DNA of 64,000 nucleotides. Origin: Sphingomonas sp. Leaf17 (lineage in GTDB: Bacteria > Pseudomonadota > Alphaproteobacteria > Sphingomonadales > Sphingomonadaceae). The position numbers and the translations under genes were made by a program. The notes beneath the pieces were generated by a model that saw nothing but the letters and a program-made list of their open reading frames with translations, made no database searches and was not told the DNA's origin. The stretch is from contig NZ_LMKL01000004.1 in NCBI RefSeq assembly GCF_001421505.1, positions 1 to 64,000 of the forward strand, in the 5' to 3' direction. This document shows positions 1 to 64,000 of the stretch, piece after piece; positions within the stretch are counted from its first letter, which is position 1, and every line of letters starts with the position of its first letter.

Positions 1-29
1 AAAAACCCATTCACAATACTACACAACGT

Positions 30-106
<77 letters not shown>

Positions 107-121
107 ACCTCATTTATAATA

Positions 122-152
122 CCTCGGAAGCCAACGGCTCCGGGGCCTTTTT
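122..152 (+). terminator. Rho-independent-type terminator after tRNA-fMet
   Basis: A GC-rich hairpin (CGGAAGCC, loop AAC, GGCTCCG, with one bulged base) is followed by GGGGCC and a five-T run. It lies 16 nt after the tRNA CCA end and most likely ends the tRNA transcript. Confidence 0.6.
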
Positions 153-159
153 GCGTTTC

Positions 160-544
160 CGCTCCAGCACATAGCGACAATGCTCGTCGGAGCCGTGAAC
201 CGAAATATCCAGAACAGCGCCAAGGCGATGTAAGCGCGACAACTTACCACATACCTCCCGTAGCAGTCCGCCGGACGAGCCACCTCAACGCCCGCTCTCA
301 GAACCCGGTTCTCACGCCGGCGACAAAGCTGAAACCACCAGTCCCGTCGCCGCGTGCATTCATCCAACCGGCGAGGTGTAACTAACGCGGTGCAGCCATT
401 CGTTCTTGTGCTGCACGTTCTGCACGCTCAGAAGATTAGTGGTAGACCACCGCAAAGCCCTTTGACTGACCAGTTATCCTGGGGCAAGCAGAGGCAGGCC
501 GTCGTCATGAAGCCGGTCATAGGGGCGGGGATAATCGACGGCAT
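160..544. other. intergenic stretch without a convincing gene
   Basis: About 385 bases lie between the tRNA terminator and the GH43 gene. Open frames here are short and lack ribosome-binding sites or recognisable protein features. The only element I can point to is TGGTAGACCAC at 440-450, a possible operator. The 3' part is expected to hold the promoter of the GH43-GH2 operon. Confidence 0.5.
440..450 (+). promoter_or_regulatory. possible FadR-type (GntR/FCD) operator upstream of GH43
   Basis: TGGTAGACCAC lies about 95 nt before the GH43 start. It resembles the TGG(T/C)A(A/T)GACCA elements found before GH115, the TBDR and the MFS operon of this locus, but it is one base shorter in the spacer. 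That makes it the weakest member of the set. Confidence 0.35.
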
Positions 545-5106
<4,562 letters not shown>

Positions 5107-5112
5107 GGGCGC

Positions 5113-7308
5113 TTACTGCCCCCACCGCGTCGGCGTCGCCGAGACCGTCAGCACCAGCTCGCCGCCGCCCGTGATATCCGCCTGTCGCACGAAGGGGGTG
5201 GTGAGCGGGCGGCCGTTCAGCGTGGCGCTGGCGATGTAGATCTTGTCCGGTGCCCAGTCCCTTGCCGTGATGGCGAAACGCTTGCCGTCCTCGCCGGTGA
5301 TGACTGCGTGCGGCTGGTGCGGCGCGTGGAGATAATACAGGTCGGTCGTCAGCTTGGGAAACAGGCCCAGCCGGTTGAAGACATAGTGCGAGCTCATCGC
5401 GCCATTGTCCTCGTCACCGGGATAGGCGTCCGGCGTGAAGCGCTGAAAGATGCGGTTCGCCCAGTAGCTGGCCAGGTCGGGCCGGCCGACATCGCTGAAC
5501 AGCCACGGCGTCGCGAAGCTCGGTTCGTTGGTGATGTCGATCAGGTTGGTGTCGAGAGCGTGGCGCAGCCGCTGGATGAACCGGTCGCGCCCACCCATCG
5601 CCGCGACCATGCCGGGCAGGTCGTGGAGCATGGTGTAGGAATAGACCCAGGCCGTTCCTTCGTAGAAGCCGACATTTTCATACTTCTTGCCGTCCCATCC
5701 GGTCTTGGGGTCGATCGTCTGGAAGCGCCCGTCGGCATGGCGGGGGATGATGAACCCGCTGTAGCCGTCGCTGGTCGCGCCGGCATTCCACACGTTGCGC
5801 CAGTTGCCCGACCGCTTCAGCAGCGCCGCCGCCTCGTCGGGCTGCCCCGCCACCGCCGCTAGTCGCCCGGCATAGAAATCGTTGAGCGCGAAGGCGGGCG
5901 TGGAGGAACCGGACCGTGCGCGCTGGTTGTCGGGTTCGGGGCTGCGGTCGCCCACCGCGAACCAGCCATCGATCAGATAGCGCGGCCGGCGTTCCTCGTG
6001 CGCGTTGTGCAGCGCGACCGCCGCCGCCCGGTTCCAGTCGACGCCGGGGACACCGCGGATCAGGCCTTCGCCCAGCACATTGTCGACCTCGTCCCCGCCC
6101 TGGCCGACGTGATAGTTTCGCCCGGCGATGAAGGCGGTGTGTGCCGCACCAAAGCGTTCGAAGGTTCGCACGATGGACGCGACATTGCCGCGATAGGCGG
6201 TGGGTCGTAGCAGCGTCATCAGTGGGAAGCCGGTGTGGTAGGTGTCCCACAGCGTGTAATAATCGTCCCAATGCGGTGTCGCGCGATCCGCCGGCGGCTG
6301 ATCCCGGGTGCGGTCGCGCGGCTGGATCGCGCTGTGATAAAGCGCGGTGTAGAAGCGGCGTTTATCCGCATCGCCGACCCCGTCGATCGTCGCGCGGGCA
6401 AGCTCCCGGTTCCAGTCGGCCTGTGCACCGCGACGGACGGCATCGTAGTTCCAGTCGGGAATATCCTCGGCGAGCAATTCGCCGGCGCGCTCGGCGCTGG
6501 TGAAGGATACCGCGACCTTCATCTGCACCGGCGTCCCCGGTTTTGCATCGAACTGCCACCATCCCGCCAGCCGGGTGTCGGCCCCCGCGCTGGCTTGCGT
6601 GGCGCCGGCCCGATCCTGCTCGCCGACGCGCACGCCCCAGCGGGTAGGCTTGCGATCGAGCTGGGCCACGAACCAGATATCGACCTCTGCCGGGTTCCAG
6701 TAGCTCCTGGCCCGCACGCGCGCGGTGATCCTTCCGCGTGCGGGGTCGAGTGTCACGTCGGCCCCCGCGCTTGCCAGCTCGCCGCGAATCTTGCGGGTGA
6801 TGTCGAACACCATCGTCGCCGGTTTGCCCGTCGGATAGCTGAAGCGGTACATGGCGGCATAGGGGGCGGGCGTGACCTCTGCCCGGATGCCGTAGCGTGT
6901 CAGCGTCACGCCATAGGCGTCCGCCGCGAGCCGTTCGTCCGCTTTCGGTGACAGGTGCTGCGTCTCGTCGAATACGGGATCGCCCGTCTGCGGCGACACG
7001 AGGAACGTGCCATAGGTCGTCCGCCCGCCCGACCCTTGTGTGTGCAGTTGCGCAAAGCCGCTGACCGGCGCGTCCTTGTCGTAACCGGCGTTGCTGCCGA
7101 CCAGCGTTTCGGGGCTGGGATGGATCGAACCGCCGGGCCGTGTCGGACCCGGCACGGTGTCGCCCTGATCGTCATTGCCCGTGCCGACACGCGGGTCGAT
7201 ATGGCGATACAGGGTATCGCGTTGGGCGCCGGGTTCCGCCGCCACCGCGTGTGTTGCGGCCACCACCAGCGCGATGGACACTGCCATGCGCGACGTTCCG
7301 TTCCTCAT
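5113..7308 (-). CDS. secreted glycoside hydrolase family 92 (alpha-mannosidase)
   Basis: This 731-residue protein has a signal peptide (residues 1-24, VAATHAVAA). It carries GH92 hallmarks: an N-terminal RVGTGNDDQGDTVPGPTRPGG region, HTQGSG, a DYYTLWDTYHTGFPLMTLLRP segment in the alpha/alpha barrel, GRNYHVGQGGDEVDN, and YPGDEDNGAMSSHYVF, where the D/E cluster corresponds to the calcium/water-activating site of the family. GH92 enzymes are calcium-dependent inverting exo-alpha-mannosidases. It is transcribed divergently from the GH115 gene across a 107-bp region with two operator-like sequences, and ends 6 bp after the convergent GH2 stop. Its presence suggests that the glycan contains alpha-linked mannose. 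Confidence 0.88.
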   Translation of the reverse strand: MRNGTSRMAVSIALVVAATHAVAAEPGAQRDTLYRHIDPRVGTGNDDQGDTVPGPTRPGGSIHPSPETLVGSNAGYDKDAPVSGFAQLHTQGSGGRTTYGTFLVSPQTGDPVFDETQHLSPKADERLAADAYGVTLTRYGIRAEVTPAPYAAMYRFSYPTGKPATMVFDITRKIRGELASAGADVTLDPARGRITARVRARSYWNPAEVDIWFVAQLDRKPTRWGVRVGEQDRAGATQASAGADTRLAGWWQFDAKPGTPVQMKVAVSFTSAERAGELLAEDIPDWNYDAVRRGAQADWNRELARATIDGVGDADKRRFYTALYHSAIQPRDRTRDQPPADRATPHWDDYYTLWDTYHTGFPLMTLLRPTAYRGNVASIVRTFERFGAAHTAFIAGRNYHVGQGGDEVDNVLGEGLIRGVPGVDWNRAAAVALHNAHEERRPRYLIDGWFAVGDRSPEPDNQRARSGSSTPAFALNDFYAGRLAAVAGQPDEAAALLKRSGNWRNVWNAGATSDGYSGFIIPRHADGRFQTIDPKTGWDGKKYENVGFYEGTAWVYSYTMLHDLPGMVAAMGGRDRFIQRLRHALDTNLIDITNEPSFATPWLFSDVGRPDLASYWANRIFQRFTPDAYPGDEDNGAMSSHYVFNRLGLFPKLTTDLYYLHAPHQPHAVITGEDGKRFAITARDWAPDKIYIASATLNGRPLTTPFVRQADITGGGELVLTVSATPTRWGQ

Positions 7309-7355
7309 CCTCGCCTCCCGTTTCTTGTCTGTCGCTCGACTTAGCGTATGCCGAG

Positions 7356-7403
7356 TGGCATGACCATATTTGACCGTTCGCGACAGAGTGGCAAGACCAA
7401 TTA
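7356..7403 (+). promoter_or_regulatory. paired FadR-type operators in the GH92/GH115 divergent promoter
   Basis: TGGCATGACCATA (7356-7368) and TGGCAAGACCAAT (starting 7389) are two copies of one element, 33 bp apart. The second runs into the AGGAG ribosome-binding site of GH115, so repressor bound there would block expression directly. The form TGGNNNNACCA is that expected for FadR-subfamily GntR proteins, and such a regulator is encoded at 13606-14406. Confidence 0.6.
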
Positions 7404-7415
7404 GGAGTTCTCAGG

Positions 7416-10181
7416 ATGCGACGATTGCTCTGGGTAGTATTGGCGAGTACGACGACGCTGGCTGGCGGGACGGCGGCCTCCGCGGCACCGGTGTCGCTCG
7501 ACCGGACGACCGTCCTGATCGACTCCGCCGGGATGGGCGAGACGGCGACGCTGGCCGCCGGTATGCTTGCCGACGATCTTGCCAGCCTGGGTGCCGCACG
7601 CCCGGCGGTGGTGACCGCGCTGTCCGCCTGCGCGGCGACCTGCATCGTGCTGGGCCGCTACGACTCGCCGCTGATCGCCCGCCTGACGAGGCAGGGCGGC
7701 GTCGACCTGTCGATGCTGGCCGGTGCGTGGGAACGCAACGTCCGTGCGACCCTGCGCGTCGACGGGCGTACCATCCTGCTGATTGCCGGATCCGACCGGC
7801 GCGGCACCGTTTATGGTGCGGTCGATCTGTCGCGCGCGCTGGGCGTTTCGCCCTGGCGCTGGTGGGCCGATGTCGCCCCCCGCAAGCGACCGCATCTCGC
7901 GATCGACGATGCGACGGTCGTGTCGCGCAGTCCGTCGGTGCGGTATCGCGGTATCTTCCTGAACGACGAGGACTGGGGCCTTCAGCCCTGGGCGGCAAAG
8001 ACCTACGATCCGGCCAAGGGCAATATCGGCCCGCGAACCTATGCCCGGGTGTTCGAGTTGATGTGGCGGCTGAAGGCGAACACGCTGTGGCCGGCGATGC
8101 ACAGCATCTCGACGCCTTTCTACGGCGACCCCGGCAACGCACCGCTGGCCGACGCCTACGGGATCGTCATCGGCACCAGCCACGCCGAACCGATGATGCG
8201 CAACAACCTGCGCGAATGGGATGAAAGCAAGCGCGGCGCGTTCGACTTCACCCGCCGCCCGGACGCCATCGTGGACTATTGGCGCGACCGCATCGCATCC
8301 ACGCGGCAATGGGACAGCATCTACACGCTCGGCCTGCGCGGCATCCACGACGGACCGATGCAGGGTGCGACCACCAATGACGAGCGGCGAGCCATCCTGG
8401 AGACGGTGTTCGCGCGGCAGCAGGCCCTGCTGGCCAGCATGGTGAAGCGGCCGCTGTCGGACATCCCGCAGGTGTTCGTCGCCTATCATGAGTTGCAGGA
8501 GGCCTATGACGCCGGCCTGAAGGTACCGGACGACGTTACGTTGATGTGGACCGACGACAATTACGGCTATCTGCGACGGCTGAGCACGCCTGCCGAGCGG
8601 ACCCGCCGTGGTGGGGCCGGAGTCTATTATCACTTGTCCTATTGGGGACGGCCGCACGACTATCTCTGGCTTGGCACGACCCATCCCGCCCTGATCCGCG
8701 AGCAGATGCGCCGCGCGTGGGACACGGACGCGCGGCGTATGTGGATCGTCAATGTCGGCGATATCAAGCCGATCGAGTATCTCAGCCAGTATTTCCTCGA
8801 TCTCGCCTTTGACGCACGGCTGTTCGACGAAACGCCAGAGGCACACCTGACGCGATTCATGGCCGAACAGTTCGGCAGCGCCGACGGGCCTGCGATCGCC
8901 GCGATCATGACCCGCTTCTACGACCTGGCATGGGAACGGCGACCCGAGTTCATGGGCTTCGGCGAAACCGAATGGGTCACGCCGAACCGCCCGTCCGACT
9001 ATGTCCAGTCGGACGGCGAGGAGGCGCAGGCGCGTGTCGCGGCCTATCGCGATCTGGCCGCCCGGGCAGCGGCGATCGCGGCGCGCCTGCCCGCCGATCG
9101 GCGCGATGCCTATTTCGAACTGGTGCTGTATCCCGTGCGGGGGGCGGCGGGGCTGAACGACCGGATCCTGTCGCTGGACCTTGCCAACCTGTATGCCCGC
9201 CAGCAGCGCGCGGGTGCCAATGTCTATGTCGATCGCGCGCGCGCGGCACACGCCGCGCTGGTCGCGGATACCGCGGCCTTCAACGCACTGGGTGGTGGCA
9301 AGTGGCGCGGGATCATGGACATGGCACCCCGTCGCCTGCCGGTGTTCGACGAACCGGTGTGGCCGCACTGGACGCCGTCGGCGCGCACCGGCTGTGCGCT
9401 TGCGGCGTGGGGCGCGTGGATCGGGGATGAGAACACCCTGTCGTTCGTGCCCGGCCAGCCCGCCGAGCGACAGGTCACGCTGTTCGGCTATCGGCCGCAG
9501 GACACCGCATGGCGACTGGTCAAGGCGACGGGCGGGCTGTCGCTTCAGACGACGGCTGGCACCTTGTCCAAGGCCAGCGCCTACGAGGCGCGGCTGACCG
9601 TGCGCTATGACGGCGTCGGAACACCCGGCACGCTGCAAATCGCCTGCGATGGCGCGCCGCTGCTGCTGCATGCCGCGGCGGTGGCACGACCACCGGCGGC
9701 GTCGGGTCCGTTTGTCGAGCGCGATCGACGGGTGACGATACCGGCCGGTGGCGCAGAGGGCAGGGGCGGATGGATCCTGCAACCGGGACTGGGCAGCATG
9801 GGCGCGAGCCTTGTCGCACCCATCGGCAAGGCCGGACCCACCGCACCCGCGCGGTATCGCTTCGCCACCGTCACCACGGCGGACGCGACGCTGCGTGTCG
9901 TGGCGTTGCCGACACATCCGATCAATCCCGCGCATGGCGTGCGGGTTGCGGTATCGCTGGACGATGGTCCGGCCATCACGCTCGATCTCGCGACCACCGG
10001 CCGCAGCGACCGTTGGCGCGGCAATGTGCTGTCCAATACCGCCATAGCCGCTGTGCCGCTGTCCCAGCTTGCCGCCGGCACGCACCGGCTGGCGATAAAG
10101 GCGCTCGATCCCGGCGTGATCCTCGACCGGGTCGAGATCGTGCTGGACCGCGCACGCCTCCGGTACGGCGCAGAGCGCTGA
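7416..10181 (+). CDS. secreted glycoside hydrolase family 115 (xylan alpha-1,2-glucuronidase)
   Basis: This 921-residue exported enzyme has a signal peptide (residues 1-23, ending ASAA). The family is recognised by YGAVDLSRALGVSPWRWWADV, VRYRGIFLNDEDWGLQPWA, LMWRLKANTLWPAMH, IGTSHAEPMMRNN and WTDDNYGYLRRLS, which form the GH115 alpha/beta and TIM-barrel core, and by a C-terminal GH115_C beta domain (about 750-915). Characterised GH115 enzymes release glucuronate or 4-O-methyl-glucuronate from xylan chains or oligosaccharides. An AGGAG site lies 7 nt before the ATG at 7416. The enzyme links the locus to UxuA (16186-17355), which acts in hexuronate catabolism. Two operator-like elements lie directly upstream. 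Confidence 0.92.
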   Translation: MRRLLWVVLASTTTLAGGTAASAAPVSLDRTTVLIDSAGMGETATLAAGMLADDLASLGAARPAVVTALSACAATCIVLGRYDSPLIARLTRQGGVDLSMLAGAWERNVRATLRVDGRTILLIAGSDRRGTVYGAVDLSRALGVSPWRWWADVAPRKRPHLAIDDATVVSRSPSVRYRGIFLNDEDWGLQPWAAKTYDPAKGNIGPRTYARVFELMWRLKANTLWPAMHSISTPFYGDPGNAPLADAYGIVIGTSHAEPMMRNNLREWDESKRGAFDFTRRPDAIVDYWRDRIASTRQWDSIYTLGLRGIHDGPMQGATTNDERRAILETVFARQQALLASMVKRPLSDIPQVFVAYHELQEAYDAGLKVPDDVTLMWTDDNYGYLRRLSTPAERTRRGGAGVYYHLSYWGRPHDYLWLGTTHPALIREQMRRAWDTDARRMWIVNVGDIKPIEYLSQYFLDLAFDARLFDETPEAHLTRFMAEQFGSADGPAIAAIMTRFYDLAWERRPEFMGFGETEWVTPNRPSDYVQSDGEEAQARVAAYRDLAARAAAIAARLPADRRDAYFELVLYPVRGAAGLNDRILSLDLANLYARQQRAGANVYVDRARAAHAALVADTAAFNALGGGKWRGIMDMAPRRLPVFDEPVWPHWTPSARTGCALAAWGAWIGDENTLSFVPGQPAERQVTLFGYRPQDTAWRLVKATGGLSLQTTAGTLSKASAYEARLTVRYDGVGTPGTLQIACDGAPLLLHAAAVARPPAASGPFVERDRRVTIPAGGAEGRGGWILQPGLGSMGASLVAPIGKAGPTAPARYRFATVTTADATLRVVALPTHPINPAHGVRVAVSLDDGPAITLDLATTGRSDRWRGNVLSNTAIAAVPLSQLAAGTHRLAIKALDPGVILDRVEIVLDRARLRYGAER

Positions 10182-10189
10182 TAAAAGGA

Positions 10190-10218
10190 CGGCGCCCGCT
10201 CCGGAAGGAGGGGCGCCG
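10190..10218. terminator. hairpin between convergent GH115 and TBDR genes
   Basis: An inverted repeat (GGCGCCCGCTCC / GGAGGGGCGCC, one bulge, GGAA loop) sits between two convergent stop codons. It can fold in either transcript and may act as a bidirectional terminator, though no strong T-run follows. Confidence 0.5.
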
Positions 10219-10242
10219 CCAGTCGTGGGGGACAGGGTAGGA

Positions 10243-13200
10243 TTAGAAGGTCGAACGCGCAGTCACGGTAAAGGTCCGGCCGTCATAGTCCGCGCGACGG
10301 ATGAGCCGCGGATCATTCTCATATTCGACGCGGATCGCATTGGTGAGGTTGTAGGCATCGAACGACAGTGAAACCCGGTCGTTGACGTTGTACGAGGCCG
10401 ACATGTCGAGCTGGCCACGCGACCGGACCTGTCGTGCGGCCCCGGTGAAGGTTCCGGCCGACGCCAGGTCGTATTTGCTGCGCACGTTGTAGACCAGACG
10501 CAGGCCATAATCGGTGGTTTCATAATAGCCGATCAGGTTGGCGTTGTGCTTCGACACGCCCGGCAGGGTCGCCTGGGCACCCGATGCGGTTTTGCCGCTG
10601 ATGTCGGTGAAGGCATAGTTGAAGCCGCCGCCAAGGTGGCTGAGCGCCCCCGGCAGGAAGTCCAGGCTCTGCTGTACGTTCACCTCCAGGCCACGGACCG
10701 TGATCGGGCTGGTCTGGTTCACGAAGCCGCTGGCGGCGACCAGGAACGGCGTCGGCACGGCACCGCCCGTGTAGATCAGGCTGCTTTCGCACCGGTCGCC
10801 GTTCACGGTCAGTCGACCCAGTCCCAGCGCGGTCGCATCGGGCGGGCACAATTGGCGCGGATCGGAAATGTTGGCGATCAGGCCGGTGATCCGCTTCTGG
10901 AACCCGGCCAGCGACACGATCCCGTTGGGCCGGTTATACCATTCCAGCGACACGTCGAACGACGTCGAGTCATAGGGTTTGAGGTCCGGGTTGCCCAGCG
11001 TCAGCGAATAGACGCCGTTGACGGGATTGCCGACAATCGTGACCGGCGTGAACTGGCGCGGTTGCGGACGGACATAGGTGCGATAGGCCGCACCGCGCAG
11101 CAACAGCTTGTCGCTGAGATCGGCCACGAGGATAAACGACGGCAGCAGCTTGCCGTAGGTGTTCTTGTAGGTGACCGTGCGGAAGTCAGTGGGAGAGCCG
11201 ATCGTCCCGGTCAGCGACACGCGGTTGAGGGCGTCGATCGTATTGCGCGCATATTCGTAGCGCAGGCCGCCATTGCCGCGGATGGTGATCCCGCCAAGGT
11301 CCATCTTGTATTTGACCTGGGCATAGCCAATCGCGAGGTCGGTGGTGTTGTCGAAATTGTAGAGCGAATAGTTGTTGTCGTTGTAGCGGATGTTGAAACC
11401 CTGCGGCGACAGCGCTCCGCCCGGGAAGACGGTGACGGGCTGCAACCGCGCGATCGCCTGTTCAAACGGCGTGACCTGCCAGTTGGTGCTGTAGGCCCCG
11501 CCCTTGCCGCCGAAGAAGTCGCTGGCCGTCGGGCTTTGCGTGATGAAGCTGCCGTCGATGTTCTGCGTCTGGATCCCGAAGGCGGAGATGCGATAGCCTT
11601 CTGATTTGAAGTCATTGTGTTCAAACCGGAACCCGGCCTGGATACCGCTGATCGCGCTATCGGTGAAGGTCCGCTCGACGTCCCACTGATAGGCGAGCAC
11701 TTCGGTCGTGACATAGCTTTCGGTGCCGGTCAGCTGAAGCCGGTTGGTGCGTCCGGCGGCGGTCGGCGAATTGTAATATTGCGTGGGATCGGCAACGCCG
11801 CCCCAATACCATGTCGGCACCGCGCTGCTGATGAGCGGGGTGGGATTGAGGGTGTAGCTGAAATCGTCGAGATTGCCGGCACCGGTGCGCAGCGTACCCG
11901 ACCCACCATTCCCGCTCGTCGTCTGGAGGCGATCGAAATCAAGCGACAATTCCGCCGATTCGTTGCGCGCCTTCGACGCGGTCAGGATCGAGCTGAGCCG
12001 CCAGTTGTCGTCGTTATACTCGGCCTTGCCATTGATGCCCCAGGCGCGCTGAACGATACCAAGGCGACGGGTCGACGCGCGCGGATCGGCGGCGTTGGCA
12101 AAATCAATGTCGGTAACGACGTAGCGCCCGTCGTCCAGCGCGACCGGACTCGACAGCGCGGTCAGGCGGCTGACGTCGTTATTGCCGACGATCGACAGAT
12201 ACTGCGTCGTTTTGGGCAGTCGCCGATCCGTGTAGAAACCGGTGACGCCGACGCGCGTGTTGTCATCGGGCTTCCATTCGGCACCGGCCGCGCCGGTGTA
12301 CAGATTGCCTGGATTGAGCCGTGAATATTGCCGCAGCTGCGAATTGTAGAGAACACCGGTCGTCGATGTCGTGCCGGTGCAGGACGGGCACGCCGCCGAG
12401 CGCGGATAATAGGCTCCCAGGATCGACGCGTTCGCCTGAGCCTGAGCCGCGGAGAAGGCGGAATAGCTGTTGAACTGCAGCGTATCGCGGCGGAAATTCT
12501 CCTTCTTGTACGCCAGCACGCCGAAGACCGCGAAACTGTCGGAGAACAGGTGATTGTAGCCAAGCGTCGCCGCCGGTGCGAACTTGTCGCCAAGCTGGTT
12601 GTATTCGAGCGCGGCCTTGACGAATCCGCCTTCCTTGCGGTCGAGGGCAGGGGCGATCTGAAGGTCGACGTTGCCGGACAGCCCGCCCGACTGGGCATTG
12701 GCCAGCGGCGATTTGTCGACGACGATCGCGCTGAAGATATCGGAATTGAACGCCCCGAGCGGTGCGGCATCGGCCAGAACGGGTTCGGCAAAGGCGACGC
12801 CGTTGATGGTCAGACGCGCATATTCGCCGGGAAGGCCGCGCAGGTTGATGGTCGCATTGCGCCCCTCCGCCTCGCGGTTGATCTGCACGCCGGGGACACG
12901 CTGCAACGCCTCGCCGACGTTGAGGTCGGGAAACCGCCCGAGGCCGTCCGACGAGATGCCGTCGGTGATCGCGACTTCGGTCCGCTTCGATCGGATTGCA
13001 TTGGCATAGCTTTGACGAAAGCCGGTGACGACGATCTCGCCGTCCGCGTCGGCACCGACCGGCGACGCCGCATCCGGGGCGGCCGTCGTCTGGTCGGGAT
13101 TGGTCGGTGTCGTGACGGTGGGGGTGGCCGGATCGGCGGGCGGGGCGGATGCCGGTCGTTCCTGCGCCAGCGCCGGCGTTCCGGCGAGTGCCGTTGCGGC

Positions 13201-13248
13201 CAGCAAGAGTGCGACCGATGGCGAAAGCCTCTTATCGAACACGTTCAT
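10243..13248 (-). CDS. TonB-dependent receptor (oligosaccharide uptake, glycan locus)
   Basis: This is a 1001-residue outer-membrane receptor of the large Caulobacter/Sphingomonas type. It has a signal peptide (1-28, ending PALAQ), a Pro/Thr-rich linker and a TonB-box-like GEIVVTGFRQS. A plug domain follows with the GRFPDLNVGEALQRVPGV and INLRGLPGEYARLTINGV motifs, then a 22-stranded barrel ending in an aromatic residue (ARSTF). The ATG at 13248 is preferred because it has a GGGAGAGGGG site a few bases upstream and starts the signal peptide; the frame is open further upstream. Two operator-like sequences lie 60-105 bp upstream, so it should be co-regulated with GH115. It probably takes up the oligosaccharide handled by the flanking hydrolases. 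Confidence 0.92.
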   Translation of the reverse strand: MNVFDKRLSPSVALLLAATALAGTPALAQERPASAPPADPATPTVTTPTNPDQTTAAPDAASPVGADADGEIVVTGFRQSYANAIRSKRTEVAITDGISSDGLGRFPDLNVGEALQRVPGVQINREAEGRNATINLRGLPGEYARLTINGVAFAEPVLADAAPLGAFNSDIFSAIVVDKSPLANAQSGGLSGNVDLQIAPALDRKEGGFVKAALEYNQLGDKFAPAATLGYNHLFSDSFAVFGVLAYKKENFRRDTLQFNSYSAFSAAQAQANASILGAYYPRSAACPSCTGTTSTTGVLYNSQLRQYSRLNPGNLYTGAAGAEWKPDDNTRVGVTGFYTDRRLPKTTQYLSIVGNNDVSRLTALSSPVALDDGRYVVTDIDFANAADPRASTRRLGIVQRAWGINGKAEYNDDNWRLSSILTASKARNESAELSLDFDRLQTTSGNGGSGTLRTGAGNLDDFSYTLNPTPLISSAVPTWYWGGVADPTQYYNSPTAAGRTNRLQLTGTESYVTTEVLAYQWDVERTFTDSAISGIQAGFRFEHNDFKSEGYRISAFGIQTQNIDGSFITQSPTASDFFGGKGGAYSTNWQVTPFEQAIARLQPVTVFPGGALSPQGFNIRYNDNNYSLYNFDNTTDLAIGYAQVKYKMDLGGITIRGNGGLRYEYARNTIDALNRVSLTGTIGSPTDFRTVTYKNTYGKLLPSFILVADLSDKLLLRGAAYRTYVRPQPRQFTPVTIVGNPVNGVYSLTLGNPDLKPYDSTSFDVSLEWYNRPNGIVSLAGFQKRITGLIANISDPRQLCPPDATALGLGRLTVNGDRCESSLIYTGGAVPTPFLVAASGFVNQTSPITVRGLEVNVQQSLDFLPGALSHLGGGFNYAFTDISGKTASGAQATLPGVSKHNANLIGYYETTDYGLRLVYNVRSKYDLASAGTFTGAARQVRSRGQLDMSASYNVNDRVSLSFDAYNLTNAIRVEYENDPRLIRRADYDGRTFTVTARSTF

Positions 13249-13605
13249 TTCCCCTCTCCCCTCGGAGTTTGTCGACATCATCCGGCGCATTCTGCACTGA
13301 CCAGATGTTGTCATACCACCGACGCGCATGGTCGATTTATTTGGTAAGACAATCATGGCGTAACTGGTTTGATGTGTCAAACGGCCAATTATCGTGTTGT
13401 GCAGATCCGAAACGGCTCGCGATTTGGGGACGGGGGCGTCGCGGTGAACGAGTTCCGGGGCAGGGGCGATCGTTAACGCGGCGCGGGCGCACGGTTCCGG
13501 GCCGTATCGCATCGTGCCCGACCAGTCGCCCTGTCAGTCGCTCTCTGTGGTTGGTGCGGACGCAGGGTAACGGTGCCGGCGGTCATTGCCGTGTGCGTGA
13601 ACCCG
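13249..13605. promoter_or_regulatory. TBDR promoter region with two FadR-type operators
   Basis: This 357-bp gene-free stretch contains TGGTATGACAA on the minus strand (13308-13318) and TGGTAAGACAA on the plus strand (13342-13352). They are 34 bp apart, almost the same spacing as the pair before GH115. The rest, including the part next to the GntR stop codon, shows no gene that I can support. Confidence 0.5.
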
Positions 13606-14406
13606 TCAGGGCGTTGGCCTGGTATCGACCGCATATCGGCGACGGGTTTTGGCGAGTGACCGGCGCGCCTCCTCGACCGCCAGTTCTTCCGTCCTGAACA
13701 GCAGATGGTCCATTACCGAGGCAAGATGCGCGCGCATTGCCGCCCGCGCGGCATTCGCATCGCCCGCCCGCAGGGCCCTGACGATCAGCGCATGCTCTTC
13801 GACGACCGGACGGATCTTGGCGTCGCGGGCCTTGGCGTGGAGCAGGGCGCATTCCGGCGAGGTCGATCGCAGGTGCCAGAGATCCTCGATGGTCCGCAGG
13901 ATGCCGGCATTGCGCGTGGCGGCGGCAATGGTCAGGTGGAAGTCGCGGTCGGCTTCCTCGGTCACCTCCGGCCGCAGGTTTTCGGCGGTCATGGCCTTGA
14001 CCAGCGTGTCGAGTCGGTCGAGCTGATCGTCGGTAATCTGCAGCGCGGCCAGAGCCGCCGCCTCCCCCTCGAACGCCAGTCGCGCCTCGGTCAATTCAAA
14101 TGCGGTGATGGCAAAGCCGGGCTGTTCGTCCTGCCCCGGCAACCGGGTGACATAGGCGCCCGAGCCGAGCCGTACTTCGATGAAGCCCTGTACCTCCAGC
14201 GCGATCAGCGCTTCGCGCACGACGGGGCGGCTCGCGCTGTAATCAATCGCAAGTTCGCGCTCGGAGGGAAGCCGGTCACCAACCTCGAACGCGCCCGCGT
14301 TCAATTGGTCAAACAGTTTTCGGGCGATCCGCTGATACAGCCGGTCGTTCGACGCGGGCGACGCCGCGTCGGTCCCGTCGCTATCGGATGGATTGCGGAT
14401 AGTCAT
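13606..14406 (-). CDS. GntR-family regulator, FadR/FCD subfamily
   Basis: This is a 266-residue repressor. Residues 22-92 form the GntR winged helix (RIARKLFDQLNAG, GDRLPSERELA, SASRPVVREALIALE, GSGAYV). Residues 105-250 form the all-helical FCD ligand domain with its metal-binding pattern (DRDFHLTIA, EEHALIVRAL, MRAHLASVMDHL). FCD regulators of the UxuR/ExuR/LldR kind sense uronates, aldonates or carboxylates. Its place between the TBDR and the MFS/UxuA operon, and the recurring TGGTAAGACCA elements around it, make it the likely local regulator. A plausible inducer is a hexuronate or a downstream intermediate. Confidence 0.9.
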   Translation of the reverse strand: MTIRNPSDSDGTDAASPASNDRLYQRIARKLFDQLNAGAFEVGDRLPSERELAIDYSASRPVVREALIALEVQGFIEVRLGSGAYVTRLPGQDEQPGFAITAFELTEARLAFEGEAAALAALQITDDQLDRLDTLVKAMTAENLRPEVTEEADRDFHLTIAAATRNAGILRTIEDLWHLRSTSPECALLHAKARDAKIRPVVEEHALIVRALRAGDANAARAAMRAHLASVMDHLLFRTEELAVEEARRSLAKTRRRYAVDTRPTP

Positions 14407-14649
14407 CGACGATTACACCACCATTACCAGTTCAGGTCCATTTCATTGCTCGTGTAGGTTACTGCGCCAGCGATGCATAGACGCGCGTCGATGATACTCC
14501 GGTCGGACGGGTGCGCGCATCGTCGCGTCGCGGTGCCGGAGTGCCGACCCTGCTCGATCACGATGGTGGTCGTCTGATCGCATAGTGCCCGGTCAAACCA
14601 GCGTGTCTCGACCAAAAGACCGCAACCCGACATAAGGGTTGGTTTTATC

Positions 14650-14664
14650 TGGTAAGGCCAATTA
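14650..14664 (+). promoter_or_regulatory. FadR-type operator before the MFS/uxuA operon
   Basis: TGGTAAGGCCAATTA shares 13 of 15 bases with TGGCAAGACCAATTA before GH115. It lies 36 nt before the first start codon of the operon. The surrounding 14407-14699 stretch between the divergent GntR gene and this operon holds no other feature that I recognise. Confidence 0.6.
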
Positions 14665-14699
14665 CAGGCTGCTACGATCATGGGATGAGGGGAGGAATC

Positions 14700-14882
14700 A
14701 TGATCGTCGACCGTGTCATGCGGCAGATCGGCACGGGAACCTGTTTTACCAGCGTTCCGCCCGCGCTCGCCGACGCGTCTGCCGATGGATGTGTCGGGAC
14801 GGCGATCGGCCGCGTCGGCGCGCGGTCCGGCGGTGGCAAGGGCGACGATGCGATTCTGGCTGGTGTCGGGATGCGGCGATGA
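14700..14882 (+). CDS. small ORF (60 residues) coupled to the MFS gene, function unknown
   Basis: This short frame has a strong ribosome-binding site (GGGGAGGAATC directly before the ATG at 14700). Its TGA overlaps the ATG of the MFS gene (ATGA at 14879-14882). The peptide starts MIVDRVMRQIGTG and is Gly/Ala-rich; I recognise no family. It is the first reading frame after the operator-bearing promoter. It could be a translational-coupling leader, a real small protein, or the remnant of a gene whose body was deleted. The good Shine-Dalgarno site and exact overlap argue that it is translated. Confidence 0.4.
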   Translation: MIVDRVMRQIGTGTCFTSVPPALADASADGCVGTAIGRVGARSGGGKGDDAILAGVGMRR

Positions 14883-16177
14883 ATCCTTCCCGGGGCCGTT
14901 TCCGTCGGGTCTGGCGCACCGTTCCGTTGCGCTGGCGGCTGATCGGACTGGTGACGCTGGGGACGATCCTCAATTATCTGGCCCGTTCGACCCTGTCGGT
15001 CGCCGCACCGCAGCTGAAGTCCGAATTCGGGATGACGACCGAGGATTATAGCTGGGTCGTGCTCGCGTTTCAGGCCAGCTACACGGTGATGCAGACCGTC
15101 GCCGGCAGCGTTCTCGACGCATTGGGCACGCGGCTCGGCTTCTTCCTTTTCGCGGTTGGCTGGGCGTTGGCCAACATGGCGCATGCGCTGGCGACCGGAT
15201 GGCCAAGTCTGGCGCTGTTTCGCGCCTTGCTGGGGGCCAGTGAAGCCGCCGCGATTCCCGCCGGGGCCAAGAGCGTGTCGGAATGGTTTCCGCCGCGCGA
15301 ACGCCCGCTTGCGACCAGCGTGTTCCAGATGGGAACCAGCGTCGGCAACATGATCGCTCCGCCGCTGGTCGCGTTCTGCATCCTGGCCGTGAACTGGCAG
15401 GCGGCCTTCATCGTGACCGGCGGGTTGAGCCTGGTTTGGGCGGGCCTGTGGTACTGGAGCTATCGCAGTCCGGCCGACCATCCCGAACTGACCGAGGCGG
15501 ACCGCGCGGGTATGATCGCTGCGCGGGGCGAGGATGTCGCCGCCAAGCCCACGACCCGGCGCGACCTGTTGCGCAGCCGCAGTTTCTGGGGAATCGCGGT
15601 GCCGCGCTTCCTGGCCGAGCCGGCCTGGCAGACGTTCAATTTCTTCATCCCGCTCTATCTCGTATCGGTCTGGCAGCTCGATCTGAAAAGCATCGCGTTA
15701 TGGGCATGGATGCCCTTTCTCGCGGCGGATTTCGGCAGTCTGGCCGCGGGCGTGCTGCCGGGGTGGTTGATGAAGCGTGGCGTGCCCCTGGTGGTGTCGC
15801 GCAAGATCACCATGACCGTGGGGGCCGCGTGCATGATCGGGCCGGCCTGTATCGGGCTTGCCGCGTCGCCGGGTGTGGCGATCCTGTTGTTCTGCATCGG
15901 TGGATTTGCGCACCAGATGGTCAGCGGCGCGTTGATAACGCTGTGCACCGACCTGTTCGACAGCCGCGCGGTGGGTACCGCGAGCGGCATGGCGGGAACG
16001 TCGGCCTGGGTCGGCGGGATGCTGTTCACCCTGCTGATCGGGCAGAGCGCGGATGCCTGGGGGTATGACCCGCTGTTCGCGGCGCTGGCAGCGCTCGATC
16101 TGCTGGCGGCGGGTGTGTTGTGGAGCCTTTTGCGCGCGTCATCGCGCGCGGCTCAAGTTGCTCAGGAGGGCCGATAA
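14879..16177 (+). CDS. MFS transporter, ACS/ExuT-like (probable hexuronate importer)
   Basis: This 432-residue inner-membrane protein has about 12 hydrophobic segments. It fits the anion:cation symporter branch of MFS: LNYLARSTLSVAAPQLKSEFG in TM1, the DALGTRLGF loop after TM2, ASEAAAIPAGAKSVSEWFPPRERPLATSVF, and the central loop around residue 205. That branch includes ExuT (hexuronates) and related sugar-acid carriers. Translation is coupled to the small ORF upstream, and uxuA follows after 8 bp, so importer and mannonate dehydratase are one operon. Uronate transport is inferred from family and neighbour; other sugar acids are possible. Confidence 0.85.
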   Translation: MNPSRGRFRRVWRTVPLRWRLIGLVTLGTILNYLARSTLSVAAPQLKSEFGMTTEDYSWVVLAFQASYTVMQTVAGSVLDALGTRLGFFLFAVGWALANMAHALATGWPSLALFRALLGASEAAAIPAGAKSVSEWFPPRERPLATSVFQMGTSVGNMIAPPLVAFCILAVNWQAAFIVTGGLSLVWAGLWYWSYRSPADHPELTEADRAGMIAARGEDVAAKPTTRRDLLRSRSFWGIAVPRFLAEPAWQTFNFFIPLYLVSVWQLDLKSIALWAWMPFLAADFGSLAAGVLPGWLMKRGVPLVVSRKITMTVGAACMIGPACIGLAASPGVAILLFCIGGFAHQMVSGALITLCTDLFDSRAVGTASGMAGTSAWVGGMLFTLLIGQSADAWGYDPLFAALAALDLLAAGVLWSLLRASSRAAQVAQEGR

Positions 16178-16185
16178 GCGTGCTG

Positions 16186-17355
16186 ATGACACAAACGATG
16201 CGGTGGTTCGGGCCGGGCGATACGGTGCGGCTGCGCGACATCCGTCAGGCCGGTGCGACCGAAGTCGTGACCGCGCTGCACGAGGTTCCCAATGGCGCGG
16301 TGTGGCAACGCGACGCCATCGCCGCGCGCAAGGCCGTCGTGCAGGCCGCCGGGCTTGACTGGACGGTGGTCGAAAGCCTGCCGGTCGACGAGGCGCTGAA
16401 GACCCGCTCGGGCGACTGGGATCGGCTGATCGACCATTACCGCCAGAGTCTGCGCAATCTGGCGGCATGCGGGATCCGCGTCGTCACCTATAATTTCATG
16501 CCGCTGCTGGACTGGACGCGGACCGATCTTGGCTGGGAATTGCCGGACGGCGCGCGCGCGCTGCGCTTCGAACCGATCGCGGTGGCGGCGTACGACCTGT
16601 TCATCCTGCGGCGTGCCGGTGCGGCCGGGGATTACGACGCGGCGACACAGGCTGCGGCCGAGACGCGCTACGCGGCGATGGACGATGAGGCGCGTGCCGC
16701 ACTTGAACGCACGATCATCGCCGGCCTGCCGGGCAGCGAGGAGGGGTTCACGTCCGCTGAATTTCGCCAAGCGATCAGCACATATGACGGCATTGATGCG
16801 ACCACGTTGCGCGACAATCACGTTGCCTTCCTGCAGGCCGTCTGCCCGCTGGCCGACGAACTCGATATCAAGCTGGTCGTGCACCCGGACGATCCGCCAT
16901 TCCCGATTTTTGGTTTGCCGCGCGTGGTGAGTACCGAAGCCGACGTGACCGATCTGTTCACGCGCGTCCCCAATGCGTCGAACGGCCTGTGCATGTGCAC
17001 CGGATCCTTCGGTGTCCGCGCGGACAACGACCTGCCCGGCATGGTCGACCGGCTGGGGTCGAGGATCGGCTTCCTGCACCTGCGGTCGGTGCAGCGAGAG
17101 CCGGGCGGCGCGTTTCACGAGGCCGCGCATCTTGAAGGAGACGCGCGTATGACAGCGGTGATGGCGGCCGTTCACCGATTGTCCCGCCGCGAGGCGCGCA
17201 GCATTCCGATGCGGCCCGATCACGGCCATCAGATGCTCGACGATCTCCAGCGGACGACCAACCCGGGCTATTCGCTGCTTGGCCGGTTGCGCGGGCTTGC
17301 CGAACTGCGCGGGCTTGAGCGCGGCATTGCCTATGCGGCGGGCGTCACGCCGTAA
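16186..17355 (+). CDS. uxuA: mannonate dehydratase
   Basis: This 389-residue enzyme dehydrates D-mannonate to 2-keto-3-deoxygluconate, the third step of glucuronate catabolism. Family features are the N-terminal [77 protein letters not shown] and [11 protein letters not shown], which supply the metal-binding His, Cys and Asp residues. Length and N-terminus fit E. coli UxuA with the ATG at 16186. An in-frame GTG at 16180 has the better distance from AGGAGGG (16164-16170) and may be the true start. UxaC and UxuB are not in this window. Its 3' end overlaps the convergent chemoreceptor-like gene by 11 bp. Confidence 0.93.
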
Positions 17356-18433
17356 GGCGCAGCCGGGGTGTCAGGGGGCGGCCGGGGTCGCGGCCACCGT
17401 CGATACGCTGGCGCAGCGCGGCCGTAATCTGCGCGTCGCTGGCGATATGGTCCTCGATGATGCAGCGGAAGGCGAGGCCCGGCATGCCATGGTCGGTCGG
17501 TGTCGCAGCCTGGGCGATCGTCACGCCGTCGCGCGCGTCGAGGTGCGATGATCCACCGGCCATCGCATAGGGATGGGGGGCGTGGAAATCGTAGCTGCCG
17601 GTGGTCGCCACGACGCGGCCGGCATGGTCGACGATTGATGTCGTACTCTTCGATCGGTGAAGGCGGTCGATGTCGATGATCGTCCGCGCCTGCCCCTCGA
17701 AATCATATTCGAGATAGCAGACGCCGATGATCGTGCCCTCGCACGCGACCGGCGATACATAGACCAGCACCTTGCGATGATCCGACCAGGGGTTGTCCCA
17801 GACTTCGTCGGCGAGCCAGCCGCCGGTGCAATGCCCGGCCACCACCGTCTGAAATTGCGGATACCCCCGGAAATCGACGGTCTTGACGGCCGCGTTCTCA
17901 TGCGCCGACACCACGACCCGACCGTCCGCATCCACCAGGAAGGCGTTCAGGAAATAGGGGGAATAGGTCAGCAGCGTCCGCAACCGATCAAGCGCGCGCG
18001 CGTGCACGCGGGATTCGGAAACCTCCGCCATCAGGGCACCGACAACGCTGTGGTCGGAGGCGAGCATCCGAACGTCGATCGAGCGGTCGTACAATGTCCG
18101 GGCCAATGTGTCGGCGATCGACTGGGCAAGTTCGCACAACCGTCCGCCCTCGACGTCACGCAGCAGGTCGTCGGCAATGCCAAGGGCCTGATCCAGCCGG
18201 CCCAGCACGTCGTCGCGAAAACGGATGGAGGATTGACGGGCCTGGCTGGCAAGATTCTTCACTTCCTGCGCCACAACGGCGAACCCGCGTCCGGCCTCGC
18301 CGGAGCGCGCCGCCTCGATCGTGGCGTTCAGCGCCAGCATGTTGGTACGGCTGGCGATCTCGGCCGATTCAGCGACGTGCTTGCGGACTTCCGTATTCAA
18401 CGCGGTAATGAGCGATCTGATTCGACGTGGCAT
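17345..18433 (-). CDS. soluble chemoreceptor-like protein: MCP signalling tip followed by Cache-like sensor
   Basis: This 362-residue protein has an unusual domain order. Residues about 8-66 contain a short MCP hairpin tip ([36 protein letters not shown]), normally at the C-terminal end of chemoreceptors. Residues about 110-340 resemble a Cache/PDC sensor ([35 protein letters not shown], a second repeat with [13 protein letters not shown]). There is no signal peptide or membrane segment, so it should be cytoplasmic. The methylation helices are largely missing. It may be a cytoplasmic chemosensor or an adaptor binding CheA/CheW. Its position next to uxuA suggests a sugar-acid signal, but this is only context. 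Confidence 0.7.
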
Positions 18434-18573
18434 ACGGCGGTCCCGTTCGGCAATTCGTATACCGTGATACCGTGGAGGTCGTTAATGCGCGGTAACCATC
18501 AGCGTCGTGGCGGAACTTTCCGGTGCGACAGGGGCTGAGGATCGTTCACCCTCATCGTCTGGATTGCCGAACC

Positions 18574-19257
18574 ATGGCTGCCGATCCCTCCCAGTCCCTG
18601 TCGTCGCCCCGGCGACGCATGCCGCCGATTTTGACCGGTGCCGGGCTGATTGCCGGTGCGATCGCGGTTCTGCTGCTGCTGGGCCTGATCGTCGACCATG
18701 GGCCGTTCGCGTTCGATGCCGACATTCTGCTGGGGCTGCGCCACTGGGGCGGGCCGACATGGTTGCGGGCGGTGGCGGTCGACGTGACGGCGCTTGGCGG
18801 GGGTACGGTGCTGACGATCATCGTCGTGCTGGTCGCCGGGCTGCTGGCGGCCGAGCGGCTGTGGCTGACGGCGGGTGCGACGATTGCGGCCAGCCTGACC
18901 GGCGGCTGGGCGGTCGAGCTTATCAAGCTGCAGGTCGGGCGACCGCGACCGGACGTCGTGCCACATCTGGTCGAGGTCAGTCACATGAGCTTCCCGTCGG
19001 GTCATGCCGCCAGCAGCGCGGTGGTGTATCTGACGATCGCCGGACTTGCCTCGCAGGTCACGCCCAACAGGATCGCGCAGCGTTATCTGCTGGCCGTCGC
19101 GATCCTGCTGGTCGGGGCGATCGGATGCAGCCGGGTGTATCTGGGCGTACACTGGCCAAGCGACGTGCTCGCCGGGTGGAGCTTCGGCACCCTGTGGGCG
19201 CTTGGCTGGTGGCTGGTGACCGCGCGGGCGCGGGCGTCAATCGGCGGCGAGCGATAG
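18574..19257 (+). CDS. PAP2-family membrane phosphatase
   Basis: This is a 227-residue membrane protein with about six hydrophobic segments. It has the three PAP2 (lipid phosphatase) motifs: KLQVGRPRP, PSGHAAS and SRVYLGVHWPSDVLAGW, which carry the Lys/Arg, Ser-Gly-His and Arg/His/Asp catalytic residues. Such enzymes dephosphorylate phosphatidic acid, PGP or undecaprenyl pyrophosphate. The ATG at 18574 is preferred to the in-frame ATG at 18523 because the hydrophilic N-terminus is then short, but I see no strong ribosome-binding site for either. Its 3' end overlaps the convergent CitE-like gene by 21 bp. Confidence 0.88.
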   Translation: MAADPSQSLSSPRRRMPPILTGAGLIAGAIAVLLLLGLIVDHGPFAFDADILLGLRHWGGPTWLRAVAVDVTALGGGTVLTIIVVLVAGLLAAERLWLTAGATIAASLTGGWAVELIKLQVGRPRPDVVPHLVEVSHMSFPSGHAASSAVVYLTIAGLASQVTPNRIAQRYLLAVAILLVGAIGCSRVYLGVHWPSDVLAGWSFGTLWALGWWLVTARARASIGGER

Positions 19258-20070
19258 CACCCGGCGCGCGGCCTTGAGGTGCGGCGCGTCGACCATGCGG
19301 CCGTCGAGCGCCAGCGCGCCCGCGCCCGGATTGGCGGCGAACAGGTCGACGATCGCCTGCGCCGCGTCGATCTCCGCCGCGCTGGGTGAAAAGGCAGTGT
19401 TGATGACCGGCACCTGTGCCGGGTGGATCGCCATCATGCCGGCAAAGCCGTCGCGACGCCCACGCGCGGCATAGGCGGCCAGACCGTCGAGATCGCGAAA
19501 GTCGGGATAGACCGTCTCGATCGCCGGCACCTCGGCGGCATGCGCCCCGAACAGCGTCAGCGACCGCGCCAGTTGATAAGGCGCGGTATAGCTGCCGTCC
19601 GCCTCGCGCGATGTCGCCGCGCCAATCGCGGCGGGCAGGTCCTCCGCGCCCCAGGTCAGTCCGCATAGTCGCCGGGTCACGCCGCCATAGGTGCCAAGCG
19701 CGAAGATCGCCGCCGGCGTTTCGGTGGCGATCGGCAGGATCGCGATGTCGCCGGACAGCCTTGCGTCGAGCGCGGCCAGCGTTGCGGCCCCTTGCGCCTT
19801 GGGCAGCACGATCCCGTCTGGCCGTCCGGGCAGGATTGCGGCAAGATCGTCATCGGCCAGCGGCGTGTCGAGCGGGTTGATCCGCACGAACAGCGGCATC
19901 GTGTGGGGCTGGCCCAGAAAGTTCGCCACCGCGGCCCGCGCGGCCGGTTTCGCCGACAGCGCGACCGCATCCTCCAGATCCAGGATCAGGGCGTCGGCCC
20001 TGACCGCCAGCGCCTTGGTCATCCGCTCCGGCCGGTCCCCGGGCACGAACAGCAGCGACCGCAGCTTCAT
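19237..20070 (-). CDS. HpcH/HpaI aldolase-family CitE-like (CoA ester lyase) protein
   Basis: This 277-residue TIM-barrel protein is of the CitE/malyl-CoA lyase type. RSLLFVPGDRPERMTKA, DALILDLEDAV, PLFVRINPLDT, DGIVLPKAQG, LPIATETPAAIFAL, CGLTWGAEDLPAAIG and MAIHPAQVPVIN match the family. The Arg, Glu (ETPAAI) and Asp (GAEDL) residues bind substrate and Mg2+. No citD or citF partners are present, so it is a stand-alone lyase or thioesterase acting on a CoA ester such as malyl- or citramalyl-CoA; the substrate is not predictable here. It is coupled to galE upstream by a 4-bp overlap. Confidence 0.82.
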   Translation of the reverse strand: MKLRSLLFVPGDRPERMTKALAVRADALILDLEDAVALSAKPAARAAVANFLGQPHTMPLFVRINPLDTPLADDDLAAILPGRPDGIVLPKAQGAATLAALDARLSGDIAILPIATETPAAIFALGTYGGVTRRLCGLTWGAEDLPAAIGAATSREADGSYTAPYQLARSLTLFGAHAAEVPAIETVYPDFRDLDGLAAYAARGRRDGFAGMMAIHPAQVPVINTAFSPSAAEIDAAQAIVDLFAANPGAGALALDGRMVDAPHLKAARRVLSLAAD

Positions 20071-21068
20071 GCGCGTCGCTCGGCCAGCTTGCGCTCCCAG
20101 TTCACCGCGTCACGGACGATGCCGTCGAGGTCGTCATGCTTGGGACGCCAGGGCAGGGTGGCGAGAATGGCGCTGTTGTCGGCGGTGAGCATCGCCGGAT
20201 CGCCGGCACGGCGGCCCTGAAGATCGCGCGTGATCGTCACGTTGGTGACCCGCCCGACCGCGTCGAGCACGTCGAGCACGGAAAAGCCTTTGCCATAGCC
20301 GCAGTTCAGCGTGTGCGATTCGGTCGGGCGTGCGACCAGCAGGTCCAGCGCATCGACATGCGCTGCGGTCAGGTCGGTGACGTGGATATAGTCGCGCACG
20401 CCGGTGCCATCGGGGGTGTCGAAGTCGGTCCCGAACACGCCGACGCGGTCACGCTGGCCGGTCGCGGCCTCGACCGCGACCTTGATGAGATGGGTGGCCC
20501 CGGCGGTCGATTGGCCGGTGCGCCCCTGCGGATCGGCCCCGGCGACGTTGAAATAGCGCAGCACGCAATAGTTCATCGGATGGGCGGCGGCGACGTCGCG
20601 CAGCATGATTTCGGTCATCAGCTTCGACATGCCATACGGGTTGATCGGCACCGTCGGGTCGGTTTCGGCGACCTTCGTCGTGGCCGGCGTGCCATAGGTC
20701 GCGGCGGTGGAGGAGAAGATGAAGTGCGGGACATTCTCCGCCACGGCGCTTTCGATCAGCGACCGGCTGGCAGCGGTGTTGTTGCGATAGTATTTCAGCG
20801 GATCGCTGACCGATTCCGGCACCACCACCGATCCGGCGAAATGCAGGATCGCGCGGACCCGGTGATCGCGGATCGTCGCGCGCACGACCGCGTCGTCACT
20901 GACATCGGCGCGGACCAGCGTCGCGCGCGGGTCGACCGCCCAGTCGAATCCGGTGACCAGATTATCGACCACGACGACGTCGTAGCCGGAGTCCAGCAGC
21001 GCGAGAACCGCGTGACTGCCGATATAGCCGGCACCGCCGGTCACCATTACCTTGCCGTCGATCGTCAT
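20067..21068 (-). CDS. galE: UDP-glucose 4-epimerase
   Basis: This 333-residue extended short-chain dehydrogenase interconverts UDP-glucose and UDP-galactose with bound NAD. Evidence: the Rossmann motif GGAGYIGSHAVLAL near the N-terminus, the ILHFAGSVVVPESV segment, FSSTAATYG (catalytic Ser/Thr), NPYGMSKLMTE (YxxxK), RYFNVAGADPQGRTG and GTGVRDYIHVTDLTAAHV. The length is normal for GalE. Its stop overlaps the start of the CitE-like gene (ATGA). It may feed surface polysaccharide or galactose metabolism. A 98-bp gap separates it from the divergent msrA. Confidence 0.93.
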   Translation of the reverse strand: MTIDGKVMVTGGAGYIGSHAVLALLDSGYDVVVVDNLVTGFDWAVDPRATLVRADVSDDAVVRATIRDHRVRAILHFAGSVVVPESVSDPLKYYRNNTAASRSLIESAVAENVPHFIFSSTAATYGTPATTKVAETDPTVPINPYGMSKLMTEIMLRDVAAAHPMNYCVLRYFNVAGADPQGRTGQSTAGATHLIKVAVEAATGQRDRVGVFGTDFDTPDGTGVRDYIHVTDLTAAHVDALDLLVARPTESHTLNCGYGKGFSVLDVLDAVGRVTNVTITRDLQGRRAGDPAMLTADNSAILATLPWRPKHDDLDGIVRDAVNWERKLAERRA

Positions 21069-21166
21069 GCCCGTCCTCTTCTATCCGATATGCCCGTCGA
21101 TACAGGCTGCGATTGTGTTGCGCCACGCCCTTCCTATCTTGGACAGCAACACAGGAGTTTAACGCA

Positions 21167-21709
21167 ATGACGGATCATGTAATTCTGGCCGGCGGCTGTT
21201 TCTGGTGCACGGAGGCGGTGTTTAAGGACGTCATCGGCGTCGAAACCGTCGAGAGCGGCTATATCGGCGGGCACCTGCCCGATCCGACCTACAAGCAGAT
21301 TTGTGGCGGCGACACCGGCCATGCCGAGGCGATCCGCATCGGGTACAACCCGGAGCAACTGTCGCTCGACGATCTGCTCGATATCCACTTCGCCACGCAT
21401 GATGCGACCCAGCTGAACCGGCAGGGGAACGACGTCGGTACGCAGTATCGCTCGGCGATGTTTCCTGCCGACGATGCGCAGGAAACGGCGTTCCGCGCGG
21501 CGATCGACCGTGCGCAGGCGTCGAGCGACAAGCCGATCGTGACCACGATCGAACCGATGGCGACATGGTATCCGGCCGAGGGGTATCACCAGGATTACTG
21601 GGAAACGTCGGGGCGGCAGAACCCCTATTGCATGGCCGTCATTCCGCCGAAGCTCGCCAAGCTGCGCAAGAGCTTTGCCGAGCGATCGAAGGCGGCGGTT
21701 TCGGCCTGA
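21167..21709 (+). CDS. msrA: peptide methionine sulfoxide reductase A
   Basis: This 180-residue enzyme reduces methionine-S-sulfoxide in proteins. The active-site motif GGCFWC is present with catalytic C11, followed by TVESGYIGG, CGGDTGHAEAIRIGY, THDATQLNRQGNDVGTQYRS and YPAEGYHQDYW, all typical of MsrA. The ATG at 21167 has an AGGAG site 8 nt upstream and gives the standard N-terminus; an upstream in-frame ATG at 21113 does not. No MsrB domain is fused. It ends 4 bp before the convergent tsaC/sua5 stop. Confidence 0.95.
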   Translation: MTDHVILAGGCFWCTEAVFKDVIGVETVESGYIGGHLPDPTYKQICGGDTGHAEAIRIGYNPEQLSLDDLLDIHFATHDATQLNRQGNDVGTQYRSAMFPADDAQETAFRAAIDRAQASSDKPIVTTIEPMATWYPAEGYHQDYWETSGRQNPYCMAVIPPKLAKLRKSFAERSKAAVSA

Positions 21710-21713
21710 ACGT

Positions 21714-22652
21714 TCAGCGGTGCGCGGCGCGGGCCAGCCGGTCGTTGATCGCCGCGCCGATGCCGTGATGCGGCACCGGCGCGACCGCTATCATACGTCT
21801 GTCGGACGCGTCGGCGCGGTGCAACGCACCGAACAGCCGGGCTGCCGCCTCGATCAGATCGCCGTCGTCGGACAGCGTGTCGTCGCCGGCGACTGCTCCA
21901 AAGCCGATCAGCCATTCGTTGGCTCCGGCCTGCGTCGCGTCGAGCCGCAGGGGCTTTGTCGGCGCATAGTGGCTGGCAAGCTGGCCCGGCGCGACGATCC
22001 CGCCGGCATGGGCGACCGGCACGCGACTCAGCAGGGCGGTGATCGCCTCCGAAGTCACCGGCCCCGGGCGAAGCAACGCCAGTGCCGGCGTCGTGGCGAC
22101 GATGGTGGATTCGATCCCCGCCTCGGTCGGCCCGTCGTCAAGGATGACCGCGACGGCCGCACCGAGGCTGGCCGCGACGTGCGCGGCGCAGGTCGGGCTG
22201 ATCCCGCCGCTTGCATTGGCGGACGGGGCAGCCAGCGGCCGGTCGGTCGCGGCGATCAGCGCCTGCATCGCGCGGTGGCGCGGCACCCGGATCGCGATCG
22301 TATCCAGCCCGGCCGTCACCAGTCCGGCGATCCCGGCATTGCCTCTCAGCGGCAGCACCAGCGTCAGCGGACCCGGCCAGAAGGCGACTGCGAGCGCGCG
22401 CGCATCCGCGTCGAACACCGCCAGCCGTTCCGCCGCCGCCAGATCGGCGACGTGGACGATCAGCGGGTTGAACGACGGCCGCCCCTTGGCCGCGTAGATC
22501 CCGGCGACCGCGGCGCCATTGGTGGCGTCGGCGGCCAGGCCGTAGACCGTCTCGGTCGGCACCGCCACGAGTCCCCCGGCGATGATTCGCGCGGCCGCGG
22601 TCGCAAGGCCAGCCGTGCCGTAGGGGAATATGCAAGCGTTTGGAGCGTCCAT
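21714..22652 (-). CDS. L-threonylcarbamoyladenylate synthase (Sua5 type)
   Basis: This 312-residue enzyme makes threonylcarbamoyl-AMP from threonine, bicarbonate and ATP for the t6A37 modification of ANN-decoding tRNAs. The YrdC domain fills residues 1-200 (VPTETVYGLAADA, KGRPSFNPLIVHV, FWPGPLTLVLP, IRVPRHR, PLAAPSANASGGISPT, STIVATTPALALLRPG). The C-terminal Sua5 domain (about 215-310) with SHYAPTKPLRL makes it the long form rather than the short TsaC form. It is divergent from the acyl-CoA dehydrogenase across 51 bp. Confidence 0.93.
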   Translation of the reverse strand: MDAPNACIFPYGTAGLATAAARIIAGGLVAVPTETVYGLAADATNGAAVAGIYAAKGRPSFNPLIVHVADLAAAERLAVFDADARALAVAFWPGPLTLVLPLRGNAGIAGLVTAGLDTIAIRVPRHRAMQALIAATDRPLAAPSANASGGISPTCAAHVAASLGAAVAVILDDGPTEAGIESTIVATTPALALLRPGPVTSEAITALLSRVPVAHAGGIVAPGQLASHYAPTKPLRLDATQAGANEWLIGFGAVAGDDTLSDDGDLIEAAARLFGALHRADASDRRMIAVAPVPHHGIGAAINDRLARAAHR

Positions 22653-22703
22653 CGCAACGCCCTATAAAGAGTACAAAGCCGACATATAAGAGGATGCTGC
22701 CCC

Positions 22704-24419
22704 ATGCCGTTCACCCCGCCCGTCGCCGACCAGCGTTTCGTCCTGACCCATGTCGTCGGGGTCGGGGAACTGGCCGCCACCGACCGGTTCGCCGCCGCCA
22801 GTGACGATGTGGTCGACGCGGTGCTGGAGGGTGTGAGTCAGTTCGCGGCCGGCGAATGGGCACCGCTGGCGCGCACCGGCGACACGGTCGGCGCGAAATG
22901 GACGCCGGACGGAGTCGTCATGCCCGACGGCTTCGCACAGGCATACCACGATTATGTCGAGGGCGGCTGGGGTACGATCGGCGTGCCGGAGGAACATGGC
23001 GGGCAGGGGCTGCCCTTCGCGATCCAGACCGCGGTGCTCGATACGCTGGGGTCGGCAAACATGGGCTTCGCGCTGTGCCCGACCCTGACGGTCGGCGCGA
23101 TCGAGGCGCTGGCGCATCACGGCAGTGCCGAGCAGCAGGCGCTGTACCTGCCGCATCTGGCGACGGGCGCGTGGACCGGCACGATGAACCTGACCGAACC
23201 GCAGGCGGGGTCCGACGTCGGTGCCCTGCGCGCCCGCGCGACGCCGCGCGGCGACGGAACCTGGAATATCAAGGGGACGAAGATCTACATCTCGTTCGGC
23301 GACCACGACATGGCCGAAAACATCGTCCACCTTGTGCTCGCGCGGACCCCCGATGCGCCGGAGGGGACGCGCGGTATCTCGCTGTTCCTGGTGCCCAAAT
23401 ATCGGCTGGATGCCGACGGCAAGCCCGGTGATTTCAACGATGTGCGGGTCGTGTCGATCGAACACAAGATGGGGTTGCACGCCTCGCCGACCTGCGTGCT
23501 GAGCTTTGGCGATCACGACGATTGCGTCGGCGAGCTGATCGGCGCGGAACATGCGGGCCTGCGCGCGATGTTCACGATGATGAACAATGCACGGCTGAAC
23601 GTCGGATTGCAGGGCGTACAGGTGGCCGAAGGGGCGACGCAGGCCGCCGTTGCCTATGCGCTGGATCGGGTCCAGTCGGCGCGCGCGGGGTCGCCCAGCC
23701 GTGAGCCGGTCCGTATCGTCGAGCATCCCGACGTCCGCCGGATGCTGATGCGGATGAAGGCGCAGACGCAGGCGGCGCGTGCGCTGGTTTATTACGCGGC
23801 CGGACAGGTCGACCGCGCGACGCTGGGGGATACGGCGGCGCGCGATCGGCTGGAACTCGTCACGCCGCTGGCCAAGGCGCACGGCACCGACATCGGCAAC
23901 GAGGTCGCGAGCATCGGCATCCAGGTCCATGGCGGCATGGGCTATGTCGAGGAGACGGGGGCGGCGCAGTTCTTCCGCGATGCCCGGATCACGCCGATCT
24001 ATGAGGGCACCAACGGCATCCAGGCCGCCGATCTGGTCGGCCGCAAGCTGGCGATGGGAAATGGCGGCGTCTTCGCGGCGCTGATCGCCGACATGCGGGG
24101 GGAGGCGACGCATGCCGAACTCACCGCGCTGATCGACGCCTGCGAGGCGGTCGGCCGGCGGCTGGCGACGGCGGATGCCGACGACCGGCTGGCGGCGAGC
24201 TATCCGTTCCTGACGATGCTGTCGGTCGCGACCTGCGGCTGGCTGATGGAGCGGATGGGCCGGGCGGCGACCGGTGACGACGCCGGCATGGCGATGAAGC
24301 GCGCCGCCGTCCGCTTCTATCTCGACCAGATCGTGCCCGAGGCGATGGGCCTGCGCGCGGCCGCGACCGCCACCGCCGAGGCCCTGTACGCGGTCGAGGC
24401 TGAGGTGTTCGCGGCGTGA
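22704..24419 (+). CDS. acyl-CoA dehydrogenase with C-terminal extension (AcdA/DmdC group)
   Basis: This 571-residue flavoenzyme oxidises an acyl-CoA to the enoyl-CoA and passes electrons to ETF. The N-terminal helical domain is followed by the middle beta domain (MNLTEPQAGSDVGALRA, IKGTKIYIS) and a C-terminal helical domain with the catalytic base E434 in IYEGTNGIQA. An additional C-terminal module (about 455-571) is the Acyl-CoA_dh_C extension found in the about 590-residue group that includes DmdC-like methylthioacryloyl-CoA-forming and fatty acyl enzymes. Chain-length preference cannot be read. It is the first gene after a short divergent promoter shared with the Sua5-type gene. Confidence 0.92.
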   Translation: MPFTPPVADQRFVLTHVVGVGELAATDRFAAASDDVVDAVLEGVSQFAAGEWAPLARTGDTVGAKWTPDGVVMPDGFAQAYHDYVEGGWGTIGVPEEHGGQGLPFAIQTAVLDTLGSANMGFALCPTLTVGAIEALAHHGSAEQQALYLPHLATGAWTGTMNLTEPQAGSDVGALRARATPRGDGTWNIKGTKIYISFGDHDMAENIVHLVLARTPDAPEGTRGISLFLVPKYRLDADGKPGDFNDVRVVSIEHKMGLHASPTCVLSFGDHDDCVGELIGAEHAGLRAMFTMMNNARLNVGLQGVQVAEGATQAAVAYALDRVQSARAGSPSREPVRIVEHPDVRRMLMRMKAQTQAARALVYYAAGQVDRATLGDTAARDRLELVTPLAKAHGTDIGNEVASIGIQVHGGMGYVEETGAAQFFRDARITPIYEGTNGIQAADLVGRKLAMGNGGVFAALIADMRGEATHAELTALIDACEAVGRRLATADADDRLAASYPFLTMLSVATCGWLMERMGRAATGDDAGMAMKRAAVRFYLDQIVPEAMGLRAAATATAEALYAVEAEVFAA

Positions 24420-24481
24420 GATGATACGCCGATCGCGCCGCCGGCTTTCCCGACGGCGCGATCGTCCCTAGATACGCGCCC

Positions 24482-25309
24482 ATGTTCGATCTTTCCGGCT
24501 ATCTCGCCCGCATCGCCCTACCTGTCACGCCCGCCGCCGACGCGGACGGGCTGTTCGATCTGCAACGCGCGCACCGCTTGGCGATCCCGTTCGAAAATCT
24601 TGACATCCTGCTCGGGCGGCCGATCGCGATCGACAGCGCCGGCGTGTTCGCCAAGCTGGTGACCGCAACGCGCGGCGGCTATTGCTTCGAGCATAACCGG
24701 CTGTTCCTCGACGCGCTGGCCGCGTGCGGGTTCGAGGCGCGGCCGCTGCTGGCGCGGGTGTGGCTGGGGGCGACCAGCGTGCCGCCGCTGACGCACACGC
24801 TGAGCCTCGTCACGATCGACGGTCAGGCGTGGATCGCCGATCCGGGGTTCGGCGGCAGCTACGCCCCGCCGATGCCGCTGGTGGACGGGATCGAGGTCGA
24901 CGGGCCGGACGGCGCGCGGTTCCGCCTGTCGCAGACGCTGGAGCATGGCTGGATGCTGTCGCGTGACGGGCACCCCGCCACCACCGACGGACGTGGCACG
25001 GGCGAGGGGTGGCAGCCGCAATACAGCTTCACGCTCGACTGGGCGTGGGACGTTGATCTCGTGATGAGCAACCACTGGGTGTCGACCGCGCCGACCAGCC
25101 GCTTCTGCCAGCATCGCATCGTCAGCATCGTCCTGCCGACCGGGTTCGCGAGCCTCACCGATGGTGAATATCGTCGCCGCGCGGGCGAGGACGAGGCGAG
25201 CATGACGATCACCGATCCACGCGTCTATCGGATGCGGCTGAGCCTGATGTTCGGCATCAGCCTGAGCGTCGAGGAGGTCGCGACGCTGACTGCCATTCCG
25301 GGCAGATAA
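24482..25309 (+). CDS. arylamine N-acetyltransferase
   Basis: This 275-residue cytosolic enzyme transfers acetyl (or acyl) groups from CoA to arylamines or hydrazines. The Cys-His-Asp triad of the NAT family is present: C68 in RGGYCFEHN, H105 in LTHTLSLV and D120 in WIADPGFGG. The N-terminal IPFENLDILLGRPI motif is also standard, and the length is typical. It lies 62 bp after the acyl-CoA dehydrogenase in the same direction and may be co-transcribed. The GntR gene converges on it 4 bp after its stop codon. Confidence 0.92.
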   Translation: MFDLSGYLARIALPVTPAADADGLFDLQRAHRLAIPFENLDILLGRPIAIDSAGVFAKLVTATRGGYCFEHNRLFLDALAACGFEARPLLARVWLGATSVPPLTHTLSLVTIDGQAWIADPGFGGSYAPPMPLVDGIEVDGPDGARFRLSQTLEHGWMLSRDGHPATTDGRGTGEGWQPQYSFTLDWAWDVDLVMSNHWVSTAPTSRFCQHRIVSIVLPTGFASLTDGEYRRRAGEDEASMTITDPRVYRMRLSLMFGISLSVEEVATLTAIPGR

Positions 25310-25313
25310 CCGG

Positions 25314-25670
25314 TCAGGCGCGCTCACGCTCCAGCAGCGCCGCCGGATCAAGGCCGAGCAGGTCGATATGATCGCGGATGCGCGGCCACTGGGTGTTGAC
25401 GAACGCGGCGCGTTCGGCCTGGCGCAGCCGGTCGACCGCGCCGGGCAGGACGAACATGCCGACCCCGCGCCGCACCTCGACATAGCCGTCGTCCTGAAAG
25501 CTCTGATAGGCCTTGGCAACCGTCAGCGGATTGGCACCGTGTTCGGCGGCCAGCGCCCGGACCGAGGGAAGCTGGTCGCCGGCGCGGAAGTCGCCGCGCA
25601 GGATGCCGGCCGCGATCGTCCCGCGCAAACGGATGTAGACCGGGCTATCGTCGCCATTGAGCACTGTCAT
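25314..25670 (-). CDS. small GntR-family regulator (YtrA type)
   Basis: This 118-residue DNA-binding protein consists of a GntR winged helix (residues 10-75: PVYIRLRGTIAAGILRGDFRAG, LPSVRALAAEHGANPLTVAKAYQ, VEVRRGVGMFV) followed by only about 40 residues. That is the YtrA layout: a short dimerisation tail rather than a ligand domain. YtrA-type regulators often control an adjacent ABC transporter, but none is next to it here. The nearest upstream same-strand gene is a nitroreductase 44 bp away, whose product may share its operon. Confidence 0.88.
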   Translation of the reverse strand: MTVLNGDDSPVYIRLRGTIAAGILRGDFRAGDQLPSVRALAAEHGANPLTVAKAYQSFQDDGYVEVRRGVGMFVLPGAVDRLRQAERAAFVNTQWPRIRDHIDLLGLDPAALLERERA

Positions 25671-25714
25671 GCTGCTTTAATACACCAATTGCGCGCGCCG
25701 TCGAGCAGCACTTT

Positions 25715-26287
25715 CTACCAGTGCGTCAGGATGCGGTCCAATGCGGGACGTGGGCGTTCGTCCAGCGGACGGGACGGGGTGCCGATGAAGACGAACCCGA
25801 CGATCCGCTCGGTTTCGCGCGCAAACGCTGCCCGGACCACCGGATTGTAGGTCGGCCAGCCGGTCAGCCAGCCACCGGCAAACCCGCTGGCATGGGCGGC
25901 GTGCAGCAGGTTCATGCAGGCGGCCCCCGCCGACAGCTCCTGCTCCCACACCGGAATGTGACTGGCAGCGTCGGGCGCGGATACGACGACGACCAGCGTC
26001 GGGGCCTGATGCGCGAACTGCACCATCGCCTCGACCTCGGCGGGTTTGGCGGTCGGCTTTTCCTGCCGGTAGCCATCGGCCAGCAACGTGGCGAGCGCGT
26101 CGCGGCGGTCGGTGTCGACGACGACGAACCGCCACGGGGCCAGCTTGCCGTGATCGGGCGTGCGGGCCGCGATCGTGACGATCTGCTTCAGCTGGGCCGG
26201 GGCGGGGCCGGGGGCGACAAGGTCGCGCGGCTTTCCCGACCGGCGGCTGGCGAGATAGGCGAGGGGGGAGGACAGGTCGTTGAACAT
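25715..26287 (-). CDS. nitroreductase family protein (YdjA-like)
   Basis: This 190-residue FMN-dependent oxidoreductase fits the short YdjA branch of nitroreductases: ASRRSGKPRDL (FMN phosphate binding), ARTPDHGKLAPWRFVVV, SAGAACMNLLHAAHASGFAGGWLTGW and a C-terminal GFVFIGTP. The physiological substrate is unknown. It is divergent from the POT transporter gene over 115 bp. The gene is well formed and full length. Confidence 0.88.
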   Translation of the reverse strand: MFNDLSSPLAYLASRRSGKPRDLVAPGPAPAQLKQIVTIAARTPDHGKLAPWRFVVVDTDRRDALATLLADGYRQEKPTAKPAEVEAMVQFAHQAPTLVVVVSAPDAASHIPVWEQELSAGAACMNLLHAAHASGFAGGWLTGWPTYNPVVRAAFARETERIVGFVFIGTPSRPLDERPRPALDRILTHW

Positions 26288-26402
26288 GACCGGTGATGTA
26301 GCGCACGCGCCCGACCATTTACACCACCGCGTTTGCCGCTACTTCTACGCCGCATCACATGCCCGCTTCAGATGGGCCGGTATTGCAGGGAGCGTAATCG
26401 AC

Positions 26403-28196
26403 ATGGTGGAAACCCCGACCGCGGACAATCCGCGAGAGCCGGACATCAGTCATGTAAATCCGGCGGACGAGGCAACCTGGTTCGGCCATCCGCGCCAGTT
26501 GGCCCGGTTGTTCACGACCGAGATGTGGGAGCGGTTCGGCTTCTACGGCATGCGCGCACTGCTGACGTTGTACCTGACGCAGCATTTCATCTTCAACGAC
26601 CGCACCGCGACCGGCCTGTACGGCGGGTTCACCGCGCTAGTGTACCTGACGCCGCTGATCGGCGGCTATCTGGCCGACCAGTATCTGGGGTCGAAGCGGG
26701 CGGTGAAGTTCGGCGCGATCGTCATGGCGATCGGTTATTTCGTCCTGTGCTTCGGCGGCGAAACCGCAAAGCCCTTCGCGGTGGTCGATGGCCAGCGGTA
26801 CGAGGTGCAGGTCGAAAGCGTCGCCGGCACCGAGACGCGATATGTGGTCGAGCAGGATCGCCGCCTGCAGATCGAGGGTAATGACGATGGTACGGTATCG
26901 CTGCTGAACGCGGGCGGCGGCGTCGACCGCACGATCCCGAAGGGCGGGTTCCAGTCCGAGGCGGATCGCAGCCCGTTCTATGTCATGGTCATGCTGATTG
27001 CGCTGAGCCTGGTGTCGGTCGGCAACGGGTTCTTCAAACCGAATATCTCGACGATGGTCGGCTCGCTTTATGCGCAGGGCGATCGACGGCGCGATTCCGG
27101 CTTCACGATCTTCTACATGGGGATCAACATCGGGTCGCTGTTCTCGCAGCTGTTGTGCCCGTTCCTGGCGGTCGCGGTCGGATGGTGGGCCGGGTTCGGC
27201 CTTGCCGCGATCGGCATGCTGTTTTCGTGGACGCTGATCCAGTTCGACGGCGGCAAGCTGGGCGGTATCGGCGAGCCGCCGAAGCGCGAGGGCGGCGACA
27301 GGGCGCTGCTGATCTATCTGGGCGCGCTGGTCGCGGTGCCGGTGCTGTACTTCCTGTTCACCAACCTGATGAATGCGTCCGAACCAGTGCCCGGGTCGGG
27401 TATCATCGGCTATATCGCCTCGCTGTCGCTGATGGGCAAACTGCTGTTCGGCACCTTCCTGGTCGCGGTGCCCGGCATCCTGATCTGGTCGTTCGTGGCG
27501 GGTGACCGGCGCGAATTCCAGATGATGATGGCGGCGATGATCCTGATCGTCTTCAACGTCGTGTTCTGGACCCTGTTCGAGCAGGCGGGGTCGAGCCTGA
27601 CGCTGTTCGCCGATCGCAACACCGACCTTTCGATCTTTGGCCTGTTCAGCATTTCCGCCGGGCAGACGCAGTTCTTCAACGCCTTCTTCATCGTCGCTCT
27701 GGCCCCGGTGATGTCGATCGTCTGGACCAAGCTGGCCGCGCGCGGAATCGAACCGTCGATCCCGGTGAAGTTCGGTATCGCCCTGATCGGCGTCGGCCTG
27801 GGCTTCCTGTTCCTCGTCTGGGGCGCGAGCATGGTCGGGCCGACCTTCAAGGTCGCGATCTGGTGGCTGGCCGGCCTGTACCTGATCCATTCGTTCGCCG
27901 AGCTGTGCATCTCGCCCGTGGGCCTCAGCATGATTACCAAGCTGTCGATCGCGCGGATCGTCGGCCTGATGATGGGCGTGTGGTTCCTGTCGATCTCGGT
28001 CGCGCAATATGTCGCGGGTGTGGTGGCGCAGGTCGCCAGCGTCGAGACGGTCGGCGGACAGGTCACCAACCTGAAGGTCAGCCTGGAAACCTATGCCGGC
28101 GTGTTCTGGACCATCGGTCTGGTCTCGGCCGGGGTCGGTGTGTTCCTTCTGCTGCTCTCGCCGCTGATCCGCAAGTGGATGCACGGCGTACAGTGA
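26403..28196 (+). CDS. POT/PTR-family proton-dependent oligopeptide transporter
   Basis: This 597-residue inner-membrane carrier probably imports di- and tripeptides with protons. POT signatures are EMWERFGFYGMRALL (the ExxERFxYY-type motif of TM1), GGYLADQYLGSKRAV and FTIFYMGINIGSLFS (the FYxxINxG motif of TM5). The start at 26403 has a GGAG-containing site; the in-frame ATG at 26280 overlaps the nitroreductase gene and is rejected. An insertion of about 70 hydrophilic residues (about 120-190) after TM3 enlarges a loop that is short in classic POT proteins. Downstream lies a REP-like palindrome and the convergent AKR gene. Confidence 0.92.
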   Translation: MVETPTADNPREPDISHVNPADEATWFGHPRQLARLFTTEMWERFGFYGMRALLTLYLTQHFIFNDRTATGLYGGFTALVYLTPLIGGYLADQYLGSKRAVKFGAIVMAIGYFVLCFGGETAKPFAVVDGQRYEVQVESVAGTETRYVVEQDRRLQIEGNDDGTVSLLNAGGGVDRTIPKGGFQSEADRSPFYVMVMLIALSLVSVGNGFFKPNISTMVGSLYAQGDRRRDSGFTIFYMGINIGSLFSQLLCPFLAVAVGWWAGFGLAAIGMLFSWTLIQFDGGKLGGIGEPPKREGGDRALLIYLGALVAVPVLYFLFTNLMNASEPVPGSGIIGYIASLSLMGKLLFGTFLVAVPGILIWSFVAGDRREFQMMMAAMILIVFNVVFWTLFEQAGSSLTLFADRNTDLSIFGLFSISAGQTQFFNAFFIVALAPVMSIVWTKLAARGIEPSIPVKFGIALIGVGLGFLFLVWGASMVGPTFKVAIWWLAGLYLIHSFAELCISPVGLSMITKLSIARIVGLMMGVWFLSISVAQYVAGVVAQVASVETVGGQVTNLKVSLETYAGVFWTIGLVSAGVGVFLLLLSPLIRKWMHGVQ

Positions 28197-28214
28197 GACG
28201 AAAGCTCCTCCGTT

Positions 28215-28234
28215 ATCCCGGCACTCGCCGGGAT
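28215..28234. repeat. REP-like palindrome between convergent genes
   Basis: ATCCCGGCACTCGCCGGGAT is an interrupted palindrome of the type scattered between genes in sphingomonads. It lies between the convergent POT and AKR stops and could act as a transcription terminator or mRNA stabiliser. Longer relatives occur at 34893-34998 and 46592-46683. Confidence 0.6.
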
Positions 28235-28257
28235 GACGGGCGGATGGAACAGGCCGG

Positions 28258-29246
<989 letters not shown>

Positions 29247-29250
<4 letters not shown>

Positions 29251-30515
29251 GGAACAGCCTTTGCGATGGGCGGAGGTGGGGCGTCGGGCACGGCCGGCCC
29301 CCGGCGGGACAGCATGGCCGTGGTGGCAAGATCCATCATAACGTTGCCAAGCGTCCGGACGATATCGGGAATCGTCTCGACCGCGACCAGCAGCCCCAGC
29401 GGCGCGACGGGTGCCCCGATCGACGAGGCGATCGGCGCGATTGCGCTGACATAGCTGATCGTACCCGGCAGGCTGACCGAGCCGAGCGAGGTGAGGGCGG
29501 CGACCACGACGCCGATCGCGAGCGTGGCCGGGCTGAGCGATACGCCGAACCATTCGGCGATATAAATCGCGACCGCCAGGTTCATCGCCGGGCCGGTCGC
29601 GCGGAAGATCGCGACCGCCAGCGGCAGGGTGACGCCCGATGTCGCGACCGGCACGCCCAGTCGGCTTGCCCCCTCGATCATCGCGGGCAGGGTGGCGATC
29701 GACGACTGGGTGCTGATCGCGACGGCCTGGCTTGGCAACACCGCGCGGGCATAGTCCCGCAATCGCACCCGCCCGCCGAATACCGCGATCGGATAGGCGA
29801 CCAGCGACACGACCACGCCGACCGCGCTGACGCACAGGATATAATGGACCAGCGCGCCGAACGCGCCGGTTCCGGCACGCGCGCCGACGACGATGGCCAG
29901 TGCGAAGACGCCGACCGGGGCGACCCACAGGATCCATCCGATCACCACCAGCATCGTATCGCGGACCGCAGTGAAGAACCGGGTGAGCAGCGCACGCCCC
30001 TCTCGCTCGATCCGCATCAATGCGAAGGCGAAGATCAGCGTGAACAGGATCAGCGAGAGGAACGCGTTGTCGCCCGCCGCCTTGACGATATTCGTCGGAA
30101 CGATCGCGGCCAGGAACGCGCCGAGTGGCGGCGATGGCGCGATCGCGGTGATTCCGCTCAGGGCCGCGCGCAGGCTGGCCGCCGATTCGGTCGGAATGGG
30201 GGCGATCCGCAGGGTCAGCGGGGTCAGGATCGCGGCGATCAGCGCGGATGCGCAAAGCGCCGAGAGATACAGGACGATCGCCCGTCCCGCGAGGCGTCCG
30301 GCCTGCGCGGCTTCCGCGGTGGCGGCAACGCCGGTGATGAGCAGTGCCACGACCAGCGGGACGATCGTCATCTGCAATGCGTTCAGCCATGCGGTGCCGA
30401 TCGGCTGGGCGACCGCGATGGTCGGATCAACGGCCTGGGGAACGAGTGCCGCCAGCGCGATGCCCGCCAGCAGGCCGGCCACCAGCGATATAAGTATTCG
30501 GGAGGCCTGCGACAT
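29247..30515 (-). CDS. dicarboxylate/amino acid:cation symporter (SDF family)
   Basis: This 422-residue inner-membrane carrier belongs to the glutamate/dicarboxylate symporter (DAACS) family. Evidence: [31 protein letters not shown], the serine-rich hairpin [34 protein letters not shown] and the TM8 segment [21 protein letters not shown], which aligns with the substrate-binding RTxxNVxGD motif although one Gly is replaced (NVMMD). That change suggests a substrate different from typical GltP/DctA. The family moves amino acids or C4-dicarboxylates with protons or sodium. It is translationally coupled to the AKR gene. Confidence 0.9.
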
Positions 30516-30581
30516 ACTCGCCCTTCATGGTCTGTAACGCTATTGGGATTATCGACGTACCGGCAAGCGGATGGAATTGGC

Positions 30582-31925
30582 ATGGCTAGAAAATATTTCG
30601 GTACCGATGGCATTCGCGGCTTGACCAACGTGTCGCCGATGACGGCGGCGATGGCGATGAAGGTCGGCATGGCTGCCGGTGCCTATTTCCAGCGTGGCAA
30701 CCACCGCCACCGGGTCGTGATCGGCAAGGATACGCGGCTGTCGGGCTACATGCTCGAATCGGCGCTGGTCGCCGGCTTTACCAGTGTCGGCATGGACGTC
30801 GTGCTGGTCGGGCCGATGCCGACACCGGCGGTGGCGATGCTGACCCATTCGATGCGCGCCGACCTGGGCGTCATGATCTCGGCCAGCCACAATCCGTTTC
30901 ATGACAACGGCATCAAGCTGTTCGGACCGGACGGGTTCAAGCTGTCCGACGATGCCGAACACGCGATCGAGGCGCTGATCGACCGTGACGACGTGCCGCT
31001 GGTGCCCGCGCGCGACATCGGCCGCGCCCGCCGGGTCGAGGACGCGCAGGGCCGCTATATCCACTTCGCCAAGTCGACCTTCCCTGAAAACCTGCGGCTC
31101 GACGGGATGCGGATCGTCGTCGACTGCGCGAACGGGGCCGCCTACCGCGTCGCGCCGTCCGCGCTGTGGGAACTGGGGGCGGAGGTCGTGGCGATCGGCG
31201 TGTCGCCCAACGGCACCAACATCAACGATCAGGTCGGATCGACCGCACCGCAGACTTTGTCGGAGACGGTGGTGTCCAGCGGGGCCGCGATCGGCATCGC
31301 GCTGGACGGCGACGCCGACCGGCTGATCGTCGTCGATGAAAAGGGCCGGGTGGTCGATGGTGACCAGCTGATGGCCACGATCGCGACCAGCTGGGCACGC
31401 GCCGGCCGGCTGGCGGGCGGTGGACTGGTCGCCACCGTCATGTCCAATCTGGGGCTGGAGCGGCATCTGTCGGCGCAGGGGCTGGGGCTGGTCCGTACCG
31501 GCGTCGGCGACCGGCATGTGCTGGAGGCGATGCGGACACGGGGGTACAATATCGGCGGCGAGCAGTCGGGGCACATCATCCTGTCCGACTATGCGACGAC
31601 CGGTGACGGGCTGGTCGCCGGCCTGCAGATCCTGGCCGAGGTCAAGCGTGCGGGCGCACCGGCCAGCGAGGTGCTGCACCGGTTCGATCCGTTGCCGCAG
31701 TTGCTGAAGAATGTCCGCTTCGCCGGCGGCAAGCCGCTGGAGGCGCAAGGCGTGAAGGACGTGATCACCGCCGCCGAGGAGGAACTGGCGGGCCGGGGTC
31801 GGCTGGTCATCCGCCCGTCGGGCACCGAACCCGTCATCCGGGTGATGGCGGAAGGCGACGATCCCGCTCAGGTCGAGGCAGTGGTCGATCGCATCTGCGA
31901 CGCGGTGCGGACGGCGGCCGCCTGA
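30582..31925 (+). CDS. glmM: phosphoglucosamine mutase
   Basis: This 447-residue enzyme converts glucosamine-6-P to glucosamine-1-P for UDP-GlcNAc and so for peptidoglycan and LPS. The start [13 protein letters not shown] is canonical, and the phosphorylated serine is S102 in ISASHNP. The Mg2+ loop DGDADR, the GEQSGH sugar-binding motif and the [12 protein letters not shown] phosphate-binding loop follow. The upstream in-frame extension to 29844 is antisense to the symporter and is not part of the gene. Its stop overlaps the start of the DUF1272 gene, heading a glmM-DUF1272-thiD-rnhB cluster. Confidence 0.96.
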
Positions 31926-32149
31926 TGCTGGCGATGAAGCCCGATTGCGAGCGCTGCGGCGCGGACCTGCCGGCACAGGCCGGTGGCGCGTTCATCTGTT
32001 CGTTCGAGTGTACGTTCTGCGCGGATTGTGCGGATGCGCTGGACGAACGCTGCCCCAATTGCGGCGGCGAACTGCTCGACCGGCCGACGCGGGTCGGAGC
32101 GGCGCTGAAGCGGAACCCGGCCTCCACCGATCGCACGTTCCAGTCGTGA
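31925..32149 (+). CDS. DUF1272 small cysteine-rich protein
   Basis: This is a 74-residue protein with CxxC pairs (CERCGADL, CSFECTFCADCAD, CPNCGGEL). They look like a treble-clef or double zinc-ribbon metal site, matching the DUF1272 family. Its ATG shares an A with the glmM stop codon (TGATG), and its own TGA overlaps the GTG start of thiD (GTGA), so translation is coupled on both sides. No function is established. Metal binding is an inference from the cysteine pattern. Confidence 0.88.
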   Translation: MLAMKPDCERCGADLPAQAGGAFICSFECTFCADCADALDERCPNCGGELLDRPTRVGAALKRNPASTDRTFQS

Positions 32150-32964
32150 TCGCGCGCGTCCTCGTCATCGCCGGGTCAGATTCCGGCGGTGGTGCCGGCA
32201 TTCAGACGGACATCAAGACCGTCACGATGCTGGGCGGCCATGCGATGACGGCGATCACCGCGATCACCGCGCAGAACACGCTGGGGGTGCAGGCGGTCCA
32301 CGCTGTGCCGACCGATATGGTGCTCGCGCAGATCGACTCCGTCGTGTCCGACATCGGTGTCGATGCGGTAAAGATCGGGATGATCGGATCGGCCGCGACA
32401 TCCAACGCGGTGGCGGACCGGCTGGCGACGCTGGGCGTGCCGATCGTGTTCGATCCGGTGATGGTCGCGACCAGCGGGTCGGTGCTGGCCGACGCGGCAA
32501 CGATCGGCGCGTTCGCGCGGCTGATGCGCGTGGCGACGGTTACCACGCCCAATCTTCCCGAACTGGCTGCGCTCGGCGGAGAGGCGGCGTTGCTGGCCGA
32601 CGGTGTCACGTTGCTGGTCAAGGGCGGGCATGACGCGGGCGACGATGTGATCGACCGGCTGGCCTATCCAGGCGGTGGTGAGGCGCGCTGGTCCGGCCCA
32701 CGCATCGCCACGCGGCACAGCCACGGCACCGGCTGTACACTGGCCAGCGCGGTCGCGACGGGGCTGGCGCAGGGACTGGCGCTGGACGTCGCGGTCGATC
32801 GCGCCATCTGTTTCGTCCGCGCCGCGCTGGCGCACGCACCCGGCGTCGGCGGTGGTCACGGGCCGATGGGACCGGCGATGGGGGCGGTGCCCTTCTATCA
32901 CCTGCTGGCCGCCACCAGCACCGACGGCTGGGACGCCGCCGCTTTCGCCGCGCGCTGGGCCTGA
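32146..32964 (+). CDS. thiD: hydroxymethylpyrimidine/phosphomethylpyrimidine kinase
   Basis: This 272-residue ribokinase-fold enzyme phosphorylates HMP and HMP-P for thiamine synthesis. Features: VLVIAGSDSGGGAGIQTDIKT at the N-terminus, TAITAQNTLGV, VKIGMIGS, FDPVMVATSG, TPNLPELAALGG, LLVKGGH and the ATP/anion-hole motif HSHGTGCTLASAVA. A GTG start at 32146 overlaps the DUF1272 stop (GTGA); no suitable ATG occurs before the SDSGGGAGIQ motif. The open frame upstream is a shadow of DUF1272. rnhB begins 2 nt after its stop. Confidence 0.93.
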   Translation: MIARVLVIAGSDSGGGAGIQTDIKTVTMLGGHAMTAITAITAQNTLGVQAVHAVPTDMVLAQIDSVVSDIGVDAVKIGMIGSAATSNAVADRLATLGVPIVFDPVMVATSGSVLADAATIGAFARLMRVATVTTPNLPELAALGGEAALLADGVTLLVKGGHDAGDDVIDRLAYPGGGEARWSGPRIATRHSHGTGCTLASAVATGLAQGLALDVAVDRAICFVRAALAHAPGVGGGHGPMGPAMGAVPFYHLLAATSTDGWDAAAFAARWA

Positions 32965-32965
32965 C

Positions 32966-33562
32966 ATGCCCGATCTCGCGCACGAGGCGCTGCATGCCGG
33001 CCCGGTCGCCGGCGTGGACGAGGCGGGACGCGGGCCGCTGGCGGGGCCGGTGGTCGCGGCGGCGGTGATCCTGCCGGCATCGGGGTTTCCGGACGGGCTG
33101 AACGATTCCAAGCAGGTAAAACCGGCGGATCGCGAACGATTGTTCGGCCTGTTGATGCAATGCGCGGTGGTGGGGGTGGGCATCGTCGAGCCGGAGGAGA
33201 TCGACCGGCTGAATATTCTTCAGGCGACGATGAAGGCGATGACGCTGGCGGTCGACGCGCTTGGTACTGCGCCGGGCCATGTGCTGGTCGACGGCAACCG
33301 CCTGCCGCGCTGGCACTGGCCGGCGACGGCGATCGTCAAGGGCGACGCGAAGTCGCTGTCGATCGCCGCCGCCTCGATCGTCGCGAAACATACCCGCGAC
33401 CAGCTGATGCTGGCGGCGGCGCTGGACTATCCGCATTACGACTGGGCGTCGAACAAGGGCTATGGCAGCCCGCGCCATCTGGCCGCGTTGCGCGACCATG
33501 GCCCGACCCCGCTGCATCGCCGCAGCTTCGCGCCAGTGGCGCGGGCATATTTATCGTCCTGA
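32966..33562 (+). CDS. rnhB: ribonuclease HII
   Basis: This 198-residue enzyme removes RNA from RNA-DNA hybrids and ribonucleotides misinserted in DNA. The catalytic motif GVDEAGRGPLAGPVV carries D18 and E19. The further acidic residues lie in VLVDGNRLP and in AKHTRDQLM, and SNKGYGSPRHLAAL is also typical. The start ATG at 32966 lies 2 nt after the thiD stop, in the same operon. The first of eight GANTC sites preceding ccrM overlaps its stop codon. Confidence 0.95.
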   Translation: MPDLAHEALHAGPVAGVDEAGRGPLAGPVVAAAVILPASGFPDGLNDSKQVKPADRERLFGLLMQCAVVGVGIVEPEEIDRLNILQATMKAMTLAVDALGTAPGHVLVDGNRLPRWHWPATAIVKGDAKSLSIAAASIVAKHTRDQLMLAAALDYPHYDWASNKGYGSPRHLAALRDHGPTPLHRRSFAPVARAYLSS

Positions 33563-33707
33563 GTCTTTTCGGCCACACCCCCCATGGCTTGAGTCGGTGG
33601 ACCGCCCCGGACTCAAGATATGGGATATGCGACTCGGGACAGGAATCTCGAATCCAGCGTCGTTCGCCAGAGTCAAGATCGTCTGCTTGACGATACGGTT
33701 AAGAATC
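33561..33707. promoter_or_regulatory. cluster of eight GANTC methylation sites in the ccrM leader
   Basis: GANTC occurs at 33561, 33591, 33610, 33631, 33643, 33650, 33670 and 33703, all in 147 bp between rnhB and ccrM. Chance would give about one per 250-310 bp. The downstream gene encodes the enzyme expected to methylate these sites. In Caulobacter the ccrM promoter is also controlled by GANTC methylation, so an autoregulatory, cell-cycle-linked switch is likely. Confidence 0.75.
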
Positions 33708-33712
33708 GCTGA

Positions 33713-34882
<1,170 letters not shown>

Positions 34883-34892
34883 TAGGCGGTTG

Positions 34893-34998
34893 TTCCCCGG
34901 CGCGGGCCGGGGCCTGGTTGGGCACGCGATGATTGTCGAAACGCCGTCCATGGTTACATCGGTGTTCCCCACCGGACCCCGGCCTGCGCCGGGGAACA
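34893..34998. repeat. inverted pair of REP-like palindromes
   Basis: TTCCCCGGCGCGGGCCGGGG (34893-34912) and, about 65 bp on, ACCCCGGCCTGCGCCGGGGA (34976-34995) are near-identical when one is reverse-complemented. Each is itself a palindrome, so the pair forms a BIME-like unit. It fills most of the 145-bp gap between ccrM and folP. The same kind of inverted pair occurs at 46592-46683. Confidence 0.75.
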
Positions 34999-35027
34999 CG
35001 TTGATCCGAAGATCGGACCTGTAGCCA

Positions 35028-36101
35028 ATGACGCACCTTCGCCCCGTACAGTTCGTCGATACGCCGGTCGGGCGGGACGGGCACGTCGCGCGGCTGGCCG
35101 GGGGTATGCTGTGGTTCGCGGCCTATGACGTCATTGGTGCCGAGGGGCGGCGGACGATCGCCGTCGCCGATTTCGACGCCCACCTCGCCACATTGCCGAC
35201 CTCAGACGCGGAGCGACTGGCCGGTTATCACCGGGCGATCACGACCCCGCGGGTCGCCTGGTCGCTGGGCGACCGCGTGCTTCGGTTCGACCAGCCGGCG
35301 GTGGCGGGGATCCTGAACGTCACGCCCGACAGTTTTTCCGATGGCGGCACCCTGCACGATGATCCGGTCGCGGCCGCTGCTGCCGGGATCGACCTGGCGG
35401 CGGCGGGCGCGGCGCTGATCGACCTTGGCGGTGAATCCACCCGGCCGGGGGCGGCCGCGGTGTGGGAGGGAGACGAGATCGCGCGTGTCGTGCCTGTGGT
35501 CGAGCGGCTGGCCGGGGCGGGCACGCTGGTATCGGTCGACACGCGCAAGGCCGGGGTCATGGCGGCGGCTTTGAAGGCCGGGGCGCACATCGTCAACGAC
35601 GTCTCGGCGCTGCTGTGGGACGACCGCGCGCTGGCGGTGGTCGCTGGCGCGGGGTGTCCGGTGGTGCTGATGCACTCGCCCGACCCGAAGGCCGGCGGGC
35701 ATGGCCGCGACGGCTATGCCAATGTCCTGACCGATGTGTTCGACTGGCTGGAGGCGCGGATCGCGGCGGTTGTGGCCGGCGGGGTGGACCGCTCGCGGAT
35801 CATGGTCGATCCGGGTATCGGCTTCGGCAAGTCGCTGGCCGACAATGTGGCGCTGATGAACGGTCTGGCGCTGTTCCACGGTCTCGGCTGCCCGATCATG
35901 CTGGGGGCCAGTCGCAAGCGGATGATCGGCGCGCTGTCCCTGGAGGCACCGGTCGGCGAACGGCTGGGTGGGTCGATCGCGCTGGCGATGAAGGGGATCG
36001 AGGCAGGCGTACAGGTTCTGCGCGTCCATGACGTCGCCGAAACGGTGCAGGCGGCGCGCATCTGGCGCGGCCTGCGTGACGGGGCGCTTACCGCACGGTA
36101 A
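35028..36101 (+). CDS. folP: dihydropteroate synthase
   Basis: This 357-residue enzyme joins 6-hydroxymethyl-7,8-dihydropterin pyrophosphate and p-aminobenzoate in folate synthesis; it is the sulfonamide target. The catalytic TIM barrel occupies about 90-350: GILNVTPDSFSDGG, LIDLGGESTRPGA, VSVDTRKAGV, IVNDVSALL, VDPGIGFGKS, LGASRKRMIG and a C-terminal RVHDVAET. The first 90 residues are an N-terminal extension of unknown role beyond the usual 280-residue core. Upstream is the REP pair that separates it from ccrM. Confidence 0.94.
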   Translation: MTHLRPVQFVDTPVGRDGHVARLAGGMLWFAAYDVIGAEGRRTIAVADFDAHLATLPTSDAERLAGYHRAITTPRVAWSLGDRVLRFDQPAVAGILNVTPDSFSDGGTLHDDPVAAAAAGIDLAAAGAALIDLGGESTRPGAAAVWEGDEIARVVPVVERLAGAGTLVSVDTRKAGVMAAALKAGAHIVNDVSALLWDDRALAVVAGAGCPVVLMHSPDPKAGGHGRDGYANVLTDVFDWLEARIAAVVAGGVDRSRIMVDPGIGFGKSLADNVALMNGLALFHGLGCPIMLGASRKRMIGALSLEAPVGERLGGSIALAMKGIEAGVQVLRVHDVAETVQAARIWRGLRDGALTAR

Positions 36102-36174
36102 GGGGACCGCCGACCAACGCGCATCCGAATCGAATACCGCGCGTTCGAGCGGACTTGTAAAACGGGAACCCATC

Positions 36175-37059
36175 ATGATCGTCGACGCAACGCCCCGTCT
36201 GAGCCGGATCGTCACCGAAGTCTGGAAACCGCTGCTCATCCTGTTCGTGTGGGATGTCATCGTCACGGTCACCTATTACGTGCTGCCGTTCAAGGCTCCG
36301 TCGCTGCCGTTGACGCTGTTCGGCTCCGCGCTGGCGCTGTTCCTGGGGTTTCGCGACAATTCCGCCTATGAACGCTGGTGGGAGGGGCGGATCCTGTGGG
36401 GGTCGATGATCAATGCCTCGCGCAGTCTTGCCCGTGCGTCCCGCAACTATCTGCCGCAGGACGACGCGCTCGACATGAAGCGCACCATCGTCCTGCGACA
36501 GATCGCGTATGTGAACGCGCTGCGCTGCCAGTTGCGCAAGCAGCCCGCCGACCAGGAAGTGCTGCGATACCTGTCCAAGGGCGAAGCCGATTTCGCCCTG
36601 GAGCGGACCAATATCGCCAACGGGATCGTCGACGGAACCGGCCGGCGGATTGATCTCGCCCGGCGCAATGGCTGGATCGACACGATCCAGCAGGCCTCGT
36701 TCGAGCGCGTGCTGGTCGATATCGCCAATGCGCAGGGGGGCATGGAGCGGCTGAAGAATACGCCGCTGCCCAATCAGTACCGGTTCTTCCCGACGCTGTT
36801 CACACACATGTTCTGCGTGCTGTTGCCGATCGGCCTGGTCGAATCGCTTGGGTTCGCCACGCCGCTTGGGTCGACGGTGGCCGGGCTGATGTTCCTGGCG
36901 GTGCTGCAGATCGGCGACGATCTGGTCGATCCGTTCGCGAACACGGTTCACGACGTGCCGCTGAACGCGATGTGCCGGACGATCGAGATCGACCTGTTGC
37001 AGTCGATCGGCGACGAAGCCCCCAAGCCGCTCGCGCCGGAAAAGGGCATCCTGTGGTAA
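36175..37059 (+). CDS. bestrophin-like channel (UPF0187)
   Basis: This 294-residue membrane protein belongs to the bacterial bestrophin homologues, which form pentameric ion channels. Hydrophobic segments lie near residues 22-65 and 205-250. The signature RDNSAYERWWEGRILWGSMINASR is the bacterial counterpart of the bestrophin RW-containing motif. GDDLVDPFANTVHDVPLNAM near the C-terminus is also characteristic. The ATG at 36175 is preferred because the upstream in-frame ATG (36028) lies inside folP. Ion selectivity cannot be deduced. Confidence 0.88.
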   Translation: MIVDATPRLSRIVTEVWKPLLILFVWDVIVTVTYYVLPFKAPSLPLTLFGSALALFLGFRDNSAYERWWEGRILWGSMINASRSLARASRNYLPQDDALDMKRTIVLRQIAYVNALRCQLRKQPADQEVLRYLSKGEADFALERTNIANGIVDGTGRRIDLARRNGWIDTIQQASFERVLVDIANAQGGMERLKNTPLPNQYRFFPTLFTHMFCVLLPIGLVESLGFATPLGSTVAGLMFLAVLQIGDDLVDPFANTVHDVPLNAMCRTIEIDLLQSIGDEAPKPLAPEKGILW

Positions 37060-37140
37060 TCGCCCGACGATAAGTCCGCCGTCAGCTTGTGCCGGTCCAG
37101 CGGCCGTCCTACCTGCACCACGCACAAGGGGAATGGAACG

Positions 37141-38070
37141 ATGGCCGAAACGATCCTGTCCGTCGCGGGCGTGTCCAAGACGTACAAGGGCGGGTTCACG
37201 GCGCTGAAGCCCGTCGACCTGGACATCCGGCGCGGCGAAATCTTTGCGCTGCTCGGGCCGAATGGCGCCGGCAAGACGACGCTTATCAGCATCGTGTGCG
37301 GTATCGTGACGCCGACAACGGGGACGATCACGGTCGGCGGGCATGACGCGCTGACCGATTACAAGGCGGCCCGACGGATGATCGGGCTGGTCCCGCAGGA
37401 ACTGTCGACCGACGCGTTCGAGACGGTGATCGCCACCGTGAAGTTCAGCCGCCGCCTGTTCGGTCGGTCGGCCAACGACGGCTATATCGAACAGGTGCTG
37501 CGCGACCTGTCGCTCTGGGACAAGCGCGATACCAAGATCATGGCATTGTCGGGCGGCATGAAACGCCGGGTGCTGATCGCCAAGGCGCTGGCTCACGAAC
37601 CCGAACTGCTGTTCCTCGACGAGCCGACCGCCGGCGTTGACGTGGCCCTGCGCCGCGACATGTGGAAGCTGGTTCATCGCCTGCGCGAGGGCGGCACGAC
37701 GATCATCCTGACGACCCACTATATCGAGGAGGCCGAGGAGATGGCCGATCGGGTCGGCGTCATCAACAAGGGCGACCTGCTGCTGGTCGAGGACAAGGCG
37801 GCGCTGATGGCCAAGCTGGGCAAGCGGGAGATGGATATCACGCTGGTCGATCCGATGACCGCCATCCCCTCGGAGCTTGCCGAATGGCATCTGACGCTGG
37901 CCGACGAGGGGCATATCCTGCGCTATGTATTCGACGCGCAGGCGGAGCGGACCGGCATACCGTCGCTGCTGCGCAAGCTGGGCGACCTGGGCATCGCCTT
38001 CAAGGATCTCGAAACGTCGAAATCCAGCCTCGAAGACATCTTTGTCGATCTGGTGGAGACGCGCGCATGA
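37141..38070 (+). CDS. ABC-2-type exporter ATP-binding protein
   Basis: This is a 309-residue ATPase with Walker A GPNGAGKT (39-46), Q-loop VPQE, signature LSGGMKRR (136-143) and Walker [11 protein letters not shown] (D160-E161). The H-loop is [18 protein letters not shown]. The C-terminal 80 residues are the extension common to CcmA/DrrA/YadG-type exporters. Its stop overlaps the ATG of the permease gene (ATGA), so the pair is one operon. Substrate is unknown; YadG/YadH, drug and polysaccharide exporters share this form. Confidence 0.92.
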
Positions 38071-38828
38071 ACGGCCACGGCATCTGGGCGATCTATCGCT
38101 TCGAAATGGCGCGTGCGCTGCGCACCCTGTGGCAGAGCCTGGTCACGCCGGTCATCACGACGTCGCTCTATTTCGTCGTGTTCGGCGGCGCGATCGGCAG
38201 CCGGATGCAGGCGGTCGACGGGGTCGGTTACGGCAGCTTCATCGTCCCCGGCCTCGTCATGCTGTCGCTGCTGACGCAGAGCATTTCGAACGCGTCGATC
38301 GGCATCTACTTCCCGAAGTTCACCGGCACCGTCTACGAACTCCTGTCCGCGCCGGTGTCGCCGATGGAACTGGTGATCGGCTATGTCGGGGCGGCGGCGA
38401 CCAAATCGGTCGTGCTGGGCCTCATCATCCTGGCGACCGCGGCGCTGTTCGTGCCGTTGCACATCGAACACCCCTTCGCGATGATCGCATTCCTGCTGCT
38501 GACCAGTGTCGCATTCAGCCTGTTCGGCTTCGTCATCGGCATCTGGGCTAACGGGTTCGAGCAACTGGCCATCGTCCCGTCGCTGCTCGTGACGCCGCTG
38601 ACCTTCCTTGGCGGGGCGTTCTACTCGATCGACATGCTGCCAGAGCCGTGGCGGACGGTCAGCCTGTTCAATCCGGTCGTCTATCTGGTCAGCGCCTTCC
38701 GCTGGAGTTTCTTCGGTTCGGGCGATGTGGCGGTGGGGGCCAGCCTGGCCGTGACGGTCGGTTTCCTGCTGCTCTGCCTCGTCGTGATCGCGGCGATCTT
38801 CCGCACGGGCTGGCGCCTGAAAAGCTGA
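38067..38828 (+). CDS. ABC-2-type transporter permease (YadH-like)
   Basis: This 253-residue inner-membrane protein has six hydrophobic segments (about 25-45, 60-80, 105-130, 140-165, 170-195, 225-245). The ABC-2 family motif region is present ([38 protein letters not shown], then [12 protein letters not shown]). It is translationally coupled to the ATPase gene upstream, together a full exporter of the YadG/YadH type. The cargo is not predictable. After its stop, 120 bp separate it from the chemoreceptor gene. Confidence 0.9.
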
Positions 38829-38948
38829 TGTCGATCAGCGCGACCGGAAGGTTCCGTCCGCGTTAATCTAAATCAGAGGATTCGTTGGTACTTCGAAATC
38901 CGATCGCTGCGGCATCTGCGCCGTGGCCCGGATGATGAGGCTCTGTCC

Positions 38949-40808
38949 ATGTTCGCCAACCTGCCGATAGCCCGGAAGATCGGGATCTGCTTTACCGCCA
39001 TCGTACTGTCGGTCGCCGCCATGATGGCGGTCCTGTATGTCAGCACCGCACGGATCGAGACGGCGGCGGAAAACAGCGTGCGGGCCGAGGACGTCCACGC
39101 CACCACGCTGGACATGGAAATCGCCATCCTGCGTCAGAACAGCCAGGTGCGTGGCTTCCTCATCACCGGTGACCAGAATTACCTGAAACAGTATGACGAG
39201 GCGAAGGCCGATGGTGCCGCGGCGGCCATTAGGCTGGATGCGTTGCTGACAACGGCCGAGGCGCGGGCGCAGGTCGCCAGTTCCAATGGCAAGATCATCG
39301 ACTGGCGCGAGAAATGGGGTGACCCGCTGATCGCGCGGGTTCGCGCCGGCGACCAGATGGGCGCGCAGGCGGCCCTGCGGGAATCGAGCAAGACGGTGAC
39401 GATGCTGCCGGTACTGGCACCGTTGCGCGCGCTGCGCGCCGATGCGACGGTCACCCTGCGTGACAGCCGGGCCGAACAGGCGGCGGCGCTGACCACCGCG
39501 TTGCTGGCGTTGGCCATCGGTGGCGTCGTGATGATCGGTATTGCCGTTGCCCTGTCGTTGCTGCTCGGTCGCCAGCTGGCCCGGCCGATCCTGCGCCTGA
39601 CCGAGACGATGGGTGATCTGGCGGCGGGCAAGAACGACGTGGTCGTTCCCGACGCGGCGCGCTCCGACGAACTGGGCCGAATGTCGCAGGCGGTGCTGGT
39701 GTTCCGCGATGCCGCGATCAGCAAGGCGCAGAATGACGCCGAACAACGCGAGACGGTCGCCCAGCTGGGTGTCGCGCTTGGCCGGCTCGCCGACGCCGAC
39801 CTGACGACCCAGTTGTCGGGATTTCCGCCCGCCTATGCCGCGCTTGAACGCGATTTCAACGGCGCGATCCAGCAGCTTGCCGGCACGCTGGAGACGGTGC
39901 GGGCCTGTTCGGCGGGAATCGAAACCGGCACCGGCGAGATTTCGCGCGCCTCCGACGACCTGTCGCGCCGCACCGAGCAGCAGGCGGCCAGCCTGGAGGA
40001 AACGGCAGCGGCGATGGACGAGATCACCGCGACCGTGCGCCAGGCCGCGAGCGGGGCCGCAAGGGCCGATTCGGTGGTCGTCGACACCCGGGCCGAGGCG
40101 CATGCCGTCGGCGGTATCGTCCGCCAGGCGGTCGACGCGATGGGCGGAATCGAGCGGGCATCGGCCGAGATATCGGACATCATCTCGGTCATCGACGGCA
40201 TCGCCTTCCAGACCAATCTGCTGGCCCTGAACGCCGGTGTCGAGGCCGCGCGCGCGGGTGATGCCGGGCGTGGCTTCGCGGTCGTCGCCTCCGAAGTTCG
40301 CGCGCTCGCGCAGCGATCGGCCGATGCCGCCCGCGACGTGAAGACGCGGATCACCGCCAGCGTCGTGCAGGTCGATCGCGGCGTGGCGCTGGTGGGCGAG
40401 ACGGGCAAGGCGCTCGACCGCATCATCGGCCGGGTCGAGGAAATCGGCGGGCTGGTCTCGACGATCGCCTCGTCGGCCACGCAGCAGGCGCAGGGGATGG
40501 AACAGGTCAATATCGCGGTCGGCGAGATGGACGGCGTGACCCAGCAGAACGCGGCGATGGTCGAGGAAAGCAACGCCGCGGTCCGGACCCTGTCGTCCGA
40601 GGCGGAGGCGCTGCTGCGCCAGGTCGGGCGCTTCACCCTGCCAGCCGGAGGCCACCCGGCCGCCGCGTCGGCACCGGTCGCGATCCGTACCGCCCGGACC
40701 GCGCCCCCGGTCGCGCGCAGCCGCCCCGCCGCCGTGTCAGCGCGTCCCGCCACCCGCGGTGCGCTGGCGCTGAAGGTCGAGGCGGACGATGACTGGAGCG
40801 CGTTCTAA
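38949..40808 (+). CDS. methyl-accepting chemotaxis protein
   Basis: This is a 619-residue membrane chemoreceptor. TM1 lies at residues about 11-31, a four-helix-bundle-type sensor at 35-175, TM2 at about 180-202, then HAMP (RPILRLTETMGDLAAGKNDV). The C-terminal signalling hairpin has the tip [41 protein letters not shown] flexible Pro/Ala-rich linker follows, ending in DDDWSAF, which resembles the tethering pentapeptide (W-x-x-F) used to recruit CheR/CheB. Ligand unknown; it is a stand-alone gene. Confidence 0.93.
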   Translation: MFANLPIARKIGICFTAIVLSVAAMMAVLYVSTARIETAAENSVRAEDVHATTLDMEIAILRQNSQVRGFLITGDQNYLKQYDEAKADGAAAAIRLDALLTTAEARAQVASSNGKIIDWREKWGDPLIARVRAGDQMGAQAALRESSKTVTMLPVLAPLRALRADATVTLRDSRAEQAAALTTALLALAIGGVVMIGIAVALSLLLGRQLARPILRLTETMGDLAAGKNDVVVPDAARSDELGRMSQAVLVFRDAAISKAQNDAEQRETVAQLGVALGRLADADLTTQLSGFPPAYAALERDFNGAIQQLAGTLETVRACSAGIETGTGEISRASDDLSRRTEQQAASLEETAAAMDEITATVRQAASGAARADSVVVDTRAEAHAVGGIVRQAVDAMGGIERASAEISDIISVIDGIAFQTNLLALNAGVEAARAGDAGRGFAVVASEVRALAQRSADAARDVKTRITASVVQVDRGVALVGETGKALDRIIGRVEEIGGLVSTIASSATQQAQGMEQVNIAVGEMDGVTQQNAAMVEESNAAVRTLSSEAEALLRQVGRFTLPAGGHPAAASAPVAIRTARTAPPVARSRPAAVSARPATRGALALKVEADDDWSAF

Positions 40809-40816
40809 CCGGCGGA

Positions 40817-42991
40817 TTATTCCTCCGGCCCGCCTTCCTCGTCGGACGGCGGCGCGCGGTCGTCGGCTTGCGGGCGGGGCGGGTCGTCACGACCGCCCCG
40901 CGCCGGGCCGACGGTGATGCTGCCATCCTCGCCCATCCGCAGGTTCAGGCCCATGCCCTCCAGCTCGCCGACGGCGGGGGCCTGGATGATCGGGTTGCCT
41001 TCGTCGTCGTAGAGGATCGTCGTGTCGGCTTCCGGGTCGACCGCCTCCTGCACCACGGGCGCCGCGACCGGGCGCAGGTTCAGCGCATCGCTCATGAAAT
41101 CGCGCCAGATCCGCGCCGGGATGCCGCCGCCCGACAGGCCCGGATTGGGCGTGTTGTCGTCGTTGCCGACCCACACGCCGACGACCAGATCCTGCGCGAA
41201 GCCGACGAACAGGGCGTCGCGATTGTCCTGCGTCGTGCCGGTCTTGCCGAACGCGTCGACGGTAAGCCCGGCGGCGCGACCGGTGCCGCGGATCGAGGCC
41301 GACAGCAGCGTCAGCATCTTTGCGCGAATATCCTCGGGAATGCTCCGCTCGCGCTCGGTCAGCGCCTGATACCACGGCTTTTGCTCGGCATCGGTCAGCC
41401 CGTGCGGCTGCACCGGATATTTGCCGTTGGCGATGGCGGCATAGGCCGCGGTCAATTCCAGCAAATTGACGGTCGAGGTGCCCAGGCCGATCGTCGCCTC
41501 GTTCGGGATCGGGCTGCTGATGCCCAGGTCGCGCGCGGCGCGGATCACCGCCTTGACCCCCACCTTCTGCGTCAGGCGGGCGGCGGCGACGTTGGACGAG
41601 CGCGCGAACGCCTGTTGCAGCGTGATCGGCCCCAGATAGCGGCCATCGCTGTTGCGGGGTTTCCAACCGGCGATCTCGACGGGCGAGTCCTCGATGATTG
41701 AATCCGGCGTCATGCCGTCGCGCATCGCCGCCAGATAGACGAACAGCTTGAAAGTCGATCCCGGCTGACGCTTGGCCTGCGTCGCGCGGTTGAACGGGCT
41801 GGTGCGGTAATTCTTGCCGCCGACCATCGCGACGACCCGGCCGTCGGGCCGCATCGCCACCAGCGCGACCTGTGCCTCGCGCAGGCCCGCGCGTTTCACG
41901 GCGCGCTCGGCGGTGCGTTGCAGATCGCGGTCGAGCGTGGTGCGGACGGTCGTCTCGGTCTTGATCTCGCCCGCCTGATCGCGCGCCTGCGGCAGGATCC
42001 AGTCGGCGAAATAGGTGCCGTTGGGCAACTGGTCGGGGCGGCTCGACAGAACCCGCTGCGGCTGGACGGCATCCGCCTCCCGCCTGGTGAGGAAGCCGGC
42101 GGCCTCCATCGCGCCGATGACGACCGCCTGCCGTTTGCGCGCGCCCGCCAGATTGGAGGTCGGGGCGAGCCGCGAGGGCGCCTTGACCAGCCCGGCCAGC
42201 ATCGCCGCTTGCCCCGTGTTCAGCGTCGCCGGCGTCCGACCGAAATAATGTTTGGCGGCGGCGGTGATGCCGTAGACGTTGTCGCCGAAATAGACGTTCG
42301 ACAGATAGCGCGAGAGGATCTCGTCCTTGGTCAGCCACGCCTCCAGCCAGACCGCGATCATCGCTTCCCGGATCTTGCGGCCGGCGGTGCGATCCGAATC
42401 GAGAAACGCGTTCTTGGCCAGCTGCTGCGTGATCGTGCTGCCGCCCTCGCGCACGCCGCCGGACCCCAGATTGTGAACCGCGGCGCGGGCGATGCCGCGC
42501 GGGTCGATGCCGAAATGCGAATAGAAACGCCGGTCCTCGATCGCCAGAAAGGCTTCGCGGACGTGCGGCGGCAGCTTGGCGGCATCGACCGGGGCGCCGA
42601 TGATCGCGCCCCGCCGGGCGATCGGCGTACCGTCGGCGGCGGTCAGCGTGATCGACGGCGGTGTCGGCGGCAGCAGCGATTTGGACAGCGGTGCCGTGAT
42701 CGCCAGCCACGCGATGGCGATCACCAGCAGGATGATGCCAACGCCAAGCCCGCGCCCGATCCAGCGGCCGATCGGTCGGCGTTGGCGTGGCGGCGGGGGC
42801 GGTGCCGGCGGAAACGGGTCGCCGCCGAAATCCTGGCGCGGCGGTATCGGGTCGATCGGCGCGAACGGATCGCGGATTCCGGCATAGGGCAACCCCGGCC
42901 GCGACAGGTCGACCCGGCCATGGTCGGCACTCTGCTGCCCCGGGTGCGGCTGGGGGCGCGGCTGGCCAGTATCGAACGGGTGAGGACGCAT
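40817..42991 (-). CDS. penicillin-binding protein 1A (bifunctional transglycosylase/transpeptidase)
   Basis: This 724-residue class A PBP synthesises peptidoglycan. It has a proline-rich cytoplasmic N-terminus (about 40-75), one membrane anchor (about 81-100), a GT51 glycosyltransferase domain with catalytic E152 in AIEDRRFYSHFGID and EGGSTITQQLAKN, and a transpeptidase domain with active-site S412 in RQPGSTFKLF, SSN and KTGTTQ. The acidic C-terminal tail is disordered-looking. It converges on the chemoreceptor gene with an 8-bp gap. A very long antisense-frame ORF across this region is only a reading-frame shadow. Confidence 0.94.
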   Translation of the reverse strand: MRPHPFDTGQPRPQPHPGQQSADHGRVDLSRPGLPYAGIRDPFAPIDPIPPRQDFGGDPFPPAPPPPPRQRRPIGRWIGRGLGVGIILLVIAIAWLAITAPLSKSLLPPTPPSITLTAADGTPIARRGAIIGAPVDAAKLPPHVREAFLAIEDRRFYSHFGIDPRGIARAAVHNLGSGGVREGGSTITQQLAKNAFLDSDRTAGRKIREAMIAVWLEAWLTKDEILSRYLSNVYFGDNVYGITAAAKHYFGRTPATLNTGQAAMLAGLVKAPSRLAPTSNLAGARKRQAVVIGAMEAAGFLTRREADAVQPQRVLSSRPDQLPNGTYFADWILPQARDQAGEIKTETTVRTTLDRDLQRTAERAVKRAGLREAQVALVAMRPDGRVVAMVGGKNYRTSPFNRATQAKRQPGSTFKLFVYLAAMRDGMTPDSIIEDSPVEIAGWKPRNSDGRYLGPITLQQAFARSSNVAAARLTQKVGVKAVIRAARDLGISSPIPNEATIGLGTSTVNLLELTAAYAAIANGKYPVQPHGLTDAEQKPWYQALTERERSIPEDIRAKMLTLLSASIRGTGRAAGLTVDAFGKTGTTQDNRDALFVGFAQDLVVGVWVGNDDNTPNPGLSGGGIPARIWRDFMSDALNLRPVAAPVVQEAVDPEADTTILYDDEGNPIIQAPAVGELEGMGLNLRMGEDGSITVGPARGGRDDPPRPQADDRAPPSDEEGGPEE

Positions 42992-43097
42992 GACAGGATC
43001 CGGACGGTGAACTGACTGTATTAGGCCGATAGGACAGTTGCCGCAAGCACCTGTCGCGTGCCATGTCTCTTATCGGAAACGGGCAGGAGCGTACAGC

Positions 43098-44105
43098 GTG
43101 CGGACAACGATCAAGGACGTGTCGCGGGAGGCGGGCGTCTCGATCAAGACGGTGTCGCGGGTGCTCAACAACGAGCGCTATGTCGGCACCGCGACGCGCG
43201 AGCGGGTGCAGGCCGCGGTCGCGGCACTGCATTTCCGTCCCAATCTGGCGGCGCGGTCGCTGGCCGGGCGGCGCAGTTTCCAGATCGGCCTGATCTGCGA
43301 CAACCCCAGCCCCTATTATGTCTATGAAATGCAGATGGGGGTGCGCGACCGGTGCGAGGCGGACGGGGTGCGGATGATTGCCCAGCCCTATGATCGCGGG
43401 TCGGAGCGGCTGCTGGACGATATCGCCGGGCTGATCGACACGACACGGGTGGACGGGCTGATCCTGACGCCGCCAATCTGCGACCATGTGGGGGTTCTGG
43501 AGATGCTGACGCAGCGCGGCGTCCGGTTCGTGCGGGTGTCGCCGGGGGCGGTAACGTCGCCCGCATCCTCGACCTTCATCGACAACCGCGCGGCGGCGCG
43601 GGCGATGACCGGGCATCTGCTGGCGGGCGGGCACCGGCGGATCGGCTTTGTCGGCGGCCTGCGGGACTATGCGACCAGCGCGCAGCGGCGGCTGGGCTAT
43701 CAGGATGCGCTCGCCGCGGCGGGGCTGGCCGCCGATCCGGCGCTCGACCGCGATGGGGGCTATACCTTTGCGTCCGGTGCGGCCGCCGGCGCGGACCTGC
43801 TGGCGATGCGCGATCGGCCGAGCGCGATCTTCGCGGCGAACGACGAGATGGCGGCCGGCGTGCTGACCGCCGCCCACCGGCTTGGCCTGCGTTTGCCACA
43901 GGATCTGGCGGTGGCCGGGTTCGGCGACGATGCGCTGGCCGGCTATGTCTGGCCGCCGCTGACCACCATTCGCCAGCCGGTGCGCCTGCTGGCGTGGAAC
44001 GCGGCCGACCTGCTGCTTGCCCCCGACGACGCGCCGGTCGAGGCGCGCGAGGTCGGGTTCGACCTCGTGGTGCGGGAATCCACGACGTCGGAGGCGACGG
44101 CCTAG
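43098..44105 (+). CDS. LacI-family transcriptional regulator (probable regulator of the sulfoquinovose-like cluster)
   Basis: This 335-residue repressor has the LacI headpiece TIKDVSREAGVSIKTVSRVLNN at residues 3-24, the hinge region NLAARSLAGRR and a periplasmic-binding-protein-like sugar domain (LICDNPSPYYVYEMQMGV, AIFAANDEMAAGVLTAA, TTIRQPV). A GTG start at 43098, 8 nt after AGGAG (43085-43089), gives the normal N-terminus; the ATG at 43038 would add 20 non-homologous residues. The two 17-bp operators at 45233 and 50307 have the central CG expected for LacI-family proteins. Its 3' end overlaps the exporter gene by 4 bp. Confidence 0.9.
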   Translation: MRTTIKDVSREAGVSIKTVSRVLNNERYVGTATRERVQAAVAALHFRPNLAARSLAGRRSFQIGLICDNPSPYYVYEMQMGVRDRCEADGVRMIAQPYDRGSERLLDDIAGLIDTTRVDGLILTPPICDHVGVLEMLTQRGVRFVRVSPGAVTSPASSTFIDNRAAARAMTGHLLAGGHRRIGFVGGLRDYATSAQRRLGYQDALAAAGLAADPALDRDGGYTFASGAAAGADLLAMRDRPSAIFAANDEMAAGVLTAAHRLGLRLPQDLAVAGFGDDALAGYVWPPLTTIRQPVRLLAWNAADLLLAPDDAPVEAREVGFDLVVRESTTSEATA

Positions 44106-45142
44106 CCGATCAGCAGCATCGCGGCGGCCAGTGACAGGGCGAACGCGGCGATCGTCGCGGCCAGGATGACCAGCAACGGTTTCGGCCCGGCCTCCAGCAA
44201 CTGCGACAACGGTGACCGGATCGCGGTGGCGGTAACGGCGGCGGCGAGCAGGCCCCCTGCCAGCTTTTCCGCTCCCGTCGCCACCATGACCGGCACAAAG
44301 CCGGTGGAATTGATCCCGGCCATCACGAAGAAGCCGACGACGAACCACGGCATCCCCGGCCCCTTGGCCGCGCCGGTGCCACGCGGCAGGAACAGCGCGA
44401 CGATCGCCAGTGCGGGGGCCAGCAGGGCCACGCGGGTCAGCTTGACGATGGCGGCGATCTGACCGGCGCCCTCCGAATAGGAATAGCCCGCGCCCAGCGC
44501 CTGCGCCACGTCGTGGATCGAGGCACCCAACAGGAACCCGGCCTTCAGATCGGTGAAGTGCAGCGCATGCGCCGCGATCGGATAGAGGACCATCGCGGTC
44601 GCGCTCATCGCCGAAATGCCGACCAGCACCAGCGTCAGTTGCGCCTGGCTGATCCGCCGTTCGCCCAGCGTCGTCGCCAGCGCCATCGCCGCGCTGGCCC
44701 CGCAGATGGCGACCGCGCCGCCCGCCAGCGTGCCGAACGCGGCGTCGAAGCCGAATCGCCGCGCCATCACGATGCCGATGCCGATCGTCGCCGCGACGAT
44801 GACGACGACGCACAGCAGCGCCATCGGCCCCAGATCGACGATCTGGCCGAAGGTGATGCGCAGGCCGACCAGCACGATTCCCCAGCGCAGCAGCGACCGT
44901 GACGCGAATGCCAGACCCGGCGTCAGCCGCGAATCCGCCGACAGGAAATTGAGCGCCAGCCCGAACAGCAGCGCCATCAGCGTCAGCGGCGCTCCATAGC
45001 GATCCGAGATGAAGCCTGCCGCCAGCGTACCGAGCAGCACGATCAGCAGCCCGGGCAGATACCCCCGCCACGTCGATTTCGGACTGGGTTCAATATCGCC
45101 GTACAGGTCGGCGGCCATCGGAAGCGGGCGTTTGGTCTGCAT
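44102..45142 (-). CDS. YeiH/TauZ-type (UPF0324) putative sulfite/sulfate exporter
   Basis: This 346-residue polytopic membrane protein has about ten hydrophobic segments and the family pattern LALNFLSADSRLTPGLAFASRSLLRWGIVLVGLR, AICGASAAMALAT, GASIHDVAQALGAGYSYSEGAG and FVMAGINSTGF. UPF0324 proteins, such as TauZ beside taurine-degradation genes, are proposed to export sulfite or sulfate. A GGGGG site just before the ATG at 45142 favours this start over 45178. It is divergent from the MFS gene across a region with a LacI-type operator, which fits a role in disposing of sulfite made by the monooxygenase at 51222-52292. Confidence 0.85.
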   Translation of the reverse strand: MQTKRPLPMAADLYGDIEPSPKSTWRGYLPGLLIVLLGTLAAGFISDRYGAPLTLMALLFGLALNFLSADSRLTPGLAFASRSLLRWGIVLVGLRITFGQIVDLGPMALLCVVVIVAATIGIGIVMARRFGFDAAFGTLAGGAVAICGASAAMALATTLGERRISQAQLTLVLVGISAMSATAMVLYPIAAHALHFTDLKAGFLLGASIHDVAQALGAGYSYSEGAGQIAAIVKLTRVALLAPALAIVALFLPRGTGAAKGPGMPWFVVGFFVMAGINSTGFVPVMVATGAEKLAGGLLAAAVTATAIRSPLSQLLEAGPKPLLVILAATIAAFALSLAAAMLLIG

Positions 45143-45232
45143 GAAATCCCCCTTATGACCGGCGCTGCGCCGCGTCATCCCTGCGCCGTGAAAGCAGCAA
45201 TTTCGGCGGAAGGGTAGCGCGTCGGGCTATCC

Positions 45233-45249
45233 TATGACAACGTTATCGG
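45233..45249 (+). promoter_or_regulatory. LacI-type operator between exporter and MFS genes
   Basis: TATGACAACGTTATCGG matches the element at 50307-50323 in 14 of 17 positions. Its core GACAACGTTATC is nearly palindromic around a central CG, as expected for LacI-family repressors. It lies 91 bp upstream of the exporter start and 26 bp before the MFS start, so it could control both. Confidence 0.6.
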
Positions 45250-45274
45250 AAAGAAGCAGGGGACCGGAGCGAAT

Positions 45275-46531
45275 ATGGCTATTGCACCAACGGGAACACC
45301 GGCGGGAAACCGCGCGCGCTGGGTGATCGTCGCGCTGGTCTTCTTTGCGATCATGCTGAATTACGTCGATCGACAGATCCTGGCGTTGCTCAAACCCACG
45401 CTGGAGGCGGAGTTTGCATGGTCCGATCAGGACTATGCCAACATGCTGACCGCGTTTCAGGTGTCGGCGGCGGTCGCGTTTCTGGGCACTGGCTGGTTCA
45501 TCGACCGGGTGGGCCTGCGGCTTGGCTTCGCGCTTGGAGTCGCGGTTTGGAGCCTTGCCGGCATGGCCCATGCCTTTGCGACCACGGTCGGCGGGTTCGT
45601 CGCCTCGCGCATCGTATTGGGCGCGGCGGAGTCGATCGGGACGCCGGCGGCGGTCAAGTCGGCGGCGACGTATTTTACCCAGAAGGAACGCTCGATCGCG
45701 CTGGGCATCGGCAACACCGCGCCCAATATCGGCGCGATCGTGACCCCGCTGGTGATCCCGGCGCTGGCATTGGCATTCGGCTGGAAATCCGCGTTTCTCG
45801 TCGCTGGCGGGCTTGGGCTGGTGTGGGTCGCGGTGTGGTTCGCGGTGAAGGCGGTACCGGCGCAGACCGACGCGGTCCGGCCGGTGCCGGTGCCGTGGCG
45901 CAGCCTGCTGAAGAAGCGCGAGACGGTGGCGATCGCGATCGCCAAGGTGCTGTCGGATCAGGTGTGGTTCTTCATGCTCGCCTGGTTGCCCGACCTGTTC
46001 CACCGGATGTTCGGGTTGCAGCAGGGGACGGTCGGCCTGCCGGTGGCGCTGGCCTATGTGATGGCGGCATGCGGCGCGCTGACGGGGGGCTGGCTGCCCA
46101 CGCGGATGATGGCGCGGGGGTGGAGCGTGAACCGCGCGCGCAAGGTCGCGCTCCTGATCTATGCGCTGCTGATCCTGCCGGTGCCGTTGGTGATGTTCGT
46201 CGACAGCCCGTGGAGCGCGGCCATGCTGCTGGGCCTTGGGCTGTTCGCGCATCAGGGGTTTTCGACCAATGTGTTCGGGCTGGCGACCGACATCGTGCCG
46301 GCGCGGGCGGTTGGCTCCACGATCGGCATCGCGGCGTTCTGCGGCAACATGTGGTCGATCGTGCTGATCCAGTTGGCGGCGTTTTCGCTGGCGCATGGCT
46401 GGGGATACGGGCCGCTGCTGGCGATTTGCTCGGTATCGTATCTGCTGGCGCTGGGGATCGTGCAGGTGCTGCTGCCACGGATCGTTCCGGTCGAGGATGA
46501 CGGGTCGGGCGCGGTGGCAATGGCGCATTGA
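45275..46531 (+). CDS. MFS transporter (ACS-like), candidate sulfoquinovose or SQ-glyceride importer
   Basis: This 418-residue inner-membrane carrier has 12 hydrophobic segments. Family features are VFFAIMLNYVDRQILALLKPTLEAEF in TM1, TGWFIDRVGLRLGF after TM2, GAAESIGTPAAVKSAATYFTQKERSIALGIGNTAPNIGAIVTP and FSTNVFGLATDIVPARAVGSTIGIAAFCGN. It fits the anion:cation symporter group, whose substrates are often sugar acids. It is the only inner-membrane importer in the 43-53 kb cluster and shares an operator with the sulfite-type exporter. Substrate assignment to sulfoquinovose or its glycoside is contextual. Confidence 0.85.
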   Translation: MAIAPTGTPAGNRARWVIVALVFFAIMLNYVDRQILALLKPTLEAEFAWSDQDYANMLTAFQVSAAVAFLGTGWFIDRVGLRLGFALGVAVWSLAGMAHAFATTVGGFVASRIVLGAAESIGTPAAVKSAATYFTQKERSIALGIGNTAPNIGAIVTPLVIPALALAFGWKSAFLVAGGLGLVWVAVWFAVKAVPAQTDAVRPVPVPWRSLLKKRETVAIAIAKVLSDQVWFFMLAWLPDLFHRMFGLQQGTVGLPVALAYVMAACGALTGGWLPTRMMARGWSVNRARKVALLIYALLILPVPLVMFVDSPWSAAMLLGLGLFAHQGFSTNVFGLATDIVPARAVGSTIGIAAFCGNMWSIVLIQLAAFSLAHGWGYGPLLAICSVSYLLALGIVQVLLPRIVPVEDDGSGAVAMAH

Positions 46532-46591
46532 GCCTGGTCGCTGGCCGGTGGGGGCGGGGATTGTGGGGCGCGCCTTCCACTCCAACCGCGA

Positions 46592-46683
46592 CCACCCCGG
46601 CGGAGGCCGGGGCCCAATCGGGTCGGCGTTCGCGGTAAGTTACTGCCGTTTACCCTGTTGGGCCCCGGCCTTCGCCGGGGTGG
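46592..46683. repeat. inverted pair of REP-like palindromes
   Basis: CCACCCCGGCGGAGGCCGGG (from 46592, continuing GCCCAA) and GGGCCCCGGCCTTCGCCGGG (from 46660) are reverse complements with one mismatch over about 25 bases. They are separated by about 45 bp. Position is the gap between the convergent MFS and TBDR genes. This is the second BIME-like pair in the window. Confidence 0.75.
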
Positions 46684-46751
46684 ATACAGGGGCTTGCGGG
46701 CGAACTCCTGCTTTATCTAACAATGGAATCCAGCAGTTGGACCCGCCTTCA

Positions 46752-46786
46752 CCCTCACCCTTCGCCGGCAGCGGGAAGGGTGAGGG
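46752..46786 (-). terminator. hairpin after the TBDR gene
   Basis: CCCTCACCCTTC and GAAGGGTGAGGG form a perfect 12-bp stem around an 11-base loop. It lies 13 bp beyond the minus-strand TBDR stop. It looks like a dispersed intergenic palindrome serving as a terminator or mRNA end for the TBDR transcript. Confidence 0.6.
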
Positions 46787-46798
46787 GGGCGGTTTGGA

Positions 46799-49096
46799 TC
46801 AGAAGTTGAACCGGCCGATCACGCCGAAATAGCGGTCGGCCTCGCGCGGGATGATGTAGCGATAGCTGCCGCCTGGCCCGCCGGACGTGATGGCCGCGGC
46901 GAAGCTCTGGTCGAACAGGTTCTTGACCTGGAACGACAGCTTGAACCGGTCGGCCGCGTCGAGGATCGAGGCGTTGAGGTCGACCAGACCGTAACCGCGA
47001 ATGGTCGTCGCCGCGCGCACCGCGGGGTTGGCGTCGAACTGCGCGATCTGGCTCGACTGGTACGCGCCCTGTACCCCAAGCCCGAAGTTGAATGCGCCGC
47101 CGGTGCGCCATGTGTAATCGGCCCCCAGCGATCCCTTCCATTTCGGCGCATAGCCAAGCGGGGTGCCGCTGGGCACGACGCCGGTCACGACGCCGTTGGT
47201 GGGTACGCGAAACTGGTCGACCTTCGCATCGGTATAGGCGACGCCACCCGATATGTTGAGATCGGCGACCGGCCGCCAGATCAGGTCCAGTTCGCCGCCA
47301 CGGGTCGAGATGTCGCCGGCGTTGGTGAAGCGGGTGACGAGGACGCCGGCCACGATGTCCGGGTTGTTCGCCTGGAAATTGCTGTATTTGGCGTAATAGG
47401 CGGCGAGGTTCACCACCAGCTTGCCGCCGAACAGCGAGTTCTTCAGGCCGATTTCATAACTGTCCGACGTCTCGGGGTCGATGATGTTGGTGCCGGTTGC
47501 GCCCAGATTGTAGAAGATGTTGAACGCCGGACCCTTATAGCCGCGCGAGAAGCTGGCATAGGCGGTCGATTCCTTCACGATGTCATATTGCACACCGGCC
47601 TTGCCCGACAGATTGTCGTTGGTCGCCTTGCCGGTGAAGGGGCCGAAACTGGGGTTGATGCCCGGCCCGGCTAGCGTCGTCACCCGGCTGTGAAAGACGT
47701 TCAGCTGGTCGACCGTATAGCGCAGGCCGCCGATCAGGCGCAGGCTGTCGGTCAGGTTCAGTGTCGACTGACCGAACAGCGCCAAGTTCTTGAACGTCGA
47801 TCCGAAGACGGCGGTGCCGCTGGGTCGGGTGACCGTCAAACCGGGCGTCGAGCACGGCGTTAGCACGGTCGGGGTGGGGGTGCGCGAACAGACGAGATCG
47901 TTGCGGGCAAACGTCCGGTCGGTCTGCGCGCGCGAATAATAGGCACCCAGCACATATTCGATCGTCTGATTCTGCGGGGACGTCAGCCGCAATTCCTGGC
48001 TGAAGGTATTCGACGTCTGCGGGCCGTCGTCGTGCAACTGGTTGAAGCCGACATAGGCCTGGGGCAGGAAATCTCCGTCGCGAATTTCGCGGTTGTCATA
48101 TTCGCGGTAGGCGGTGATCGCGGTGACCGTCTGGGTTCCCAGCGTCCAGTCCATCTGGCCGGATACGCCCCAGCTCTTTTCCTCGGTACGGGTGATGAGA
48201 TCCTGCGCCAGTTCGCGGGTTTCGTTGCCCTTTGCGGTCGGCAGGGCGCCGACGGTCAGGTTGTTCGGCGTGGTCCCGATCACTTCGCCGCAGCAATCGT
48301 CCTTTGATTCGCGGTAATCGGCGATCAGCGTGAAGCTCAGGTCCGGCGTCGGTTCGGCGACGATCATGCCGCGCACGCCGTAATGCTCGTACCCGTTGAC
48401 GCGGGTGTTACGGGTCACATTGCGGATGTTGCCGTCATAGGTGCCGTAGAAGCCTGTGATGCGGCTTTTGACATAGGTGCCGAGCGGCAGGTCGAGCGCG
48501 GCGCGCGCCTTGTATTCCTGACCGCCATAATAAGCGGCTTCGGCAAAACCGCCGAAATCGTTGCCGGGCCGCTTCGTCACGATGTTGATGACGCCGGCGG
48601 ATGCGTTCTTGCCGAACAGCGTGCCTTGCGGTCCGCGCAGCACCTCGATCCGGTCGATGTCGATCAGGTCGCTGAACGCTTCACCCGCGCGGGCATAGAC
48701 GACGCCGTCGACCACGGTCGAGATCGACGGTTCACCAGCGATCGAAAAGGTCGATGTGCCGACACCGCGCAGGAACAGCGACTGGTTGATCGCGGTGCCC
48801 GATTTGCGGAAGTTGAGCGTGGGGACAAGATATTGCGCGCTTTCCAGGCTGTTGCCGCCCTTCGCCGCGATCGCGTCGCCCGAGATGACCGATACCGCGA
48901 GCGGCACGTCCTGCAGGCGTTCGGACCGCTTCTGCGCGGTGACGACGATATCGGCAGGCGCAGCATCGTCGATATCCGGCGCAGGGGTCTGCGTCGTCGC
49001 GGTTGCCGGTGCGGTAGCCGTCGCATCCTGTGCAAACGCCGGCGCGGTCGTTGCCAATGCCATCACGCCCGCACCCGCCATCAATAGCGTCTTCAT
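46799..49096 (-). CDS. TonB-dependent receptor of the sulfoquinovose-like cluster
   Basis: This 765-residue outer-membrane receptor has a signal peptide (1-22, PAFAQ), TonB-box-like DIVVTAQKRSERLQDVP, and plug motifs (SLFLRGVGTSTFSIAGEPSISTVVDGVVYAR, DIDRIEVLRGPQGTLFGKNASAGVINIVT). The barrel ends in an aromatic residue (GRFNF). An adjacent Cys-Cys pair (KDDCCGEV) sits in an early extracellular loop. ATG 49096 lies 8 nt after AAGGGAG; upstream ATGs are less well placed. It follows the Gfo/Idh gene in the same direction after 107 bp, so probably carries the cluster's substrate across the outer membrane. Iron-complex uptake is the default alternative. Confidence 0.9.
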   Translation of the reverse strand: MKTLLMAGAGVMALATTAPAFAQDATATAPATATTQTPAPDIDDAAPADIVVTAQKRSERLQDVPLAVSVISGDAIAAKGGNSLESAQYLVPTLNFRKSGTAINQSLFLRGVGTSTFSIAGEPSISTVVDGVVYARAGEAFSDLIDIDRIEVLRGPQGTLFGKNASAGVINIVTKRPGNDFGGFAEAAYYGGQEYKARAALDLPLGTYVKSRITGFYGTYDGNIRNVTRNTRVNGYEHYGVRGMIVAEPTPDLSFTLIADYRESKDDCCGEVIGTTPNNLTVGALPTAKGNETRELAQDLITRTEEKSWGVSGQMDWTLGTQTVTAITAYREYDNREIRDGDFLPQAYVGFNQLHDDGPQTSNTFSQELRLTSPQNQTIEYVLGAYYSRAQTDRTFARNDLVCSRTPTPTVLTPCSTPGLTVTRPSGTAVFGSTFKNLALFGQSTLNLTDSLRLIGGLRYTVDQLNVFHSRVTTLAGPGINPSFGPFTGKATNDNLSGKAGVQYDIVKESTAYASFSRGYKGPAFNIFYNLGATGTNIIDPETSDSYEIGLKNSLFGGKLVVNLAAYYAKYSNFQANNPDIVAGVLVTRFTNAGDISTRGGELDLIWRPVADLNISGGVAYTDAKVDQFRVPTNGVVTGVVPSGTPLGYAPKWKGSLGADYTWRTGGAFNFGLGVQGAYQSSQIAQFDANPAVRAATTIRGYGLVDLNASILDAADRFKLSFQVKNLFDQSFAAAITSGGPGGSYRYIIPREADRYFGVIGRFNF

Positions 49097-49203
49097 GCCC
49101 ATCTCCCTTATCCCATCGTTTTGATGGATTATCGTTATGTCCCGCGCTGTCATCCGCGGTTTGTCTTTGGTCGCCCCAAGCGGGGCTATCGCAGCCGTGT
49201 CGC

Positions 49204-50280
49204 TCAGAAGCCCAGTTCGGTCATCGCCACCACCCGGTGTTCGCGCGCGCTGATTTCCGCCGCAGTGCCGATCGCGACCGCCATCAGGCCGTCCTGTGCG
49301 CTGACCTCGACCGGGCCGGCCCCGCGCACCGCCGCGTTGAACCGCTGGTGTTCGTAGAAGGTGGATCCGTGATGGCTGCCGGCCTTCAAGGCGGTTTCGT
49401 CCACGCCGATGACCTCGCTCGTCGCCTGCTTCGGATTCATGAAGCCGACACGGGGGGAATGGACGATGCGGCCTTCGGGGATCAGCACGTCGAGTCGCGC
49501 GTCGCTGCCGACGGCGGTGATCTCCTCCTGATTTTCCGCCCCGTCGGCGAACATCGACAGGTCGAGCATCGCGCGGACGCCATTGGCGAAATCGACGGTG
49601 GTGTAGCTGTTGTCGATGATGTCGGGGCGCTTGCCGTCATACGCCTCGTCCAGATGGTTCACGTCCATGCCGCCCGAACAATAGACGCGGACGGCCTCGG
49701 ACCGGGTGATGAACCGCATCAGGTCAAAGAAGTGGCAGCATTTTTCGACCATGGTGCCGCCGGTGTTTTCGGCAAACCGGTTCCAGTCGCCGACCTTCAC
49801 GAGGAACGGGAAGCGATGCTCGCGGATCGACAGCATCTTCAGCGCGCCGATCCGGCCGCCATGGACCTGGTCGATGAACGCGGCGGCGGGCGGCATGTAG
49901 CGATATTCCATCGCGGTCCAGAAGATGCCGGGGCTTTGCGCCGCGCGATCGACGATCCAGCGCGCGTCGGGAATGGTCGTCGCCAGCGGCTTTTCGCACA
50001 GGATATGCAGGCCGGCATCGAACAGCGGGGCCAGCACGTCGCGGTGGGTATTGTTGGGGCTGGCGACGATCACCGCGTCGACCAGCCCGCTGGCGGCCAG
50101 CGCCGCGGAATCGGCAAAGGCGGTGACGCCATCGGCCTTGCTGCCCAGCGCGTCACGCGCCCAGCCAAGCGAAGTTTCGACCGGATCCGCGATCGCGGTC
50201 ACCACCGCACCCGGGGTCACAGCCAGGTTGTTGAGGTGCTCGACCCCCATCATGCCGGTCCCGACCAGCCCATAACGCAC
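49204..50280 (-). CDS. Gfo/Idh/MocA-family protein, candidate NAD-dependent sulfoquinovosidase (SqgA-like)
   Basis: This 358-residue NAD(P)-binding protein has the Rossmann motif GTGMMG at residues 7-12 after VRYGLV and E96-K97-P98 in LCEKPLAT, the family catalytic-lysine motif. The C-terminal alpha/beta domain includes AMEYRYMPPAAAF, NTGGTMVEKCCHFFDL and an acidic/aromatic substrate region. Some Gfo/Idh members in sulfoquinovose gene clusters are oxidoreductive glycosidases (GH188); no GH31 sulfoquinovosidase is nearby, so that role would otherwise be vacant. A plain sugar dehydrogenase is the alternative. No good ATG exists; GTG 50280 or TTG 50292 are the candidate starts. Confidence 0.8.
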   Translation of the reverse strand: MRYGLVGTGMMGVEHLNNLAVTPGAVVTAIADPVETSLGWARDALGSKADGVTAFADSAALAASGLVDAVIVASPNNTHRDVLAPLFDAGLHILCEKPLATTIPDARWIVDRAAQSPGIFWTAMEYRYMPPAAAFIDQVHGGRIGALKMLSIREHRFPFLVKVGDWNRFAENTGGTMVEKCCHFFDLMRFITRSEAVRVYCSGGMDVNHLDEAYDGKRPDIIDNSYTTVDFANGVRAMLDLSMFADGAENQEEITAVGSDARLDVLIPEGRIVHSPRVGFMNPKQATSEVIGVDETALKAGSHHGSTFYEHQRFNAAVRGAGPVEVSAQDGLMAVAIGTAAEISAREHRVVAMTELGF

Positions 50281-50306
50281 TTGCTCTACCAAAACTCTTG
50301 TCCCTA

Positions 50307-50323
50307 TATGACAACGATGTCTG
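50307..50323 (+). promoter_or_regulatory. LacI-type operator overlapping the AKR start
   Basis: TATGACAACGATGTCTG differs from the operator at 45233 in three of 17 positions. Its core GACAACGATGTC is close to palindromic with a central CG. It overlaps both candidate start codons of the AKR gene and lies within about 30-40 bp of the divergent Gfo/Idh start, so repressor bound here would shut down both genes. Confidence 0.6.
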
Positions 50324-51225
50324 ATATCCTGCTTACACCGCAATCGCGTCCGCTCGGCAAGAGCGGAATCACCGTCAGCCCCATTGCCTGGGGGATGTGG
50401 CGTTTCGGCACCTCAACCGTGGCCGAGGGGCGCGCGCTGATCGAGGCGGCGTTCGACGCCGGCGTCACGCTGTTCGACACCGCCGACATCTATGGCTTCG
50501 ATGGCCAGGGCGGGTTCGGCGATGCGGAGGCGTTGCTGGGCAAGGTCTTTGCCGAGACGCCGGCCTTGCGCGACCGGATGGTGCTGGCGACCAAGGGCGG
50601 GATCACCCCGCCGGTGCCGTATGATTCGAGCGACGATTATCTGATGCGCGCGCTCGATGCGTCGTTGACCCGTATGGGCGTCGACCATGTCGACCTGTAC
50701 CAGATCCACCGGCCCGATATCCTGACCCACCCGCAGGAGGTTGCACGGACGCTCGACGCCATGGTGTCCAGCGGCAAGGTGCGCGCCGTCGGCGTGTCGA
50801 ACCACACGCTGGAACAGACGCGGGCGCTGGCCGCCTTCCTGTCGGTGCCGATCGCATCGCAGCAGCCGGAATTTTCGCCGCTATGGACCGAGCCGATGAC
50901 GGACGGGCTGTTCGATCATGCGATGGCGCAGGACATCGCCACGCTGGCCTGGTCGCCGCTGGGCGGCGGGCGGATCGCCGAGCCGGGCAATGCGCGCGAG
51001 ATCGCGGTGGCGACCGCGCTCGATGCGGTCGCGACGCGCTACTCGGTCGGGCGCGCGGCGGCGGCCTATAGCTGGATCATGGCGCACCCGGCGCGGGTCA
51101 TCCCGATCGTCGGCACGCAGAATGTGGCGCGGATCGCCGAACTGGCCGACGCCTATACGGTGCGCTGGAGCCGACAGGACTGGTATGACGTGCTGGTCGC
51201 GTCGCGGGGAGAAAAGCTGCCATGA
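50317..51225 (+). CDS. smoB: aldo/keto reductase, SmoB-like (6-oxo-glucose reductase candidate)
   Basis: This 302-residue NAD(P)H-dependent reductase has the AKR tetrad D54 and Y59 (LFDTADIYG), K93 (VLATKGG) and H131 (YQIHRPD). WSPLGGGRIAEPGN and VIPIVGTQNVARI are typical of the YdhF-like branch. In the sulfo-SMO pathway an AKR reduces 6-dehydroglucose, the product of the monooxygenase, to glucose. Its stop overlaps the start of that monooxygenase gene (ATGA). ATG 50308 is three codons further upstream and is the alternative start; neither has a clear ribosome-binding site, so the mRNA may be leaderless. Confidence 0.78.
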   Translation: MSDILLTPQSRPLGKSGITVSPIAWGMWRFGTSTVAEGRALIEAAFDAGVTLFDTADIYGFDGQGGFGDAEALLGKVFAETPALRDRMVLATKGGITPPVPYDSSDDYLMRALDASLTRMGVDHVDLYQIHRPDILTHPQEVARTLDAMVSSGKVRAVGVSNHTLEQTRALAAFLSVPIASQQPEFSPLWTEPMTDGLFDHAMAQDIATLAWSPLGGGRIAEPGNAREIAVATALDAVATRYSVGRAAAAYSWIMAHPARVIPIVGTQNVARIAELADAYTVRWSRQDWYDVLVASRGEKLP

Positions 51226-52292
51226 CGACGCGAGGCCCATGCGAAATCAGCTGGTTTTCGGCGCTTTGCGACGATGACTACGAGTTTCTCGGGGTGCCCG
51301 ATGCCAGGCTGAAGTCGAGCTGGGCGCATTGCCGCGATATCGTCATGCAGGCCGAAAGCGGCGGGTTCGACAATATCCTGCTGCCGTCGGGTTACGCACT
51401 GGGGATCGACACGACCGCGTTCGCCGCCGCCATCGCGCCGATGCTGCGGCGGATGGCGTTGCTGATGGCAGTGCGGATCGGTGAAAGCTGGCCGCCGCAA
51501 CTGGCGCGGCAGATCGCGACGATCGACCAGTTGCTGGGTGGGCGGCTGACGATCAACATTATTTCGTCCGACCTGCCCGGCGAGACGCTGGCGTCGGGAC
51601 CGCGCTATGCTCGCACGGTCGAGGCGATGCGGATCCTGAAGACGCTGCTGAACGGGCAGCCGCTGGACCATGACGGCGAATTCTGGAAGCTGAAGGTCGA
51701 TCCGGCGCGGACCGGCATGGTGTCGGGCAAGGCGCCGCTGCTGTATTTCGGCGGGCTGTCGCCGGCGGCGCGCGATGCCGCGGCGCAGGAGGCGGATGTC
51801 TTCCTGATGTGGCCTGACCGGCAGGAAACGGTGGCCGCGATCATCGCCGACATGACCAGCCGTGCCGCCGCCTATGGCCGCACGCTCCGCTTCGGGTACC
51901 GCGCGCACGTCATCGTCCGCGATACCGAGGCCGAGGCGCGGACCTATGCCGACCGGCTGCTGTCGAAGCTGGACGATGCGCAAGGGGCGGCGATCCGCGC
52001 GCAGTCGCTTGATTCGGCGTCGGCCGGGGTCGCGGCGCAGGCCGCGTTGCGCGAGGGTGCGGCCGGTGACGGCTATGCCGAGGCCAATCTGTGGACCGGC
52101 GTCGGTCGCGCACGATCGGGCTGCGGTGCGGCGATCGTCGGCGATCCCGACCAGGTGCTAGCGAAGCTGAACATGTACCGTGACATGGGGATCGAGGCGT
52201 TCATCCTGTCGGGTTATCCGCATGCGGCGGAGGCGGATCTGTTCGCGCGGCATGTGTTGCCGAATATCGACCACGCGGCGCTGGCGCGTTGA
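51222..52292 (+). CDS. smoC: LLM-class flavin monooxygenase, SmoC-like (sulfoquinovose monooxygenase candidate)
   Basis: This 356-residue FMNH2-dependent TIM-barrel monooxygenase belongs to the SsuD/alkanesulfonate group, which split C-S bonds to aldehyde plus sulfite. It starts EISWFSALCDDDYEFLGVPD and has GGFDNILLPSGYALG, NIISSDLPGETLASGPRY and GYPHAAEADLFARHVLP. W197, R227, H229, Y332 and H334 fall where, as I recall, Agrobacterium SmoC lines its sulfoquinovose pocket. Coupled to the AKR gene (ATGA) and followed by an FMN reductase, it fits oxidative desulfonation of sulfoquinovose. Another alkanesulfonate is possible. Confidence 0.8.
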   Translation: MTTRGPCEISWFSALCDDDYEFLGVPDARLKSSWAHCRDIVMQAESGGFDNILLPSGYALGIDTTAFAAAIAPMLRRMALLMAVRIGESWPPQLARQIATIDQLLGGRLTINIISSDLPGETLASGPRYARTVEAMRILKTLLNGQPLDHDGEFWKLKVDPARTGMVSGKAPLLYFGGLSPAARDAAAQEADVFLMWPDRQETVAAIIADMTSRAAAYGRTLRFGYRAHVIVRDTEAEARTYADRLLSKLDDAQGAAIRAQSLDSASAGVAAQAALREGAAGDGYAEANLWTGVGRARSGCGAAIVGDPDQVLAKLNMYRDMGIEAFILSGYPHAAEADLFARHVLPNIDHAALAR

Positions 52293-52354
52293 GATCGGGG
52301 ATGTGATGCATCTCCTGCTGGCAAGGCGGAGCGGACGCGGTTAGGGCGACAGGC

Positions 52355-52942
52355 ATGGCAGACAACATACACAGCGACGCGGCTCCTCTGGTCGTCGGCA
52401 TCGGCGGGACCATCGGGGGCGTATCCTCGACCGAACGCGCGCTGATGATCGCGCTCGACGCGGCGGGGAAACAGGGGTTCCGCACCCGTATGTTCGGCGG
52501 GGCCGACATGGCCCGCCTGCCGCTCTACGATCCCAAGGCGCACAGCCGGACGGCGGACGAGATCGCGTTTGTCGAGGCGGTGCGGGGAGCCTCCGCGCTC
52601 ATCATCGCCAGCCCGGGCTATCACGGCAGCATTTCTGGCGTGGTGAAGAACGCGCTCGACCTGCTGGAGGAAACCGCGCGTGACGCGCGGCCGTATCTGG
52701 CGGACATGCCGGTCGGGCTGATCGCCACCGCTTATGGCTGGCAGGCGACGGGATCGACCATCGCCGCGCTGCGCTCGATCGTCCACGCGCTGCGCGGCTG
52801 GCCGACGCCGTTTGCGGCCGCGATCAACACGCAGGCGACGAAGTTCGACGACGCCGGCGGGGCGAACGACCCGGCGGTTGTGGAGCAACTGGCCATGGTC
52901 GGGCGGCAGGTCGCGCGGTTTGCGCCGCTGGCGGCGGGGTAG
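52355..52942 (+). CDS. smoA: NAD(P)H-dependent FMN reductase, SmoA-like
   Basis: This 195-residue flavodoxin-fold reductase supplies FMNH2 to the monooxygenase. Features are PLVVGIGGTIGGVSSTERALMIAL (flavin phosphate loop), RTRMFGGADMARLPLYDP, ALIIASPGYHGSISGVVKNALDLLEE (the NADPH-dependent FMN reductase signature) and AALRSIVHALRGWPTPFAAAINT. It follows the SmoC-like gene by 62 bp in the same direction, completing the two-component oxygenase. The two-component logic is well established for SsuD/SsuE-type systems. Confidence 0.85.
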   Translation: MADNIHSDAAPLVVGIGGTIGGVSSTERALMIALDAAGKQGFRTRMFGGADMARLPLYDPKAHSRTADEIAFVEAVRGASALIIASPGYHGSISGVVKNALDLLEETARDARPYLADMPVGLIATAYGWQATGSTIAALRSIVHALRGWPTPFAAAINTQATKFDDAGGANDPAVVEQLAMVGRQVARFAPLAAG

Positions 52943-53021
52943 GCTTCGACTTCTTTCCGCCGCAAGAAGCAGAAGCGGGAGCGTTGCCTGTGCAAGGCTG
53001 ATGGAGGGGGTGGGGTTAGGT

Positions 53022-54425
53022 TTACACCCGCCCCGCCAGCGCCGCCACCATGTCCGCCGCCAATGCACTCAGCGTATCGTCGCGCGCGCCCATCACGATG
53101 ATCCGGTCGCCCGGCGCGGCCTCGGCCACGACCAGCGCCGCCGCCGCGGCCCGATCGGCGACGTGGCGCGCATCGCGCCCGGCCGCGACCACGTCGGCGA
53201 CGATGTCGGCGCTGGTGACCTCGCGCGCGACCGTGCCGCCCTGATAGACGGGGTCGGGCAGGACCAGCAGGTCGTCGTCGGCCAGTTTGTCGGCGAACAT
53301 CGCCACCAGTTCGGCGCGCATCACCTTTAGCGGACCGTATCCATGCGGCTGGAACAGCACGCGCAGGCGGCCGGGAAAGGCGTGGAGCGTGTCGAGCGTG
53401 GCGGCGATCTTGTCGGGGTTGTGGCCGAAATCGTCGATCACCGCGACACCGGCCGCCTCGCCGACCAGTTCCATTCGCCGCCGCAGCCCCGTGAACCCGG
53501 CGATGGAGCGGGCGGCGTCGCGGACCGAGATACCCGCCGCGACCACCGCGCCGATCGCCGCCAGCGCGTTGGAGACATTATGGCGGCCCGGCACCGCCAG
53601 CGTCACGGCGAACGGCGGCGTGTCGCTGGCGTGGAGCGTGAAGTCGACCCCGAACGGCCGTTCGATCAGGTCGGTCGCGCGCAGGTCGGCGGCGCGATCC
53701 AGCGCGAAGGTGGTGACACGGGCGGGGGGCAGGGCGGCGGCAAGCGCGGCGGCGTCGATATTGTCGATGTTGACGATAGCGGTGCGGGCCTTGGCCGTGA
53801 AATCGCTGAACAGCGTCTTCAGTTCGTCGAGCGACTTGTGGTCGAGGCTGACGTTGTTCAGCACCGCGATCGTCGGCATGTACTGCGCGATCGACCCGTC
53901 GCTTTCGTCGACCTCGCTGACAAAGGCGTCGCCGGTACCGACCAGCGCGCTGGCAAAGGGCGCGTCGGGGCTCACGAAGTTCTTCATCACCGCGCCGTTC
54001 ATGACCGTTGGCCGCTTGCGCAAATCATGGAGGATCCAGCCGATCATGCCGGTGACGGTCGACTTGCCGCTGGTCCCGGCAACGCCGATCGGCAGCGTGC
54101 TGGCGTTGAACAGCGCGGCCAGCATGTCGGCGCGGGTGGCGCGGGTGCAGCCCAGCGCGTCAGCGGCGACGATGTCGGCCACGCTGTCCTCGATCGCGGC
54201 CGAGGCGACGATACGCTGGTCAGGCGAGGTGATGCCGCTGCCGTCCTGCGCGAACAGGGCGATGCCCTTTGCCCGCAGGTCGTCGAACTTGGCCGGCACG
54301 CGGCCCTGGTCGAGCGCCCGGTCGGATCCGGCGACGGTGACGCCGCGCGCGTGGAGGATCATCGCCAGCGGCATCATGCCGGAACCGCCGATGCCGACGA
54401 AGAAACAGGGTTTGCTGATATCCAT
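53022..54425 (-). CDS. Mur ligase family protein (MurC/Mpl-like)
   Basis: This 467-residue ATP-dependent ligase has the N-terminal Rossmann motif [21 protein letters not shown], the central ATP loop [56 protein letters not shown] and the C-terminal [15 protein letters not shown] and [10 protein letters not shown]. This is the MurC layout. It stands outside a division cluster and is divergent from an LD-carboxypeptidase, which favours a recycling role (joining UDP-MurNAc to a recovered peptide, as Mpl does) over primary MurC. No other cell-wall synthesis gene of the dcw cluster is in the window. Confidence 0.85.
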
Positions 54426-54476
54426 GACTGCGCGCTATCGGGGCTTTCGGGAACGGGCAAGCGGGGTTGGCGAACA

Positions 54477-55292
54477 ATGCGTATCGGTGTCCTCGCCGCG
54501 TCGAGCCGGACCAATCCCGATGTGATCGGCAAGGTCACGGCCTATGCAGCGGCCGCGTTCCCGGAAATCGAACTCGTGTTCCATCCGCAATGCACCGACA
54601 CCGACGGTCATTTCGCCGGGTCCGACTTCCGCCGGGCGGCGGCGTTCGTCGATTACGCGAATGATCCCGCGTTCAACGCGCTATGGTTCCTGCGCGGTGG
54701 TTATGGGGCGAACCGGATCCTTGCGATGGCCATGCCCGACCTTGGCCGTGCGGCGCGGGACAAGGCCTATCTCGGCTATTCGGATGTCGGCTTTCTGCTG
54801 GGGGCGCTGTACGCGCGGCGAATCGGCCGGCCGGTACACGGGCCGATGGCAAGCGACATCAATCGTCGTGACGGCGAGGCGACGGTCGCGCGTTCGCTTG
54901 GCTGGTTGCTGCGCGGCGATCGACAGGCGCTGGAGCCGGGACTGGGCAGCCAGCCGACGGCGGCGTTCAACCTGACGATCCTGACGTCGCTGATCGGCAC
55001 GCCCTGGCTGCCCGATCTGACCGATCATGTGCTGATCGTCGAGGAAGTGTCGGAGCCGATGTACAATATCGACCGGATGCTTTTCAAACTGGCCAATGCG
55101 ACGCAGTTGAAGGGGATCGCCGGGCTTCGGCTTGGTGCGGTCACGGCGGTGCAGGCGAACGAGCCACCCTGGGGCGAGACGCTGGATTACATGATGATCC
55201 GCTGGAGCCGCGACATGGGCGTACCCTATCTGGGACGGGCCGAGATCGGGCATACGCAAGGCAACCGGGTGGTGCCGTTCGGGATCGCGTGA
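54477..55292 (+). CDS. LD-carboxypeptidase family protein (LdcA type, S66)
   Basis: This 271-residue serine peptidase would trim the terminal D-alanine from muropeptide tetrapeptides in the cytosol. The S66 motifs are present: [12 protein letters not shown], the nucleophile region [16 protein letters not shown], the Glu in [16 protein letters not shown] and the His in [13 protein letters not shown]. No signal peptide is present, consistent with cytosolic recycling. It is divergent from the Mur ligase gene across 51 bp, and the two act on consecutive steps of peptidoglycan recycling. The ATG at 54477 fits [10 protein letters not shown]. Confidence 0.87.
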
Positions 55293-55365
55293 CCTGCGGC
55301 GCGGGCTTGGCTATAGGCACGCGTCCGGCCTGTCGCCGGTGTGTCCAAGCAGAAAGTCCCGACCA

Positions 55366-57357
55366 ATGTCCGCCATGTTCCGTATCACGCTGCCCGACGG
55401 TTCCGTCCGCGAGGTTGCGCCCGGGACTACCCCCGCGGATGTCGCTGCGGCGATCGGCCCGGGTCTGGCCAAGGCGGCGCTGGCCGCGCGGATCGACGGG
55501 CAGGTGCGCGACCTGAACCGGCCGTTCGAGGGCGATACCGATCTGGCGCTGGTGACGGCCCGCGACGAGAAGGATGCGCTGGAGCTGGTTCGGCACGATC
55601 TGGCGCATGTGATGGCGGAAGCCGTGCAGCACCTGTTTCCGGGGACGCAGATCACCTTCGGTCCGGCAACCGACGATGGATTCTATTACGATTTCGCGCC
55701 TGCTGAGCGCCCGTTCACGGACGACGACCTGCCCGCGATCGAGGCCGAGATGCGCGCGATCATCGCCCGCAACGAACCCTTCGTGCGCGAGGTGTGGAGC
55801 CGTCAGCAGTTGATCGACCGCTGGACCGAGCAGGGCGAGACGTTCAAGGCCGAATGGGCCGCCGAATTGCCCGAGGGCGAGGAGCTGACGATCTATCGTC
55901 AGGGGCAGTGGCTCGACATGTGCCGGGGGCCGCACATGGTATCGACCGGCAAGCTGGACCCGCAGGCGTTCAAGCTGACGCGCGTGAGCGGAGCCTATTG
56001 GCGCGGCGACCAGAAGAACGCGATGCTCAGCCGTATCTACGGCACCGGCTGGCTGAACAAGAAGCAGCTCGACCAGCATCTGTTCCGGCTGGAGGAAGCG
56101 GCCAAGCGCGACCATCGCAAGATCGGCGCGGAGATGGACCTGTTCCACCTGCAATCCGAAGCGCAAGGCAGCGTGTTCTGGCACCCCAAGGGTTTCATCC
56201 TGTGGCGGCAGCTGGAGGCGTATATGCGTCGCCGGCTCGATGCGGCCGATTATGAGGAGGTGAAGACCCCGCAGCTGATGGACGCGCGCCAGTGGGAGCA
56301 GTCCGGCCATTGGGGCAAGTACCGCGAGAACATGTTCGTGGTGCCCGACGAAGTGCCCAATACCGAGGACGAAGGAGCCGTCCTGTCCGGCAAGGGCGAC
56401 CTGATGGCGCTCAAGCCGATGAACTGCCCGGCGCATGTCCTGATCTTCAAACAGGGGATCAAGTCGTATCGCGACCTGCCGATCCGCATGGCCGAGTTCG
56501 GCTGCTGCCACCGCAACGAGCCGCATGGCGCGCTGCACGGCATCATGCGCGTCCGCCAGTTCACGCAGGACGACGCGCATATCTTCGTGCGCGAGGACCA
56601 GCTGGTCGAGGAGGTGCGCAAGTTCTGCGAGCTGCTCGACAGCGTCTACAAGGATCTGGGTTTCGAGGATTATGCGGTGAAGCTGGCGCTTCGCCCCGAA
56701 AAGCGGTTCGGCGACGACGCGATGTGGGACATCGCCGAGGCCGAATTGCGCGAAGCGGTGATGCAGTCCGGCCTGTCCGAGACGATCAAGGCCAATTTCG
56801 AGGAATTGCCGGGCGAGGGCGCGTTCTATGCGCCGAAACTGGAGTTCCACCTGACCGATGCGATCGGGCGGACGTGGCAGGTCGGCACGATCCAGTCGGA
56901 CCGGGTGCTGCCCGACCGGCTCGATGCGTCCTACGTCGGCGAGGATGGCGCCCGGCACCGGCCGGTGATGCTGCACCGCGCGATCCTGGGTACGTTCGAG
57001 CGGTTCCTGGGAATCCTGATCGAGCATCACGCGGGACGGTTCCCGCTATGGCTGTCGCCGGTGCAGGCGGTGGTCGCGACGATCGTGTCCGACGCCGACG
57101 ACTATGCGCTGGTGGTCGCGGCGAAACTGAAGGCGGCGGGCATCCGGGTCGAAACCGACGTGCGCAACGAGAAGATCAACTACAAGGTGCGCGAGCACAG
57201 CGTGGCCAAGGTTCCCAACCTGCTGGTTGTCGGCAAGCGCGAGGCCGAGGAGGGCAAGGTTGCGCTGCGTACGCTGGGCAGCCAGGCGCAGACGATCCTG
57301 ACGCTGGACGAGGCGATCGCCCGTCTTGTCGATCAGGCGCGCGCACCCGATATGTAA
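55366..57357 (+). CDS. thrS: threonyl-tRNA synthetase
   Basis: This 663-residue class II synthetase has the TGS domain (about 4-65), the editing domain (about 80-225, with [16 protein letters not shown] and FYYDF), and a catalytic core with motif 2 near [34 protein letters not shown]. Its zinc-binding Cys is in [12 protein letters not shown], and the C-terminal anticodon-binding domain is about 560-655. ATG 55366 or 55375 is the start; the open frame continues a little upstream. It is followed by a hairpin and then infC, the gene order known in many bacteria. Confidence 0.96.
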
Positions 57358-57358
57358 G

Positions 57359-57407
57359 GAGGTGCCGGGTTTCGCAGACCGCGTTTTTGCGCTATACCCG
57401 GCACCTC
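57359..57407 (+). other. 12-bp inverted repeat between thrS and infC
   Basis: GAGGTGCCGGGT (57359-57370) and ACCCGGCACCTC (57396-57407) form a perfect 12-bp stem with a 25-base loop starting 2 nt after the thrS stop. No T-run follows, so it is not a standard terminator. It could limit readthrough, stabilise thrS mRNA or form the leader of infC. Confidence 0.6.
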
Positions 57408-57438
57408 AAGTTTCCCATCCACGTCAGGAGCAAGCCCC

Positions 57439-57984
57439 ATACGTCCTCCCATGACCCGCCGGCCGATGCAGGCGCCCGCGATGAACGGTCCGCGATTCAA
57501 CGAATTCATCCAGAGTCCCAAGGTCCGCGTGATTGATCACGAGGGCGAGAATCTGGGCGTGATGTACACGCGCGAAGCGATCGCGCAGGCGGCCGAACTG
57601 GGTCTGGACCTGGTCGAGGTGTCGCCGAACGCCGATCCGCCCGTCGCGAAGTTCCTGGACGTGGGCAAGTTCAAGTACGAGGCGCAGAAGAAGGCGAACC
57701 TCGCGCGCAAGTCGCAGAAGACGCAGGAGATCAAGGAGATCAAGATGCGTCCGAACATCGACGACCACGACTACGACACCAAGATGAAGAAGGTGCACGA
57801 CTTCATCGGTGAAGGCGACAAGGTGAAGATCACCCTGCGTTTTCGTGGTCGCGAGTTGAGCCATGGCCAGCTGGGCATGAACCTGCTGAAGCGGGTGCAG
57901 GACGACGTGGTCGAGGTGGCGAAAGTCGAGGCCTATCCGCGCATGGAAGGCCGTCAGATGCTCATGGTGCTCGCACCGAAGTAA
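57439..57984 (+). CDS. infC: translation initiation factor IF-3 (probable AUA start)
   Basis: This factor binds the 30S subunit and checks start codon and initiator tRNA. From 57439 it is 181 residues. It has the N-domain ([57 protein letters not shown]), a lysine-rich linker and the C-domain ([36 protein letters not shown]). The first ATG is at 57451, but the only good Shine-Dalgarno (AGGAG, 57426-57430) is 20 nt before it and 8 nt before an in-frame ATA at 57439. infC is known to use non-AUG starts for autoregulation, so ATA is preferred. Confidence 0.93.
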
Positions 57985-58049
57985 TCCGGCCGGGAAATGT
58001 TCGGCCAGGGGCGATGTGCCCTTGCCGTAGCGTCAATCCGACGTGACAG

Positions 58050-58067
58050 CGGGCCCTGACGGGCCCG
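58050..58067 (+). terminator. terminator-like hairpin after infC
   Basis: CGGGCCC, loop TGAC, GGGCCCG is a strong 7-bp stem followed by TTGTTGCGTTT. It lies 66 nt after the infC stop and probably ends the thrS-infC transcript. rpmI and rplT, which often follow infC, are not here. Confidence 0.65.
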
Positions 58068-58208
58068 TTGTTGCGTTTGGGCTACAGCTATGCGCGGAAA
58101 CGCCGGACCCTAAGCAGAAATCCCTAGACGGCTGCCTTGTCGGCACACTAGCAATCTCCAAACCGATAATTCGAAACCGATAACGGTTCGATCATGGAGA
58201 GTGCCAGG

Positions 58209-61001
58209 ATGCTACGTTCGTCCGTTTATCTGTTGTCGGCCGCCACCATCGCACTGGCTGCCCCCGCGTTCGCTCAGGACGCACCCACCACGCAGGCGCA
58301 GGCGCAGACGACGGATTCCGGGGTGGCCGCCGCCTCGACCGACCAAGGCCAGCCGCCGATGGTCGAGCAGAGCAATGCGGGCGACATCATCATCACCGCC
58401 ACGCGCCGGTCGGAGCGGTTGTCGAACGTGCCGATCGCGGTGTCCGCCGTCGGGCAGGAGGCATTGCAGAACTCTGGCGCGACCGACATTCGCCAGATGA
58501 CGCAGCTGACCCCCTCGCTGCTGGTGTCGTCGACCGGATCGGAAGCCAACGCATCGGCGCGTATCCGCGGCATCGGCACGGTGGGTGACAACCCCGGTCT
58601 TGAAAGCTCGGTCGCGGTGTTTATCGACGGCGTCTACCGCAGCCGCACGGGTTCCGGCCTGAACGATCTGGGCGAAGTCGACCGGATCGAGGTGCTGCGC
58701 GGGCCGCAGGGCACGCTGGCCGGGCGCAACGCCACGGCGGGCACGATCAACGTGCTGACCAAGCTGCCGTCCTTCGACTTCGGCGGTTACGGCGAGGCGA
58801 GCTACGGCAATTACAACGCGGTGCGCGTCGCCGGCGGTCTGACCGGGCCGATCATCAAGGATACGCTGGCGTTCCGCATCGACGGCGTGTTCAACAAGCG
58901 CGACGGCTATTATTACGACGTCATCAACAACACCGACTATAACGACCGCAATCGTTACTTCGTGCGCGGCCAGTTGCTGTTGCAGGCGTCGCCCGACGTC
59001 ACCGTTCGCCTGATCGGCGATTACACCCGGCGCGATGAAAAATGCTGCGGCGCGGTCTATGTCAACACCAACGAAAAAATTGATCCGACGCCGGGTGCCC
59101 CGGGAGACTTCACGATCAACCCGGCGGGCAACCGCATCGTTCAGATCATGCAGAGCATGGGCGCGGTGTTCCCGAGCCGGGGCGACCCCTACAACCGCCG
59201 CATCGCCAACTCGCCGGGCCGGGCCTATTCCAACGTCACGACCGATTACGGCGGCTCGGGCCAGATCGACGCCAATCTTGGTTTCGCCCAGCTGACGTCG
59301 ATCACCGCCTATCGCGAGTACAAGGCCGGCGGCGCGGCCGATATCGACTATGGCAACCTGGATCTTGCCTACCGTCCCGACGATGGCAATTCGTTCCGGC
59401 AGTTCCACACCTTCAGCCAGGAAGCGCGGCTGAACGGGTCGCTGTTCAGCGACAAGCTCGACTGGCTGATCGGCGGTTACTATTCCAAGGAAGATCTGGT
59501 CGTTGCCGACAACCTGAAGTTCGGCACGCAATATGGCGCGTTTGCCGCATGTCGCATCGTCGCGACGATCAATCCGGCGGCGGTGCTGCGCAACCCGGCG
59601 GCGGCAGGCTGCCTCAGCCCGACCGGCGCGGCGACCATCAACGGTGCATTCGGCGCGACGCTGGGGCCTGTGGTGGTCCGCGGCCTCAACCGCCTGAGCA
59701 CGCTGAACGACCTGGGCGATCAGCGCGCCACTTATTATCAGAACAGCGAAAACTACGCGTTCTTCACCCACAACATCTTCAAGGTGACCGACAAGCTCAG
59801 CCTGACCGGCGGCCTGCGCTATACGCATGAGTCCAAGAAGTTCCATTCGGACTTCCAGAACAACAACACGGTCTGCCCGGCGCAGCAAGCGAGTTTCCTG
59901 CAGGGTGGCCTTGGCGGCCTGGTCGGCAATGCGGCGATCCCGGCGACCGCCCAGCAGATTGTCGGCGGCATCCTGACGCTGACCTGCACCGGCAACTCGA
60001 CCTCGGCGCTGAACAGCCTGGATCTGAACGACGAGTTCAGCGAAGGCGAGTTCACGGGCACCGGCGTCATTTCGTACAAGCCGCGTACCGACACGCTGGT
60101 CTATGCGAGCTTCTCGCGCGGGTACAAGGCGGGGGGCTACAACCTCGACCGGTCCGATCTGACCGCGAACGTGTTCGCCGCGCCGACCAATGCCAGCGCC
60201 AGCCGGCTGCGGTTCGACCCGGAAACGGTCAACGCCTATGAAGTCGGTCTGAAGTTCACGTCGAAGGATTTCACGTTCAACGTCGCCGGCTTCCGGCAGG
60301 AGTTCAAGAACTTCCAGCTGAATACCTTCAACGGCACCAACTTCATCGTCCAGAACATCAGCTCGTGCGACACGAGCCTGAACGGCGGAGATCGCGATGC
60401 GAGCGCGGTGACGGGCGCCTGCACCGGCAGCGTCAAGTACGGGGTGCAGTCGCAGGGCTTCGAGCTTGAGGCAGGGTTGTATCCCGTCCGCAACTTCGCG
60501 GTCAGCCTTGGCTACACGTTCACCGACACGAAGTTCAAAAACAACCTGGTCGGCAGCGAAACCGGCGAGGCGCTGGATCCGGCACTGTTCCTGCTGTCGG
60601 GCAACAACATGTCCAACGCGCCGCGTCATACGGTCACGGCATCGACCAGCTGGACGCCGGAACTGGGATCGTCGGGCATGACGGCGCTGTTCTATGTCGA
60701 TGGGCGCATGACCAGCGACTACAACACGGGGTCGGATCTGTTCCCGGAAAAGGCGCAGGACGGCTTCTTCCTGATGAACGCCCGTGTCGGCATCCGTGGT
60801 CCGGCCCAGCGCTGGGGCCTGGAACTTTGGGCACAGAACATCCTCGATACCAACTACCAGCAGGTGGCGTTCAACGCGCCGTTCCAGGGTGCGGGCAGCC
60901 AGGCGCAGACCCAGGCGTTCGGCAGCACGGCGAACCAGATCTTCACCTCGTTCCTGGCCGAGCCGCGGACTTATGGCCTGACGCTGCGTACGCGCTTCTG
61001 A
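58209..61001 (+). CDS. TonB-dependent receptor (substrate unknown)
   Basis: This is a 930-residue outer-membrane receptor with a signal peptide (PAFAQ end), TonB-box-like DIIITATRRSERLSNVP, plug motifs (ARIRGIGTVGDNPGLESSVAVFIDGVYRS, EVDRIEVLRGPQGTLAGRNATAGTINVLT), and a long barrel ending LTLRTRF. A Cys-Cys pair (RDEKCCGAV) appears at the same relative place as in the TBDR at 46799-49096, so both belong to one subfamily. Start ATG 58209 lies after GGAG; ATG 58194 is an alternative without a ribosome-binding site. No hydrolase or transporter adjoins it, so the substrate cannot be inferred. Confidence 0.9.
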   Translation: MLRSSVYLLSAATIALAAPAFAQDAPTTQAQAQTTDSGVAAASTDQGQPPMVEQSNAGDIIITATRRSERLSNVPIAVSAVGQEALQNSGATDIRQMTQLTPSLLVSSTGSEANASARIRGIGTVGDNPGLESSVAVFIDGVYRSRTGSGLNDLGEVDRIEVLRGPQGTLAGRNATAGTINVLTKLPSFDFGGYGEASYGNYNAVRVAGGLTGPIIKDTLAFRIDGVFNKRDGYYYDVINNTDYNDRNRYFVRGQLLLQASPDVTVRLIGDYTRRDEKCCGAVYVNTNEKIDPTPGAPGDFTINPAGNRIVQIMQSMGAVFPSRGDPYNRRIANSPGRAYSNVTTDYGGSGQIDANLGFAQLTSITAYREYKAGGAADIDYGNLDLAYRPDDGNSFRQFHTFSQEARLNGSLFSDKLDWLIGGYYSKEDLVVADNLKFGTQYGAFAACRIVATINPAAVLRNPAAAGCLSPTGAATINGAFGATLGPVVVRGLNRLSTLNDLGDQRATYYQNSENYAFFTHNIFKVTDKLSLTGGLRYTHESKKFHSDFQNNNTVCPAQQASFLQGGLGGLVGNAAIPATAQQIVGGILTLTCTGNSTSALNSLDLNDEFSEGEFTGTGVISYKPRTDTLVYASFSRGYKAGGYNLDRSDLTANVFAAPTNASASRLRFDPETVNAYEVGLKFTSKDFTFNVAGFRQEFKNFQLNTFNGTNFIVQNISSCDTSLNGGDRDASAVTGACTGSVKYGVQSQGFELEAGLYPVRNFAVSLGYTFTDTKFKNNLVGSETGEALDPALFLLSGNNMSNAPRHTVTASTSWTPELGSSGMTALFYVDGRMTSDYNTGSDLFPEKAQDGFFLMNARVGIRGPAQRWGLELWAQNILDTNYQQVAFNAPFQGAGSQAQTQAFGSTANQIFTSFLAEPRTYGLTLRTRF

Positions 61002-61023
61002 TCGGGGTTCGTCGCGGGTGAAG

Positions 61024-61057
61024 GGTCGGTCCGCTGCTATCAGCGGGCCGGCCTTTT
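61024..61057 (+). terminator. terminator after the third TBDR
   Basis: GGTCGGTCCGCTG, loop CTAT, CAGCGGGCCGGCC forms a stem of up to 13 bp (two G.T pairs) followed by TTTT. It lies 23 nt after the TBDR stop and before the convergent gene. Confidence 0.7.
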
Positions 61058-61061
61058 CGCG

Positions 61062-61802
61062 TCAGTCGCCGCCGCCACAGCCTCCGCCACACCCGCCGCT
61101 GTCCGCTCCACAGCCGTCACCGCCGTCGTTGTCCGGACCGTCGAGGCCATCGCCATCGCCCTTTCGGCGTTTCCGGGGGCGGTTTTCGGCGGCGCTGCCA
61201 GCCTCGGCGGCGATCAGGCCGATGGCGACCGCGCCGATGACCATCGCCGTTCCGAATGCGGACCCCGTCAATAAGAAGGCGGCGAGACCGACTATCAGGA
61301 CGATGACGACACCAACGACGATCCGTCGGGCTGTGAAGGGGGCAGGCGGCGTGATTGCGATGCGGACGAAGCGTTCGGTGAACCGCTGATCGACCGGGGG
61401 CCAGATGGCGGTGGGTGGCGCTTCGCCGAACGCGTCGGCGTACCGCCTCAGCGTGGCCGAATACTGGCCGGCATACCGATCATCCTCGACCGGTCCACCG
61501 GCCGTCGGGCAATGGTGAAGCGGTCGGCCGATAATCTGGCCGCACAGGTCATCCCAATAGCTGCGGCTGTAAGCGAGGTGCAGGTGCCACGCCTGATCGA
61601 CCGCGTCGGATGGCGTGACCGGTGCGTCCGCCGTGGCGGCCAGAAACAGGAACCGGCGATATTCGCGGTCGACGGCGGTGGCGTGGTCGCGATCCCAGCC
61701 ATTGTCGCGAGCCAGCCGGTCGACAAAGGTCAGCGCTGCGCCTGGCGGGTCGATCGTCAGTCGCTCGATCGCGGTCAGCAGGGCGCGGTCTGTGGGGAGC
61801 AT
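61062..61802 (-). CDS. membrane protein with GRDP-like N-domain and Gly/Cys-rich tail
   Basis: This is a 246-residue protein of no established function. Residues about 40-130 contain DQAWHLHLAYSRSYWDDLC and RPLHHCPT, the His-rich pattern of glycine-rich-domain-containing (GRDP/PF07173-like) proteins, which suggests a metal site. Two membrane segments follow (about 160-180 and 184-200), then a basic KRRK stretch and a tail of GCG repeats (DGCGADSGGCGGGCGGGD). Proteins ending in GCGG-type tails include the TIGR04222 group. The start ATG at 61802 and stop are clear. It is convergent with the third TBDR. Confidence 0.75.
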   Translation of the reverse strand: MLPTDRALLTAIERLTIDPPGAALTFVDRLARDNGWDRDHATAVDREYRRFLFLAATADAPVTPSDAVDQAWHLHLAYSRSYWDDLCGQIIGRPLHHCPTAGGPVEDDRYAGQYSATLRRYADAFGEAPPTAIWPPVDQRFTERFVRIAITPPAPFTARRIVVGVVIVLIVGLAAFLLTGSAFGTAMVIGAVAIGLIAAEAGSAAENRPRKRRKGDGDGLDGPDNDGGDGCGADSGGCGGGCGGGD

Positions 61803-61926
61803 CGACGGTCCTTTCGGTCGGCCTAGCCTGCGGTATTGGACAGCGCAATCCTATACCAATCCCATCCGTCACCGCCCGGGCGAGGACAACGGGTGCGTAG
61901 CCCTTTCTATCGGCAGAGGCCCGCTT

Positions 61927-64000
61927 TTATGCCGCCGCGTCGAGATCCTCGCCCGCAGCCGCGGCGGTGAGGCGGCGTTCGAGTGTTTTCAGTCGCGCGG
62001 CCGACGTGATCCGGTCGCCGGTCAGGTCGGTGAGATAAAACGTATCGACCGCGCGCTCGCCATAGGTCGCGACGTGCGCGGAATGGATCGTCACCTTCGA
62101 CTGGAACAGCGCGTGGGCGAGCTGATTGAGCAGGGCCGGGCGATCATGGGCGTTGACCTCGATCACGGTGAACCGGTTCGAGGCGCGGTTGTCGATCAGG
62201 ACGTTGGGGGCAATGTCGAACACCTCCGACCGGGCGCGGGCGGCGGGTTTGGCGAGCAGGCGGTCGGCGAGCTTGCCGCGATTGGCCAGTGCATCCTCGA
62301 TCGCGGTGCGCAGCCGGGCGAGCTGCGTGCTTTCCGCAAACGGGCGACCGAAGGGATCCTGGACCAGGAAGTTGTCGATCGCCATCCCGTCGCGCGTGGT
62401 GTGGATGCGCGCGTCGATGATGTTGCCGCCCGCGACGTGGATTGCGCCGGCGATGCGGTAGAACAGGCCCGGGTGATCGGCGGCGTAGATCGTCACCAGG
62501 GTCGCGCCGCGTTCGGCATAGACCTGCGCGTCGATCGCCAGCGGCAGGTCGGCGGAGGCGGCCATGAACCGGGCGTTATGCGCCACGACATCGTCGGGTT
62601 CGGCGATCCAGTACGCCTCGGGCAGGCGCTTCACGAAGGCGGCGAACGTCGCCTCATCCCAGTCGAGCGCCGCCCGCAGCGTCGCCTGGCGATCGGCAAT
62701 CCGTTCCTCGCGGCCCGTCTGTTTGTGGCCGAGCCGCAGCACTTCTTCCGCCGCGTCGTACAGATTGGCGAGCAGCTGGCGCTTCCAGCCGTTCCAGACG
62801 CCCGGGCCGACCGCGCGGATATCGACGATGGTCAGGACCAGCAGCAGGCGTAGTCGTTCGGGACTTTGCACCGTTTCGCAGAAATCGAGGATCGTCTTGA
62901 AGTCGGACAGGTCGCGCTTGAACGCGGTGGCGGACATCAGCAGGTGCCAGCGGACCAGCCACGACACCGTTTCGGTTTCGGCTGCGGTGAGGCCGAGGCG
63001 CGGGCAAAGCCGCATCGCGACCTCCGCGCCAAGGATCGAATGGTCGCCGCCGCGCCCCTTGGCGATATCATGGATCAGGACCGCGACATACAGGGTCCGG
63101 CGCGACACGATCTGCGGGAAGATCGCGGTCGCCAATGGGTGATCGTCGGTCAGTTCCTGACGCTCGATGCGTCCGAGCAGGCCGATCGCCCGGATCGTGT
63201 GTTCGTCGACGGTGTAGTGGTGATACATATCGAACTGCATCTGGCCGACGATGCGACCGAAGTCGGGCACGAACCTTCCGAACACGCCGGCCTCGTTCAT
63301 CCAGCGCAGCACAAGCTCTGGGTCGCGCCGGCTGGTCAGCACGTCGAGGAACAGCGCGTTGGCGCGCGGGTCGCGGCGAATGTCATCGGCCAGTTTCGCA
63401 TCGCGCGCCGCCGCCCGCATCGCCAGCGGATGCACCTCCAGCCCGTGCTTGTCGGCCAGCTGGAACAGCTCGATCAGGCGGACCGGGTCGGCCGCGAAGA
63501 AATCGTCGCCGGGCAGGGCAAGCCGACCGCGATCGAGGATGAAGCCGTGCAGCCGGCGCGGTGCGCGGCGGATGGTCGGCAGGCCGAACCGGCGACCGCG
63601 CGCGGCGAATTTTTCATCGAGATGCGCGAGGAAGACGCCGGTCAGGTCGCCCACCGTCTTGGCCTGGAGAAAGTAGAACTGCATGAAGCGTTCGACCTTC
63701 GATTTTCCGGGCCGGTCGGAATAGCGCATCCGCTCGGCAATCTCGCGCTGCACGTCGAAGGTCAGGCGGTCCTCCGCCCGGCCGGTGATGCTGTGCAGGT
63801 GGCAGCGGACAGCCTGGAGGAAATTGTCGGCGCGGTGGAACAGGCGGTATTCGGCCTTGGTGAACAGCCCGACATCGACCAGATCGGCCGCGCGCTGTAC
63901 GTCATGGATGTACTTGCCGATCCAGAACAGCGCGTGCAGATCGCGCAGCCCGCCCTTGCCCTCCTTCACATTGGGCTCGACGACATAGCGGGTGTCGCCC
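61927..64000 (-). CDS. glnD: [protein-PII] uridylyltransferase, C-terminal part (5' end outside the window)
   Basis: This is the bifunctional nitrogen sensor that adds UMP to PII proteins when glutamine is low and removes it when glutamine is high. The 691 residues visible start within the nucleotidyltransferase-associated region (NVKEGKGGLRDLHALFWIGKYIH). They include the HD phosphohydrolase domain (LYVAVLIHDIAKGRGGDHS) and two C-terminal ACT domains (about 500-580 and 610-690) that sense glutamine. The frame stays open to the window edge, so the N-terminal catalytic GSxGR motif lies beyond it. Confidence 0.95.
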   Translation of the reverse strand, partial: GDTRYVVEPNVKEGKGGLRDLHALFWIGKYIHDVQRAADLVDVGLFTKAEYRLFHRADNFLQAVRCHLHSITGRAEDRLTFDVQREIAERMRYSDRPGKSKVERFMQFYFLQAKTVGDLTGVFLAHLDEKFAARGRRFGLPTIRRAPRRLHGFILDRGRLALPGDDFFAADPVRLIELFQLADKHGLEVHPLAMRAAARDAKLADDIRRDPRANALFLDVLTSRRDPELVLRWMNEAGVFGRFVPDFGRIVGQMQFDMYHHYTVDEHTIRAIGLLGRIERQELTDDHPLATAIFPQIVSRRTLYVAVLIHDIAKGRGGDHSILGAEVAMRLCPRLGLTAAETETVSWLVRWHLLMSATAFKRDLSDFKTILDFCETVQSPERLRLLLVLTIVDIRAVGPGVWNGWKRQLLANLYDAAEEVLRLGHKQTGREERIADRQATLRAALDWDEATFAAFVKRLPEAYWIAEPDDVVAHNARFMAASADLPLAIDAQVYAERGATLVTIYAADHPGLFYRIAGAIHVAGGNIIDARIHTTRDGMAIDNFLVQDPFGRPFAESTQLARLRTAIEDALANRGKLADRLLAKPAARARSEVFDIAPNVLIDNRASNRFTVIEVNAHDRPALLNQLAHALFQSKVTIHSAHVATYGERAVDTFYLTDLTGDRITSAARLKTLERRLTAAAAGEDLDAAA

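Follow-up and report, generated by a model that had tools for sequence, protein, structure and literature searches.

The window (the whole stretch of DNA that was analysed, 64 kb of Sphingomonas sp. Leaf17) contains a gap of 180 bp between the genes rnhB and ccrM, bounded by the rnhB stop codon (33560-33562) and the ccrM start (33743). Eight GANTC sites, starting at 33561, 33591, 33610, 33631, 33643, 33650, 33670 and 33703, together span exactly 33561-33707. The features of the locus are listed below, with offsets counted from the last TTGAC of the leader.

32966..33562, forward strand: rnhB (ribonuclease HII; RNase_HII E 1.6e-39), the upstream gene, which adjoins ccrM in nearly all loci of the class
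33561..33707, no strand: GANTC array of eight sites, kept in array form in the 110 Sphingomonadales loci
33561..33565, no strand: GAGTC site 1, offset -126 from TTGAC, overlapping the rnhB stop codon
33589..33616, no strand: inverted repeat TTGAGTC-N14-GACTCAA, holding sites 2 (33591, offset -96) and 3 (33610, offset -77)
33631..33635, no strand: GACTC site 4, offset -56
33643..33654, no strand: GAATC sites 5 and 6, offsets -44 and -37, in a stretch with site turnover between species
33670..33674, no strand: GAGTC site 7, offset -17
33687..33692, forward strand: putative -35 box TTGACG; no string is more strongly conserved in Sphingomonadales leaders than GCTTGACG
33699..33713, no strand: TTAA-N7-TGAA, one mismatch from a CtrA box, its spacer holding GANTC site 8
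33703..33707, no strand: GAATC site 8, offset +16, in the putative spacer; relatives have sites at +6 to +10 and +19
33710..33715, forward strand: possible -10 box TGAACT (weak), at the 17-bp spacing of the class consensus TTGACg-N17-CAnnnT
33743..34882, forward strand: ccrM, GANTC adenine methyltransferase with a C-terminal RAMA domain (domain models; 6pbd E 2.5e-158)

The methylase and RAMA domains of the ccrM product were recognized by domain models, and the product matched the solved Caulobacter CcrM (6pbd) at an E value of 2.5e-158. The NCBIfam CcrM model was matched end to end at 616 bits, below its strict cut-off of 830 bits. Judged by its sequence, the gene downstream of the array is a true CcrM. 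Across the 64 kb, GANTC occurs 98 times versus 285 in shuffles; this depletion of about three-fold, in a genome that avoids GANTC outside the array, is consistent with GANTC methylation in this organism.

The original prediction placed eight GANTC sites within 147 bp in front of ccrM, at a density more than tenfold above chance and limited to the rnhB-ccrM gap. All eight starts were located. In 5000 dinucleotide shuffles of the leader the mean number of GANTC was 1.77 and the maximum 7, and no 147-bp window outside the leader in the 64 kb scanned held more than 3. The tenfold figure understates the contrast with the genome's own level: because GANTC is depleted across the window, eight sites in 147 bp amount to about 35 times the local density. 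Four complementary pattern searches of the 3.2-Mb genome, which looked for three GANTC separated by no more than 30 bp, matched the leader many times over and otherwise about 15 dispersed locations, none holding more than 4 sites; no cluster comparable to the leader was found by these triplet searches. Among the few other clusters is a tandem repeat, GATTCGCCATTG, which yields four GANTC in 41 bp (G000:C11:25037-25077). The overlap between the rnhB stop codon and a GANTC site (33560-33565, TGAGTC) recurs in 28 of 57 loci checked, and the array therefore extends into the end of the neighbouring gene.

We then compared ccrM loci from 110 Sphingomonadales and from 80 other alphaproteobacteria, mostly one per family. 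Within the 175-bp leader of the Sphingomonadales loci GANTC reaches about 22-43 per kb, against mostly less than 5 per kb around it, and in 103 of the 110 loci no other 150-bp stretch is as dense as the leader, while in the remaining 7 another stretch equals it. A small additional GANTC peak about 750 bp upstream probably reflects coding conservation, since its counterpart in the window (the site at 33104) falls in a conserved rnhB codon string, AACGATTCCAAG. The 345 bp upstream of ccrM in the 80 other loci contain a mean of 3.7 GANTC versus 0.58 predicted from surrounding density; 72 leaders have at least one site (maximum eight) and 8 have none. This enrichment makes the feature class-wide. 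As ccrM leaders of many other families hold 5-8 sites, a dense array is not peculiar to this genome; by site counts, it is most pronounced in Sphingomonadales and a handful of other families. A lack of conservation in relatives, which would have spoken against the original prediction, was thus not what the comparison of leaders revealed: the array is kept throughout Sphingomonadales and, as a smaller cluster, in the class at large. Many genomes of Sphingopyxis, Croceicoccus and Erythrobacter (L028, L031, L048 and others) have rnhB and ccrM about 1-2 kb further apart; at these long-gap loci the array accompanies ccrM, not rnhB.

We assign a probability of about 0.6 to the reading that a conserved control region, responsive to methylation, occupies the rnhB-ccrM gap and lets CcrM shut off its own gene. 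The composition of the sites bears on this reading. GANTC is enriched in the leader 19.6-fold in Sphingomonadales and 5.7-fold in the class, while none of its twelve one-letter variants exceeds 1.36-fold in leaders and fifteen other palindromes of the same form reach at most about 4-fold. At +6 to +10 from TTGAC in the class, the middle base is nearly uniform (T12 C13 G9 A9). Since only GANTC is enriched and its middle base is near uniform at these positions, this is the signature expected if the exact CcrM target itself is under selection. The upstream sites of Sphingomonadales are different: both middle base and flanks are fixed, with G in 57 of 59 at -99 and C in 73 of 75 at -79, which makes a reader besides CcrM probable. 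The leader consensus of this order is TGAGTCtTt.g.GcCACACC...TtGAGTC-N15-GACTCAA.ATcTtGtg.cgGaCtCgtttcGTTC, and its conserved inverted repeat TTGAGTC/GACTCAA forms a second layer added in Sphingomonadales. Of 101 Sphingomonas genomes, 24 contain the exact form TTGAGTC-N8-20-GACTCAA, and in 19 of these 24 it lies before ccrM.

Fixed bases of this kind are also what an ordinary sequence-specific regulator with the half-site TTGAGTC would require. Such a protein would repress or activate ccrM through the inverted repeat and nearby half-sites, methylation being incidental. The fixation at -99 and -79, the finding of the exact repeat mostly at ccrM, and further conserved strings such as GcCACACC all point in this direction. 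Against it, two places show a variable middle base: +6 to +10 in the class, and the -55 to -1 stretch (A40 C24 G18 T17), where GANTC is still present at 16 per kb. Moreover, only 5 of 79 other class leaders carry the repeat, yet the GANTC cluster is kept there. We consider this explanation unlikely, although it fares best among the alternatives. As separate observations, five Sphingomonas genomes (G009, G037, G042, G067 and G086) have 1-3 copies of TTGAGTC-N13-GACTCAA, often as TTGAGTCGCTGGCGC..., at places other than ccrM; these may be a repeat of their own or more targets of the same regulator. In two other genomes a perfect DnaA box sits between the arms of the ccrM inverted repeat (G043:C163:13739-13766 and G085:C243:119-146).

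Anchoring leaders on TTGAC revealed GANTC at +6 to +10 and +19 in both the Sphingomonadales and the class sets. The class consensus, TTGACg-N17-CAnnnT, reads as a -35 box followed, after a 17-bp spacer, by a -10 box that keeps its two most conserved positions, and has two consensus GANTC in the spacer, one after the -35 box and one touching the -10 box. From this arrangement we infer that it is the ccrM promoter. The leader in the window departs from it: it has lost the usual +8 site, its final site (+16) is the sole GANTC in the putative -35/-10 spacer, and the candidate -10 box is weak. A generic sigma-70 scan gave no match at this leader, and no Rfam RNA element matched it at E up to 1. A search of 61 Sphingomonas genomes for a strict module of a -35 box and two GANTC found 6 places, none of them at ccrM, since the +19 site is seldom retained in the leaders of this genus. 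As for other inputs, 60 of the 110 Sphingomonadales leaders contain GTTAAC and 32 contain a perfect DnaA box, which elsewhere in the loci occurs at 0.003 per kb, so that CtrA and DnaA inputs are plausible. The perfect CtrA box TTAA-N7-TTAA was found in none of the 110, and the TTAA-N7-TGAA of the window is not conserved at the same place in relatives.

The same architecture would suit a GcrA/sigma-70 promoter, in which GcrA on the methylated spacer GANTC recruits RNA polymerase and CcrM activates its own gene, leaving the upstream sites as spares. GcrA is encoded in this genome, GANTC takes up fixed positions in the putative spacer, and methylated promoters are known to obtain RNA polymerase via GcrA (PMC7403470); both traits of a GcrA-dependent promoter, a gcrA gene and a GANTC in the putative -35/-10 region, are thus present. 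However, the usual spacer site has moved to +16 in this genome, and cluster size does not follow GcrA: the 80 class genomes have means of 3.6 sites with GcrA and 4.0 without (p 0.61), presence being scored by a six-frame Pfam search that may miss a divergent GcrA. Since cluster size does not track its detected presence, GcrA is unlikely to be the sole reader, and we doubt that this form of activation accounts for the leader. The GcrA of this genome (L114, L115; G000:C4:238052-238810) matches its family in two halves, some 290 bp from each other within one 334-aa frame, and its linker therefore looks unusually long.

Spacing between sites was examined as well. All-pair GANTC spacings in Sphingomonadales peak near 9-11, 19-20, 29-30, 38-41, 47-51 and 60 bp, with few between. 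Because shared ancestry could produce such a pattern within one order, phasing was retested on dissimilar class leaders. In 23 class leaders less than 60% alike, the best period among all periods from 6 to 16 was 10.3 bp (z 4.95, p 0.001); restricting the analysis to the sites that precede the -35 box, in 18 class leaders, gave a period of 9.8 (z 5.4, p 0.001). Other palindromic pentamers in the same leaders displayed no period near 10, and the window leader by itself gave p 0.015 for 9.8-10.8 bp. With phasing near 10 bp, the sites tend toward the same side of the helix, and cooperative reading is called for. The original prediction had offered either autoregulation dependent on methylation or a platform for a methylation-sensitive protein; at the level of sequence, spacer placement and phasing fit both.

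One version of the second possibility is an alphaproteobacterial sequestration device, in which a putative protein binds the phased hemimethylated GANTC cooperatively, as SeqA does GATC, and holds back the ccrM promoter to a late stage of the cell cycle. We regard it as improbable. A SeqA-like version in which such cooperative binding closes the promoter and also delays full methylation of the sites to late in the cycle is in our judgement very improbable. The array does share helical phasing with the arrangement that SeqA requires for GATC (PMC493266), and its number of sites resembles the eight GATC of the E. coli dnaA promoter (PMC10073500). Nevertheless, the putative protein would have no known counterpart in this class. 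Finally, chance or base composition has next to no probability, being contradicted by the shuffles, the one-letter variants and the fixed offsets and already refuted by conservation.

We therefore return to the preferred reading, a methylation-responsive region through which CcrM controls its own gene. Passage of the replication fork would leave all sites of the array hemimethylated at once, and the promoter could then fire. CcrM produced from it would re-methylate the array, and transcription would stop once several phased sites were fully methylated. Many phased sites might make the switch sharper and able to measure CcrM activity, through cooperative reading by one or more proteins. The spacer sites may be read by RNA polymerase, possibly with GcrA, and the Sphingomonadales inverted repeat by a further putative regulator. 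As to the sign of the feedback, we infer from the Caulobacter literature that CcrM would close its own promoter. Points that count against this reading are the loss of the +8 site and the weak -10 box in this genome, the 8 of 80 class leaders devoid of sites, and the independence of cluster size from GcrA.

The closest known relative of this arrangement is the Caulobacter crescentus ccrM promoter, where GANTC sites likewise lie in the promoter region of the GANTC methylase gene. That promoter is described as having two GANTC sites (PMC10073500), in agreement with the earlier statement that it has only a small number. Expression from hemimethylated DNA, and hence feedback by its own product, is reported for it (Stephens et al. 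1995, as cited in PMC2217572 and PMC10073500). Cell-cycle promoters with GANTC between -10 and -35 make up one timed group (PMC4287350). Unlike the Caulobacter ccrM promoter as so described, the leader studied here has eight sites, helical phasing and the TTGAGTC/GACTCAA inverted repeat, and none of the 110 Sphingomonadales leaders has a perfect TTAA-N7-TTAA CtrA box. Given the two-site methylation-dependent control described for Caulobacter, the array can be viewed as an elaborated, class-wide variant.

Three other systems share part of its design. GcrA/sigma-70 methylated promoters such as ctrA P1 have GANTC beside or between the -35 and -10 boxes; they contain few sites each, in contrast to the long ccrM array whose size is independent of GcrA presence. 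GATC clusters bound by SeqA, at oriC and the dnaA promoter of E. coli, similarly place many adenine-methylase sites on one helix face, where SeqA reads them in hemimethylated form (PMC493266), but they involve another methylase and motif, while the ccrM array belongs to the methylase gene itself. Hypomethylated GANTC promoters occluded by MucR in MucR-bearing bacteria (PMC5172544) are a further parallel, two MucR homologues being encoded in this genome; those promoters are generally not conserved between species (PMC5172544), whereas the ccrM array is. To our knowledge, there is no SeqA homologue in Alphaproteobacteria.

In earlier surveys, Brilli et al. determined how often GANTC occurs in the 500-bp promoters of alphaproteobacterial cell-cycle genes and concluded that methylation control was not derivable from this (PMC2877005), and Pannier-type GANTC counts have been published for ctrA promoters (PMC8116508). 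In the openly searchable literature we found no published description of the ccrM array, its phasing or its inverted repeat, and priority is uncertain. Anchoring on the -35 box and analysis of phasing reveal the order of the sites. The conserved phased array at the putative ccrM promoter offers an object that can be mutated to study methylation feedback, cooperativity and a possible SeqA-like reader. The means by which cells restrict CcrM to one short burst per cycle are important to the timing of the cell cycle throughout a large class of bacteria.
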